Assembly: GCF_000003815.2 (NCBI RefSeq)
Contig: NC_049994.1
Location: forward strand, 5,333,670-5,397,669
Length of the DNA stretch: 64,000 nucleotides
Direction: 5' to 3'
Origin: Branchiostoma floridae
Taxonomy: Eukaryota; Chordata; Leptocardii; Amphioxiformes; Branchiostomatidae
Shown in pieces: positions 1-64,000 of the stretch (within the stretch, counting starts at the first letter, position 1; the number at the start of each line of letters is the position of its first letter). The translations under genes and the position numbers were made by a program. Under the pieces are notes generated by a model. It saw only the letters and a list, made by a program, of their open reading frames with translations. It was not told the DNA's origin and did no database searches.

Positions 1-219
1 AGCACTACTGCTAGCACTACTAGCACTAACTTCTAGCTTATCTTCTGCAGTATTCATTTTCTCTTCTGATTTTTGCTCCTTTTGCGCAACGCCAAGTGTG
101 GGACCTATCCCAGCACTACTGTTAGCACTACTAGCACTAACATCTAACTCATGTTCTACAGTATTAATTTTCTCTTCCGATTTTTGCACCTTTTTACAAC
201 AACTTAACAATCTATACAT
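1..219 (-). CDS. 5' fragment of head-to-head paralog of the 1,410-aa repeat protein
   Basis: Reading the minus strand from an ATG at 219 gives 73 uninterrupted codons that run off the window edge. They are a close paralog of the start of the plus-strand gene at 16929: both have a short Leu/Cys/Lys leader, then two copies of a 37-residue repeat beginning S-E-E-K and carrying the acidic core NTVEDKLEVSASSA. Frame and start are preserved in both copies, so this looks like a living paralog, not debris. The start context differs slightly (MYRLLSCC here, MHQLLSCF there). Function is unknown. The rest of the gene lies outside the window. Confidence 0.75.
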   Translation of the reverse strand, partial: MYRLLSCCKKVQKSEEKINTVEHELDVSASSANSSAGIGPTLGVAQKEQKSEEKMNTAEDKLEVSASSASSSA

Positions 220-704
220 AGACTACATAGAAAGAGTCTTTGGCTTGCTGCAGACGGACGAACTCGGCTTTCGTCGGTGATGGTGGTTGGCGGGGATTGA
301 CGAGGATGGCCGAAGTTTGCCGAAGTCTACCGAAGCTGCCTGTGATCGACGAGGCGACGTTGTCCTTCGGAGAGGGAGGGAAAATAGTTACTTCTTGCTC
401 GAGCAGTACGGTGCAAATAATTTGCAGGGGAAAAAAATTTCTATTTCCACCTAGCGCATTGTATCACGCGTTTAAATGCAAATTTGAATTACCATATCTA
501 ATTAATAAAAAGTGAAGGTTTGCTTTCTAGACAGACCTAATTTACACCTAGGGTGGATCAATGTCACGGCTGGCGTAGGAAGACATGTTGATGTTGATGT
601 TGGTCTTGATCGGAAGAAATAACGCTCCCTGGCGGTTGTTTCTGGTACCACACCAAAGTTATGATCCAGTGGCTTTGTGACTGCAGGTGCACATGAGTTT
701 CTCG
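220..704 (-). promoter_or_regulatory. 5' flank of the left paralog, homologous to 16450-16928
   Basis: This is the inverted copy of the right gene's 5' region, including the purine-rich 5'UTR with repeated gacttcggc-type units. In the right copy a TATAAATA box lies about 215 bp before the ATG. Here the aligned bases read AAATAGAAA on the minus strand, so the box is lost. A canonical octamer (ATGCAAAT) occurs on the plus strand near 476. The two promoters have diverged although the coding starts are alike. Confidence 0.5.
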
Positions 705-1780
705 TGAGTTGAGTGATACTGAGTTGAAAAGACGTGACGGAATTTGAGAGATTTCCCCTTCTATACGACTTTTTCTATGTATATCTTTCCGTATTCGCCA
801 AAGCGTACATGTTACGCCTATCTTTATCTCTGACATTCGTTGAGTATCTTTCAAACCCCGCAGTGACGCAAGCTTGACGCAAGTGCAGTGAGAGTGCACT
901 TTTAGAGAGTGGAAAACATTTTATAACATAATTACAAACACCCAGATACACAAAAATGTACATGTGAACATTGTAGCCATGTGCAATATTGTAGTCCTTC
1001 AACACATGGCCTTCAAAAGTATAAAGGGCAGTGTACATAAAAACTGTTACACGCTTTAAATAAGTATTTATGTACATAAAAATGGCTAAACAAGAATAAA
1101 CCGCAGGCATTTAAACTCCCAGGTTTACGTTTGTACGACATCACAGTATTCGTTTTCTATTGATTGAATAAAAGCTTAAGGCCACAGCAAGTAAATTTTA
1201 TGGATGGCGCTTTCAGCAAACTCCAAATTTAATGCGTGCTGTCGACAAAAAGTGGGCAAAATTAAAGATACTTTCAACTGGATAATATGACTTGAAGTAA
1301 CGAAACATGGCATCACAACCAACAAGGTTTTTATTTCTATAATCAATAACACAGTGACACTCGTGTCAACATGGGAATTATCAAACGGAATAAGAGTCTA
1401 TGAAGATTAGACATCCAGGTAATAAGATATGCCAAAAAGCAAATACTAAAGCAACTAGATATGATTTTGGAAACGGTCAGACGTTTCACATACTAGTAGT
1501 ATCCACTATCTTTCGTCACTGACACTGTCGGTAATGACTTTGTGATTGCCGCCGTTTCTTAACACTGTTTAAATAATATTTAACTGCCATCAGGCAGATA
1601 CCACCAGGAAACCAAAGACAACAGCAGTTAGCCCTTGTTATACAATCTCTCCCTGGCTGGGGTTGGTGGTGGCAGCTGTAAGGTCGGCCGCTAGGAGCGT
1701 GATTTTAGTCAGGTTAAACAGCAGTGTGCCTCATTATAATATATGTCACGTTTTGCGATAGGACTGATAGAAGTTAAAAA
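705..1780. mobile_element. Left-arm-specific insertion containing MITE fragments
   Basis: The right arm runs straight from the bases matching 704 to those matching about 1780, so about 1.07 kb is extra here (or lost there). Inside are a half copy of the MITE with AAGGTGGTATCTCACTGCAC ends (about 838-900) and, at 1400-1545, one end of the MITE whose full copy is at 31712-32038. No coding potential is apparent. Insertion ends and any target duplication were not resolved. Confidence 0.5.
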
Positions 1781-2639
1781 TTTATGTTCACATGTCTTTG
1801 TTATATTTTCACCATTGCTAAAGGGTTACAAAATTTCTTCTTTTGTTGTTGTCCCGAATTTATCTGAGATCCATAAAATTTACTTGCTTTGGCCTAGTAC
1901 TTCTTTTTACAAACGATTACTGCAACTAAATGTGGTGATGAAGTTCACATACATCTCTGCTTCAATGTGTTCACAGTAGAGTGCCCACTAGTAATATATG
2001 ATCAGAATGATATGGAAGTTTCATATTTACACATATCCCACTGCCCGTGTACGTATCTGATATGACACTAGATACCTCTCTTTTTCTTTCACTTCAACAT
2101 GGTAAAAACATAACTAAACCTGTGAAAACAATTTGCACCACTTGTACAATTTCTACAACTTTTGTACAAGTCGCATTATGACACCAATCCATCTCATGTG
2201 TCAAACAGTTCAATCTTCTACAAGTGAATTCATGAAATAGCGTACTTCTATTTCATTATTTCACTAGAAGATGAGATACTAACCCTCAAGGGACCTTGTA
2301 CCTTCTATCTCATTATTTCACCAGAGGAAGAACTAAATCTTCTTTTGGTAGTGATTTAATGAGATAGCGACTCTCTAGTAAACCACGCGGTATTCAAACG
2401 GAGACACAGAAGAATCGTTGATTTTATTTTGTTCATCCGCTTACGGTGTTTGTCTGTGGAACGCCAAAACATTGCTCTACAGCTAGCAACGGCTCTCAAC
2501 GCAAAGTGTCGCTATGTGGCGCCACCTGCCGTAACAAGACGGCACTGCAGCTTATGTCGCCATCCTGAAACGCAAAGCCTTATCTAGTGATTCAATCCCT
2601 GATATATCCTGTATAATAAATATTTAACGTTACTTACAT

Positions 2640-3300
2640 ATGATTTCATAACCCGCGCGAGTTGTCCCTACCTTGAGCTGGTTGATGTTTGCCCCTTTTT
2701 TCTACGCTTGCTAATGTATTGAACGTTCATCGCGCGCGCAATTATGAATATCACATTTTAGATTGTTCGCTCTTTGCACTGTATACTTCTTTTACCATGT
2801 TCACGACACTGATTTGTTTAACGAGCCAAAAATTTACTTTCGTGGTTACGTGTGGAAATATGACGTGCGATAACACAGTTGTACGTCCCGGCAGCGCGTC
2901 GCAGTAACATGGTTGTAGCGGGCCTACTCGCAGTGCCAATGTCTGTATGTAATATATGTATATTTTTCATAGATAACAGCAAGACAACAACAAATGTAGG
3001 TCTCACCTGAAGCCCTGCGGTCTCGAACACTGCGCTGTAAAAAGAACGGTTAGAAATGTTCAAATCTTTATTGAGTTTTCTGATAAAATTGCGGCGATGA
3101 GTGAGAGATGCGACGAAAACGTCCTCTCTTCAAGGTTACTCGCGATGATCTGTTTACAAACAACTTTTGTTGCTCTGTGACGTCACTGACGGCAAGTACT
3201 GACGATGGAGTTTGGGTTCTAGAACAGCTCTAGGCGGCGGGGGAGGGGTGTGTGTTTCGATTTGAATGTTTTGGATTCCTGAACTAAATCGTGGATGATT
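2640..3300 (-). promoter_or_regulatory. CRE/microexon module, copy 1 (left arm)
   Basis: On the minus strand in order: a CRE (TGACGTCA at 3178-3185), a G+C-rich stretch, a pyrimidine tract ending in AG, a 28-nt segment (3007-3034) followed by GTGAGA, and a second donor-like CTCAAGGTAGG near 2670. The same order recurs in other modules of the window. Whether it is a promoter with 5'UTR exons or an untranscribed repeat cannot be decided from sequence. Confidence 0.4.
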
Positions 3301-3599
3301 CGTTTCATACAAATCGAGTAAATCTAGTTGCTAGATCTTGAAAAAGAGAAGGATTTGCTATTAAATTTAATCACGTTTCAAGTCACTTAAACTCAACACA
3401 TTACAGGTGAATAAGATAAAGTGTAGCTGCCCAACATGGTCATGCAAAAGACACGTGATCCAGCACACGTGAACACGTGATCAGCATACTGAAAGCACGT
3501 GACAAGGCGTTTATACATCGGGTGATAGTAACGACGTTGCATGGTGTAAGTCTCAGCTTCGTGACTCAACGATACATATTAATATTCATGTCATAATCC

Positions 3600-4000
3600 A
3601 TAAACTGGCCGACTGGCGGAAACCCAAAAGAATGGATCTTAAAATAGTTGCAAAGACATCTGGAGACGAAGTTAGTTATGTCGTAGTTTTTTTTTTTTTT
3701 TTTTGTACAAGGTATAGAAGGCATTTCAGTTAGATTGTTGGTTTAAAGTCAGGCCATGTTTAGTTGATTATATAAATAAAATCCCCTGGATATTCCAATA
3801 CTGATGCGAGCGTGCGAAAAACGTTGAGCTAAAAATCGTTCTCATTGTGAAATCAATTAGCAAATTGGCCAGGATTTCGAAAGTTGAATAAATGACTGTA
3901 CACACAGAATATGCTATAACGCTACCAAACAAAAACTCTTGGTTTTTGTTCTTTCAAATATTTTTCGACTTTGGAAAACTTGGCTGGGGGCGCAGGCTCG
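3600..4000. repeat. Dispersed repeat, copy in left arm
   Basis: This segment contains a block with GATGCGAGCGTGCGAA and, further on, CACACAGAATATGCTAT and CTTTCAAATATTTTTCGAC. Related blocks are at 13200-13460 (inverted partner), 21985-22345 and 33762-34020, with part at 35930-36050. It is an interspersed element; no ORF or clear terminal repeats were seen. Confidence 0.5.
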
Positions 4001-4504
4001 AATACACTGTCTGTTTTACCTCTATTCTTAGAATCGGCTTAAATATATTTATTGAGTTGCCATCAAATACGTAAGTACAAAACGGACTGTTGAAAAGATG
4101 ACTAATCGGCGCTTCAGCGTTCAAAATGTCGAACGCCTGTCTATCTGTGCTCTCGCCGGTGTGGCGCCGTGTCACGCCACCTACCGTAACAGGACGGCAC
4201 AGCACCTTGTTTCTTACACCTGAAACGCAAAAACTTTACCCACTAATTCAGTCCCTGATATCCACATTTATCACTTAAAGAGGCGTTCATACCCTGCGCA
4301 TGCTGGAACAATACCTACCTTGAGTTGGTTGATGTTCACTGATGTTTCCTACGCCTTGTTAAATGTGCTGCCCGATCGCCGCGCTCGCAGTTCTACCACA
4401 TTTAGAAGGTTCAGAGGCATGTTTCTTCAACAAATTGCGATTTTCGAGACTTTGATTTGCATATATTAACGAGCCAGAAACGTCTTAGTATCTACCTATG
4501 TATA

Positions 4505-6663
4505 GGCATAGCGAACCACCCCAGTTTCCGCATTGGAACGCGACGCCGCGCGGTGCACAAATTTACTTTCAAACGTATGCTACACGTAACCGCTCGGAAA
4601 TTGCCGATAAAATTGCGCTGGCATTAATCTATGGAATATTTGCTATCAATCTGTGGTATTTGTTTTCCATAATACGTAATAATAAGTGAGCTAAAAATCG
4701 GTAAAGTCGGAGATACGGTCGAAAAAACCCTACGTTCCGCCGCCGAAAACGCGGCACCGGCCTGCGCCGCGGCCCCGCGGAAGTGCGTGTTTTTAACTCA
4801 AAACCCGCCAGACTTCCTGTTCGACTAGACTTCTGGGAATTATATCATGTGAAAGGGGAAAGATCAAGGTTCACGACGGTGATTGTGCAATCTTCATAGC
4901 TTGTGGCAAACTGAAATGGCGGGCCAGTGAAAAAATTCGTCAAAAGTAAGTGCGAAATTTTACTATTTATATAAATGTTGACAAAAATGCACAAACGAAG
5001 TAACAAATTTGGGTGCCTTGTGATTGTTAATGTGTAGTTTTTGTTTGATTTTACGCGAGTTTAGGGTGGCGGGTTTAGCGATACATTTGAGCGGATTTTC
5101 GGGGCGTGCGGAAATGGCCCGCAGTAAGGCGGGGTGGGAGGGGGGCGTTACGAGCGCACGTCTGCACGCGCCGCTATTTCATTGTATTATGGAATATTCT
5201 CCGACTAATTAGTTCTAGTGGCGTTGTTTTATTATGTGAAAACTGTTCTTTGCTTTTAGAGTATATTAGACAGACTATTTTAGGCAAATCTACAACGCCA
5301 GTTTGCAAATAAATTGTCAAGTTATGTTAGTATCGTATTTCATCCCTTTCAACGGAGTGGCAGTGCAGTGGTTATAGCTATAGGAAAATATCCCTTTGTA
5401 TGTATACACACAGAAATTGGATGCTAATTACTATGTTTTGATGTTTTTTTTAGTGGATGAAGAGGACAGCCAGAAGACATTCGCTGGGACATTGTTTACA
5501 GGCTGGATTAAAGTTTTAAACATGAACTATCATGTGGCTCCAAATGTTTTACTGAGGGATAACTGCAGTGTTGAAGAATTTTGTCAGCTTAAACTAAGAA
5601 AACAATCAATTCTTCATTCTTGTCCAATCTGGAAACAGGATTCCAATATTAATCATTCAGTGCACTTTATGACACATATCAGTTCCTGTCACTTGTCATA
5701 GACTTAACACCAGGACAATGTGATGCTTTTAGTCTAGCCAGTTAATAAGCATATCTTATTACTAATTAGTAAACATTGTTGAATCTCATTGTTAATTATT
5801 TGGTATCTAAATGCTACATTAAAAAACAAAAGTTATCCTTGCCTGAATACAAGATATATTAGTTAATACTTATGATTTGTCATCCAGCCATGATATCCAA
5901 ATGTTTATTTTGCAAAGATGCAGTTTACTGGTGACAGCTAATTAGCAGTTTTAATTAGCCTTTTTTTACATATTATTAAACGATCATTTTGCAGTTCACT
6001 CTGTTTTTGAGATCTGTTTCCATGTAGATTTAAGATGTGAGACAGCCTTTTACAGCAAAGATCACAAGTAATGTAACCTCTGACACGTGTATGCATTTAC
6101 ATATTCCAGTCATTAAGCTCATTTGCATATTTCAACCAATTAAAATCCAAAACATGCCTTCTATACTTGATGACGAAAATGAATTAAAGTGTTAGGTTTG
6201 CCTTGTCAGCTAGGAGTATTTCTATACACCTTGCAGTGTAGAAAGAGACCTTTTTTTTAAATTAATTCATTACAAATTACCTGATTAGGCCTAATTAGCA
6301 TAAAATACAACTCATTTTCTCTAAAATTTTTGTGTCTGGGCAGAACCTTGCCTGACTTCAAGCTCTTGAAAATTTGGAGACTGTAGCATGAAAATTGAGA
6401 GAGTTATAGTCAAAAATATGTGAATAATTGTGGATTTCTGGCTATTTATGGTGCCGTGGCTGACAGGACTTTTCCCATAGGGACAATACTTAAGCATCTT
6501 CCAATGAAAACACCAAATTTTTCAACTTCAAAAAAATCTATAAAATCTCAACTTTGTCGCATTGTAAAACGGAAAAAAGTATGATGACTCGAAGAATTTG
6601 ATCTATGAGACTGAACTATTTTCGATGACTTTCAGCTTATGCAAAAATTTGGTTCGCTATGCC
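4505..6663. mobile_element. Non-autonomous DNA transposon, 14-bp TIRs, 2.16 kb
   Basis: The ends are GGCATAGCGAACCA at 4505 and its exact complement TGGTTCGCTATGCC ending at 6663. TATGTATA precedes the element and recurs just after it (6667-6674), while the right arm has this site once and no insert. An 8-9 bp duplication would suit hAT- or P-type elements, but 2-3 extra bases at the right edge make it imprecise. The interior is a G+C-rich left part and an A+T-rich right part. A short open stretch at 5396-5701 could be a relic of a transposase; I do not recognise it. Superfamily is unassigned. Confidence 0.7.
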
Positions 6664-6669
6664 TACTAT

Positions 6670-7190
6670 GTATATGCTAGTATCATGCTCACGTGTGGAA
6701 ATATGACGTGCGACAACACAGTTGTACGTCCCGGCAGCGCGTCGCAGCAACATGGTTATAGCGGGGCCTGCTCGCAGTGCCAATATCTGTATGTACTACA
6801 TGTATATTTTTCATAAATAACAACAAACCAACAACAAATAAGGGTCTCACCTGACGCCCTACGGTCTCGACTACTGCGCTGTAAAAAGAACGGTCAGAAA
6901 AAGTGAAATTTTTATTGAGTTTTCTGTGAAAATCGCGGGGCAATGGTTGAGAGATGCGACGTAGACGTCCTCTCTTCAAGGTGACTTTCGCCGATGTGTT
7001 TACAACTATTGTTGCGCTGTGACGTGACGTCACTGACGGCAAGTAGTGACTGAGTTCGGGTTCCAGAACAGCTTTAGGTGTCCGGGGGAGGGGGGCGTTT
7101 CGATTTGAATGTTTTTGATGCCTGAACTAAATCGTGGATATTTCGTCATAAAAATCCAGTAAATCTAGTAGGCATACAAGAAAGTTCTAG
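6670..7190 (-). promoter_or_regulatory. CRE/microexon module, copy 2 (left arm, inner)
   Basis: This is a minus-strand copy of the module with CRE at 7025-7032 and the 28-nt AG...GT-bounded segment at 6851-6878. It pairs with the right-arm module at 12225-12890 and was separated from the rest of the left arm by the transposon at 4505-6663. Confidence 0.4.
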
Positions 7191-7237
7191 TCAATAGCCC
7201 TCCCCCCTCCCTGAATCGCGTAATGTGTGCACAAGGG

Positions 7238-7965
7238 GCGCAACCTGCCGTCAAAAAGCGGCACTGCAGCCCTACAAAGTCATTCCTCCCTCTCTCCTTA
7301 GTTCACTTACTAAAGATGCTCCTGAAATCTAAAATACTCCCTGATGAATTTAACACATCTTGTACAAACTGTGCCTGTAATTGAGACGATCAATAAGATG
7401 TGAAATTTTCTTGTAAAGGCGCAGCCTGCCGTCAAAAAGCGGCACTGCAGCCAGGGCTTACCCTCTAATATACATATCATTGTCCCTACGTAGAAATATT
7501 GTCACATTTCTACAAAGTAACACGACGCTAGCGGACATTGGGATCCCCTGGGATGCTGTTCAGCCCCTAGCACAGAACAGACCCCAGTGGAGGAAACTTA
7601 TCACAGCCTTATGTCCCACATGAGATGAAGAGGATAAATAAGTAAAGTAAGTAAGTAACACGACGCTATAACGGTGCTTCCAGCAAGGAGGCTATATTAG
7701 CAAGGTTCAAGTCAATAGAACCTCCCCCTGTCAATCAAATAACGTGTACAAGTGGCGCAACCTGCCGTCAAAAAGCGGCACTGCAGCTCTGTCTCAGCCC
7801 TCTAATTCACAGATAAAGTTACAACTGCTACTGACTACATGTACCTCTGATATATAGCGTTAGATTATCATATTTCTACAATGTAACACCGGTAAGTGAC
7901 GTCAATCAACGAAGTAAGGTGTGTGCAAAAGGCGCAACCTACCGTTAAAAAGTGGCACTGCAGCC
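7238..7965. repeat. Stem-loop motif cluster
   Basis: Four copies of a 33-34 bp motif lie at 7238-7271, 7419-7452, 7755-7787 and 7932-7965, and a fifth at 10025-10058. The core is TGCCG, loop TCAAAAAG, CGGCA, flanked by GCGCAACC and CTGCAGC. Intervals are irregular (about 180-335 bp) and the intervening DNA is less conserved. Weaker relatives (loop TAACAAGA or similar) lie at 2519-2551 and about 4175-4205, with inverted partners near 13011 and 14656. The copy at 7932 carries G:U-compatible changes in its stem. Confidence 0.6.
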
Positions 7966-8226
7966 CTATTTCAACCCTCTATTGTACGGATTGGTTGTCA
8001 ACGATGTAACACGCCGCAAAGTGTGCCTACCTATAGTTTCACGTGTATAAATTCGGCTCTCTGTACGCGCGTTATCATAACGTGAACTCTTCACTCGCAA
8101 ATCCAACGCTTTTTAAAAGTCTAGCGAGATGTCGTTACTTTTTCATAACTCGAAACGTCGACGACGTATCTAAATTTACGCCACTGCTTGTGAGCTACAT
8201 CAGTGTTGAACACTTGTGCGTGCATA

Positions 8227-8507
8227 AAGCTAAGGGCACAACCCGCCTTACGTGCGAATACGTGTTGTCTACGTGCCAAAACGTGGGCAATCTTTTGGGA
8301 TCCGTAAGTGGTAAGTACCACCTCTGTACCAACTCGTAGGGAATCCGACGGAATTTGGAGCACGCAGACACGCCGTAGAACTTTACGTGCAGGCAAAACT
8401 TTCTGTGCCATCGGGCTCTGGATTCGCCACCCGTACGTGCCAATACGGGCGATGCGCCTGCCCTATACAGACAAATTGCACGCACGACGGGTTGTGCCCT
8501 TAGCTTA
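8227..8507. mobile_element. MITE with GCTAAGGGCACAACCCG ends
   Basis: The left end (GCTAAGGGCACAACCCG) and right end (CGGGTTGTGCCCTTAGC) are inverted copies enclosing about 280 bp with several internal TACGTGCCAA-like repeats. A diverged piece of the same family lies at about 57149-57200. There is no coding potential; the overlapping short open frames in both directions reflect the palindromic ends. Confidence 0.65.
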
Positions 8508-8579
8508 ATCATGACGTGAGGGGGCGCGTCTCAGCAAAATCTCAGTAGCAGCAACGTTACAATGCTAATTTCTTGACAG

Positions 8580-8860
8580 GATACAACCAAAACAACAAAT
8601 GAGGGTCTCACCGGAAGCCCTGCGGTCCTGAACACTGCGCTGTGAAAAGAACGGTTAGAAAGTTCAAATATTTATTGCCCTTTCTCTGAAAATCGCGGCG
8701 ATTAGTGAGAGATGCCACGTAGACGTCCTCTCTTCCTGATGACTGGCGACGATGTGTTTACGTGCGACTCTTGTTGCGCTGTGACGTATTGTGACGTCAC
8801 TGACGACGGGTTTGAAAATTCGGTGGTTCTAGAACACCTTTCTCGGCTTTGGATAGGGAG
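8580..8860 (-). promoter_or_regulatory. CRE/microexon module, copy 3 (spacer)
   Basis: This is a diverged minus-strand copy: CRE at 8792-8799 and the 28-nt segment at 8612-8639 followed (minus strand) by GTGAGA. It lies in the spacer with no matching partner on the other side, so the array is asymmetric. Confidence 0.35.
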
Positions 8861-8934
8861 CGCGTTAGGATAACCTTCTTACCGAATTTCAAACTCATCA
8901 TGCGTAAATGAAAATCCCGCTATATTAGTAGCCT

Positions 8935-9363
8935 CTAGGGCTGGGTACCGGTACAGAAAATTCAGGTCCAGGTCCAGTTCAGGTCCAAAGGATCAGGTCC
9001 AGGGTCCGGACCTGAACCTGTAACTGATGCAGTATGACTCATACCAATGGTCCATTCACTATAAAGAAATCTGTTTGGTGGAGACTTACACTGGCGTTTT
9101 ATAATCTTTCAACGTTAACTGCACCTGTACAATTGGCTGTAAACTTGGTAGAAATTACTATAAACTCTACTCTACTTCACTCTTGTTATTTTCTTCCACC
9201 TGCAAGCGCCAAAACATGTGAATGCCTGATAAAATAATCTGTTAATTTTCTAATCGGTCCAACATCCGGACCACCTAATTTTTTTAGGTCCGGTTTTTCT
9301 GGACCGGTCCAATAAGAAAAAAAACGGTTTTGTACCGGTACGCTGTACCGATACCCAGCCCTA
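8935..9363. mobile_element. hAT-type MITE with CTAGGGCTGGGTACCGG ends
   Basis: The termini CTAGGGCTGGGTACCGGTAC and the complementary TACCGATACCCAGCCCTAG bound a 429-bp element. The interior has short alternating repeats (CAGGTCCAGGTCC) and a second inner inverted pair around ACCGGTACA. A near-full copy follows the N gap at 39991-40372 and a terminal fragment is near 38380-38410. Flanking AGTAGC on both sides suggests an imperfect target duplication. Confidence 0.6.
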
Positions 9364-9689
9364 GTAGCGTCCTTCACTGGCATCTCAGTAGGCATTGGCG
9401 TAAGTTATTGACGGGGGAGGGCGATTCTAGCCTGAGTACCATCCTCCGTAGTGACCGCTGGCTCACTACTTTCGCGTGGTTAGCAACTTGTAGTCCGCTG
9501 TGGACAGTCTTCTCCCTTAAGTTGGTTAACCCGTTTATATACGAAAATGTTGGACAGTTCATCTCCCATTGCATACGAAAAAAGAAGTCAACCCCCTCAG
9601 ATAGCTTAGATAGACAGTCATGTTCTGTATACAACTGTCTAACTTTGTAATTAGCCCTCGGGCATGATCTTGCAATAAAATTTCATTAT

Positions 9690-10212
9690 TGATTATTGTT
9701 GGAGACTTTAACACCATATTGATCTCGGGAATTGACAGAGCTGGGTATCAAGCTTCCATTTACCACCCAAACTGTCGTACTGCTAGCTATTAGCTCTTTA
9801 TGCGGTAAGTACGTGGCGTCACTGACGGCAAGTAGTGACTGAGTTTATGTTCTAGAACAGCTTTAGGTGTCCGGGGGAGGGGGGCGTTTCGATTTGAATG
9901 TTTTTTGATGCCTGAGCTAAATCGTGGATGTTTCGTCATAAAAATCGAGTAAATCTAGTAGGTATACAAGAAAGTTCTAGTTAATGGAACCCCCTCCCTC
10001 AATCGCGTAATGTGTGCACAAGGGGCGCAACCTGCCGTCAAAAAGCGGCACTGCAGCCATACAAAGTCATTCCTAATAAAGTTTCATAATTGATTATTGT
10101 TGGAGACTTTAACACCATATTGATCTCGGGAATTGACAGAGCTGGGCATCAAGCTTCCGTTTACCACCCAAACTGTCGTACTGCTAGCTATTAGCTCTTT
10201 ATGCGGTAAGTA
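9690..10212 (+). repeat. Direct duplication around a partial module copy
   Basis: A 120-bp block at 9690-9810 (starting TTATTGTTGGAGACTTTAAC) is repeated at 10092-10212. Between them, 9790-10060 duplicates 7025-7280, including the degraded CRE-side sequence and one stem-loop motif. The arrangement fits an unequal-exchange or replication-slippage duplication of about 400 bp. Confidence 0.65.
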
Positions 10213-12224
10213 CATTTTATGCAGAATGCAAAAATAATGAGACAGCACAAAAACAAAACAAGATGGGTAAAAGAAACAAGATGGCTAAGTTTTTGCCTTG
10301 CCGCGCTAGCGGCAAGGCCTTATGCCAGCGTTCTTCCATGGATCCATGGATCAATAGACGGACCTTTTAACCCAGCCCTTCCAAAGCCCCTTCCAAAGGC
10401 CCTTCTTTCCTTGCCGAGTTTCATAACTTAGTTAGACAATGGTACATTCCAGGCGAGTATTAAAACTCTCTTCTAGACGCATGTTACTGTATGTGGTCCA
10501 GCGTAATAAATCTACGCTTTAACTCACCATGTTACATAAAGATATATCACAAATTGCATCAGAAGGAACTTATTTTGTAATGAAAAATAAAATGCATATT
10601 TATTGTGGGTCAAAAAGTTTTACAGAACCTGTTTAATGTGCCAATAATTCATCTGACATAAATTATGATAATGAGGTAAATTTCCAATATCCCCCAATAC
10701 ACTCGGGGATCTTTGCTGCATTTCCTACTGAAGTTGCTAGGTGTCGCTCTCAGCAGTTCCTCGTAAGAGGTGCACATAGAGGTGCACATAGGAACAATAT
10801 CAACTAGGGGATTAGTAGCCAGGTAAGTACATTTAGTCCTTTTAAAGGCATTTGTGACTATGAATGTCCTTGATAGAGCTTGTATTGTGTGAAAAGAAGA
10901 TTTGGGACTGGATTGGCACCTGGAGAAGTCACCAAAGCTTTCCGCATGTAGGAACTTGGGTGGGAGGGGGCGACATGTGGAACATGGATTTTTTAAAGCG
11001 TAGAATCTTGTCTAACTTACCAAAATAACATAAAATACGCGGCAAGGCACAGCTTTTTTAAAAAGATTTCTTGTTTGAATAGACGCTATTCTAGGACATT
11101 GGACTTCAATCAATTATTCACCATTAAATGAAACTTTGTTACTTTAGTTTTGTCAACTACTGTTAATGCAGAAATGTTCGCGGTTTTCGCGGTGACCGCT
11201 TTACCGCGAACTTAAAACCACCGCGAAAATTTTTCTATTATGGTATTAGACTGCAGTCTATGGTGTCAACGCGAACTTAAAACCACCGCGAAAAGTCCTT
11301 TTTTCCGCTACCGCGAAATTAAATTCCCGCGAACTTACATGCATTTACAGTATATCGTCAGCCTGTAAGATAACACAATTGTTCCACTCGCAGCGAATAA
11401 GATGTAGCAACAGTACAACTGCGTGCCTCAAATGGCTATACTAGCAGATGTGAAGAACCAACTATGCGCTGGAATGAATTATTTGAACTGAACTGATATT
11501 AAACATGATACAGTTTAAAATGTTCCATATGATGCTACTGAATGCTATTTACTCTTGTATACCGGGGTGTTACGCTGTGGCTTTACCTAAATGCACTCAC
11601 CTCTGTAGTTTCCCGCTTTGCTTATTTACTGAAAACTTTAGAACACTTTGGCTGTTGCCCGTTTTGTTTGTTTAGAACAATAAGAAGTATTCTTTTCCGT
11701 AAGTTTTGTATACTTTTATTTTCTATTACTGATGAAAAAACAGCGGATGCTGTTTGAAACGTCTAATAAATCATATATCTATATTCAGCAGTGAAGACTG
11801 ATTTAACTACATATATGTATTACTTTTATGTATGCCAAATTTACAACAAAATGACATACTAATGCTTTGTACATGCAATGACAAAGAAAAGTTATAAATA
11901 CACAGCGCAATACATTAATATACACTTATGCATAGGTCATACACATAACTTAACTTAAATCACACCTGCCACATATAGTATAGCATTAAAATTGACAAAT
12001 ACATACACTTAGCATACAGTTCGTGTGGAGTGTGAACCATAAACTATTAGTGAACATAACCTTGAAGAACAACAACTATCATGACTTCCCAAAGTTCCGG
12101 CAAAATGACTGCATATCCATCCAACTGTCCTTGGAGTAGTCAAAAGCAGTTCGAGTACTTTAAAATACGGCACTAAGTTTTGTACTCAAAGAACCCCGAT
12201 ACCTACCGCTAGGTGCACTCTCAC
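10213..12224. other. Centre of the palindrome, no gene seen
   Basis: I found no supported gene here. A perfect 10-bp hairpin (GCCTTGCCGC, loop GCTA, 10295-10318) lies next to a CCATGGATCCATGG palindrome. A MITE occupies 11158-11352. The remainder is A+T-rich; the small open frames at 10219 and 11542 have no splice or codon signals that set them apart from chance. Confidence 0.5.
11158..11352. mobile_element. MITE family with CGCGGT-rich arms, copy 1
   Basis: The element has ACTGTAAATGCA-type ends and repeated TTCGCGGT/ACCGCGAA words that fold into long arms. Two more copies lie at 24458-24656 and 43245-43399. All three share the internal GCGGTAGCGGGAAAAA block or its complement. Confidence 0.7.
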
Positions 12225-12890
12225 TGCACATGCTATGACGGCTACGACGAAACATCCACGATTTAGTTAAGGCATCAAAAACATTCAAATCGAAACGCCC
12301 CCCTCCCCCGACCGCCTAAAGCTGTTCTAGAACCCAAAGTCAGTCACTTCTTGCCGTCAGTGACGTCACGTTACGTCACAGCGCAACAAGAGTTGTAAAC
12401 ACATCGGCGAAAGTCACCTTGAAGAGAGGACGTCTACGTCGCATCTCTCAACCATTGCCCCGCGATTTTCTCAGAAAACTCAATAAAGATTTCATTTTTT
12501 CTAAAGTTCATTTTACAGCACAGTAGTCGAGACCGCAGGGCTACAGGTGAGACCCTTATTTGTTGTTGGTTTGTTGTTATCTATGAAAAATGTACATATA
12601 TTACATACAGATATTGGCATTGCGAGCAGGCCCCGCTTTAACCATGTTGCTGCGACGCGCTGTCGGGACGTACAACTGTGTTATCGCACGTCATATTTCC
12701 ACAAGTGAGCATGATACCAGTATATACATAGGTAGATACTAAGACGTTTCGTTTATATATGCGAATCAAAGTCTCGAAAATCGCAATTTGTTGAAGAAAC
12801 ATGTAGTACTCTGAACCTTTTAAATGTGGTAGAACTGCAAGCGCGGCGATCGTAGTAAACATCAACGAACATCAACCAACTCCAGGTAGG
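12225..12890 (+). promoter_or_regulatory. CRE/microexon module, copy 4 (right arm)
   Basis: Plus-strand order: CRE TGACGTCA at 12361-12368 with a second half site (TTACGTCA) just after, a pyrimidine tract ending TTTTACAG, a 28-nt segment at 12519-12546, donor GTGAGA, and a further donor-like CTCCAGGTAGGT near 12880. Splice signals are as good as those of real exons in this window, but no coding exon follows in frame. Confidence 0.4.
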
Positions 12891-13199
12891 TACAGCTAGC
12901 GCGGGTTATGAACGCCTCTTAAAGTGGAAATTGATTAAAAATGAGGATATCAGGGATTGAATTAGTGGGTTAAGTTTTGCGTTTCATGTGTAAGAAACAA
13001 GGTGCTGTGCCATCCTGTTACGGCAGGTGGTGACACACCGGCCAGAGCATAGATAAACAGGCGTTCGAATGACGAACGCTGTTCAAAGCGATTATCATAA
13101 TTTCAACAGCCCGTTTTGTACTTACGTATTTGATTGCAACTCAATAAATATATTTGAGCAGATTCTAAGAATAGAGTTGTATATATACATTTAGATAGT

Positions 13200-13460
13200 A
13201 AGAACTGACAGTGTATTCGAGCCCCTAGCCAAGTTTTCCAAAGTCGAAAAAAAAAAAGATTTGAAAGAACAACAACCAAGAGATTTTGTTTGGTAACGTT
13301 ATAGCATATTCTGTGTGTACAGTCATTTATTTAACTTTCAATTTCACAATGAGAACGATTTTTTCGCCCAACGTTTTTCGAATGCTCGCATCAGTATTGG
13401 GATATCCAGAGGATTTAATCCATATAATCAAATAAACATGGCCTGACTTCAAACCAACAG
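13200..13460. repeat. Dispersed repeat, right-arm copy
   Basis: Inverted partner of 3720-3990, same family as 21985-22345 and 33762-34020. It shows the GAATGCTCGCATCAG and TTCTGTGTGTACAGTCA words. No ORF is supported here. Confidence 0.5.
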
Positions 13461-13869
13461 TCTAACTGAAATGCTTTCTATACCTGGAACAAAAAAAACA
13501 AAAAAACTGCGACATAAATAACTTTGTCTCCGGATGTCTTTGCAACTATTTTAAGATCCTTTCTTTTGGGTCTCCGCCAGTTTGCCTGTTTGTGGATTAT
13601 AACTTGATATAACTTGATCTTTGACTCACAAAGCTGAGACTTGTACAGTGTAACGTCGATACTATCAACCGACAAGCCTTGTCACGTGCTTTCAGCATGC
13701 TGATCACGTGTTTACGTGTGCCGGCTCACGTGCCTTCTGCGTGATCATGCTGGAGTTAGTCTTTATTCACCTGTAATGAGTTGAGTTCAAGTGACTTGAA
13801 ACGTTATTAGATTTAGTAGCAAATCCTAAATCCTTCTTTTTTCAAGATCTAACAACTAGACTTACTCGA

Positions 13870-14530
13870 TTTGTATGAAACGAATCATCCACGATTTAGT
13901 CCAGGTGAATCAAAAACATTCAAATCGAAACGCACACCCCCTCCCCCCGCCGCCTAAAGCTGTTCTAGAACCAAATGTCCATCTTCACTTTTTGCCGTTA
14001 GTGACGTCAATTGCAAGTTACGTCACAGCGCAACAATAGTCGTAAACAATTCACCGCGAGTCACCTTGAAGAGAGGACGCCATCGTCGCATCTCTCGCTC
14101 ATCGCCGCAATTTTCTCAGAAAACTAAATAAAGATTCAGTACTTTTCTAACCGTTCTTTTTACAGCGCAGTAGTCGAGACCACAGGGCTTCAGGTGAGAC
14201 ACTCATTTGTTGTTGTTTTGCTGTTATCTATAAAAATGTACATATATTACATACAGATATTAGCACTGCGAGCAGGCCCCGCTATAACCATGTTGCTGCG
14301 ACGCGCTGCCGGGACGTACAATTGTTTTATCGCACTTCATATTTTTCACACGTTACCACGAAAGTAGTAGGTAAATCCGTGGAAATTTTTTGGTTCAAAT
14401 CAAAGTCGTGAACAGTATGCTGTGCAAAGAACAAAACATCTAAATGTGATATTCATAATTGTGAGCGCGATGAATGTTCAATACATTAGCAAGCGTAGAA
14501 AACATCAGCGAACATCAACCAACTCAAGGT
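13870..14530 (+). promoter_or_regulatory. CRE/microexon module, copy 5 (right arm, proximal to gene)
   Basis: CRE at 14002-14009 with TTACGTCA downstream, acceptor TTTTTACAG, 28-nt segment 14166-14193, donor GTGAGA, and CTCAAGGTAGGG near 14525. This is the module nearest the plus-strand gene, about 2.4 kb before its ATG. Confidence 0.4.
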
Positions 14531-15242
14531 AGGGACAACTCGCGCCGGTTATGAAATCATATACAAGTAAGTATTCATTTTATAGGATATCAGGGATTGA
14601 ATCACTACTAGGTTAAGTTTTGCGTTTTAGGTTGACGACATCATCTGAAGTACCGTCTTGTTACGGCAGGTGGCGCCTCATGGCGACACTTTGCGTTGAG
14701 GGCATAGAATAATGTTTTGGCGTTCTGTAAGCCGACGAACAAAATAAAATCTTCTTTAGTGTCTCCGTTTGAATACCGCGTGGTTTACTAGAGTAGCGCT
14801 ATCTGATTAATTCACTAGCAAACGAAGATTTTGTTCTTCTTCTACTAGTGAAATAATGAGATAGAAGGTACATGTTGTACAAGGATGTTATTTGATATAG
14901 CCTCCTTGAAGGGTACTATCTCATCTTCTAGTGAAATAATGAAATAGAAGTGTGCTATCTCATTAATTCACTTGTAGAGGATTGAATTGATTGACACATG
15001 AGACAGGCTGGTGCCATAATGCGACTCCGTTTGTACAAATTGTTTTCACAGGTTTAGTTATGTTTTTATGATATTGAAGCGAAAGAATGAGAGAGGTATC
15101 TAGTTTCATATATCAGATACGTTGTCAGGCAGTAGGATATGTGTAGATATGAAACATCCATATCATTATGATTATATTTCTAGTGGGAACTCTACTTTAC
15201 TCTGTACACATTGAAACAGAGATGCATGTTTGTGTGTGTGTA

Positions 15243-16315
15243 ACGGGGGCCGCCCTAAGATGGTTCCTGCCCTAAGATGCCACGGATTTTTTGCTGATCT
15301 TATTATGCATACGTACGCCGTGTTTGTTGCCACTGACTATGATGATTAGAAAGGTAAATAAACCAAGTCCAAACAAACAGCTTTTTTTTCTATTAAAAAA
15401 TGCTTACACATATTCACTTCCCTTCTTTTTTGAAGACAGAATTTTCACAATCATGTTGGTAGCGCCGAATCACTGTGGTCACCTGTTACTAGGTATTGGT
15501 GGCTCGTGTCCCTGAATATACAACCAGTACAAAACAGCCAGACAACTGCCATACTTATAAGAATTAAAGCTTCACAAAACACTATAAACATTGGTCTTCA
15601 AATATTTGTTGAGTAAAAGACTGGCCATAGAAAAAACAACATAAGCATCACCGCCGTTGTGTTCCCCAGGGAGTGTGGCCCCGCAGGTGGCAGACGAGCA
15701 AACGCCCAAGATATTTGTTATTGTAACAAATGATTCGTGCCCTCTATAATTATGAAACTTCACAGAGTGATGTCGAATGTGTTTCCCAATACGTGCACAA
15801 TTTTTTTAATTTTTTTTTTGTTGTTGTGATTTTGGCGTTGTCGTTTTTCGTAATGATTTTGTTAGTCGGGCCGCCGCATGCAGTCCGTTTCCCCCATTTC
15901 CCATGAAAACACGACCTGGATTGTGATAGAATCAGCCTTTCTCGCGGAAGACAAGAAGTACACACAATCACAATTCTACTGTCAAAAGAAAGCTAATATA
16001 TCATTAGATCAGAAGTTTTACTTATGTTTATCTAAATTGGTCACCAGCTTCCGAAGAGAGCAAATTACAAAAGCGTGACAAGTTAGGGCGCACTGTCTAA
16101 CGCAGCCCAAAATCAGCCCAAAAATGTTTGCCAGTTGTAACGCAGAGGTTGAAGGGTTCATGAACCGTATGAATGCATTATCTATTCAAGTATGGTCTTT
16201 AGATGAATGTGTTAAAAATTCATTGATCAAAACTTGACCACTCCTTGGAAACTAGTGATGGAGCGCCGTGAGTTCGAGCGCGTAAAAATACGCAGCATCT
16301 TAGGGCGGCCCCCGT
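15243..16315. mobile_element. 1,073-bp TIR element with TA target duplication
   Basis: The 20-bp termini ACGGGGGCCGCCCTAAGATG are exact inverted repeats and TA flanks both sides (15241-15242, 16316-16317). The left arm of the big palindrome keeps the uninterrupted site (near 1938, reading on the minus strand GTATGTGAA), which supports a TA duplication. The interior holds short open frames (15291-15515; 15572-15971 minus) that I cannot assign, so it is probably non-autonomous. A TA target suggests the Tc1/mariner or related group. Confidence 0.75.
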
Positions 16316-16699
16316 TATGTGATTTTTATCACCACATTTAGTTGCAGCAATCGTTTTTTTAGAGTAAGTTTTATGGATTGTGGATGATTTCGGTACAAAA
16401 TATTGTTACCCTATAGCGATGGTTGATATATAACAAAGACACGTGAAAATATATCACGAGAAACTCATGTGCACCTGCAGTCACAAAGCCACTGGGTCGT
16501 GACGTTGGTGTGGTACCAGAAACAACCGTCAGGGAGCGTTATTTCTTCCGAACAACATCAAGATCAACATCACCATGTCTTCCTACTCCAGCCGTGACAC
16601 TGATCAACCATAGCTGTAGATTAGGTCTGTCTAGAAATCAAACCTTCACTTTTTATCAATTAATAATTTGAATTTAAACGCGTGCATGATACAATGCGC

Positions 16700-16928
16700 T
16701 AGGCGGAAATATAAATAGTTTTTCCCGCAAATTATTTGCATCGTACTGCTCGAGCAAGAAGTAATTATTTTTTTCTCCCTCTCCGAAAGACAACGTCAGC
16801 TCGCCACAAGCAGCTTCGGTAGACTTCGGCAGACTTCGGCCATCCTCGTCAATCCCCGCCTACCACCATCACCGACGAGAGCCGAGTTCGTCAGTCTGCA
16901 GCAAACCAAACACTTTTTAACGTAGTCT
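16700..16928 (+). promoter_or_regulatory. Core promoter and 5'UTR of the 1,410-aa gene
   Basis: A TATAAATA box is at 16710-16717 and an octamer-type ATTTGCAT at 16734-16741. A pyrimidine-rich leader with repeated GACTTCGGC words then runs to the ATG at 16929. Because the coding region is one exon and starts within this leader, splicing is not needed for expression. Confidence 0.55.
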
Positions 16929-19900
16929 ATGCATCAATTGTTAAGTTGTTTTAAAAAGGTGCAAAAATCAGAAGAAAAAATTAATACTGTAGAAGATAAG
17001 TTGGATGTTAGTGCTAGTAGTGCTAACAGTAGTGCTGGGATAGGTTCCACAGTAAGCGTTGCGCAAAAGGAGCAAACATCAGAAGAGAAAATGAATACTG
17101 TGGAAGATAAGTTAGAAGTTAGTGCTAGTAGTGCTAGCAGTAGTGCCGGGCTAGGTCCCACACTAAGCGTTGCGCCCCCCTCCCCTGCGCAGTCGAACAC
17201 AGATGTATCAAAATATGCAGAGGAACTGATCAAAGACCCAACAGTCCTCCGCAGTGCGACCAGCGTCAGCAAGATGTTCAAAGGTGGCTCCAACAACAAC
17301 GTCACAACCATTTTTGCCAAAAACCTTATCGAATCCGCCACTTCAGACCTACTGATTGAAATTGAATCTTGCTCGTCTATGTCCAGCGGCAGCTGTGAGT
17401 CAGGTATGGACATGATGGATTCTGTCCTTGACATAACCGGACTCATCCACGCCGAGAAAAACCGAATCAAGGGCGAGTGCTCACGAGAAGACCTCGGTCT
17501 CCTCTCGCAGATCACGAAGTTCAAGCCGATCTCTCGTGAAACGACGGAGACTCACCAGAGGGAGAGCACACAAGAGCTCGTGCACAGGCGCGACTCCCAG
17601 GGTGCAACAACAGAGCATCTCCACAAAAGTCAGTCGATAACTACGATGGCCGATGTGAGACAAGGGAAGATCCGGACAGCATCTGGAAAGACGCTGCGGA
17701 TCAGATGCTCCAAGACGAACGAAATCCTCCGCCAGAAGATGATCTACAACGCCAGACAGGAGTTGGCGCCTCCGAAAAAGAAGAAGTTCAAAACTATCGC
17801 TAAGGCGATCGCCTGGACCATGAGAAACAGATTGGCGTTCATGAAGGGCGATGCCCCCAAAACTAAGGAACAGGAGGAAGAGGAGAAGATACAGAAGCTG
17901 GCAAAGATCTTCACCACAAACGTCATCAAAGGCGCAGTCAAGAAGTATGAGTTGGAAGAAAGGCAGGAGGCTATAAGGAAAGAAAGACGCCGTCGAGCCA
18001 ACCGGAGAAAATTCACAACCACCGCAAACTTCTTCGGGGAGTTAGAGGACTTTCCCGACCCTAGGCCGTGGGTTAAGAAGTTTGATAAGAACCACAACCC
18101 GAACAACAAGGCGCTGGCATACTGGGTCCGAGAGATCCAAAGGCAGGTGATGGTGCACGAGTTAGGCCCGCCCCCACCTGGCCTGGACCTATCCTGCAGC
18201 AACCTCTCCCTCAGGCACTCCAAACACTCCGATCTCAAGATGGCGTGTCATGCGGAGACCGAAGAGGAACCAACCATCTTCAGCGGGCGAAAGAACTCCA
18301 GTGTCTACTTCGCAGGCACTCCTCAAGTCCGCGAAGAGGATAAGCTCAGCATGGCTGTTGGAGGGGCACCGGAGGCCCTGCACTTCACCTCTCAGTCCAG
18401 TGCCGTGTCGCAGAAGAGCACTGTGACCAAATACGGGAAAGGCAAGAAGAAAGACACGGCTTCTCTGGAGACCAGTCAGGCGGTGAGGAAGACAACACTT
18501 GCGTTCACCCCTCCGCCTCCTCCTCCCCCACTGCCAGGCTGTCTCCCAGGAGGCAGTGCGCCAGCACAGGCCGCTCCTGTTGTATACACGACACAGACGG
18601 CAGAGGTGGGACAGCGCGCCACCGTCAGTTCCCGAGAGCAAGATGGTACCGAGGTGTCCACTGAGACTGCTACAATGGCAACCATGATGGAAGCCCAGTT
18701 CGCTGCACCGCCGGCAGCTCCCCCTCTTCCTCCCCCTGACTACTATCTGTTGGGCGGTGACGAGTCGGACGACGAGATGCCGAAGGAACAGGCACCACCG
18801 CCGGAGGCTGCCAGGCCGTATGTCCCGCCGAACTACCTGGGTCGGTTTCAGAGCCAGGGCTTCAGGCACGTCGAGTTCAACCCCTCCCCGCGAGGCAGCG
18901 CTAGTCCTGTTGGCAGGGACCGCACAAGCCAGGGAGTCCCAGACACGGCCCTTACAACAGCCTTGCGTGATGTTGGAGAGAGCAGGGACGCAACACATGG
19001 CATGATGCAACCTCGAAGGGACAGTCTTGCCTTCCGACTGCAGTCCCAGGCGACGCAGCTGAAGCACTCTACCACTGTGAGGAGGAAGACGTCTACAGGG
19101 GAGACGGAAGACACTGCCGAGGCATCGCACATGGTCGCCACAGTTCAGGCCGACAGAGTCCCATCACCGCCGCCCCTGCCGTCCTTTGGCCTGGGTTTAT
19201 TATCTGCACACCCAATGTCCATGTCTCCTTTATCATCGGTGACGCTGGGCCAAGCATTGCATGATGCAATGGGAAGAAGGGATCACGTGATGCCCGGGCA
19301 CATGCAGTCCAGCTCACCTGGAAACGATAGTTTGTCCTTCCGGCTTCAGTCCCAGGCAACCAACTTGAAACACTCTACCACTGTGAGGAGGAAGACGTCT
19401 ACAGGGGAGACTGAGGACACGGCAGAAGCATCGCACATGGTCGCGACTGTCCAGGCTGAGCGTATCCCGACTCCACCGCCGATGCCGGCTTTCGGCCTTG
19501 GTGCACATGCCCAGATAGCGCCACCGGCTGGACTAGCACTTCCCAGTGCTGCGCCAACTATGGGTCTGCTGTCACACAGCTCTGCCGCACCTGCCTTGCC
19601 CATGCCACTCTTGTCTCAAGGCCATGGACAAGGAGGAGGTACCTTCATGCGAAGTACTACAGCTTCCAACAAAATGACGCACAAGACTAAGGTCACGAAG
19701 GGTGATGAAACAGTAGAGAATGTGGCAGAGGCCAGCGAAACCGTGGGTACAATGGAGGTTGGCCATATCCCTGAACCGCCACCACTCCCGACCCGAGAGC
19801 AGCTGAGGCGCCCAAGTCTTCCAGGAGCCACACCACACTTCATGATGCATGGGGCAGGATTCGGACGAGTCCCCTCGCCCCCGGCTTTACCACCTATGGA

Positions 19901-21161
19901 GTTACTGTTGTCTGGAATCTCAGGTGGATTCGGACAAGTCCCCTTGCCCCCGGCTTTGCCACCTATGGAGCTACTAATGGCCGGAATCTCAGGTGGATTC
20001 GGACGAGTCCCCTCGCCCCCGGCTTTGCCACCTATGGAGCTACTGATGGCCGGAATCTCAGGTGGATTCGGGCGGCCTCAGCAAAACATGGCGGTACAGA
20101 TGGCAGGACCATCGGCTCTGTCAGCCCCTCAGTCCTCACTCTTGTCTCAAGGCCATGGACAAGGAGGAGGTACCTTCATGCGGAGCACTACCGCCTCCAA
20201 CAAAATGACGCACAAGACTAAGGTCACGAAGGGTGATGAAACGGTAGAAAATGTGGCAGAGGCCAGCGAAACCGTTGGTACAATGGAGGTTGGCCATATC
20301 CCTGAACCGCCACCACTCCCGACCACAGAGCAGCTGAGGCGCCCGAGTCTTCCACAAGCCACACCACAGCTTAACATGGCGCTACAAATGGCAGGACCTT
20401 CGGCTCTAGCAGCCCCTCAGAACCCGGCTTCTTTGATGTCTCCAGGCCATGGACAAGGCGGTGGTACCTTTATGAGGAGCACTACAGCTTCAAACAAAAT
20501 GACGCACAAGACTAAGGTCACGAAGGGTGATGAAACAGTAGAAAATGTGGCAGAGGCCAGCGAAACCGTGGGTACAATGGAGGTTGGCATTATCCCTGAA
20601 CCGCCACCACTCCCGACCACAGAGCAGCTGAGGCGCCCAAGTCTTCCAGGAGCCACGCCACACTTCATGATGCATGGGGCAGGATTCGGACGAGTCCCCT
20701 CGCCCCCGACTTTGCCACCAATAGAGCTACTGATGGCCGGAATATCAGATATGTCCGGACGGGTTCCCTCTCCTCCTACGCTGCCGCCGATGGAGTTTCT
20801 GATGTCCGAAATCAGATATACATCTAGACCCAATCCTCCTGCTTTACCAACAATGGAGTTTCTGATGTCCGGAATCTCAGGATCGCCGCGGCCACTTTTG
20901 GATCTGGTGGGATCCGGTCCCATGCAGCCTGAGAAGAGGAAAAAGGGCTCGACGCGCCAAGGGCACCAGGGGAAGCTTTCACTAGCCGATAGTAAAGCAG
21001 AAGATGAAGAACCAAGCACTTCTAAGAAATCTAGCGGCAGGCTCACCCCCTCTAAGCTAGTCGGCAAGATCAAAGGTAGCTTCACGAGGGTCAAAAGTTC
21101 GATTAAATCGAGGATATCCGGAGAAGAGAGCGACTCAAGCTTCTACTCGGATGACGACTGA
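16929..21161 (+). CDS. 1,410-aa proline-rich modular repeat protein, family unrecognised
   Basis: This is a single open exon. Residues 12-85 hold two 37-residue acidic/Ser repeats. Residues about 280-400 are strongly basic and charged, starting PPKKKKFKTIAKAIAW, with a likely helical E/K/R-rich stretch. From about 500 onward come repeated modules made of a Ser/Thr/Lys segment, an acidic TAEAS or VAEASETV core and a PPPLP-type proline run. Two units start near 19021 and 19330, three near 19618, 20148 and 20443, with V-P-S-P-P-A-L-P-P-M-E spacers between. Seven R-R-x-S/T sites recur, including LRRPSLP three times. The C-terminus is basic then acidic (SDDD end). No signal peptide or membrane helix is seen. 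An intracellular scaffold for SH3/WW/EVH1-type partners is possible; that is inference. Confidence 0.85.
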   Translation: MHQLLSCFKKVQKSEEKINTVEDKLDVSASSANSSAGIGSTVSVAQKEQTSEEKMNTVEDKLEVSASSASSSAGLGPTLSVAPPSPAQSNTDVSKYAEELIKDPTVLRSATSVSKMFKGGSNNNVTTIFAKNLIESATSDLLIEIESCSSMSSGSCESGMDMMDSVLDITGLIHAEKNRIKGECSREDLGLLSQITKFKPISRETTETHQRESTQELVHRRDSQGATTEHLHKSQSITTMADVRQGKIRTASGKTLRIRCSKTNEILRQKMIYNARQELAPPKKKKFKTIAKAIAWTMRNRLAFMKGDAPKTKEQEEEEKIQKLAKIFTTNVIKGAVKKYELEERQEAIRKERRRRANRRKFTTTANFFGELEDFPDPRPWVKKFDKNHNPNNKALAYWVREIQRQVMVHELGPPPPGLDLSCSNLSLRHSKHSDLKMACHAETEEEPTIFSGRKNSSVYFAGTPQVREEDKLSMAVGGAPEALHFTSQSSAVSQKSTVTKYGKGKKKDTASLETSQAVRKTTLAFTPPPPPPPLPGCLPGGSAPAQAAPVVYTTQTAEVGQRATVSSREQDGTEVSTETATMATMMEAQFAAPPAAPPLPPPDYYLLGGDESDDEMPKEQAPPPEAARPYVPPNYLGRFQSQGFRHVEFNPSPRGSASPVGRDRTSQGVPDTALTTALRDVGESRDATHGMMQPRRDSLAFRLQSQATQLKHSTTVRRKTSTGETEDTAEASHMVATVQADRVPSPPPLPSFGLGLLSAHPMSMSPLSSVTLGQALHDAMGRRDHVMPGHMQSSSPGNDSLSFRLQSQATNLKHSTTVRRKTSTGETEDTAEASHMVATVQAERIPTPPPMPAFGLGAHAQIAPPAGLALPSAAPTMGLLSHSSAAPALPMPLLSQGHGQGGGTFMRSTTASNKMTHKTKVTKGDETVENVAEASETVGTMEVGHIPEPPPLPTREQLRRPSLPGATPHFMMHGAGFGRVPSPPALPPMELLLSGISGGFGQVPLPPALPPMELLMAGISGGFGRVPSPPALPPMELLMAGISGGFGRPQQNMAVQMAGPSALSAPQSSLLSQGHGQGGGTFMRSTTASNKMTHKTKVTKGDETVENVAEASETVGTMEVGHIPEPPPLPTTEQLRRPSLPQATPQLNMALQMAGPSALAAPQNPASLMSPGHGQGGGTFMRSTTASNKMTHKTKVTKGDETVENVAEASETVGTMEVGIIPEPPPLPTTEQLRRPSLPGATPHFMMHGAGFGRVPSPPTLPPIELLMAGISDMSGRVPSPPTLPPMEFLMSEIRYTSRPNPPALPTMEFLMSGISGSPRPLLDLVGSGPMQPEKRKKGSTRQGHQGKLSLADSKAEDEEPSTSKKSSGRLTPSKLVGKIKGSFTRVKSSIKSRISGEESDSSFYSDDD

Positions 21162-21250
21162 TTTGTCGACATAAACATATTACCGGCGTGGCAGAAATCT
21201 CCACATATATGTTCGTTGTTCACGTTTGATGTTTGGAGTATCAGAAACAC

Positions 21251-21256
21251 AATAAA
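21251..21256 (+). terminator. Poly(A) signal of the 1,410-aa gene
   Basis: AATAAA lies 90 bp after the stop codon, a normal 3'UTR distance. Confidence 0.6.
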
Positions 21257-21259
21257 CAA

Positions 21260-23169
21260 TGATGAAAAAGGAAAATGAAAGAATCAACTGCACCTCAGGC
21301 TAGAAAGACCTTATTACAACTGCGCAGAGAGGGGACGCAATTCAAGCGTTTTCTGTAAGAGTCAAATAACAATAAGTTGCCAGGTGTCCATAAATATACA
21401 TGTACGATGGCAATATTTAGTGTTGTAAAGCTATGTGCGCATTGGTCACACATGCTGTCAATACGTATACGTGTTGGTAACGTCACAGTGCGAATTCCCT
21501 ATATCGGCTTTGAAAGGAAAGTTAATGTAAACCGTTGTATGTGGCTGACCAAAATTATACTAATGTTAACGTTTTTGCAACAGCGTCAATGTCAATACAC
21601 AACTTAAAATGGATTTTAACGCTTCGTACCTTCCTTGTAAAATCCTTGAGTCAACTACATCACGCCTGGCGATCATGTGTGTGTATATATACTTGTTTAA
21701 AATGTACAAATATATCATGTGTGTCTTTGTAAATTGTAAAAAACAGAAAGATGTTTCATCCGGAATAAATCTTCACGCCAATTTGCGCTTGCTTGTCTTA
21801 CTGTTGATTTGGTTACTTTCGTTGGTAAGTTCTAAAAGTCTCAGAATTAACGTGATGTTTACATGTAAGCGTGTGAGTGTGTTTGTGCGTGTGAATGTGT
21901 GTCTGTATTCTAGAGAGTGCAGAGACGAAAATCTATTCATACATAGGATTCGACTACGAGTTAGGCCATGTTGATTTGGGTGACATCCGAGCGTAATTTC
22001 CGGCCGTTTCCAGAATAAAAAAAGGTTTCAACCATACTTAAAATCGTACAAAACAGCTTCAGAATAAGCAAATGTATGCGGTGGATTGCAAAAATAAATA
22101 TCGGAAAACGTATGCAAATGTCATAGAATATTACAAGGTAAAAGAAGATGTGAAAGAACATAAAATGAAGAAGAAATTGTTCGGTATACTATATTCTGTG
22201 TGTTCAGTCATTTGTTCAACCTTCCTGGCCATTTTGATTTCATAATGGGGTAGCATTTTTTTGTGAAACTCTTTTTATTCGCACGCTCGCATCAGTTTTG
22301 GATTCACAGAGGATGTCATCCATAGGAACAAATTAAAATTGCCTTAGTTATTTCCCTTTCCCTGAGGATGTTGTTTGTCACGTCCATGAAATATTCACTG
22401 AGGCTATATTTATCTCCATGAAAATGCATTTTAGGGCAGCGAATGTTAAGGAACCCCGCGGTAGAAATCGGATGGTACCCAGGTTAGTTCTGATATATCT
22501 TGTACGTAAAGGATGCTGACTATATACCCTACCAAAATCATATACTGGCCACTGAAAGTGTTTGACGTTGTAACGTATATTCAGAAAACAATCAGTCAAC
22601 ACAAGAACTCGTTGGACTGAATAATTGCGGAACATATGCTGTGACGTTCGGTGCTCTATTCAGAATAATTCCAAACGAACTATAACAACGCCAACATTCG
22701 ACTTCACTGAAAGATCTTCTTCAAACGATCATGCAATCAGCCAACACATGGATTAGCTTGGATATTATCCGGAAATTAGTTCGCTCTGACGTTAATTATA
22801 CCCTATATACAGTCGCATACTAGTATCTCTCTGATATTCATTATACACTATATACTGTCGCTTCTGTGCAGTTATAGCAGAAGCGAACATAGGAGCTAAC
22901 TACTATCACGATGGTACCCAGGCTACACATGGATCCGTTGGATTGATTAACTAGTACTGCAGGACATGCATGCGTTCTGTGTTCTATTCAGAATAATTCC
23001 AAACGAACTATAACAAACAACGCTATCATTCGAATTCGCTCAAACATCAACACGCACAAAATTATAGCAACCCAAACCTGTGTGTTGAGTGCGAGGAATT
23101 AGGTTGCTGTACTCTAACGCACTGGTAGAGTTAGAGTCTTCAGAAGGTTGAGAGAAGTACATTGACACA
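21260..23169. other. Intergenic, repeats only
   Basis: A dispersed repeat occupies about 21985-22345 (same family as 3720-3990). A 65-bp block with AATTCCAAACGAACTATAAC is duplicated at 22651-22715 and 22978-23044. A minisatellite-like segment at 22790-22930 (CTATATACAGTCGC words) is related to 41065-41232. No gene is supported, and no clear TATA box was found before the next ATG. Confidence 0.5.
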
Positions 23170-26100
23170 ATGGACATTGTTGAGAGAATCCGTGAGTCCG
23201 TCAACAAGAGTCGGGAGTCCATCGACGGTAGTCGGGAGACCATCGGAAGTAATCGGGAGTCCATCGGGAGTAATCGGGAGACGCGAGAGCCCGGAAGGCG
23301 GGAATCTGTCGGCGGAAAGCGGGAATCTGTCGGCGGCGGGAGGCGGGAATCTGTCGGTGGCGGGAGGCGGGAATCTGTCGGCGGGAGGCGGGAATCTGTC
23401 GGCGGGAGGCGGGAATCTCTCGGCGGGAGGAGGGAATCTCTCGGCGGGAGGAGGGAATCTCTCGGCGGGAGGAGGGAATCTCTCGGCGGGAGGAGGGAAT
23501 CTAACGCCGGGAGACAACAGCCCATGAGCCGGCAACGACGACAATCTATACAGCTCGCGCAAGATGAAGTTGCTCATGAGCTTCTTCGTCTGAGAACGCG
23601 TGTGTGGCATGGTCACCGACGCAAAACACAGGCGTTAATTCGAGAGGTAAGTCCGGTAAAATGAGTACCGCTAGTTCACCTTTATTCGCTGGGTAACCTA
23701 TAAAACGATTGTCTGAAAAAGGCAGGACATTTAAGGTGGTATCTCACTGCACTTGCGTCTAGCTTGCGTCACTGTGGGGTTTGAAAAATAATCGACGAAT
23801 TTCAGAAATACAGAACGAATTTTCGTATTTTGTCGTCTTCTAAGTCATACTGTTACTATTACTCAATATCTAAGTAATAAAAAAAAATCGGAGAAAATAA
23901 CAAAACAGTGACGCAGTGAACGAACCCCGCAGTGACACAAGCTTGACGCAAGTGCAGTGAGATACCACCTTGAGCAATATCAAGTCGACGGAAGGTGGTT
24001 TCAAGTTGCAATATCTTCAAAATAGTGCAATTTAAAACTACCATCCGTCGAATTGATATCCCCAAATGTCCTGCTTTAAAACAAACCTAATATAGGTTGC
24101 CGACGGATAAAGGTGACCCAGCGTTGCAGAAACGCTTCCTGTAACGCTAGTTCACCTTTATCCGCTGGGTAACCTATATCCACTGCATTACGGGATATCA
24201 AGTAGAAGGACGGGGGTCTCAAATTGCAATTTTTTTAAAATTTTGCATTTTGAAACCACCTTCCATCGACTTGATATCCCTGCACGCCCTGTGATACATA
24301 CAGCGGATACAGGTTACCCCCCGGATAAAGGTGAACTAGCGTTAGAGAGTTAGATAATCGACGAAGAGTTAGCAGATGATTCGCATTATTTATCTATGTA
24401 TCTGGGTTGATTTTTGACCTCCCCTACCAAGATTTAAGAGTTATACAGCCACAGGATACTGTAAATGTATTAAAGTTCGCGGGGATTTAATTTCGCGGTA
24501 GCGGGAAAAAGGACTTTTCGCGGTGGATTTAAGTTCGCGGTAACACCATAGACTGCAATCTAATATCATTATAGAATAATAATCGCGGTGGTTATGAAGT
24601 GGTCACCGCGAAAACCGCGAACATTAATCCACCGCGAACATTTCTGCATTAGCAGTATTCCATTTTCAAGAAAATTAGCCAAATAATATTCTTTGTGACG
24701 TAAACCATCAGCTACAGTTTCTTGAGAAGGTAGAATTATGGCTCTACAAAATTTTAAGTTAAAGATGTAGCCAGCATCTAACGATATTTTATATTTGTAC
24801 TGTTGCAGGAGACGCCATCTCCAGTGAAAGAAGTCCAAAGCGTAAGTTATGGCTTATTAGCCTGGAATCCAGCCGTGTTGTGCTTTAGTCGCTCCCAAGA
24901 GGTACGCTTCCTGCCAACACTGTGTTGGCAGGAAGCAGAGCGACCAAAACACAACGCTGGATTCCAGGCTAATGACGGGATACAATGTGGTCAAATATCC
25001 GTCCTTTCCTAGATCTACCATAGAGTAGAATTCGTTACCATCCAGTATGCGTTTTACAGTTGGAGAATCCTGATTAGATAGCTTTAAAGAACATTCGCAG
25101 TACTAGTTAGATGTACAAAGGTTGGGTGTGACAAGTCGCTCAGTGTAATACGAGGGGCGTTCAATAAGTAATAACTCTGACTCGTAGCTCTGGACACCGT
25201 TTTTGTAGGACACCCCAGGTCGGTCCTCCAACAGATGCCTCATCAATGGCAGAATAGGGACGACCCGGTCTGGGAGCTGTTCCCACAGACTTCCGGCCAT
25301 GTTTGAATTCAGGATGCCAGCGTTTTACAAGGTCATATGATGGGGCATCATCACCATAAGTTTCTTTCATTTCATCAAAAGTCTCCTTTGGTGTGCGTCC
25401 TTTCAAATACAAAAACCGGATCACTGCGCGACGCTCAACTGGCTACATTTCACACCTGGTCCATTTCACACCTAACTCAATTTAAACACCAGTAAATCAG
25501 AAACCACAATTAGTTCAGAGCTGTTTTTTGCAACATAAACTATAGAGATATGATTCATTACACATGCAAAATTTCATCTAGATTAGACAACTAGAAAAGG
25601 GTCAGAGTCATTACTTCTTGAACGCCCCTCGTATAACCAGCTGCTGCATCGTATGCTGGCGAAACTGGTGCGTTACGCCGAAGGGCATGAAGTTATAACG
25701 ACTAGATAGATACAGACAGAAAAAGGATACATGTAAAGAAATGTAGTAGAATCATTCTAAAACATTCTAAATTGCGGTTCAGAGGATATTTCAGAATCTT
25801 GCAAATAGTTGACATTTTATCCACAAACATTCAATCCAAAAGAATATAATCTACAATCTTGCTGATTTTTGTTTTGCAGATGATAGAAAAGTCTGAAAAA
25901 TATACATCTTCAATCTTGTTGATCGTTGTTTTGCAGATGGTAGAAAAGTTTGCCATGGCTGCGCGTGTAGTGCGCAGACTCTGCCAGGTGGCCATGTGCA
26001 TGAAGAAGTACGCAGAGGACCATCTTGGCAAAGTAAGACAACAGTCTTCTTGTCCACAAACTGGAGAAAACTTAGAAATGTTCTTCACAGTACATCTATG

Positions 26101-26360
26101 CAGAATATCATTAAGTACTAGTACTCAAATTAGTTTCTTATAGTGTTTATGTATAACCCGGAACAGTAAAATGTTACAAGTTTTGTTCGAGAGAAAGAAC
26201 CTACTGAACCGGGGCGGGGGCCGATACAGGTTTGGAGGAACTATGTGAGGTCACGTAATGGCCCACGTATTTCCTAAGATGGCCGAAGACTAATTACCAC
26301 TTTAAATAAGTCACAAATCACGCAAAAGCATTCACCTTTTTGCCTCCATGAAGCGCGCGC

Positions 26361-26426
<66 letters not shown>

Positions 26427-29400
26427 TCACAATGAATTTAGAACCTCTGGATGGATTGTAACGATATTTGGTGTGTGGGTAGGTGTTTAGAAAACAAAGT
26501 AGTTCAAGGTTGATTTTGGGTCCCCTGGTGTGTGACCTGGGTACTGTAGCAGAACTTCGATTTTTTGTAAGTTTTGACCTGAACATGCTGGCAGATAGCT
26601 TGTAACTGACAAAAAAATGGTATGTAGACTTGGGCTCCCTAGCGGTTTGCTCTGGAACTGCAGAGACAATTTTGGACTTAATTTGCATACTTAATGAGGA
26701 AAATCTATGTTTTTCCTATAGGTGTTCGAGGGACTGTCTAAGCCCCAGCGCTCACCCCTGAAGGAACAGGGAGGCGTTTTCTCATTTGATGCTACCTTCT
26801 TCAAGACAGACTTTGAGGTAGGAGCTTCAGCCATACACTGATGCGTGTGACTAATTGTTTTACTCTGTGGCAATTTTGTAGGTGTATCAATGGGCTTGCA
26901 CATGCATGTATCAGCTTGCGAATTATAACAAGATTGCAGTTAAAAAAACAACCGTGGCGACGTGCGGGGTTGAGGAATACCCCTGTCACATTATCCCACG
27001 ATCTTCGGGCGTATCGATGGGAGATCGGTCATATTTATGATCGACCGAGGATTGCCTGTATTTTTACCTGTCCCTATCACACATAAGCCATACTTTGTAC
27101 CTTAACGGCCTTCTAGAATTGTTGTGCAATCGTCGTCCGATTGATTTTCGCCAAATGTGACAGGGGTAGAAGATAAATGGGGAAGAGTGACGGTAACGAC
27201 TGAGTCTTTAGTAATACGTAGTCGACGTTGTCTATGATTATGTTCCCATGATTTGTCATTTTATGAAATTGATGGACCAGCAAATGACGATTGGTTGAAA
27301 GAACGCATAAATGAATGACGAATAAATGAATATTTCCCTATGATGTAGTGTCCAACGTAATAGAGTAATATATACAAACACTACAAGCGTAAACTAGACG
27401 TCTAGCTGGTCCATTAATTTCATAAAATGAAAAACGTCTACGTACTTGAGTACAAGCCTGGCGTGTTCCTAAAATTCTATCTTTGAGTAGACCAGGGTGT
27501 AGGGCCGAGTTGATCAGAGAGTTTAAGTTTGGGCCGAGTTGACTGAGCCGAGTTGGTAAAATGGCCGACTCGTCTTGATTCCTTTTCCTCAGCACCTTTT
27601 CCCAGACTCGGCCAAGAAGGTAGCAGAGAAACTCCCGTACGAGAGAACACCGGCGGACCTCAGGCTGATGGTGGCTGTACTGCGCAGTCTCAGTAGCTTC
27701 AGGAAGTACCCAAGAAACATTCAGGATATGCTCTCTAGAGTTGTGAGATACCAGAGGTATGGAATTCTACTTTATCCTAATGTTTGAAGAATGGGCATGG
27801 TGAATGTACATTCGACATATAGCTTTATGTCACAATTTCAAGACTTTATATTCGTGCACAAAATAAAGCGCTCACCAACAAGCTTTCGATCAGTCCTCTG
27901 GTCCTTCTCAAGTAGAAATGACCCAACACCTAAGTCACACATCCGGAAGAGTGGCGTCAGCAAAGGGTCAAAGGCGCTTGGCAGTCGGTATCGGCCCCCG
28001 TCTCGGTTGAGGGAAGGTTGGTGGGCTCTGATGTAAATGGCATAACGCTTTTATCTCTTTTGACATACACTAGTCCAGGTGTTCACCACAAATTCTAGCT
28101 TCTGTTTGCTTATTGCTTTCCGCAGACAGGTAGTCTGCTAACCATACAATCGGCCGAGCTGTTTATACGTGAAGATATACACGTGTAATCCCCACAACTA
28201 TTGTCTGTGCTTCTTGTGTAGTTTGGTGTCTTGTTATATCATACTTTTCGTTCCCTAAAGCTGCCCAGTCGGGCCCCGGTTTGGAAATGTGACGCCGGCC
28301 CGTCGAGAATGGTTAACAGGCTACCGGAGATAGGATGGGATATTTAGATCTGACTGGTCCCCTTTTTTTCTAGTTTGGGGATGAACCGAGTGGTGATTAA
28401 GAAGGGCCATCCCGGCACGGCGTTCTACATGGTGTTCTCAGGACGGGTGGGCGTGGTCACCACAGACGACCCGGACGAGCTGATGCAACGGGCCAGCATG
28501 GTGGTGCTCAGGAAGGGCGACATTTTTGGGGTAGGTGTAGATACAGTCAAACCTGATTGATAGGATTTTCATCAAGCAGTGACTACTTTTTAAAGGTAAA
28601 CACAACGTACCTCCAAATTTTCGATGGCTATCAGTCCATCTTGTTCGCGAAGTGACTCGGTTCTCGCGAGAGCTAGGTCGAGACTTGAGTGAATCTTCTG
28701 CCCCTCAACCTGCCTCCTTGCGGAGTAGGGGTAAGTAGGACTTGGGTAGCTCCCAGCCATCATTGCGGTTCAGCTATTATCCACGCAAGTCTCGACCTAG
28801 TTCTCACAACTCTCGCGAGAACTGGGTCACTCCGTGATCAAGATGGTTTGGTAGCCATCGAAAATTTGGAGGTACGTGTGTTTACCTTTAAAAAGTAGTC
28901 ACTGGTTGCTGAAAAGCCTATTAACTGTGTACATACGTGAATAATGAATCTCTTCAACGACAGTCAAACCTGCAATTAGCGGCCACCTTTGCATAGCCAT
29001 CACCTGGCCATTGCGGTCACTTTTTGTCATTAAGAAAGCGGTCACCTGTCTAACGCGGCCACGGCCACACAATTTCCGTTCCCGTGGATACAGAAACACT
29101 GCATATTGCGGCCATACAGCGGCCGCATGCCACCCTGAGCCGAGCTTTAAATCGTAGTTTGCGAGAATTTGGCGTTCCCGACAGGTAGTGGTCTGGTAGC
29201 GTGTCTTGAACGTTATAGCTCGTATGCTATAACGTAGCTGGTGTGTTACGCCGAACGGCGGTTATACCGGCTATATAGATACAGATACAGATACAGTATG
29301 TGAAGGATGCTTCTTTTTGGCAACAGTGGACAGTCGCAGTTCTCTTTAGACTACACGGTAGCGTGCATGTATACGTGTTGCCACCCATTAACTACCCTGG

Positions 29401-32400
29401 GAAACCAAACTCAAAGAGGCGGCGCAAACGAGAGTTACCGATCCCCGCCTGTCTCACGCGCGCCCGCAACTATACCCCCGCCCACTACCAGCTGGTCCCA
29501 CTACGCCGGTCCCCAACTATCGCTTGCTTCTCCTTGAGAGGCAAGCGATAGTTGAGGCCAGCTGGATCGTCTGGCGGGCGGGTGTTGGGAAAGCGGGTGT
29601 TCCTGGAGCGCGTGTGGCGGGGATCGGTAAACCTTGCGCGCGGCTCTCAGGAGTCTGCGTTCTCCCAGGGTACCAATTGACCACCACCACCACCCTCCAC
29701 CCCCAGGAGATGGCTATGATCACAGGAGCCTCGCGGAACGCCACCGTGCAGACCCTGGAGCAGACAGAACTGGTGGTGGTGGACAGCTACAACCTGCGGG
29801 ACAGTGACATGCATGCCCTCCTCAAGCGGGACTTCAAGGCCAAATACGACTTTCTCAGGTTGGTACGACCAAGATACACCCGTGAAGAAGGAGTTTCACG
29901 ATCCCAAGTATTCATGCGCGGCGAAAATTTCATTTGTGGGTACTATGTCGGAGGTTAAGGCCACGAAAGTCTGGAAAATGTCCAGACTATGCATGGTGTA
30001 CAAAATGACCAATAAACTGGTGGACGTACACCAGCTCATAAACGAACTAGAAAAAGTCATACCAGAGTCACCAACCTAGGATTGATGTGTTCAAAAATTC
30101 GTATTTTCGAAAATGTGAACTATCGTAGATTGGAATATGTTATCACCAAGCACAGTAGGGGCATCTTCTTTGGATAGTTTTAAATAACACTTGCAGATAG
30201 ATGTGCAAAAGTTAGGTGTGACAGGTCGTTCAGTGTAATATAACCAGCTGCTGCCGCGCCGCGTGCCTGCGAAGCTGGTGTGTTACGTCGAAGGGCGGTT
30301 ATACCGGCTATATAGATATAGATACAGATACAGATACAGAAACATGTAACCAAGAGATGCAGAACTAGCTATAGTCAGCATTTCCCTGAGGAAGGTGTCA
30401 GAGGGTCTGCCGAAACGTTAGCAGATTTGGAATTGGTTATGTACCACAAGGCCAGGAAATACAAATGCCTAATACAAATGTATCAATAACGTACCCATAC
30501 AAAGTGCACTGTGATAGGACAATCAGTAAGATCCTCAAACAATCCTAATAGTCAAATGAAGACACTTGTTAGGCCCCTGTATTTAATGCTTAGCGTTTCT
30601 AAATGTGATCTTCTTGTTTGCGCACAGAAAACTCGATCTGTTCTCTCCGTGGGGAGACGAGCCTATGGAGAAGTTAGCCTCGCTATCTAAAACGGAGACG
30701 ATGCCGCATGGTAACGTGGTGGTCACCGACATGGGAGAGGAGCCCATCATAGTCTTCATTACTAAGGTTTTTGCATCTTACTTTTGTCCAATGGCTGTTG
30801 TTGTCAAAGCGAGAATAAGGTAGTTAAGACAAATGGTTCGTGATTGGCCAACGACAACCACCCAATCAGGCTGCTTGCTGTCGCAATCACGAAATAGTAA
30901 TGTACAGCATTGAAATGAGAAACCACATCTAACTGCACCTCACGGAACCATGTGACCCATATAGATATGTGTAAACGGCTTGTGCCATGTTGCGAAACGA
31001 CTTGTGCCACGAGGCGAAACGACTTGTAAGCTTTAAGGCGAAACGACTTGTAATCGAAAAGTACCATTGTACACAATACATTTTCAGCTTTCTACCATAC
31101 ATAAAGGTGGGTCAAAAGGAATCTTTGCTGGTTGCGAATACACCCGATATTTATTTTATTCATATACGCGTCGTTTTATATGAATGAAATACTGAGCCTT
31201 TTGTGGCACTTACCCACAGGGTCACTGTGATGTCATAAAACTAGTCGACATCTCCCAAGCGACGATGGACATGGAAGACGGAGGATCAAATATGTCCGAG
31301 AGATTTTCCTCACACCTGTCAGCAAAAACACTGTCATCCCATCATCACATCTTACCGCCTATCACACAAGAGACTGTTTCTGACCAACACTTGGGTAGTT
31401 CGGTGGAGAATGTTGTCGGTGAGAAGAAAGAAGAGGTTCATCGCGCGAGGAGCAAAAGTGTTGATGTTAGGGTGAGGTTTACCGATCCAAGGAGAACAAT
31501 AGAGCCAAAACAACTCCTGTCGTTCAGTGACATCCCCATGCCTGCTGAAATCGCGAAAATCGAAAGGTATATATGAAATACGTTGATGAAAGTTATATCA
31601 GAGCTCGGCGGTACTGAAACGCCGACTAGTAATCCATGATTGTAGTGCAGCCATAAACCTGTCTAGGCTATAGCATTGGCTAAGATTCGATATAGGTTAG
31701 ACATCCAGGTAATAAGATACGCCAAAAAGCAGGAAATCAAGCAACTGGGTATGGTTTTGGAAACGGTCAGGCGTTTCGGATAGCATCCACTATCTTTCGT
31801 CAGTGACACTGAAGTGATCTTGGAGAAACTGGTCTTTTATACCCTATCTATGAATGCAAAATAACTGAAGACAATTTTGAATGTCCAATAGAAAACAAGG
31901 TAAAGTCAAGCTTTGATTCCACTGGGAAACAAAGGTAAGCCAAAGCTAGCTAAGACAAGTTTGATGCAAACGTTTGGCTGTTTCCAAAATCATATCCAGT
32001 TGCTTGAGTAACTGCTTTATGGCGTATATATGAAATATTATCCTTCCAAATCTCCAAGCAGATCCACTGACCCAAACAATATTCAGTAACGACAGTTGTT
32101 TGCCCATGGATACTGTCCTGACACCGAGGATCTGCTTGGAGATTACATCATCTATGCATTCTCAGTATACGTCACCTTCCAGAAGTAAGACGTTAGAAAT
32201 AGGTCAAAGGTCATTAAAAGTTGGTACCAGCCCCCGTCTTATGCCTAGGTCCCATTTTCCAACCCGGGGCCCGGCCGGGAAGCTTTTGGAGACGGAAAAT
32301 ATAATAAGAAAGGCAACACAACACACAGAAGGTGAAAGAAAATAATCAGGATCATGTGTATATTCATGGGTAAACACTTTTCACCTTCTATGCTTTTTTC

Positions 32401-35400
32401 TATACACTTTTTGGACCCGAAAGCTAGGACCCGCTTTGGAAATGTGAGCGTAGCATACTTTGGTGAGTCCTATTTCTTGCGTTTGAACAAAGTTTAATCC
32501 TTTATCACAATGTTATCTATGACTCTAATGCTAATATAGCATCACGTTAGTGTTAGGGTACCGATATCCGCCTTCTCTGGTGTTTCAGTGGTGATCATAT
32601 AGACGAGCGTTCCCGCGCCCGAGCAAAAAAGAAGTACACAGGGCGTATCAGCCACTGCGCCCAGCGGGTCGGCACCTTTATGACTCTGGGTAAACTTGGA
32701 CCTGGGAAAGCTTTTGTAAGTATTCAAAAGAGAAATTAATTCCGTCCTAGATCTCCGTAAATACTCTTGTTGGTAATTACTCATATAGTAAAGTTCTTGT
32801 GAACACAACCAGGGTAATACTCAAATCTAACATTTCCATGTCTTTCCCGTCAGAGACTTGGGGGGGATATACAATCTGAGTCATGTTTGGGACGGCATTC
32901 TTGCTGCTGCAGCGCCACCTACATCGGCTATAAGTAGCAGTGAGAAGCAGATCCAGCCATTCTAACCCTGATGATGGTGTCTGACAGACATCGAAACGTT
33001 GGATCAAGGAGGTTCCTTGGTTCAATGTATTACGTACAACTATACAGAGTCTATATAGTATGAAAATTCCGTTTTGATGCAAAAGACCAAAACCTGATCG
33101 TTCGTACTCTTTTTCGGAATGACTAACGCTTTTCCCCGGGGGCACGCCGTATTTCTCCATCTACAGGGATTGGCCCATGTGTCCAAGGCCCCCATCCCGC
33201 CACACCTGAGCCTGGTGAGCCGGGGCGCCAGCATCCTGCATTTCACACTGCGGGACTTCAGGGCCGTGTCTGAGGGACAACCGGCTTTGCAGGGACTCCA
33301 CTCGGAAATGGTGGAAGTACGTATTTTAGGGACCAGACTTGGCTCTTCAGTCATGACTGTCTGAATCATTTTTTTTTGCAGTAAGGCCACACCAATTTAA
33401 TTTCTTGGTTCACGGATTTTTTCATAAAAAATATGGAGCGAGAGGGCGAAATAAAAATAAAAATAAAAATTGTAAAATGGTTGGGGTAAAGGTAACGACT
33501 AATCCAAAACATAAAGAAAAAAGTTTTCAGCTTGAAAAAAGTACAAAAACACATTTATTGTACAGTAACAGCACCTGTACCAACACTTTAAGGAGCTTAT
33601 AATATAAAGGCCAATTTGCTACACCAGAAAGTTGGTGAATGGTTTCATTAATGGTGAAAATTTGCTGAGTAGTGATTTTTATTTTTATTTTGTTTTCCAA
33701 AAAATAGGAGCGAGCGAATCCGTGAACCAAGAAATTAAATCGGTGTGGCCTAAGGCCATGATTTATTTGATTATATGGATGACATCTTCAGGGATCCCCA
33801 AAAACTAATGCGAGCGTGCAAAGAAGAAAGTTTGACCCCCCTGTTTGCCTTCATTATGTGATCTAAGTGGTTAGGAAGGTTGAACCATGAACTGAACACA
33901 CAGAATAGTAGTATAGTATTAACTGAAAGATAGATTCTTCATTTTTGTTCTTTCACATCTTCTTTAACCTTGAAAAATTCTATGAAATTAGTATACGTTT
34001 TCCTGTATTTGTTTTTGCAACACTCGGCATACATTGGCTTATTACCTCCATGAAATGTCATGGAATGGAGGTTATATTTTCTGTTATGTGTCTCTGTCTG
34101 TGTAGATAATTACTCAAGAACGGCTGGATGGATTGGTTTAATACTTGTTGTGTTGGTGGGGTGTGATGAAAGCTCGAATTCATGAGATTTTGGGAGCCGT
34201 ATTTGTCGTTATAATCGATGTAATAATATCAGAAATCACCCCTATATTTGAGATATATTGGTACAGGCATCGTGCTTTATGTGTTTGTTAATGGGCTTAG
34301 CTCAAAGCAGATGGTGAGGTGACAGCTGTTTGGGGAACCCCGAGTTTTTAAATATGATAATTAGTTTTATTTATGTCTGCTTAGGATATCATGGAGATGT
34401 GAAGCGTAAGTATAATTGTAAGAAGTTGAGGTACATTTAACGATAATGCTTAACAGGTATGGATGTCTCACTGTTATGTGTCTCTGTCTGTGTAGATGAT
34501 TACTCAAGAACGGCTGGATGGATTGGTTTAATACTTGTTGTGTTGGTGGGGTGTGAGGAAAGCTCGAATCGATGAGATTTGGGGAGCCGTATGTGTCGTT
34601 ATAATCGATGTAATAATATCAGAAATCACCCCTATATTTGAGATATATTGGTACAGGCATCGTGCTTTACGTGTTTGTTAATGGGCTTAGCTCCAAGCAG
34701 ATGGTGAGGTGACAGCTGTTTGGGGAACCCCAAGTTTTTTAAATATGATAATTAGTTTTATTTATGTCTGCTTAGGATATCATGGAGATGTGAAGCGTAA
34801 GTATAATTGTAAGAAGTTGAGGTACATTTAACGATAATGCTTAACAAGTATGGATGTCTCACTGTTATGTGTCTCTGTCTGTGTAGATGATTACTCAAGA
34901 ACGGCTGGATGGATTGGTTTCATACTTGTTGTGTTGGTGGGGTGTTATGAAAGCTCGAATCGATGAGATTTTGTGAGCCGTATTTGTCGTTATAATCGAT
35001 GTAATAATATCAGAAATCACCCCTATATTTGAGATATATTGGTACAGGCATCGTGCTTTATGTGTTTGTTAATGGGCTTAGCTCAAAGCAGATGGTGAGG
35101 TGACAGCTGTTTGGGGAACCCCGAGTTTTTTTAATATGATAATTAGTTTTATTTATGTCTGCTTAGGATATCATGGAGATGTGAAGCGTAAGTATAATTG
35201 TAAGAAGTTGAGGTACATTTAACGATAATGCTTAACAGGTATGGATGTCTCACATACTGTACTGCTGATTTGAGTGACATGGTGATTAAAATGCCATTAG
35301 GTCCTCTCATCTGGGTTGGGTGTTAGAAGTTTTATGGGCGATACAGATGTTCTGATTTTGTTAAGATAAGGGACAGTTGTTAGTTGTCTCTTTCGTAGCC

Positions 35401-37125
35401 AATGGTACTTGTTTTTTAGCAGACGGGGTTGGCGCCAAGTATTCATCTTACAGTTGGTGTAGGGCTGTCAGAGGAAAGTGTGCATCTCGTTTTTGTACCG
35501 TGTGAACAGCTGATGTTATGACATATTGGTGGAAAATCAAATCACCATCTGACTAAAGTTGGCCACATCCCTTCTTCTTTCTGAGTTTCCCAACTTCCTC
35601 CCACCACACAGCTCTGAGGCACATAGTCGAACCTCAATAATGCTGACAACCTTAGACATTTTAAATGCCAAACATCAAGCTTAAGGAACACCACGCTACC
35701 ATATGCCGTTGACCTCTTAAACGCACATTACACAATTAAGTGTCACATTTTGATAATTACTAATCAGATGGACATCCTCTGTGTCATTTAATAAATACAC
35801 CACTACTTTCCCATAACATTTATATTATATAACCATTACTCTCAAATACAACCGACTATAAACATACATACCATCCACAAAAAAGCAATAAATATTTCAT
35901 GGAGGTATGAGGTCCCCGAACTCTAGTTTTGTAGTTACTTTTTATGATTTACAGAATGGTTGAAACTTTTTATTTTATTTTTGGAAACGGTCGAAAATTG
36001 ATGCACGCGGATGTCATCTATATAATCAAATCAACATGGCCTACTTGCGATTAGACATTACTATTGTTATCAAAAATATTTAGGTTCCACCAGACAATGT
36101 GCTATGTGAAAAGTTCTTCCAAGAGAGCCAATGGGAGAGCTACAAGAGACGTGTGGTGGAACAAACCATGGTGGACATTCACCGGCCAAAGGACGGACTG
36201 GGCCTGCGCAACTATGACGTCATTGATACCTACCCCATGTCTGAAGACATACTTGTCATCGGTAGGTGTCTGTTTTTCTTATACACGCAGCATATACCTG
36301 GAAGTGTATACTTTTTGTTCGTTCGTTTGTTCATACCCTTGTGGCACATAGGGTAGTCAGTTTTCTTGTGTTTCAGTAGCAGGGTATATTTTTTACAGTG
36401 AGAGGTTGCTAGCTCCTTTAAGTTAAAATGCATGAGGCAACTTCATGAACCCCCATTTTACAAATGTACATCTCTTCCAAAAGACCGGAGGTGCTCTACC
36501 CTGGGCTGCAATTTAAGGCTGCTACCATTGGAGCTACAGGGACATCCCTGTCTTAACACTTTTTATAAATCTAGATGTGTAAAGTACTGATGGTGAATGC
36601 TTGTCATACATCTAACAATAAAAAAAATTACGTACAGAACTAAATCTTTGTATGAAGTTTTGCTGGCCGTGAGTTGACCTATAAGCCTAGCAAATAAGAA
36701 GTGGGAACTTTTGCGTTACTGTACTACATGAATGCAATGTCTGATGGACTGTCCTTACAAAGAACAACACACTTACAAAGACAATTTTTTTCAAAACTTA
36801 TATTTCAAATCCCAATATACGTTTTTTGCTCACTCTGTATATGTCCTAATACATGTATAAAATCTGTTCCACAGATATAGGGAGCAGTACACTGTCATTC
36901 CTGCAAGGGTGGACAGGGGGCGCAGTTCTACCACGTCATCAGCAGACACCTGCATCACGGGCGGCACAACAAAGGCTGGGAAGCGAGTACATTGCTCGAC
37001 CCATCTTCGCTAAAGACAACAGGGGTAGCCTGAGACTGATAGATATGATCGAGGACCGTACGCGGAATCCAAGTCGGAACCAGTACGGTCTGAAGTGCCA
37101 CCATCTTCCACAAGACAGTAGGTGA
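23170..37125 (+). CDS. CNBD2: CNBD2-like cyclic-nucleotide-binding protein, 13 exons, 788 aa
   Basis: Exons: 23170-23646, 24809-24841, 25937-26032, 26722-26817, 27593-27756, 28374-28530, 29707-29858, 30628-30766, 31220-31566, 32589-32715, 33167-33316, 36084-36261, 36875-37125. All junctions are AG/GT and the joined frame stays open. Exon 1 (1-159) is a repeat rich in RRES. Residues about 235-392 form a cyclic-nucleotide-binding domain. Its phosphate-binding cassette reads FGEMAMITGASRNATV across exons 6-7, with the canonical Glu (342) and Arg (351). A second, split domain follows: first half about 392-450, an insert of about 130 residues, second half about 583-625, lacking the cassette Glu and Arg. 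Vertebrate CNBD2 is a cAMP-binding protein of spermatogenic cells. CNBD2 orthology is likely but CNBD1 or a related paralog cannot be excluded. Confidence 0.8.
23292..23515 (+). repeat. 21-bp coding minisatellite in exon 1 (R-R-E-S array)
   Basis: Ten copies of a 7-residue unit (GGRRESV or GGRRESL; one copy KRES, two with an extra Gly codon) preserve frame. The last four full copies are nearly identical, a sign of recent homogenisation. Degenerate units (SRES, NRES, SRET) precede it from about 23208. The other frames of this array are also open on both strands, which is a composition effect. Confidence 0.85.
23669..24125. mobile_element. MITE A, copy 1, interrupted by MITE B
   Basis: Ends GCTAGTTCACCTTTATTCGC and the complementary GGATAAAGGTGACCCAGCG bound it. 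The uninterrupted family member is at 24142-24344. It lies in intron 1 of the CNBD2-like gene. Confidence 0.6.
23733..23971. mobile_element. MITE B, copy 1 (nested)
   Basis: Both ends read AAGGTGGTATCTCACTGCAC inward, followed by CCCGCAGTG-type subterminal repeats; total 239 bp. It sits inside MITE A copy 1. A second complete copy is at 37285-37514 and a half copy near 838-900. Confidence 0.7.
24142..24344. mobile_element. MITE A, copy 2 (intact)
   Basis: TAACGCTAGTTCACCTTTAT at the left and its complement GATAAAGGTGAACTAGCGTTA at the right. The interior GATATCAAG and CTTGATATC words form a second inverted pair. It is 203 bp long and non-coding. Confidence 0.7.
24458..24656. mobile_element. 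CGCGGT-armed MITE, copy 2
   Basis: Same family as 11158-11352 and 43245-43399. It lies in intron 1, 150 bp before exon 2 of the CNBD2-like gene. Confidence 0.7.
24858..24971. repeat. Foldback repeat with TAGCCTGGAATCCAGC ends
   Basis: A nearly perfect 114-bp palindrome (arms about 52 bp) begins 17 bases after the exon 2 donor. A related, less perfect foldback is at 40452-40557 and a short relative near 56420-56455. Confidence 0.75.
25151..25631 (-). mobile_element. Internally deleted mariner-type transposon
   Basis: 31-bp TIRs starting CGAGGGGCGTTCAA with three mismatches are flanked by TA (25149-25150, 25632-25633). On the minus strand 25161-25424 encodes a remnant of the transposase N-terminal helix-turn-helix region: a K-G-R-T-P-K-E segment, then APSYDLVKRW and a G-R-P motif, as in the mariner/SETMAR family. 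The catalytic D,D region is absent. A second copy of the host repeat at 30190-30338 shows the empty TA site. Confidence 0.85.
25632..25725 (+). repeat. SINE-like repeat tail, copy 1
   Basis: The GTGTTACGCCGAAGGGCGGT-like core and a tail of GATACAGATACAG units are shared with 29216-29303 and 30190-30338. The upstream part (25120-25148) is on the other side of the inserted mariner element. Confidence 0.5.
26359..26424 (+). repeat. (GT)n microsatellite
   Basis: An almost pure GT dinucleotide run of about 33 units lies in intron 3. It creates a spurious Thr-His repeat frame on the minus strand. Confidence 0.9.
28578..28903. repeat. Foldback element, about 110-bp arms
   Basis: AGTGACTACTTTTTAAAGGT at the left end is inverted at the right end (complement ending AGTAGTCACT), and the arms continue through CCTCCAAATTTTCGATGGC and TCTCGCGAGA words. 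It is 326 bp in intron 6, non-coding. Confidence 0.75.
29216..29303 (+). repeat. SINE-like repeat tail, copy 2
   Basis: Truncated relative of 30190-30338, ending in the same AGATACAGATACAG tail. Confidence 0.5.
29385..29680. repeat. G+C-rich foldback just before exon 7
   Basis: The outer arms share TTACCGATCCCCGCC, with its complement near 29617-29631. The inner arms pair CCAGCTGG and CTATCGCTTGC with GCAAGCGATAG around 29518-29552. The hairpin ends about 25 bases before the exon 7 acceptor AG (29705-29706). Confidence 0.65.
30190..30338 (+). repeat. SINE-like repeat, uninterrupted copy
   Basis: This copy has an intact CAGTGTAATATAACCAGC where copy 1 contains the mariner insertion. It ends in a GATACA-unit tail and lies in intron 7. 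Confidence 0.55.
31712..32038. mobile_element. MITE C, complete copy
   Basis: TATACGCCAAAAAGC-like ends with long subterminal inverted repeats (GGTTTTGGAAACGGTC and its diverged complement) bound 327 bp. A partial copy is at 1400-1545 within the left arm insertion. It is intronic. Confidence 0.65.
33384..33751. mobile_element. MITE D with AGGCCACACC ends and TA duplication
   Basis: About 34-bp TIRs beginning AGGCCACACCAATTTAATTT and flanking TA on both sides. The interior has (AAAAAT)n-type runs and GGAGCGAG words. It lies in intron 11. Confidence 0.75.
34043..35907. mobile_element. 1.87-kb element with TACCTCCATGAAAT ends
   Basis: Fourteen-bp inverted ends (TACCTCCATGAAAT and ATTTCATGGAGGTA) bound a non-coding element, two-thirds of which is a tandem array. 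It lies in intron 11, the largest intron of the gene, between exon 11 and exon 12. Confidence 0.6.
34081..35252 (+). repeat. Three-copy 390-bp tandem array
   Basis: Units start at 34081, 34471 and 34862 with CTGTTATGTGTCTCTGTCTG. They are about 97 percent alike by eye, differing mostly by single substitutions. No open frame runs through the units. Confidence 0.9.
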
Positions 37126-37202
37126 CACCTGCCAGTAGGATGGAACACTCGTACACACATGACGAAAGACATATACGCTTGTCTCCAAACAGGATGTTTA
37201 TT

Positions 37203-37208
37203 AATAAA
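37203..37208 (+). terminator. Poly(A) signal of the CNBD2-like gene
   Basis: AATAAA lies 78 bases after the TGA stop. Confidence 0.6.
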
Positions 37209-37284
37209 ATCATTGAGAAATGCTGTAATCCTGAAGTCTTTTCTGTTCGAATCAGCATCCCTTTTTTCCTAGAAACAAAACCTT

Positions 37285-37514
37285 AAGGTGGTATCTCACT
37301 GCACTTAGGGCACCAGTGTGGCACTGTAGGGTTCGTTCACTGCTACACTGTTGTGTTATTTTCGCTGATTTTTTATAATTTAGATATTGTGTAATACGTA
37401 AAAGTATGACCAGAAGACAACAAAAAAATGTTTTTAATCTCCATAATTCGTTGAGTAATCTTTCGAACCCCGCAGTGCTGCACCGGTGCCCCAAGTGCAG
37501 TGAGATACCACCTT
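37285..37514. mobile_element. MITE B, copy 2
   Basis: Complete 230-bp copy with AAGGTGGTATCTCACTGCAC ends and subterminal GGGCACC/GGTGCCC pairs. It separates the convergent CNBD2-like and CCDC12 genes. Confidence 0.75.
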
Positions 37515-37808
37515 TTACCTCACTAAGTGTACAATGTTTTACAGACAAAAATTGCTCGTTATAGCTTATATTGTACCTACAGCAAACAAAAATAGCTTTG
37601 AGACTACATCAAAGTTTGGATGCAAAAGTGCCCCAATATGTTTCTTAGCATTACATGTACGTTTACCTCATTTTCCGTCAGTATGGGGTAAAGGTATAAA
37701 ACCTGCAGCTGGAATGATATCAATTTTTGTAAGCTGATACAAAAACCTGCACTGTTAACAAAAATAGACCTCCATACACTAAAGTTTAAACAAGTCTCTT
37801 AGTTAGGC

Positions 37809-40800
37809 CTAGTCTGAGTCATAGTCATCATTGTCATCGTTCTGTCTCTGTGCTGCTGCTACAGCTTTAGCATTCACCACAGCAGCCAGGTCCTCTCTCT
37901 CACCACTCTGTAATCTTTCTCCTGTACAACAAAATGGCATTAAGAAACAGAGTTAGTTCATCTGCAGGGCTCGAAATCCTTTTTTCTCCATACCTGCACA
38001 TTGAAAATTACCCACACCAGACAAATTTTAGCTATGCCACTCTGAATTTAGAAAGTATGGATCATACTAAAATAGTTGAGGAAACAATAATTTTTCTTCA
38101 TACTTAAAAGGTGGTAACAGTCAATGCAGCTAATCAACATACACAATCCACATACACCTATATCACAGGATATTTATGCATAAGAGTAAAACCTAGTACA
38201 AATGTACATGGACCTGTGCAGGTTAGGTGCAGGTAGACACCAGAAATACCTGCTCAGCTCCAATTATACCTGTTTAACATGTAACCTTATATCCAATACA
38301 ATATAATGTAAACCCATTAAAGTTTTCATCACATTGAGAAATCATGGCCAACTATGTCTGGTGCTAGAGGTTGGCTACCAGTACAGAAAATTCAGGTCCA
38401 GGTCCAGTACCATTCACCAGTACCTACCTGACACACAAACCTTACAGACACTTGACTTCAGCACTGGGTGAAAAACTGAAAAATACTAATAGTTTTTCAA
38501 CTCACGTATCAGTTCTGCTATCGCCCTCTGTGTTCTCTTCTCAAGTTTTTCCAGTTTCTTAGCGACATCCCTTTTCAAGTCCCTGCAAAGACAGTCCATT
38601 TAGTCAAACACCACAAAACCCAGGCCAAAACAAAATGGAAAAAAAGGAAAAAGAACATAAAAATTGAAAGATATCCACAGTAAAAGAGTTGTGTACATTC
38701 AGATTGATAGAGTACATACCAGTCAGGTTTTCTGGGGGCCAGGTTCACCAAATCCTGGAGCACAAGAAAGACATAATGATTTAGTTATACAGACATTCAG
38801 TTTATGTGATTGATCCTTTTGCAGGCAGAATATACTAATGCAAAATAAGCCAAGAACACAAGTGAAATATCATAGGGTTGGTACATTTTGTAAGTCACTT
38901 AATAACAACATTCTTCGTATACAACCAAGTGTTATATTCAAATAATGGACATGTCGGTAACTGTCTGTGACCTTCCTCCAGGCAATTTTGTTCACTGCAG
39001 TATAGGTGTTCCTGCTTACAGATGCAGTTATAAACATTAAGTATTTACATAAATTATATATGACATAGATAGTTAATGCAGTGTTTACAATGTGGTCCAA
39101 AATGTAAGGGAGCATACTATATACATAATTGCTGTCCAGTAACAATAACAACAGTGCGATAATTATCATCTATTTCTTAATGTAACAAAAACAAGACACG
39201 TTTTCTAAAATTCACACATCCTATATATATATGGGCAAGCACATGCAGGGCTCGAAATACCTTTTTCTGTCTACCTGCAATAGTGCAGGTAGCTTTTGAA
39301 ATTACCTGCACTAGAGAAATTTTACCTGCACCATTCAAAAATAATCAAAAAGTAGATAAAACAACCCGCACTTTATAAACATATTTAATACCTTCTTTAC
39401 TAACAAAATAGGTATACCGGCATTTACAGATTTTATTATGAAAAATCACACTGGAAGCTGTTCATTTGACATCTCTATTATTTATTGTATCTCTTTTTTT
39501 GCAGAATGGCAATCACTACAGTAAAGAAAAATCTACTTTACAATAATACATGGTGCATAACCAGGTGCAGGTTAGGTGCAGGTAGACATCAGAAATACCT
39601 GCACAGCAAAAAAATCACCTGCACTAACGTGCATATGCAGGTAGTATTTCGAGCCCTGACATGAAAAACTTACTTGACTGAACCAACTTTTCACTTGCCT
39701 GAAATTTAAAGTTAATTTTTGCTATGTATGTTCACTTCCAGCAATGGAATTTCATCATTGGCCCTGTTATTCTATGTTGGCTAATGCTTTTTGCCAAGGT
39801 AACAAGTATAGCAAACTCTTACTCATGGAAAAATTTTCCTTCCCCGATTGGTGATCGGACAAGTGGGGTAGGACATGCACTGCCCGATCANNNNNNNNNN
39901 NNNNNNNNNNNNNNNNNNNNNNNNNNNNNNNNNNNNNNNNNNNNNNNNNNNNNNNNNNNNNNNNNNNNNNNNNNNNNNNNNNNNNNNNNNGGTCCGGTTC
40001 AGGTTCAAAGGATCAGGTCCAGGTCCGGACCTGAACCTGATTCAGTATGACTCATACCAATGGTCCATTTCACTACAAAGAAATCTGTTTGGTGGACTAA
40101 ACTGCCGTTTTACAATCCTACAATGCTAACTGCACCTGTACGATTGGCTGTAAAGCTTGGTAGAAATTACTATAAACTCTACTGTACTTCACTCTTGTTA
40201 TTTTCTTCCACCTGCAAGCGCCAAAACGTGTGAATGCCTGATAAAATAATCTGTTAATTTTCTAATAGGTCCAACATCCGGTCCACCTAATCTTTTCAGG
40301 TCCGTTTTTTCTGGACCGGTGCAATAAGAAAAACCGGTTTTGTACCGGTACACTGTACCGATACCCAGCCCTATCCGGTAGATACAAGGCTATTGAAACT
40401 TGCCCAGTGTGAAATCATGGCTTCAAAATATCTAAAACCCAGCCGAATGTAGGGTAGAATCCATCCTTGTTAGCTTTGATCCGCTCCCGAAAGGTTGCTA
40501 CTCTGCCGCTCCTGGTTTGGGAGTGAACCAAAGCTAACAAGGCTGGATTCCAGGCTATGCCAAATGTTGACATGGGTTTGCCATCTGAAATTTGTGCTTA
40601 AAGTGACTGTGTGTCAGTCAGGGCTGACTCCCTCTGTTCCAGGACACAAAATTGCTACACTGTTGGAGGGACGAAAATTTCAACCTGTTTGTGAAAAAAA
40701 ATCTGAACAGCACGACATGAAATTGATGGAAATGAACTGTGGTAAGTTTGAAATGACAGATTTAAAAAATGAAATTGGAAACATGTGCTCCCAAAGAATA

Positions 40801-42731
40801 GCCAGGGCACCATCTGAGTAGTAGTTTGCTCTGAATGAAAATGAGTCTGATGTTCGCTTCTGTTACCCAATTGGGGAACTGTGTATTCAAATCTTTTTGT
40901 GGTTACATGAGCAGTTCATGAGCAAATTAAGGGATGGGTTCTAGAGCACTCCTTCAATGACAACAGGTCCCCTGCAAGTGGATGGAGGGCATTTCTGGTG
41001 TTGAAACGCTTTTTCGAACGAGCCAAAATTTGAACAATTCCAGACGTTAAAGATGTCAAGGTTCCCAGACGGAATAACAGAGAAGCGACTGTATATAGTG
41101 GATGATAAAAGTCGGAGCGAGAAACTACTGTATGTATACGTAGTGAATAATAAAAGTCGGAGCAAGAAGCAACTGTATATAGTGTATAAATAAACGTCAG
41201 AGTGAACTACCATCCAGATGGTACCCAGGCGAACAAAACAATGAGTGGGATGTAGAAAAATTCAATCTGGTGACAACTGTGCTGTATACAGACCTTGGAC
41301 TGGTTTGGCAGGTTCTACAGCTTTGTCCTTCAGCTGGTCATCCTCAGGCTTGTAGCTGCGAAACTTGGGCTCCCTGGGTACAGAACAACAAACATGTAAC
41401 ATAAATTTAGATCACAGTCCATTCCACACCTTCTTGTTTCTTCGTTCTGCATATCTGGCAAAAAAAGTTTGTACATTAGGTACAAGCTGCATTAGGCAGG
41501 ATTGTATGTAAGGTTTGATTCAATCACCCCTACTTATCTTATATGTGATTGGGGTTCTTCAACGTACTTGAGAAGTGGCTTTCTGCAAACATGGGGCCAT
41601 TGCTGGAGCTAGGCACTACTGTACTTATTTAATTTTCACCCAAGTAGAGAGGGTAAATAGGTGTGAAGTGCCTTTCAAAAGGGCACAACACATGGTCCTG
41701 CTATTACAAATGTAGATATATCTTTTGCTTAAAGCAGAGAGTCCAGAAACCATCTCTGTTTCCATAGCCATTGGGCTATGCAGTTGCACAGGCACTAAGC
41801 AGAGAGAAAAAAGAGGAAAGAGACACAGAGAGCCAGACAAAGAAAGACTGAGAGAGTGAGTGAGTGAGAGGGGGATGGAGAGAGAGACAAGGAGAGAGTG
41901 AGACAGTATGTTGTTCTAATTCTGTAAAGTCTGGGCATTATGTGTATCATTATTCATTTGCTGGCTAGTGGTTCAAGTCTTGGCTAGATAAACACTGAGA
42001 GAGTTGTAGATACGTCATGTGAAGAGCGAAAATCAGGACACAACAGGCAGACGCCTTCTAAAAGTTCTTTTCTGTATAAGTGTATGTGCCGCCTATGCGG
42101 TATGAAGTGAACAACAACAACAAGGATACTGATACTAGTGATAGTCACTCACTTGGCTGCTATTTTGGCTGGAGGTTCGTCCTCACGCCCACCAGTCTGC
42201 AAATACATGTAATGTTACATGTATGAGGAATAGAAAATATTTTGTACATAGTTCTTTATGAAAGAAAAATGATCCAAACTTCAGTATCTTTCCACTTACG
42301 AGTAAGGAGTTTTTGTTAACGTTATACATATACAAATAGTAATACGCTTTGTTTTCCTGCACTAATTTTATACATATTCTAAGACAACAAATACTAAAAG
42401 TACGTATCATCTATCACTATACGTTGAATATCACATGGTAGATCATAATGATCTTCCAACAAAATATCTGTAATTTTACTTTTATTATTACTATACACCA
42501 ACATGCACACAGCGCGCGGTATATTTTCATAGTGCCCCCCTCCCACATCTGAAATAATCGACGTCCCATGACTTTACTTCAATGTTCAACACACTACAAA
42601 CTATGTCCCTGCATCCAGAAGTCTCTTTTCTTCCTACTTACGTCTTTACTGTCCTGTGCTCTTTTCTTGAGCGCGGCAAGACGTTCTTTTCTCTTCCTCG
42701 CGGCGTCTTCCAAATTTCCTACCGACGCCAT
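37809..42731 (-). CDS. CCDC12: CCDC12 orthologue, spliceosome-associated coiled-coil protein
   Basis: Exons in minus-strand order: 42731-42642, 42196-42153, 41373-41294, 39698-39674, 38754-38720, 38582-38506, 37921-37809. The N-terminus encodes the A-R-K-R-K-E-R-L-A-A-L-K-K motif. The C-terminal part reads DLVNLAPRKPDW, then DLKRDVAKKLEKLEKRTQRA (exon 38506-38582), then an acidic tail ending YDSD; these match the conserved CCDC12 core. CCDC12 is a small nuclear protein of spliceosomal complexes. Exon 41373-41294 ends in phase 1 while the next found exon needs phase 2, so one exon (length 3n+1) is missing, perhaps in the N gap at 39891-39990. The 25-nt exon is the least certain. A CRE stands just upstream of the start. 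Confidence 0.85.
37965..38270. mobile_element. Partial CAGGGCTCGAAATAC-type MITE
   Basis: The left end CAGGGCTCGAAAT and internal ACCTGCAC/GTGCAGGT words match the element at 39246-39658. The right terminus is diverged or missing. It lies in a CCDC12 intron. Confidence 0.5.
39246..39658. mobile_element. hAT-type MITE with CAGGGCTCGAAATAC ends
   Basis: Perfect short TIRs (CAGGGCTCGAAATAC and GTATTTCGAGCCCTG), repeated GGTGCAGGTA words inside, and ACATG on both flanks (39241-39245, 39659-39663), a 5-bp duplication. The right flank is only 10 bases from the donor of the 25-nt CCDC12 exon. Confidence 0.7.
39891..39990. other. Assembly gap, 100 N
   Basis: One hundred unknown bases, probably a placeholder length, at the left edge of a MITE copy. 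Part of a CCDC12 exon may be hidden here. Confidence 1.
39991..40372. mobile_element. hAT-type MITE, gap-truncated copy
   Basis: The right three-quarters match 8935-9363 and end in TACCGATACCCAGCCCTA; the left end is inside the gap. Confidence 0.65.
40452..40557. repeat. Foldback repeat, second copy
   Basis: Imperfect 106-bp palindrome whose right end GGCTGGATTCCAGGCTA matches the foldback at 24858-24971. Confidence 0.65.
41065..41232. repeat. Minisatellite-like three-unit repeat
   Basis: Three imperfect units of about 50 bp built on ACTGTATATAGTG and AAAAGTCGGAGC words end at GATGGTACCCAGGC. Inverted relatives occur at 22790-22930. Confidence 0.55.
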
Positions 42732-42772
42732 GATGATGATGATGATGATGACGTATGCTTCTACGGGGGCCG

Positions 42773-42780
42773 TGACGTCA
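42773..42780. promoter_or_regulatory. CRE (TGACGTCA) upstream of CCDC12
   Basis: Palindromic CREB/ATF consensus 42 bp upstream of the CCDC12 ATG on the minus strand. The ATG itself is preceded by a CAT/ATG trinucleotide run (42732-42750). Confidence 0.5.
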
Positions 42781-43244
42781 GGTCGTAAGTTAACGAAAGT
42801 TAATGAGTTTGACTTCATTTCTCCTATATGGTCCTATATGGGTGCATGGGAAGGGCAGTAAGATTGTTGCATTGCAAGTTGAGATGACATGGAGTGTTCG
42901 CGGTGGTTTGAGATTTGTGGTAGAGATATATAACGTTAGCACAATATTATTAGGCACAGTATGGAAGCACGGTGGATTTAAGCGACTTGGATTTGGGGTG
43001 GTGGTGCACTGGGGGAAGGCCATTGATTTTTTTTGGTCCGGGTAGGGCCATCGAAATCTTTCTTGAGCCGCCGCCTTTGTTATGTGATTCCATGTCCGCA
43101 AGAAGTTTTCGAAGACGATATAAGTAAATTGGTATATAGAAGCCGTTTAATTGCACACCCCATTTGCTAGCGTATTTCGTGCAATCATACGGATGGTGCA
43201 ACAAAGCGAAGTTATCCCGCTAAAGCATACCACCACGGTATACT

Positions 43245-43399
43245 ACTGTAAATGCAATTTAATTTCGCGGTAGCGGGAAAAAAGGACTTTTCGCGGTAGC
43301 ACCATGATCCACTGTAGTCTCTTACTGCCATGGAAAAACGTTCGCGGTGGTATTAAGTCGCGAACTCTCAACCACCGCGAATGTTTCTGCATTTACAGT
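43245..43399. mobile_element. CGCGGT-armed MITE, copy 3
   Basis: 155-bp member with ACTGTAAATGCA and TGCATTTACAGT ends, shorter than the copies at 11158 and 24458. Confidence 0.7.
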
Positions 43400-45607
43400 A
43401 TTTGATGATTCCGTGCAATTAACAGAAGAGTGTGTGGTTATCCGTTGTGCAATTAACTGGCTTCTACTGTATCAATATCAATCCTGCGTGCAGCTAGCGG
43501 TACTTCCATCTTTGAAAACGGAATGCAAAAGACGGCAAAGGGATAAAATGTTAGTTTGTTTACTTGTGATCCGTTTCGTAACGTTATTAAACGTTACCAA
43601 TGGGGCGGGTATTTTTTCACCTAGACCGGAGAAGTGATATCGGACAAGGTAAGTCATATTACCCTTTGACCTGCCAGTGTAACATCAAGTGCTAAATGTT
43701 TGTATACATCAAAAAGAAAAGTCGGATGTCCACGGTATAAAACTCAGTGGGAGAGACTCCGATTCTAGATACATGTACTAATATGGCCCCGTCACAAGCC
43801 TCCTCTCATGCCCTGTAAAAGATGGCCTTACAGAATTCAGTCTTTGGCTTCTTCGAGAATCCCGTCCACTTTTTTTCTTCAAGACAGGAACTTCCTTGAT
43901 CGTACGGAGTTTTCTTTTACTGTTTGTCTCTCGTTTCATGGACATAATGTAATGTTAAAGAGGCAAAGTGACATCTTTTCTTGTTGTCCACTGCTTCCCT
44001 TGACTGATTTTGGCTGTTTGGTGAAGGAAAATGCAAGACTTAGTGTTCTGTGTTCACTTTGTTCAACTGGAACCCATCATTTCAAGTCATTTCAAGACAT
44101 GCTATAAGTCACTTTGGGACACAAGTTTGTATGTATAAAACTTCATCGTCCAAGGAATTAAAGACACATTTCTTTGAAAAGCCTTTATTTGACTTCAAAA
44201 CACACGACGGAAAATCCCGGCAAAATACAGTAAATTTAGCTTAAAGAAGACCACTTGACTTCGGTGTTTAAGCGTCTAGTATACAGCAAAGATGACAATA
44301 CTTCACAACATGATTTGATATGTCATCATCTAATCTCTTTAAATCACCCTCGCTATATGTTGAGACAAGATACATGACTGATGAATAGATTGTGTATGAA
44401 TACATTTTGTCAAACTATCTTACTAGAATTCGATTTAAAGTGATATGTTGAGTCACATGAAAGCTGAAAAGCAAGTTGTGATATGTGTCGCTTTCCGTTG
44501 TAGTTGAGGTTGGCTAAAAAACACAACTACGCTAATAAAATCTCGTCATTTTGTAAACAAAATAATAAAATTATGGTAATTGTACAAAAATATTTGTCAG
44601 GGTAGAGATTGGGATCTGGCAAAATCGTCGAATCTACCGGTAGGGATCCCGATTGGAGTCTCTGTCAACAGTGGCTCCAATCAGAATTCCAGTTATTTGT
44701 TTTGGTGGTATCACATTCATAAATCTTGTAGAAATGTTTCAAATTTCAATACATTGATCGGAAGTGACATGAATTAAAGTTGACAAATTCTGTCTTTTAA
44801 GAGTGTATCTTAAAAATTCCCCGATTTGGATCTATACCCTGACACCCCAATGTGTATCACCTAATTATAGAAACATTAACTCATAAAGCATTGTACATGA
44901 AAATGCCGCAATCCATCTAAATATCAGGTCTTGGTGGCAATCCGATATTTATGACATAACTTACATCACAACCAACTAACCGAGTTTACGTATTATTAAC
45001 ACAGAAAAATCCCAAAACAACCACGATTCATAAAGTCACTGTGGAGAAACTCATGATCACATCACATCATTTTACAAGTTCAGATGTTTTCATTCTGTAA
45101 ATTCAACCAATGGATATACACATGGCATGATGGTTGTTGCTAAAAAGAAGTGTGTTTCCATATAACATCAACTGTCATAATTCCACCAGATGCCATAATA
45201 TCACGACATGAGATAATCCTGTGGTATAATATTATACACTTCAGAGGTGTTCAAGACAATCTTGAGAATGCCTGTCGTTTGATGTGGCGGTATCATGGCA
45301 CCCGGTGGAATTATGATAGTTAGTGTTTTTCATTATTTCTGTGCTGATGTCACATTTCGTTGTCAATTTGAATTCAGTATAGTTTGTCATTGTCCGACTT
45401 CAGCTCTATGGAGTTGAGAAATGCGTGGTAAGAATCTAAGGTCCTTGTTTACACTTGTAGCGTTTTTCCTTGAGTAGTCACTTTCCTGATTATATATTCC
45501 AGTCAGAAGTCATGACTGGTACATGTGATCTGTTCAATGAAAAAGAAACAGCAAACTTGTCGGTATCAGATCTAATATACGGTATCTGTGTGAACTTCAA
45601 TACAATC
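43400..45607. other. Between CCDC12 and the EGF/SEA gene; foldback only
   Basis: A 165-170 bp foldback occupies about 45165-45335 (TCATAATTCCACC arms). The 3'UTR of the minus-strand EGF/SEA gene probably extends into this stretch; a minus-strand AATAAA (plus-strand TTTATT) is near 44184. Small open frames at 43347, 43808 and 44050 carry no supporting signals. Confidence 0.4.
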
Positions 45608-48600
45608 TTATTCCATCTTGACAAGAGATGTGGGGGACCTGTTCACTGCCCTATCACTGTTATCCGTAACGAAGAAATTAAGTTCGATCGGACGCGGCGA
45701 TGCGTTCATGTTTCCACCATTGTCGTGGCTACTTTCTCCTGTGTTGTAGACGGACACCGGTTTGCTGCGATTCATCTTCCCGCGTTTGCAGCAAAAGACC
45801 GTTAGCGTACAGGCCACCACTACTACCAACACACATCCAACACAGAGCAGTGCTACATACAAAGGCTGGTTGTACCAGGGCCCACTCGCAGATTCAACTG
45901 GAAAATAAAGATGGTCTTTTATTCAAGTGGAGCAGTTGCAATCGATGCTTGGCTAGCATGTTTCTTATTCGAATCTCTATCATGACTGTACTAATATTAT
46001 CAGCATTGATAAGCTGAGTACTGTTGTTAGATTCTCATTAAACTTCGAATTCGTTACTGACCATGGAATATAACAGACATGTTTAATATAATTTGTATTG
46101 CTATGTTTCTGATTTTGTATCACTTGAATTATTTGTACGATACATAGTGTAAAATTGTACCTTTTTCCTGGACTTGGAAGGATGAAGGAACGACAGTTAG
46201 GGTCTGGTTCGTGCCAAGAATGTTGCCCTGGAGAGCTTGAGCAAAGGCTGTGGTTATTCTGTCCTTGGCAATGGATTCTTCCGTCAGGTAGATGTCGAAG
46301 ACTACGATGACACTTCCGTACTCGAAGGCTTTCACGTCGCACCCCTTGTACATTCTTTCAAGGGAACCCGCCGAGAAAGCTTCAGTTATCTGTAACCAGA
46401 TTAAAACTTGCCAAATCAGTACATGTACAAAGTTTTGTAAGAATACCAAAATCTAATAATTGACTATCATAAACGTTCAAGCAATATTGATTTTTTTTAA
46501 TCGCTGCTTTGCTCTTTTTTCAATATATGTCCAATATGATCCGAGCTTCGTTGGTAAGTTGGTTAATAGTGCCAACTGCGCATGCGTATCGAAATGCATT
46601 GTGGTTAATGGGTGAATTACTTTTGCGGTAAACAATTCTTGTCTAGACCATGCTTTGAACATGTCGAGACGTATATTGTTTATGTCTCAGGGGACTTCGA
46701 CTTTCGCATACTAGTATAACCGACAAAGGCCACAGTGTATTCGGCTACACATGAGCATGTGGAACCATCAACCCCGATTCCCCTTATTGTTACCCATCTA
46801 TTTTGCACAGAAAGGCACGTAACTATAAGAGTCTACGTTTGAACTTTTCCTTACCAAGGCTTCGACAACAGTGGCAGTCTCACCGAACACGTCGGAGTCA
46901 GGATCCCCTAGGCCGGAGGATGTGAAGAAGACTTCGTCTCCATTGACATGAGTCACCGTCAGCCGAGCTTCATAAGCATTCAGTTCTATTATATTGAAGA
47001 TAAATTTCCTTGACTGGAAATTTTGGTTCTGTTTTTGTATATCGAACTTGATATCAAGTACAATATCATAGCGTTTATGGAGTCGATCGGACGCGGTGAT
47101 GCGTTCAAGTCTGGAGCGATTTCATAGTGTCACCAGATATGGTTTACTGAACTGACTGACTGACTTATGATAAGTACATCAAAAACGTATACGTACATCA
47201 AAGTTTTTTTCTTAACTAGCTACTGAAACAAATAACTGTACGTGTACTGTGAAATCGCACCGGCAAGTTTTGTTATTAGGATGTCCTTGTAAGCGATTTG
47301 ACATATTCGCATCATTGGTCCAGAAATGATTTAGACTTTTATACCATAGATTTAGTAGCAACGTATAAACGTTAGCTACATATATGCTATTCTGTCGTTT
47401 TGAATGCTTAGAAAGCTACGAAAATTTCATCACAAAAAAATAGTTGGATTTGACCAAAGAAAATTGGCATCTTTTCCAAGACAGGCTACGTGATATTCCT
47501 AGTCATGACGTACCTCTGCACATGTTGCGACCTCCAGACCCTGTACTGTAATACCCAGACTTGCACTTGCAGGTGTAACCGTCGTTATCTTCAATGCAGT
47601 TGGCATTAACGTCAGGACAGGTGTTGTCCTCGCATACGGCGGGGCGATCTAATGAAAACAGACACGGAGGATATATGGGCTAAAAGTGAAATCTGAAGGA
47701 CGGTATGTTTGGCACGATATCGTTATGTTTACGATCTGTACACATGACTAGATAAGCAAACCGAAGAGGACGCAAAGACAGCTTATAAAAAGTACTGTTG
47801 CGCCAATGTTAAATTTTGCTTCATATAATATATTACATGGCGTTATTTCTATTTGAGATATTTTATATATTAATAATCGTACCTGAGAGGGTTAAGAAGC
47901 AACTTACCAGTTACAGTCGTCGTCGTCAAAGTAGTTACTGGAGTAGTGACTTCATCTTGTTCTTTAAGATAGAATAAAACAAAATACACAGACTTCAATC
48001 AATATATCTAAAATATGTTTGCAACGAAGCATTTGTTTCACTTTTGATTCTGTTATCTTATTTGCTTCTGACAGCATAAGTTCGTATTGTTAGTCTTACA
48101 TTCAAACTTATCTGGAAGCATTGTCAAAGCAGTATGTCACAGAGGACGGCCGTATTTGTATTTATTTGTTGAAGATCATGTATGAAAAACACGTTTGTAT
48201 GAAAGTTTGTGAAAAAAGAATACATTGGGTACCAGATACAAGGTTTTTATTTTCTGTTGTATTCAATAATATCTGTGACCTGTATACTTATAAAAGAATT
48301 GTGTCACACACTAATTGAAATTAGTTACCTTCACAATTCCTGTTGTCTCCACTCAGCTGGTACCCGGCCGGACACCAACACGTGTAGCTGCCCTCAGTGT
48401 TCAAACACAGCTGTTCACAGCCATGGTTAATGACGATGCATTCGTCAATATCTGTCAACAAAAATTGATGTGTGTCAGTATACAAATAAACTAAACAACC
48501 AAAAACATACCATGGGTATGGAGGACGTTTGGGCATTTGCATAATGAGAACATAACTGTCACATATTCTACATGTTCAAGTATATAAGATGAAGATGCAG

Positions 48601-51017
48601 TGCGATAAGATGGCTCAGGATTCTAATTACGTGTGCAGTGAAATGATGCATTGTGAGGAATATGTTTTGTTTATGCCCCTGAGACATAAACAAAACAGGC
48701 CTGGACATTGTTGTACAATCCACACAATTGTCGAGACAAGAATCGTGCGTATCGCTGGGCATGCGTACAAGCGCGAAACTCCTTTTTCGCTTACGGGTTA
48801 GATGAACAGAGTATTGTATTTCCCACATACCTTCCTCACATGTTGCTCCAAGCCACCCGACAGGACAAGTACAGGTGAAGCTGTTAACGTGGTCGTTGCA
48901 GGTACCTCCATTTTCACAGGGACTACTCTCACACTCGTTGTTTTCTAAATATTGAAACATGCACCTTTTGAATACAGGTAAACTTTTGAATACAGGTTAA
49001 CTATTGGCTGGATTGTAATGATCATTGTACTAATCAAAGTATCTTCTTATTTTAGTTGTCATATCTAGAAGCATGGAAAGTGTCAATAATTGGTGTAGAT
49101 AAGTCAAACGATTCCTCGTGAAAATCTTGCTTCCGGATTCCCGAAGGAGTACAACTTTTCAAGTTAAATTAAAGGTGGTTAAACACCTGGCATCACAATC
49201 CAGTAGTTACCCCAAACAAGCCTTGATTTGTGGTGAATCTGAAGTAAATGAAAATACCCGTGCACGTCCTTCCGTCAGACCCAAGACTATAACCATCTGG
49301 GCAGCTGCATTCATAGCTTCCCTCTGTGTTGATGCAGGTATCGGAGCATTCTGCTCGCCCTGACTCGCATTCGTCGTCGTCTGGAGTTAAAATCAATCAA
49401 GTTGGCATTGAAGTATAATGTTTGAATTGCAAGATGGTCCATTTTGTCCATAATGAATCCTATTACCTGTATAATCTCTGCGGTTATTTCCCGATACATA
49501 CACAGATTTTTGAGATAACGCCCTTCTCAGCGTATAAGTACAGCCATTTTCTGCAAAATATGATACGGATCCAATAAAACTAACTCAGAGATCTTTGCCC
49601 TCACCCAATATCTAACCAAATAAATCACACATTCACGTCTTACACCGTTGATTATTGTGGTTACACACTGAATTCATTGCTCAGATTTGTGATTGATACT
49701 TTTGCAGTGCTATGATTTATGTAATTTAGTACATGATTGTGTTATTTAGTGGTGCTCACCAAAACATTCCCCTGCCAACAACAAGTAGCCTTCCGTACAG
49801 CCGCAGTAGAACCTGCCAGGAACGTTGTAGCAGACAAACTCACAGTCATGGGTACTTCCAGAAGCACATTCGTCGATATCTGCATCAGTGTCACAACAAG
49901 CAAATAATATATTGATATAATCAACCAAAGTAAAATCAACCAAATATGGAATTCCTTCATCAAAATGTGCATAACGTTACATAACAAACCTAGTATTATC
50001 AGTACATTGTTAAACTCATGCATGCTCTGACATACTTCAGAAGACGCTCAATATTGCTTCAAATAGAAAACAAGCAAACAGTACTTGTATTTCAAAGTTT
50101 TAAAGATATTTCTTTTCTGTGTACTTTTTTGTTCTTCTCCACAGTCATTGTTTTTTCAGATTCCAATTTCCAAACACAGTGAATCAACGTATAAGTTCTG
50201 GAAGGTAGATGTTCCCTTGTCTTCATGTATTGTTCTTCCACAATTTTACACTGTCTATGATTCTTTCTTTGTCATTTTCACAAATATGTCAACAAACACG
50301 TAAATGCTATTTTTGGTGCAAATATTATTTATCAATAGTTAACAAGTTAAATCGATATATTTACCTTGAATGGCATATGGTTAAAAGAAATTCTTCGCTT
50401 ACCATTACATGTCTCTCCATCCCCAGCGTATCCATTCGGGCAGTCACCGCACACGTGGAAACCGTCAACGTTGTTGGTGCACGTGACCTCTGGGAAACAG
50501 GGGTCCAGGCCACAGTAGTCATCGATGCCAACGTCGCATAGTGTCCCCATGTGAAGGTCATCGCAGACGCAGCGAAGCCCGTTCACCAAGTCCTGACATG
50601 TACCGTTATTGCATGGACTTGAGTCACATTCGTCGATCTCTTCTTCACAATAAGACCCTGTGAATCCGGGACATTGGCAGACGTAATGGCCTTGACCGCG
50701 TGGCATGCTGGGATCGGGTCTACACACGCCGCCATTTTGACATGGACACTCTATGGTGGTAAATCTGAGGCTTGTAGTGGAAGTAGCTCCGCACTCGTCT
50801 CTCACTTCGACATCGAGAGAAAACTCGCTGGATTCTGTACCCTCGTTCCACGTCAGCTGTCCACCAGGTTGAAGGTCAACACCATGGCTGTCGTCAGATG
50901 TGAAGAGGAAAGAAACAGGCCTGTTCTCAGGATCCGTTGCCTCGATGGTCATGGTCAAATCTTCATCCGAAATCTTCATTACGTCAATTTGTGGCGTTAC
51001 AACGGGTGGCAGGTTTA
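45608..51017 (-). CDS. EGF/SEA type I membrane protein (mucin-like), 3' ten exons
   Basis: Exons in minus-strand order: 51017-50403, 49879-49760, 49380-49258, 48944-48831, 48451-48329, 47961-47908, 47648-47514, 46985-46855, 46389-46161, 45897-45608; phases agree throughout. The first exon encodes a beta-sandwich (cadherin/Ig-like) segment and three EGF domains. Four single-exon EGF domains follow, three of them calcium-binding type (D-I-D-E-C or D-D-D-E-C). Next come a Thr-rich linker (TTLTTTTVT), an eighth EGF, a SEA domain over two exons with GSVIVVF at the usual cleavage position, a transmembrane helix ([17 protein letters not shown]) and a tail of about 60 residues. EGF exons are all phase 1-1, ideal for shuffling. 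The 5' end and signal peptide were not found. Closest known style is MUC4-like/EGF mucins; orthology is unknown. Confidence 0.8.
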
Positions 51018-52214
51018 CTGAAAGGTTAATGGTTTTCAAGGTTACACATACTATAAGATACTAAAATTGGTGTAAAAAGTGAGTTAGTTGCGATCAAGGA
51101 CGTTATAAAACGTTCTTGGTTGCGATATAATGTTCAATCAAAAACTGAAAATCTCGATGGATAAAGCAGACTTTTACGATGTTGTTAGCTGTATCTTACA
51201 ACATGCGTAAACAAGTTAAAGTTTACCCTGTACTGATAATATCTTATGGTATCAAGTTAACGCGAGTGCCATCGAAGTTAGTCTACTGGTTAATTTAGGG
51301 CTCCAATGCTTTCTCATAGCCAACTTTCAGTTTGTTGGGCTAGGGGAAAGAAAGGTAGCCCCGGTAATCTAGTTAAGATGGCACTCAGGTTAATGCCATG
51401 TCACATCCCATGAACAAAATGCATCAATGCCATACCCAAACGCTCGCTGAAGGTCGAGTTAGCTCTCCCTGGAAGGCACTCGAAACACCAGTTATTTGGA
51501 TTACTGTCCCCTTCCTCGAAGCAGAATCCTCGAATCTTACATGTGTTTTCCTGTCAATATAAATCACCATATAAATTGTTTGGAACATTCTTTTTTATCG
51601 CCATCTACATGTATCACTACGATATACAACTTCTTTTTCTGTCAAAGAGTGTTTTTTCTGTCAAAGAGTGTTTTACATACTAGTATTATGTTTATTTCTG
51701 TTGCGTACATTACAAACATATCGCTACAATTCCTGAAATACACTGATTCATAGTATTTTTTTTTTTATTCACATTTCTTTAAAGAGGATGAGACGGAAAG
51801 CAGACCCTGCTTATCGAGGTCTTCTCCTCATGTACATAAACAAAATAAAGACACACATACAGGACTACAAAACGCTAAATAACAAAGGCAAGAGATAATG
51901 ATAACGACATGAAATAAAACAACAAGGAATCAAATAACAAAGTGACGTGTAGCTGGCATACAAACTTAGAAGTAAGCAAATAAGGTTATAAATCAACTTA
52001 AACAACCTGTCTATTGAACAGAAGACATAACTACATGAAAATAAACAAGGAATCAAACAACAGAGTGACATATGGCTGATAAACAAACTTAGAAATAATC
52101 AAATAAGGTTCAGCTAAAACGATCTGTCTGTTTGATGAACTTAAATACAACATCAAATAAGTGTGGCAATGAAAAAGCATTGCCATGGCGACGGCAATAT
52201 ACTTCATAGTTGTA
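51018..52214. other. Upstream of EGF/SEA exon, includes 106-bp tandem pair
   Basis: No further EGF or VWD-type exon was seen. Two copies of a roughly 106-bp unit (ACAAGGAATCAAA... CAAACTTAGAA) lie at about 51918-52140. A short repeat TTTTTCTGTCAAAGAGTG occurs twice near 51637-51672. Confidence 0.5.
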
Positions 52215-53120
52215 TGTTTTTAAATGGGGGTGTTGGAGGATCAGGATACATGTGTAGCTAAAACGGGAGATTGAGATGTACTTATCAAAAAGGGAGTACT
52301 TTACGATTGCTACATTGCAACCCAAAAACGCTAAAAACAACAATAGCGAATCAGAACCATTCAAACCCTTAACCCTTTCGTGCCTATCTTAAAAACTAGT
52401 GCTAAGTTTTAACGGCTACAATGTTTCCTGTTAATTGACGAAGCGTAAAATAATGAATTCTTGGACCATCTTTCTTGAGGTGTGCTTCAACAGTCGGCCG
52501 TATGATTTTCGCCCGTACTGATATTATCTAATCTTTTAACAATAATAAGTGACACTGTTCCCTTTCAGCTTGTCATTGGTCCGGGATGTATCCGTACATA
52601 TGGGAATATGGTGTCGCGATCCATATTTTCTAAGACATCGGCGAAATGAACTTGCGATGTATAAACGATAAATAACTCGCAACTCGCCCTGATAATCCGT
52701 CTCAAACTTTTTAAGGCATCTTATCCACTATCTAGTGAATAATCGAATAGTTTAGTCGATTTTTGTTTATCATGCATCAAATACTGAGTCATTTCAAATT
52801 AAAAACTTCCGTTAACAGTCCTGGTTTTACTGACCCCCTATTTTCTTGTTCCCAAATGTGTCTAAATGGGGATTGCTACTCTGAGGTATATACTGCTCTA
52901 ATTAGATACAAAATAAAACACGTTTGTATCCACTCCGCCACATTTATCTTCTATTAAACACATACCAACATGTCTAAGTGTAACAACCACAATCGAATGT
53001 ATTGACATTTTAACAAAAAGAACTAGGGTATCCATTTGACACGCTGCAACTATAGCGGGAAAGAAATACATTGTGCATAGGTAGAATGATCTAGCAAAAC
53101 CTCATGATTTGACCTAAACA
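52215..53120. repeat. Left arm of second inverted repeat
   Basis: The reverse complement matches 61010-61640 with many indels. Shared anchors include TTACGCTTCGTCAAT, GGAAACATTGTAGCCGTT, CAGGACTGTT-like, TCTAATTAGAGTAG-like and ATCATTCTACCTATG. The arms enclose about 7.9 kb. No coding content. Confidence 0.7.
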
Positions 53121-56100
53121 TGGCAAAAACGATTAAGGTTCACAATTCACTCTGGCACTAACGTGAATGTTTAAGTTGAGTCGGTGGGGAAGGGGGTTGG
53201 TACAATTTGGCAAAGAAAAGGCACGGGGCATGACACCACATGAACACGGTTTAGAGATTTTTAAAGCCGAAACCATGGAGGCAAAAAATCTGGTTGTGGT
53301 TCAAAGATGTCAGAGATCAGGGGAGGATGTTTGGCCAAATCTGCTGCAATTAGCTGTCACAGAAAATGAGTTACGACCAGGGCTGGGGCCAGAGGGTACG
53401 TATGAAATGTCAGAGTGGCCTTGACTGCACTGAAGGTGCACGGAACGAAGAGTAGAACAGATGGCAAAAATTATCGTGGTGATTCTCAGAATCCGGCGAT
53501 GTGACAAATTTAGTCACTGTGTCAGATAGATAGTATGTCGACCAAACACCGAGAAAACCACGACAACGGAACTTTTATGCATTTTTCACGAAAATTCAAG
53601 ACTACACATGTAAACTTTTACGCTAACAGTGATGGGGTTTTGTGCGCGTGAAAAGTTGCGCATGAAAAATCTGCGGGTGACAACATGCACATTCGCTTAT
53701 TTCCCGGGGATTTGGAAAGTTTTTGTACTTTTACATTTGAGATACTTAAACAGAACGCTCAAAATCTTTTGATAACCATTAGTGTTGATAGTTAGCAGGG
53801 ATTTTAACCCATGTCCTATCCGGTAACTTCCCTGGGTGGTGTCCCTGCAGACGTGTTAGACGTTCGCGTATACAAGAACGGGATCCCGTCTGTATTTCCC
53901 TGTTGCCGTTATATCAGAAGAAAACTAAATCACATCCAGTATTCAGAATATATATAGACTGGCTGGCATCTCTCTATTGTATTCATCCGCTAAAAGAATT
54001 CGTCACCATGGTCTTGGGCGGCTACAGTGAGAACTTACTTTGGTATGCAATCGCTCGACACATCACATATCGCTATCAAAGGAAAGGGCCGGTGTCATAA
54101 CGTTGAGAGATCTTTTGTCGGCCTAACAGCAGAAGGCCATTTGTTTTGCAAATAGATTAATCGCCATCGAGAGAACTGTTATACGACATGGTGTGAATTA
54201 ATACCTCCCGCGAGGCATTCTACCACCCTCTTGTGTGTTAGACGTTCGCGTATACAAGAACGGGATCCCGTCTGTATTTCCCTGTTGCGTTTATATCAGA
54301 AGAAAACTAAATCACATCCAGTATTCAGAATATATATAGACTGGCTGGCATCTCTCTATTGTATTCATCCGCTAAAAGAATTCGTCACCATGGTCTTAGA
54401 ACATGGCCATCTTTCCTCAGCCAATCAGGAGCGAGTATTTCTTGTGACTAAATCCACATAGTATGGCGTCCCTAGGGGTAGGGGTGTACTAAGTAACGAA
54501 TAAATTGACTAAGTTGGAGACGCCCACCATTCAACTGAATGGCCTCCCTAGGGGTAGGGGTGTACCAACCAACGAATAAATTGACTAAGTTGGAGACGCC
54601 CACCTTTCTCATGCAAATAAAAGCACTTAAAGAATTAACAAAAAGGTAAACAGCAAATCAACCTTTGTTACTGAACATCTTTATTCATAACATGAACAAA
54701 GGAAATTCAGAAAGGAAAAGTCAGAAAACGAACAAGACAATAATAAAGAGTTTCTTGTAACAAGAAAACGTACGAACAGAATTATCTAGCTAGTTACATC
54801 AAATACATGAAAAATATAACCGCCTTGGCAACGGTTACATCAAGCTAGGGAACAGGTTCTCAAGATAGTAAAGAAAAACTTTAAAAGTAGAGATGCTACA
54901 TAAAAACATGCGCGTTAAATTGATAAAAATGAAGCAAACATGTGGTATACGATCAATACTTCCATAAAACTTTAAAAGAGAAACAAACTAAAATGGAGGA
55001 AGATGTGGTCTACCAGGAACGGGTCGAACTGGGAACAGGACAGCTCGTCAGGACGGTTACTCCAGCAGGGTGAATGAAATGGGGAGGGGGCAGCGACATA
55101 ATTTGGCTGGTCTGTCTTGCAGGAATTGGTCAGTATCAAAACTACAAAACAGTTCGGCAGAGATGCCAATATGCTGCAGCAAAACGTCCGCCATCTCGAG
55201 CTGGAACTCAGCTGGAACTCAGCTGGAACTCAGCTGGAACTCAGCTGGAACTCGGGCTGTGTACGCGTACGGAACTCGCCTGTACATACTGTGAAAACGG
55301 CTGAACATACTCGAGAAATTGGCCTTCAAGAGATGCCACGTCCTACTCATTTGAGGTCAGGTTGAGAACTGGGATCAATCTGATCTCCTTGATCTGACAT
55401 TCACCCAAAAACAATGGCATTGTGGTGCAAAAAAGTGTTGTAAAACCTGACATGAATTTCACACAAGCCTCATGGGGAAAGGTGTGAGGCGCCATCACCA
55501 GGTTCATGAATGAGAAATAGAAGAATGTAGCCTGTCTGTTCGCTTGCTAGGAAAACAAACTACATGTTTCTAGTGACTATAACAGTGTATTTTGCTTCTG
55601 AAAGATGGCCGTTCTAAGTCAGTTAGATCCTGGGAGTGGCCTGACTATGTGGATTTGGTACTGCTCCGCCCACCCGAGGAGTTTGTTGGGGTCCCCGAGG
55701 GCGGCTACAGTGAGAACTTACTTTGGTATGCAATCACGCGACACATCACATATCGCTATCAAAGGAAAAGGCCGGTGTCATAACGTTGAGAGATCTTTTG
55801 TCGGCCTAACAGCAGAAGGCCATTTTTTTGCATATAGATTAATCGCCATCGAGAGAACTGTTATACGACATGGTGTGAATTAATACCTCCCGCGAGGCAT
55901 TCTATCACCCTCTTGTATTAAAGGCCACATTTGTAACAAGGAGGTTTTATCCTTGATTGTATTAATAGGTAACGGCGGAATTTTGATATCGCAACGTTCA
56001 CAGACCAAACACCCAACGAAAGCAGTAATGATTACAGACTTCAACCCCCGTACACGCCCGACAACACGTAGAAACTAAGTTTTCTATGCTGATCATGAGT

Positions 56101-56830
56101 CTCCGTGAGGTGAAGATCTCATTATGGCCCCAGGTGTATTATTTTAGACGTCATTTTTATGTCTAACAAATGAGCGCTCGAAATCATTACAGAAAGTTGA
56201 GAATGAACAAACAAGGCATAGCCACAAGTGGGAAGTAACAGAACATATCACGAGACAGATACATTTTAATATACAAAGGAGGTTTCTTGTTGATACAAAC
56301 GTCCGGTGAGACACAATAGAGGCACGCCTGCGAATGTGGTGAAATTTCACCAAATTGCACTATTTTGTTTTTTCGTCTGCTTTCATTGTATGTGACCCCG
56401 GTGGTGGAAAGACGAAGTTAGCCTGGCCAATCCACGGTAGACTGGATTCCAGGTTACTTTTGGACCAGCTCGATCTTCATGGATTGCAGCGCCGTGATCT
56501 TTACTGTTATTTGCTTTTGAATGTATATTCCATTACATTATTTTGTCGTACCCAACAGAAACATACTTTCTAAAGATACTTTGCTGCACCTTAAGGTGTT
56601 TGATACAAACTGCCCCAAGTGCATAGTAAACATGAACACACTCTTCATGCGTTGTCGACTTACAGTATCTTTGGTTTGGAATGTGGTAGTCACCCTTTGA
56701 GTCGGTGTGACAAATGGGCCTGTCATGCTCACGACTCTCTACACATACACGACTTATTAGCCCCAGGCAGGACATAGTCCGGCATGTTATGACAAATTTT
56801 CCCCTTTTTCCTTTTATTTCTATGTTGTAG
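53121..56830. other. Interior of second inverted repeat, rearranged duplications
   Basis: A block at 53857-54018 is repeated at 54236-54397 (TTAGACGTTCGCGTATACAA). The adjoining block 54016-54233 is repeated at 55702-55917 (GGCGGCTACAGTGAGAACTT). A 67-bp unit (CCCTAGGGGTAGGGGTGTAC) is tandem at 54462-54530 and 54539-54605. Five 11-bp units (CTGGAACTCAG) lie at 55197-55255. I support no gene; frames at 53167, 53903 and 55070 are short and inside repeats. Confidence 0.5.
55197..55255 (+). repeat. 11-bp tandem minisatellite
   Basis: Five head-to-tail copies of CTGGAACTCAG. The unit length not divisible by three gives all three plus frames similar Trp/Glu/Gln-rich peptides. Confidence 0.9.
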
Positions 56831-56995
56831 GACCATTCGGTGCAAGCCGGGCTAAGAAAGCTACGAGAGGTGTGCCTCGATCACAACATTCATGTATATC
56901 CCTTAAAGATGAGTCGCGCCCTGGACCGCCTGATCAAGGCAGGCACGCAGGCGAAACCCAACAAAAACATACTGTATTGTCCAAACATTACGTAG
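56831..56995 (+). pseudogene. Orphan terminal-exon-like frame
   Basis: After TGTTGTAG an open frame of 54 codons runs to TAG at 56993-56995. It starts DHSVQAGLRKLREVCLDHNI and continues with an amphipathic K-M-S-R-A-L-D-R-L-I-K segment. Codon choice and the upstream acceptor look exon-like, but no partner exon was found and I do not recognise the family. It may be a captured or decayed exon inside the inverted-repeat region. Confidence 0.35.
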
Positions 56996-58389
56996 TATAG
57001 CTTAAAGATACCTTGCTGCACCTTAGGGTGTTTGATACAAAATGTCCAAGGTATAGTACAGTAAACATGAATACACTCTTCATGTCGTGTAGACTCAAAC
57101 ATCAAGATGTTCTCGAGATACATAGCAGGACTGGTCTAACCATTTTAAAGCTAAGGGTACAAACCGACGTACGTGGAACTGCGAGTGCGTGGTGTCTACG
57201 TGCCACAACTGGTGCTGGTAAACGGGCTGCTAACTTCAGCTCGGTCTTGCAGATGGGGCATTGTGGACGGTTATAATTGTTTAACTTAATTCAAGGTGAA
57301 ATATGGTCAATGAGATCAGCCGTGTTGTATTTTATAAGGTCAAAAGTCACATAACAGCGTTTAACGGTTCATTTCTTATGGAATCCTATACTGGTCTTCC
57401 CATAACTGTTGTTAGGCATAATTTGGAAAGATGTAAATGTTTTGAAGAAATATTAGACAAGTAAGAGAGGACGTCCTAGTCACAACGAGGTGTGATTAGA
57501 GGATGTAGTGCCCCACCGTTATACACATGGTTTAGCGTTTCTGTGTTTGTTCTGATCAGAATAAATGCGTTACTGATAACCAAAGGCATCCATGAAGGAG
57601 GGCCTCGAGGAAATAAGTACCACATAATCGCCCCCCCCCCCTTCACGGAGATGTAAACAAACCGCCACTGATCATTAGAACAGAACCACTCACACTCACA
57701 GAACAGAGCAGAACCATCGCGACGATAATCACGCTTACCCAAAAGGATGACATGTCTCTTCCTCCTCCTGACATAACCTTAAACTAAGATGCCCCATCTC
57801 ATGTTCTCCCTGGAGCGCCGAGCTTCCGATATTAAAGGGCCCCGGCCACCCACGTCACCAAGCGGCAAGCGGGGAGATGGCACCCCGTGGCCGGCATGGG
57901 CCCGACGAACACGTGTCCCGGCATAGGAAGTAACCCTTCAGATTGACGTAAACCCGACCTCACTATACTTCTGGGCCTCCAAAACGTTCATCGCTAGGTC
58001 GCTGCACGAAAACGTTGACGTATTGGAAAAAAAGCTAGCAAAATAGGGCCAACGTCCGTGCCGAACCAGCACCTTGATTTGGTGCAGATTTCTGATGGGA
58101 GGGAGAGGCAGCAAGGCTATACATGTTGGTTTTAATAATGTAGTTTATTTGCAAGTTCTTGCCCGTGACTAATTGCAACAAGATGCATACAGTTGATTTA
58201 GTAAACATACATAAAATTATTTGGTATAGATAACAACGATGTCAATTGTAATCAAAGGAATATTCTATCAAAAATATTGACTGCAGTGAGCTACAATCTA
58301 CGCATATGGGGTTTGACTTCTTTTTTGGGGGAAGAAGACGATGTACCCCACTTCTTCTATGATAAGTGGGTTATGTGACGTTAACAGCC
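56996..58389. other. No gene; short duplication
   Basis: A block near 57000-57110 (TGCTGCACCTTAGGGTGTTT) duplicates 56570-56670 with divergence. A fragment of the 8227-8507 MITE family is at about 57149-57200. The stretch 57830-58060 is G+C-rich but without an identified feature. Confidence 0.4.
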
Positions 58390-58656
58390 TTATAGTTTTA
58401 TTTCGTCGGTAAGCGTTTCGATGTCTTTGTGTGTTTTGCATACCTCTTCATCTTTCCTGGTCATTGAGAGGCATTTAGCAATAAAATGTATTTCGTCTTC
58501 CACCGGTTTTGCATTACAATGATTACAGGTTCTTTCGCCCACGGGTAGCTTTTTGTACTGCCCGCTCTCTATTTCAAGGGGGTGGGCGCTGATTCTAAGT
58601 TTGCGTATGGACGATCTGACCTCGATATTACCAAGTGACGTTAAATAAGTTTCCAT
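58390..58656 (-). pseudogene. LINE (non-LTR retrotransposon) ORF2 3' fragment
   Basis: The minus strand encodes 88 residues typical of the extreme C-terminus of CR1/Jockey-like reverse-transcriptase polyproteins: a K-L-R-I-S-A-H-P-L-E-I-E-S-G-Q-Y block, then the zinc-knuckle-like C-N-H-C with V-E-D-E-I-H-F-I-A-K-C. Endonuclease and RT domains are missing, so it is 5'-truncated, as usual for LINE copies. Confidence 0.75.
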
Positions 58657-58719
58657 TGAGTATCCCTTCTTTAGTTTCTTAAAATATCTTAACCATTATC
58701 TATAGACGGTCTATAAGGA

Positions 58720-59264
58720 AATGTCTGTATGTACAATTGCTTTCTAACACAGGTTAGCTGTGACCACTGTACAATAGATTTATATATACACAAGTATAGC
58801 ATTGAGCGTTTGTTTTTTATAGTGATTTTTATACACTGAATATATTTTTATATGACAACACACCGCCATTTCTCAAACATGACCATTTAATCGGACTCAG
58901 GTATAGCATTGAATGTTGGTTCTTCTAAAGAGAATAAAACATTGTCATCAAGTGACAAGTCTGTGTATTTAAGTGTCATTCTTCCCTTGTACAGGAGTGA
59001 GATAGAGCCAGCTTAAGATTGACCGCCGCAACTTTTTCTGAGCACCTCCCGAGGGCTAGACAGCGGTTGTGGGGTGAGAATCAATACATAGAAAAATGAT
59101 AACCTCTACGCCAAAACGGACACAACAAATGCTTGCTTGCACAACATGAAATCATCTGCTACACGGAATGGATCTAGGACAATCTCCTACGCACGACTCG
59201 AGTCTTGTTATATGCGAGAGTGGGTGAGGGGGGGGGGGGGGTTCAGGGTGTGACCCTGCGTATC
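58720..59264. repeat. Third copy of 60.6-kb repeat block and a G run
   Basis: 58750-58990 is a diverged direct copy of the blocks at 59838 and 60632 (ACTGTACAATAGATTTATAT). A G homopolymer of about 16 lies at 59226-59241. Confidence 0.6.
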
Positions 59265-61038
59265 TCTTCGCACAATGCGCGAGTGGTTTGACCGTCTGGG
59301 GACACGGGTTCTAGACGCATACAGACAGCGCCTGGCACGTCTGGGCCACATACCGAGCTTCTCAGTTAGATACAAAGAGAAGATCCCGTCATTAATTTGC
59401 ACGGCGGCATCTTGCTCCAATCAGTTGCAGATGCCACCGATACAAAGTGGTACCGGCATTATCAAAAGACAATAGAGGGTCTGCATGGGTGGTTACGACA
59501 ACGATTTACGCTGAATTTAAAAGAACCCCCTACGTATTACGCTAAATCAAGGAAGGCAATTACGCTAAATTTGGTCGCCTCGCTACGAATTACGTAGATA
59601 AGATGGTTTTCCCTACGAATTACGGGAAATAAAATTGGCTGCCTACGCCTTACGTAAAAGAGCATGCAGACCCTCACAATACCGTTCAGGTCTGGTGAAT
59701 GTCGTGACCCAGGCTGTTGTTATTATCGGCAATGGGTTTGAGAATCTTGATAATACGCACGCGTAGACCTGACGTAAATTTTAGGTTTAAGCACACGCCG
59801 GGCATATCAGGTGACATACAAAAAGTGATGTTAGGCTGACCACTGTACAATAGATTTATATATACACAAGTATAGCATTGAGTGTTTGTTTTTTATAGTG
59901 ATTTCAACACAGAATATATTTCTATATGACAACACACAGCCATTTCTCAAACATGACCATTTAATCGGACACAGGTATAGCATTGAATGTTGGTTCTTCT
60001 AAAGTGAATAAAACATTGTCATCAAGTGACATGTCTGTGTATTTAAGTGTCATTCTTCCCTTGTATAGGAGTGAGATAGCGCCAGCTTAAGAAATGGTAG
60101 CTTACGAGGTAATAACTCATGTAACCCATACATTGTGGATTACGATAGGTACTCAGAAAGAAAATAAATACTCGTCAATTGCAATGTACGAGTGGTAACT
60201 AGTACGCAGTCGTGTTTGGGTTAATTTTGAGGTCTTGCTAGATATCTCTTCGCACAATGCGCGAGTGGTTTGACCGTCTGGGGACACGGGTTCTAGACGC
60301 ATACAGATAGCGCCTGGCACGTCTGGGCCACATACTGAGCTTCTCAGTTAGATACAAAGAGAAGATCCCGTCATTAATTTGCACGGCGGCATCTTGCTCC
60401 AATCAGTTGCAGATGCCACCGATACAAAGTGGTACCGGCATTATCAAAAGACAATACCGTTCAGGTCTGGTGAATGTCGTGACCAAGGCTGTTGTTATTA
60501 TCGGCAATGGGTTTGAGAATCTTGATAATACGCACGCGTAGACCTGACGTAAATTTTAGGTTTAAGCACACGCCGGGCATATCAGGTGACATACAAAAAG
60601 AGATGTTATCGACAATGAACAGGTTAGCTTTGACCACTGTACAATAGATTTATATATACACAAGTATAGCATTGAGTGTTTGTTTTTTATAGTGATTTTT
60701 ATACACAGAATATATTTCTTTATGACAACACACAGCCATTTCTCAAACATGACCATTTAATCGGACACAGGTATAGCATTGAATGTTGGTTCTTCTAAAG
60801 TGAATAAAACATTGTCATCAAGTGACATGTCTGTGTATTTAAGTGTCATTCTTCCCTTGTATAGGAGTGAGATAGCGCCAGCTTAAGAAATGGTAGCTTA
60901 CGAGGTAATAACTCATGTAACCCATACATTGTGGATTACGATAGGTACTCAGAAAGAAAATAAATACTCGTCAATTGCAATGTACGAGTGGTAACTAGTA
61001 CGCAGTCGTGTTTGGGTTAATTTTGAGGTCTTGCTAGA
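59265..61038 (+). repeat. Large tandem duplication, two units
   Basis: Unit 1 (59265-60244) and unit 2 (60245-61038) both start TCTCTTCGCACAATGCGCGA and end TTGAGGTCTTGCTAGAT. They differ by few substitutions, and unit 1 is longer because of the MITE at 59474-59675. The unit end overlaps the inner edge of the right inverted-repeat arm. Confidence 0.85.
59474..59675. mobile_element. 202-bp MITE with ACAAT duplication
   Basis: Ends AGAGGGTCTGCATG and CATGCAGACCCTC are inverted repeats. ACAAT flanks both sides (59469-59473, 59676-59680). The sister unit at about 60450 has a single ACAAT and no insert. The interior has five TACGNNTTACG-like words. Confidence 0.85.
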
Positions 61039-61640
61039 TCATTCTACCTATGTACTATGTATATCTTATTTCCCCACAATAGTTACAGCGTGTCACAATA
61101 TAGACTAGTTCTTTTTGTTAAAATGGCAATATATTCGTGTGTGATTGATACAACACATGTTGGTGTGTATCTGCATACAAGATGAAAGGGCAAAGTCCTT
61201 TATTTTTGTATCTAATTAGAGTAGTATAAACCTCGGAGATGCAATGTCTAGTCACATTTTGGAAAAAGAAATAAGAGGTCAATATAACCAGGACTGTTCC
61301 CGGAGATACTGAATTTAACATCGCCCAGTATATGATGCATGATCAAAAATATCAACTAAACTACCCGATAAGCGCACCTCAGAGAAGACGGTACAAGATA
61401 TATCTATTGTTTTACGCTTCGTCAATAAACAGGAAACATTGTAGCCGTTAAAACTTAGTACTAATTTTTAAGGTAGGCATGAAAAAGTTCCGGGTTATAA
61501 TGTTCTGATTCGCTGCTATTGCATTTAGCGTTGTTAGGTTGCAATATACCCATCGTAAAATAGATCCTTTTTGGTTACATTTCAATCCCCGTTTTGAATG
61601 CTGTGACTATATCGTCCCCGCTTGGATAGTTAAAACAAAC
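61010..61640. repeat. Right arm of second inverted repeat
   Basis: Inverted partner of 52215-53120; its outer end is about 190 bp from the start codon of the plus-strand gene at 61826. Confidence 0.7.
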
Positions 61641-61696
61641 AAATCGGGCGGTCCTTGGCCGTCGTCTGGACATCGTCTTGGGATTGGTCACCGTGC

Positions 61697-61704
61697 TGAC
61701 GTCA
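61697..61704. promoter_or_regulatory. CRE in promoter of the 61826 gene
   Basis: TGACGTCA lies 121 bp before the ATG. An inverted CCAAT box (ATTGG, about 61684) precedes it and a forward CCAAT is at 61751-61755. The combination is typical of TATA-less housekeeping promoters. Confidence 0.5.
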
Positions 61705-61825
61705 GTCTGTAAACATTGACAAATAGGAACTGCACACGTACATTTTCCAACCAATGGCAGCCCTCAGAATAGCGTCAGTTTGCTTCCCAATAAAGATCGA
61801 TCACTGACTATCTAGTCAGGCGGAG

Positions 61826-63890
61826 ATGGCGCGGCGGACAAGGTCGGCCGAGTTAGACGCGGCGCTTCAACTGGACAGTGAACATGCACAAGCGACTCAA
61901 TTTCGGTGAGAGTACCTTGCTAATGATAGCATGTATTATGCGTATAATAGATACGTCACAAGTTGTTAAGAGTGACTAGAGCTAAATAAACCGAGAGCGT
62001 TACGATGTGAATCGTACCAGGTGGATTTTGGGACTGTGTGCTTGGGTTGAGTAACACTGCCAACCTTAATCTCGTGGGCCCAAATCTTACCCCAAACCGC
62101 CCGAGACCTTGGTCTTCAAAAAGTCCGCCAACATCACGTTTCGGCAAGATAAAATATGAGTCCCATATTAACGGCATAATAGTTTTGGCATTTTTACAGC
62201 GTATTGTTGTGTAGGAATTAGTCTTCATCTGTGACCGTGTTTCGCCAGAGTTTTTTGATTTTGTTTAGATAATATCTTTCAACGTGGAAACTTCTTGGCA
62301 GTTTGTTACTCATACCACATGTTGTTTACGGCACAACCAGGCACAACCCTTTTGTTTTTGATCGGCCGAAGATATCAGAGCTCCATGAGGCCCTCCTGTG
62401 GAATTCCATTCGCCACCTTGCCGCCGCCGAACAACAAACGCTTCTGTTTCTCGTGGTCATATTCATCTGTTTCCCGTGGTCTTAAAGTAAAAGATACGAT
62501 TTGTTACCGGGGTCCCCGTTCTCAATCATCTTTTACTCTGCGTTTCACTCACCCTTTATCGTCTGTAGACTAGTACAGTCAAGCACGTATCCACAGTTCT
62601 ATAGCAATACTGCTGAGCACGAGTCGTCAATTAACCGACGATTGCCGGAACTGCCATACTCCCATCCGTCCTCCGATCGCCCGCCGTCTTATCACTCTGA
62701 CTGTAGCCAAAACGGTACCGGTAATCTGATCACCCATTGTCCTCCAAGCAGTTTAATAGCGGTGAGCGTACATGTGACTTATTTCATTCTGTCTTATTAC
62801 AGGCAGGTGATGATATAGCCGATGTATACAGGATGCTTTTCCAATCACCTTTACCACCCTTCCACACGTAGAAGTTGGATATCTCTTGCAAATGCAGCCG
62901 TTTTACTTGTATGATGGACGAAATATTCTGTATACTGGTTTACGCAACCCGACGTAACAGTGTACTGCATGTTAGACCCGATAGCCGTCGCTTGTGGCTT
63001 TTAAGCCGACATGTATATTGATATTGTGATGTGCCTTCGATCATGCGAAGCCAAGCCGAGAAAGAATATTTTGTGTCATTATTTCTTATTCACGGTGGTA
63101 CAATTTATTTCTGAAACTTCTTTAATGATTCAAAACTCGGGCTACACCAAAAGGTAAATGATAATGCACTTTTGTGCCCTTTGGTTATAAGAGAAATAGA
63201 CCTCATCGGTCAAAGTAACAGCACGTTAGCATCACGAGTATTGTTGTCTGGCTGCACAAGCGTTATCGCCGGTGCAATGAGACGAGTGGGAAAAGTCTTC
63301 GCCATGCATTCGGTACGTCGTAAGTTCGATCCCCGGCCAATATAGTATGACGTGTTAAATGGTCGTGCTAATTTCTCAGCTTAGCACTCAGCATTCGGGA
63401 AAGAGTATGTAATTTGAACACACACCACAGCCAGTGTCCTGGCCCCCTACTGTAGTAATTGCATTTGTTTGGCCCAGGGTTACTCCAAGAACATGGGCGC
63501 CGCCCTATGCACCATGGAGCGGGAAGGACTTTGACTTGACATGACAATATAAGCGCTGTAATTCAATATGTATGACTTTTGCTATAAATTATATCTGAAT
63601 TACTTTGATGCCTTACATCACTACCGACGGCCTGTAACTAACAGAAAACAACACTTTACCGATCCAGACATACAAAAGTTGCTTAGTTAGTATCACTATT
63701 GCAAAAATACTTCATATCAATCCTTTCTCACAATCTGTCCCCACAGGTGAACGCCGGCATGACAACCCCCAGATTACAGGAAGAATCGACTGACAAGTAC
63801 ACCCCTTTGTCGCGATGGTTTGGTAACCAAATGAACATCACAACAATAAGAAAAAAAGGGATTCAAGCGTCACACAACCATACAAAATGA
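61826..63890 (+). CDS. Small four-exon gene, PPSY-motif protein, family unknown
   Basis: Exon 1 (61826-61905, donor GTGAGA) begins MARRTRSAELDAALQLDSEH. Exon 2 (from 62341) continues in frame through F-V-F-D-R-P-K and a helix-like E-L-H-E-A-L-L-W stretch to a hydrophobic run (LLFLVVIFICF), and would end at a stop at 62483-62485. Exon 3 (62597-62761, phase 0-0) encodes a Ser/Pro-rich segment with RPPSYHS, a PY motif of the kind bound by NEDD4-family WW domains. Exon 4 (63747-63890) ends in TGA. Exons 3 and 4 join in frame; linking exon 2 to exon 3 would need a weak donor such as GTCATA or GTGGTC before the stop, so two isoforms (tail-anchored short, PY-bearing long) or a separate gene are possible. 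Confidence 0.5.
63240..63545 (+). repeat. tRNA-derived SINE
   Basis: A B-box-like GTTCGATCCCCGGCC is at about 63321-63336, downstream of a degenerate A-box region. The body (GCTTAGCACTCAGCATTCGG, GGCGCCGCCCTATGCACC) ends in TTTGACTTGACATGACA. It sits in intron 3 of the 61826 gene and is oriented with it. Confidence 0.55.
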
Positions 63891-63908
63891 AATAACAGAA
63901 AGATATGA

Positions 63909-63914
63909 AATAAA
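63909..63914 (+). terminator. Poly(A) signal of the 61826 gene
   Basis: AATAAA 19 bases after the exon 4 stop; close but plausible for a short 3'UTR. Confidence 0.45.
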
Positions 63915-64000
63915 AACCTTCAAACGAAACAAAACAATCCTCATACATACACGACATCATTACGCCGAATGGTCAAGCAAAAAATATAACTGACCCACAA

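Follow-up and report, generated by a model that had tools for sequence, protein, structure and literature searches.

Short basic kinase sites repeated in tandem are known from the KSP repeats of neurofilaments and the SPKK repeats of sea-urchin sperm histones, arrays that act as charge switches. The locus described here would work like these tandem phosphorylated tails; motifs and kinases are different, and no homology is claimed. The substrate motif of PKA is R-R-x-S followed by a hydrophobic residue. PKA regulatory subunits (RI/RII) carry an RRxS-like motif N-terminal to the cAMP-binding domain, as does the protein predicted at our locus. They differ from it in that no RIIa domain is reported here, one cyclic-nucleotide-binding (CNB) domain is modelled, and fifteen units are found instead of one inhibitor site. 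To our knowledge, the sites of the CFTR R domain are not tandem copies of one unit. The R domain resembles our locus in the way it may work, namely through numerous PKA sites in a disordered region; the number of consensus sites cited in the part of the source covered here is 15 (PMC8240754). Again, no homology is claimed.

A CNB domain with FGE and the pocket Arg, and a long N-terminal segment ahead of it, are the features shared with CRIS/CNBD2. We take CRIS to be mouse CNBD2. According to the parts of its description covered here, mouse CRIS, expressed in the precursor cells of sperm, binds cAMP via such a pocket, and Branchiostoma is listed among the animals having CRIS (PMC3854790). The difference is a tandem kinase-site array, which is not mentioned in those parts of the CRIS paper; in its main text, the strings "N-termin" and "phosphorylation site" have 0 occurrences each (PMC3854790). 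A literature search for amphioxus and CNBD2 returned no paper, and searches for tandem PKA-site arrays gave nothing relevant, as judged by titles and the first parts of abstracts. The name CNBD2 as used below rests on the preliminary description of this DNA, on domain layout, and on the listing of Branchiostoma in PMC3854790.

Results and Discussion

A 21-bp array probably encoding R-E-[S/T] units

The window, i.e., the whole stretch of Branchiostoma floridae DNA analyzed here, comprises 64,000 nucleotides (C16:5333670-5397669, + strand), and the genome searched for related sequences comprises 513,431,437 bases on 431 contigs. Positions refer to the window unless a contig is named. The features of the locus are collected in Table 1.

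Table 1. Features of the array and of the predicted CNBD2-like gene (positions within the window).
Feature	Position	Strand	Residues or length	Remarks
Predicted first coding exon of the CNBD2-like gene	23170..23646	+	159 codons	phase-0 end
Five older units, xRE[S/T]xxx	23188..23295	+	residues 7-42	
Ten younger units, [R/K]RES[V/L/N]	23296..23511	+	residues 43-114	
RRQS, then Ile	23536..23547	+	residues 123-126	3' of the array
Helix after the array	23530..23643	+	residues 121-158	predicted (AlphaFold2)
Predicted exon 2	24809..24841	+	33 nt	ETPSPVKEVQS; phase 0; acceptor TTGCAG, donor GTAAGT
Exon MVEKFAMAARVVRRLCQVAMCMKKYAEDHLGK	25937..26032	+		phase 0; 84% identical in paralog, splice phase matching
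Exon with start of CNB region	27593..27756	+		74% identical in paralog; aligns with 1o7f
Exon with first half of CNB domain	28374..28530	+		PF00027; 96% identical in paralog
Exon completing the pocket FGEMAMITGASRNATV	29707..29858	+		56% identical in paralog
Later exon VPPDNVLCEKFFQESQWESYKRR...	36084..36261	+		86% identical in paralog

The DNA array is real. Tandem Repeats Finder (TRF) detects a 21-bp array of 10.3 copies with 90% matches at 23292-23513, and weaker 21-bp arrays at 23194-23265 and 23211-23280 directly before it. In the frame of the ATG at 23170, the product of the predicted exon 1 reads MDIVERIRESVNKSRESIDGSRETIGSNRESIGSNRETREPGRRESVGGKRESVGG...RRESLGG...RRESNAGRQQPMSRQRRQSIQ... 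and contains nine RRES, one KRES, one RRQS, and one RRKT, among them all ten R/K-R-E-S units and the RRQS that the preliminary description had reported; the five older units at residues 7-42 are absent from that description. The motif [RK]Rx[ST] thus occurs 12 times in exon 1, whereas 20,000 residue shuffles averaged 1.25 occurrences and never exceeded 7. Such shuffles take no account of the fact that a repeat multiplies a single motif, and conservation between units therefore carries more weight. A DNA search of the genome, which skips simple repeats, found the exact exon 1 once.

The whole array is composed of 15 R-E-[S/T] units of about 7 residues, five older ones (IRESVNK, SRESIDG, SRETIGS, NRESIGS, and NRETREP) followed by ten younger ones, with RRQSI after them. 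Arg or Lys at P-3 is found in 10 of 10 younger and 0 of 5 older units, V, I, or L at +1 in 13 of the 15 array units, and a potentially phosphorylatable Ser or Thr in all 15. The R-R-x-S-hydrophobic motif is present in eight RRES units with V or L next and in RRQSI; the remaining younger units are one KRESV and the last array unit, RRESN. Units 12-14 are identical, and part of the array is therefore young, which fits the recent homogenisation of a minisatellite proposed earlier.

Reading frame of the array

The open frame around exon 1 spans 23152-23664. Its ATG sits in the octamer CACAATGG, the sole copy on either strand of the window (one on the plus strand, none on the minus strand), and its donor reads GAG|GTAAGT, with AGGTAAGT at three plus-strand and no minus-strand places in the window. 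Among the plus-strand frames across the array, only that of exon 1 has an ATG, and the other two stop at 23527 and 23504. On the minus strand, two frames, of 177 and 164 aa, also stay open across the array; since the unit length is divisible by three, several frames are open on both strands.

When the units are compared in order, the nine bases of the core show 9 changes along 15 units, none of which alters R, E, or the S/T class. Among 42 nine-base windows (2 strands times 21 offsets), the core is the only one without a class change. In this test, which was chosen after the pattern had been seen, a null model hitting the same columns with random replacement bases equalled the core result in 12, 3, and 0 of 20,000 trials at kappa 1, 2, and 4, respectively. 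Counts over the whole unit do not separate the frames, with synonymous to nonsynonymous changes of 8:21 in the exon 1 frame versus 8:18 in one minus-strand frame. Because of this, and because the core was chosen post hoc, support for the frame is good, but not conclusive: the array is probably coding.

A CNB domain in the same gene model

Exon 1, exon 2, and the exon at 25937 all have phase-0 ends, and exon 1 and the five exons up to 29858 join in phase to a 359-residue N-terminal part. The agreement of phases and splice sites suggests that exon 1 is spliced to the CNBD2-like gene; to this extent, as a gene model, the assignment made in the preliminary description holds. A splice and codon scan of 29858-36084 yielded no trusted exon list. 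A 391-bp tandem repeat of three copies with 97% matches lies at 34081-35253, between the exons at 29707 and 36084.

The earlier report of a cAMP-binding-type domain in the same predicted protein is borne out by the model. A single CNB domain is found in the 359-aa model, i.e., in the N-terminal part encoded by exons up to 29858 only, where PF00027 matches with E 9.8e-15 and 54.7 bits against a cut-off of 27.5. Phe-Gly-Glu and the Arg of the phosphate-binding cassette are present in FGEMAMITGASRNATV, corresponding to mouse F277/G278/E279 and R288 in the covered part of the CRIS paper (PMC3854790), and the predicted cAMP-pocket residues are intact. The pocket Glu is residue 310 in the gene model and residue 279 in mouse CRIS (PMC3854790, in part), and one would therefore expect the shared exons to be preceded by a long N-terminal segment. 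The best match of the CNB region to a solved structure is the cAMP-dependent Rap1 exchange factor 1o7f (E 4.8e-16); among the best 60 of 67 matches, Rap exchange factors are followed by PKG and, lower down, by PKA regulatory chains. The RIIa dimerization/docking domain (PF02197) was found at E 0.1 neither in the 359-aa model nor in nine separate open stretches.

A tandem paralog

When the genome was searched with the CNB region, eight matches were obtained, three to this gene, three to a second gene, and two on other contigs. The second gene, a tandem paralog, lies about 47 kb upstream and has the same orientation; a region of 29.8 kb there was compared. It matches the exon at 25937, the next three, and that at 36084 with matching splice boundaries, including the phase-0 boundaries of the 25937 exon, and thereby confirms the later exons. 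In the same 29.8 kb, no credible counterpart was found of the exon 1 array (best E 3.9; last 44 residues E 0.8) or of the 33-nt exon 2 (best E 1.3). Lacking a counterpart in the paralog, the array is probably copy-specific or fast-evolving.

As a candidate for the first exon of the paralog, we considered an open frame at C16:5308939 with RRET, RRSS, and RRGS. Of the 612 stop-to-stop segments of the 29.8 kb, no other has at least three [RK]Rx[ST] motifs (in the window, there are two among 1,300, exon 1 being one of them). Among the plus-strand ATG frames listed for the 11 kb that precede the shared exons of the paralog, it is the longest, and it could end in phase 0 at CAG|GTTTGG. Aligned with exon 1, it scores no better than shuffles, 257 of 500 of which reach the score, and three motifs are reached by 1,077 of 20,000 shuffles. 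The donor is weak and failed the donor filter, whose four listed rows are all simple-repeat frames. GC3 of this frame is 0.35. We rejected it as a counterpart and keep it as a lead only.

Within the paralog region G000:C16:5313032-5321947 (L028, L029), the pocket exon occurs in one full and two partial copies, and one of the two partial copies has an in-frame stop. A 1411-aa open frame with internal repeats of 69 bp and 294 bp and seven [RK]Rx[ST] motifs lies at 16926-21161 of the window. L029 carries parts of this frame again beyond the paralog, there on the opposite strand, and the duplication may therefore cover more than one gene.

Similar arrays elsewhere in the genome

When exon 1 was searched against the genome at the protein level, 107 candidates were scored and at least 15 matches kept, including exon 1 itself; as only the best candidates were scored, array counts are lower bounds. 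Reading all six frames, several [RK]Rx[ST] motifs were found in two of the 14 non-self loci, L004 (8) and L009 (6), and the idea that the array is unique in the genome was consequently rejected. With the looser motif R-x-[S/T]-hydrophobic, a third locus, L015, scores 10, due to RPTL in a WRPTLWRP repeat. The L004 bases are read by an overlapping 393-aa frame as ...AQGESLQKGQEKLS..., an AQGESLQKGQEK repeat, and judged from this sequence, RRES is probably not the coding frame of L004. Arrays of the RRE[S/T] type can thus arise in a frame that is probably unused. Around the units of L009, there is no clear gene. L017 (G000:C2:33004500-33014400) has a 393-aa frame with AQGESLQKGQEKLS repeats on the minus strand at 4670-5848, where another frame reads RRESTKGSRKTVGP.

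A putative kinase-regulated tail

AlphaFold2, run on exon 1 alone as a single sequence, predicts a helix at residues 3-37, where most of the older units lie, and no structure at residues 38-120, which include all ten younger units. In ten-residue blocks, pLDDT is 84, 86, 74, and 56 over residues 1-40, 50-54 over 41-110, 66 over 111-120, and 91-95 over 121-150. With 39 K+R and 23 D+E, exon 1 has a net charge of about +16. Sixteen phosphates, on the 15 units and RRQS, would turn this into about -16, by arithmetic that ignores His.

Our preferred reading, to which we give a probability of roughly 0.4, is that exon 1 encodes a basic, largely disordered N-terminal tail of a CNBD2/CRIS-like protein, with a core under selection, which most likely serves as a multisite kinase substrate with a charge switch. 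The 21-bp unit would expand by slippage while selection keeps its R-E-[S/T]-hydrophobic core. Active PKA or another basophilic kinase would phosphorylate up to 16 serines and threonines, and the resulting swing in charge may alter the binding partners of the tail; separately, cAMP would be bound by the CNB domain that this chain also carries. Regulation of the tail by a kinase is plausible, with the multisite charge switch as the simplest mechanism. Against the tail speak the older units, which are predicted to be helical and not disordered, and the paralog with its lack of an array counterpart.

As to the kinase, R-x-[S/T]-hydrophobic, common to old and new units, is also the motif of Aurora, and Glu at P-1 is not an ideal context for PKA. 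The R-R-x-S-hydrophobic motif favours PKA for the younger units; in the older units, the single arginine at P-2 would suit Aurora as well. The preliminary description had called the array one of PKA-type sites. We retain tandem consensus sites for a basophilic kinase, which may be PKA or another. A more elaborate scheme, a two-input cAMP sensor in which PKA phosphorylates the slippage-prone array, cAMP binds the CNB domain, and differences in repeat number between individuals or species tune the threshold of a sperm or cilium response, appears quite unlikely to us. A further point against the tail reading is that PKA-type phosphorylation was unchanged in CRIS-deficient sperm according to the part of the source covered here, though this is a result for mouse and not for this animal (PMC3854790).

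Alternative explanations

A coding minisatellite with little specific function is a serious competitor, though not the reading we would choose. Exon 1 would then encode a slippage-tolerant N-terminus, and the kinase motif would have come along incidentally with whichever unit chanced to expand. The base composition agrees with this (GC 0.61 in exon 1 and 0.68 in the array, compared to 0.39 and 0.41 in the flanks), as do at least 14 other repeat-like matches in the genome, two of which are of the RRE[S/T] type, one probably in an unused frame, and the lack of an array counterpart in a paralog whose later exons are 56-96% identical. It is harder to reconcile with the R-E-[S/T] core, which stayed intact through nine base changes, with variation at other positions of the unit. 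Unlikely, in our view, is an array outside the CNBD2-like protein, by way of another first exon or a start at ATG 25937 or 25880. Translation could start at 25937, since in both paralogs this exon begins with an ATG right after the acceptor. A 57-bp direct repeat at 25843-25949 (88% matches) duplicates the acceptor and first codons of this exon and supplies the extra ATG at 25880 in the same frame. Candidate phase-0 first-exon ATG frames for the CNB exons fill 16 rows, two of which are exon 1; others include 21609-21824 with a GTAAGT donor and the ATG 25880 frame running through the 25937 exon. Exon 2, too, has no paralog counterpart that we could see. Nevertheless, the ATG and donor contexts of exon 1 are strong and its phases match, and in mouse CRIS, about 139 residues would precede the corresponding point, provided that indels are few. 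On its sequence, the array is likely part of the CNBD2-like protein.

Within such a protein, the array might sequester the PKA catalytic subunit as a decoy or tethered competitor, like a regulatory subunit or PKI, and the preliminary description had pointed to the likeness with the inhibitor segment of PKA regulatory subunits. Ten [RK]RES units in one modelled chain with a cAMP domain would suit this role. We consider it very unlikely, because every unit could be phosphorylated, so that turnover as a substrate is expected, and because the dimerization domain of regulatory subunits is not reported; along this line, the 359-aa model has one CNB domain, and PKA regulatory chains rank below Rap exchange factors and PKG among the best 60 of 67 matches to solved structures. 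The decoy proposal is thus not upheld. Hardly credible is a folding of the repeats into a small beta-roll, as in the heptads of grass ice-binding protein. Such a fold is hinted at by PF21300 (E 0.0026 for exon 1 alone, 0.06 for the whole model, both below the Pfam cut-off) and by a weak match to PDB 3ult (E 0.0039), yet periodic Gly-rich sequence invites chance matches, and the single-sequence AlphaFold2 prediction shows no strands, with pLDDT of about 50-54 over the younger units.

Implications

Should the array be a coding minisatellite of little function, it would still be a useful example of one with a kept motif and a drifting copy number. If, in accordance with the tail reading, the array is expressed and receives phosphates, a cAMP-binding protein would carry a natural tandem array of kinase substrates. 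Repeat number would then be a simple and measurable evolutionary dial, and a protein of the CRIS/CNBD2 type would be tied directly to kinase signalling.
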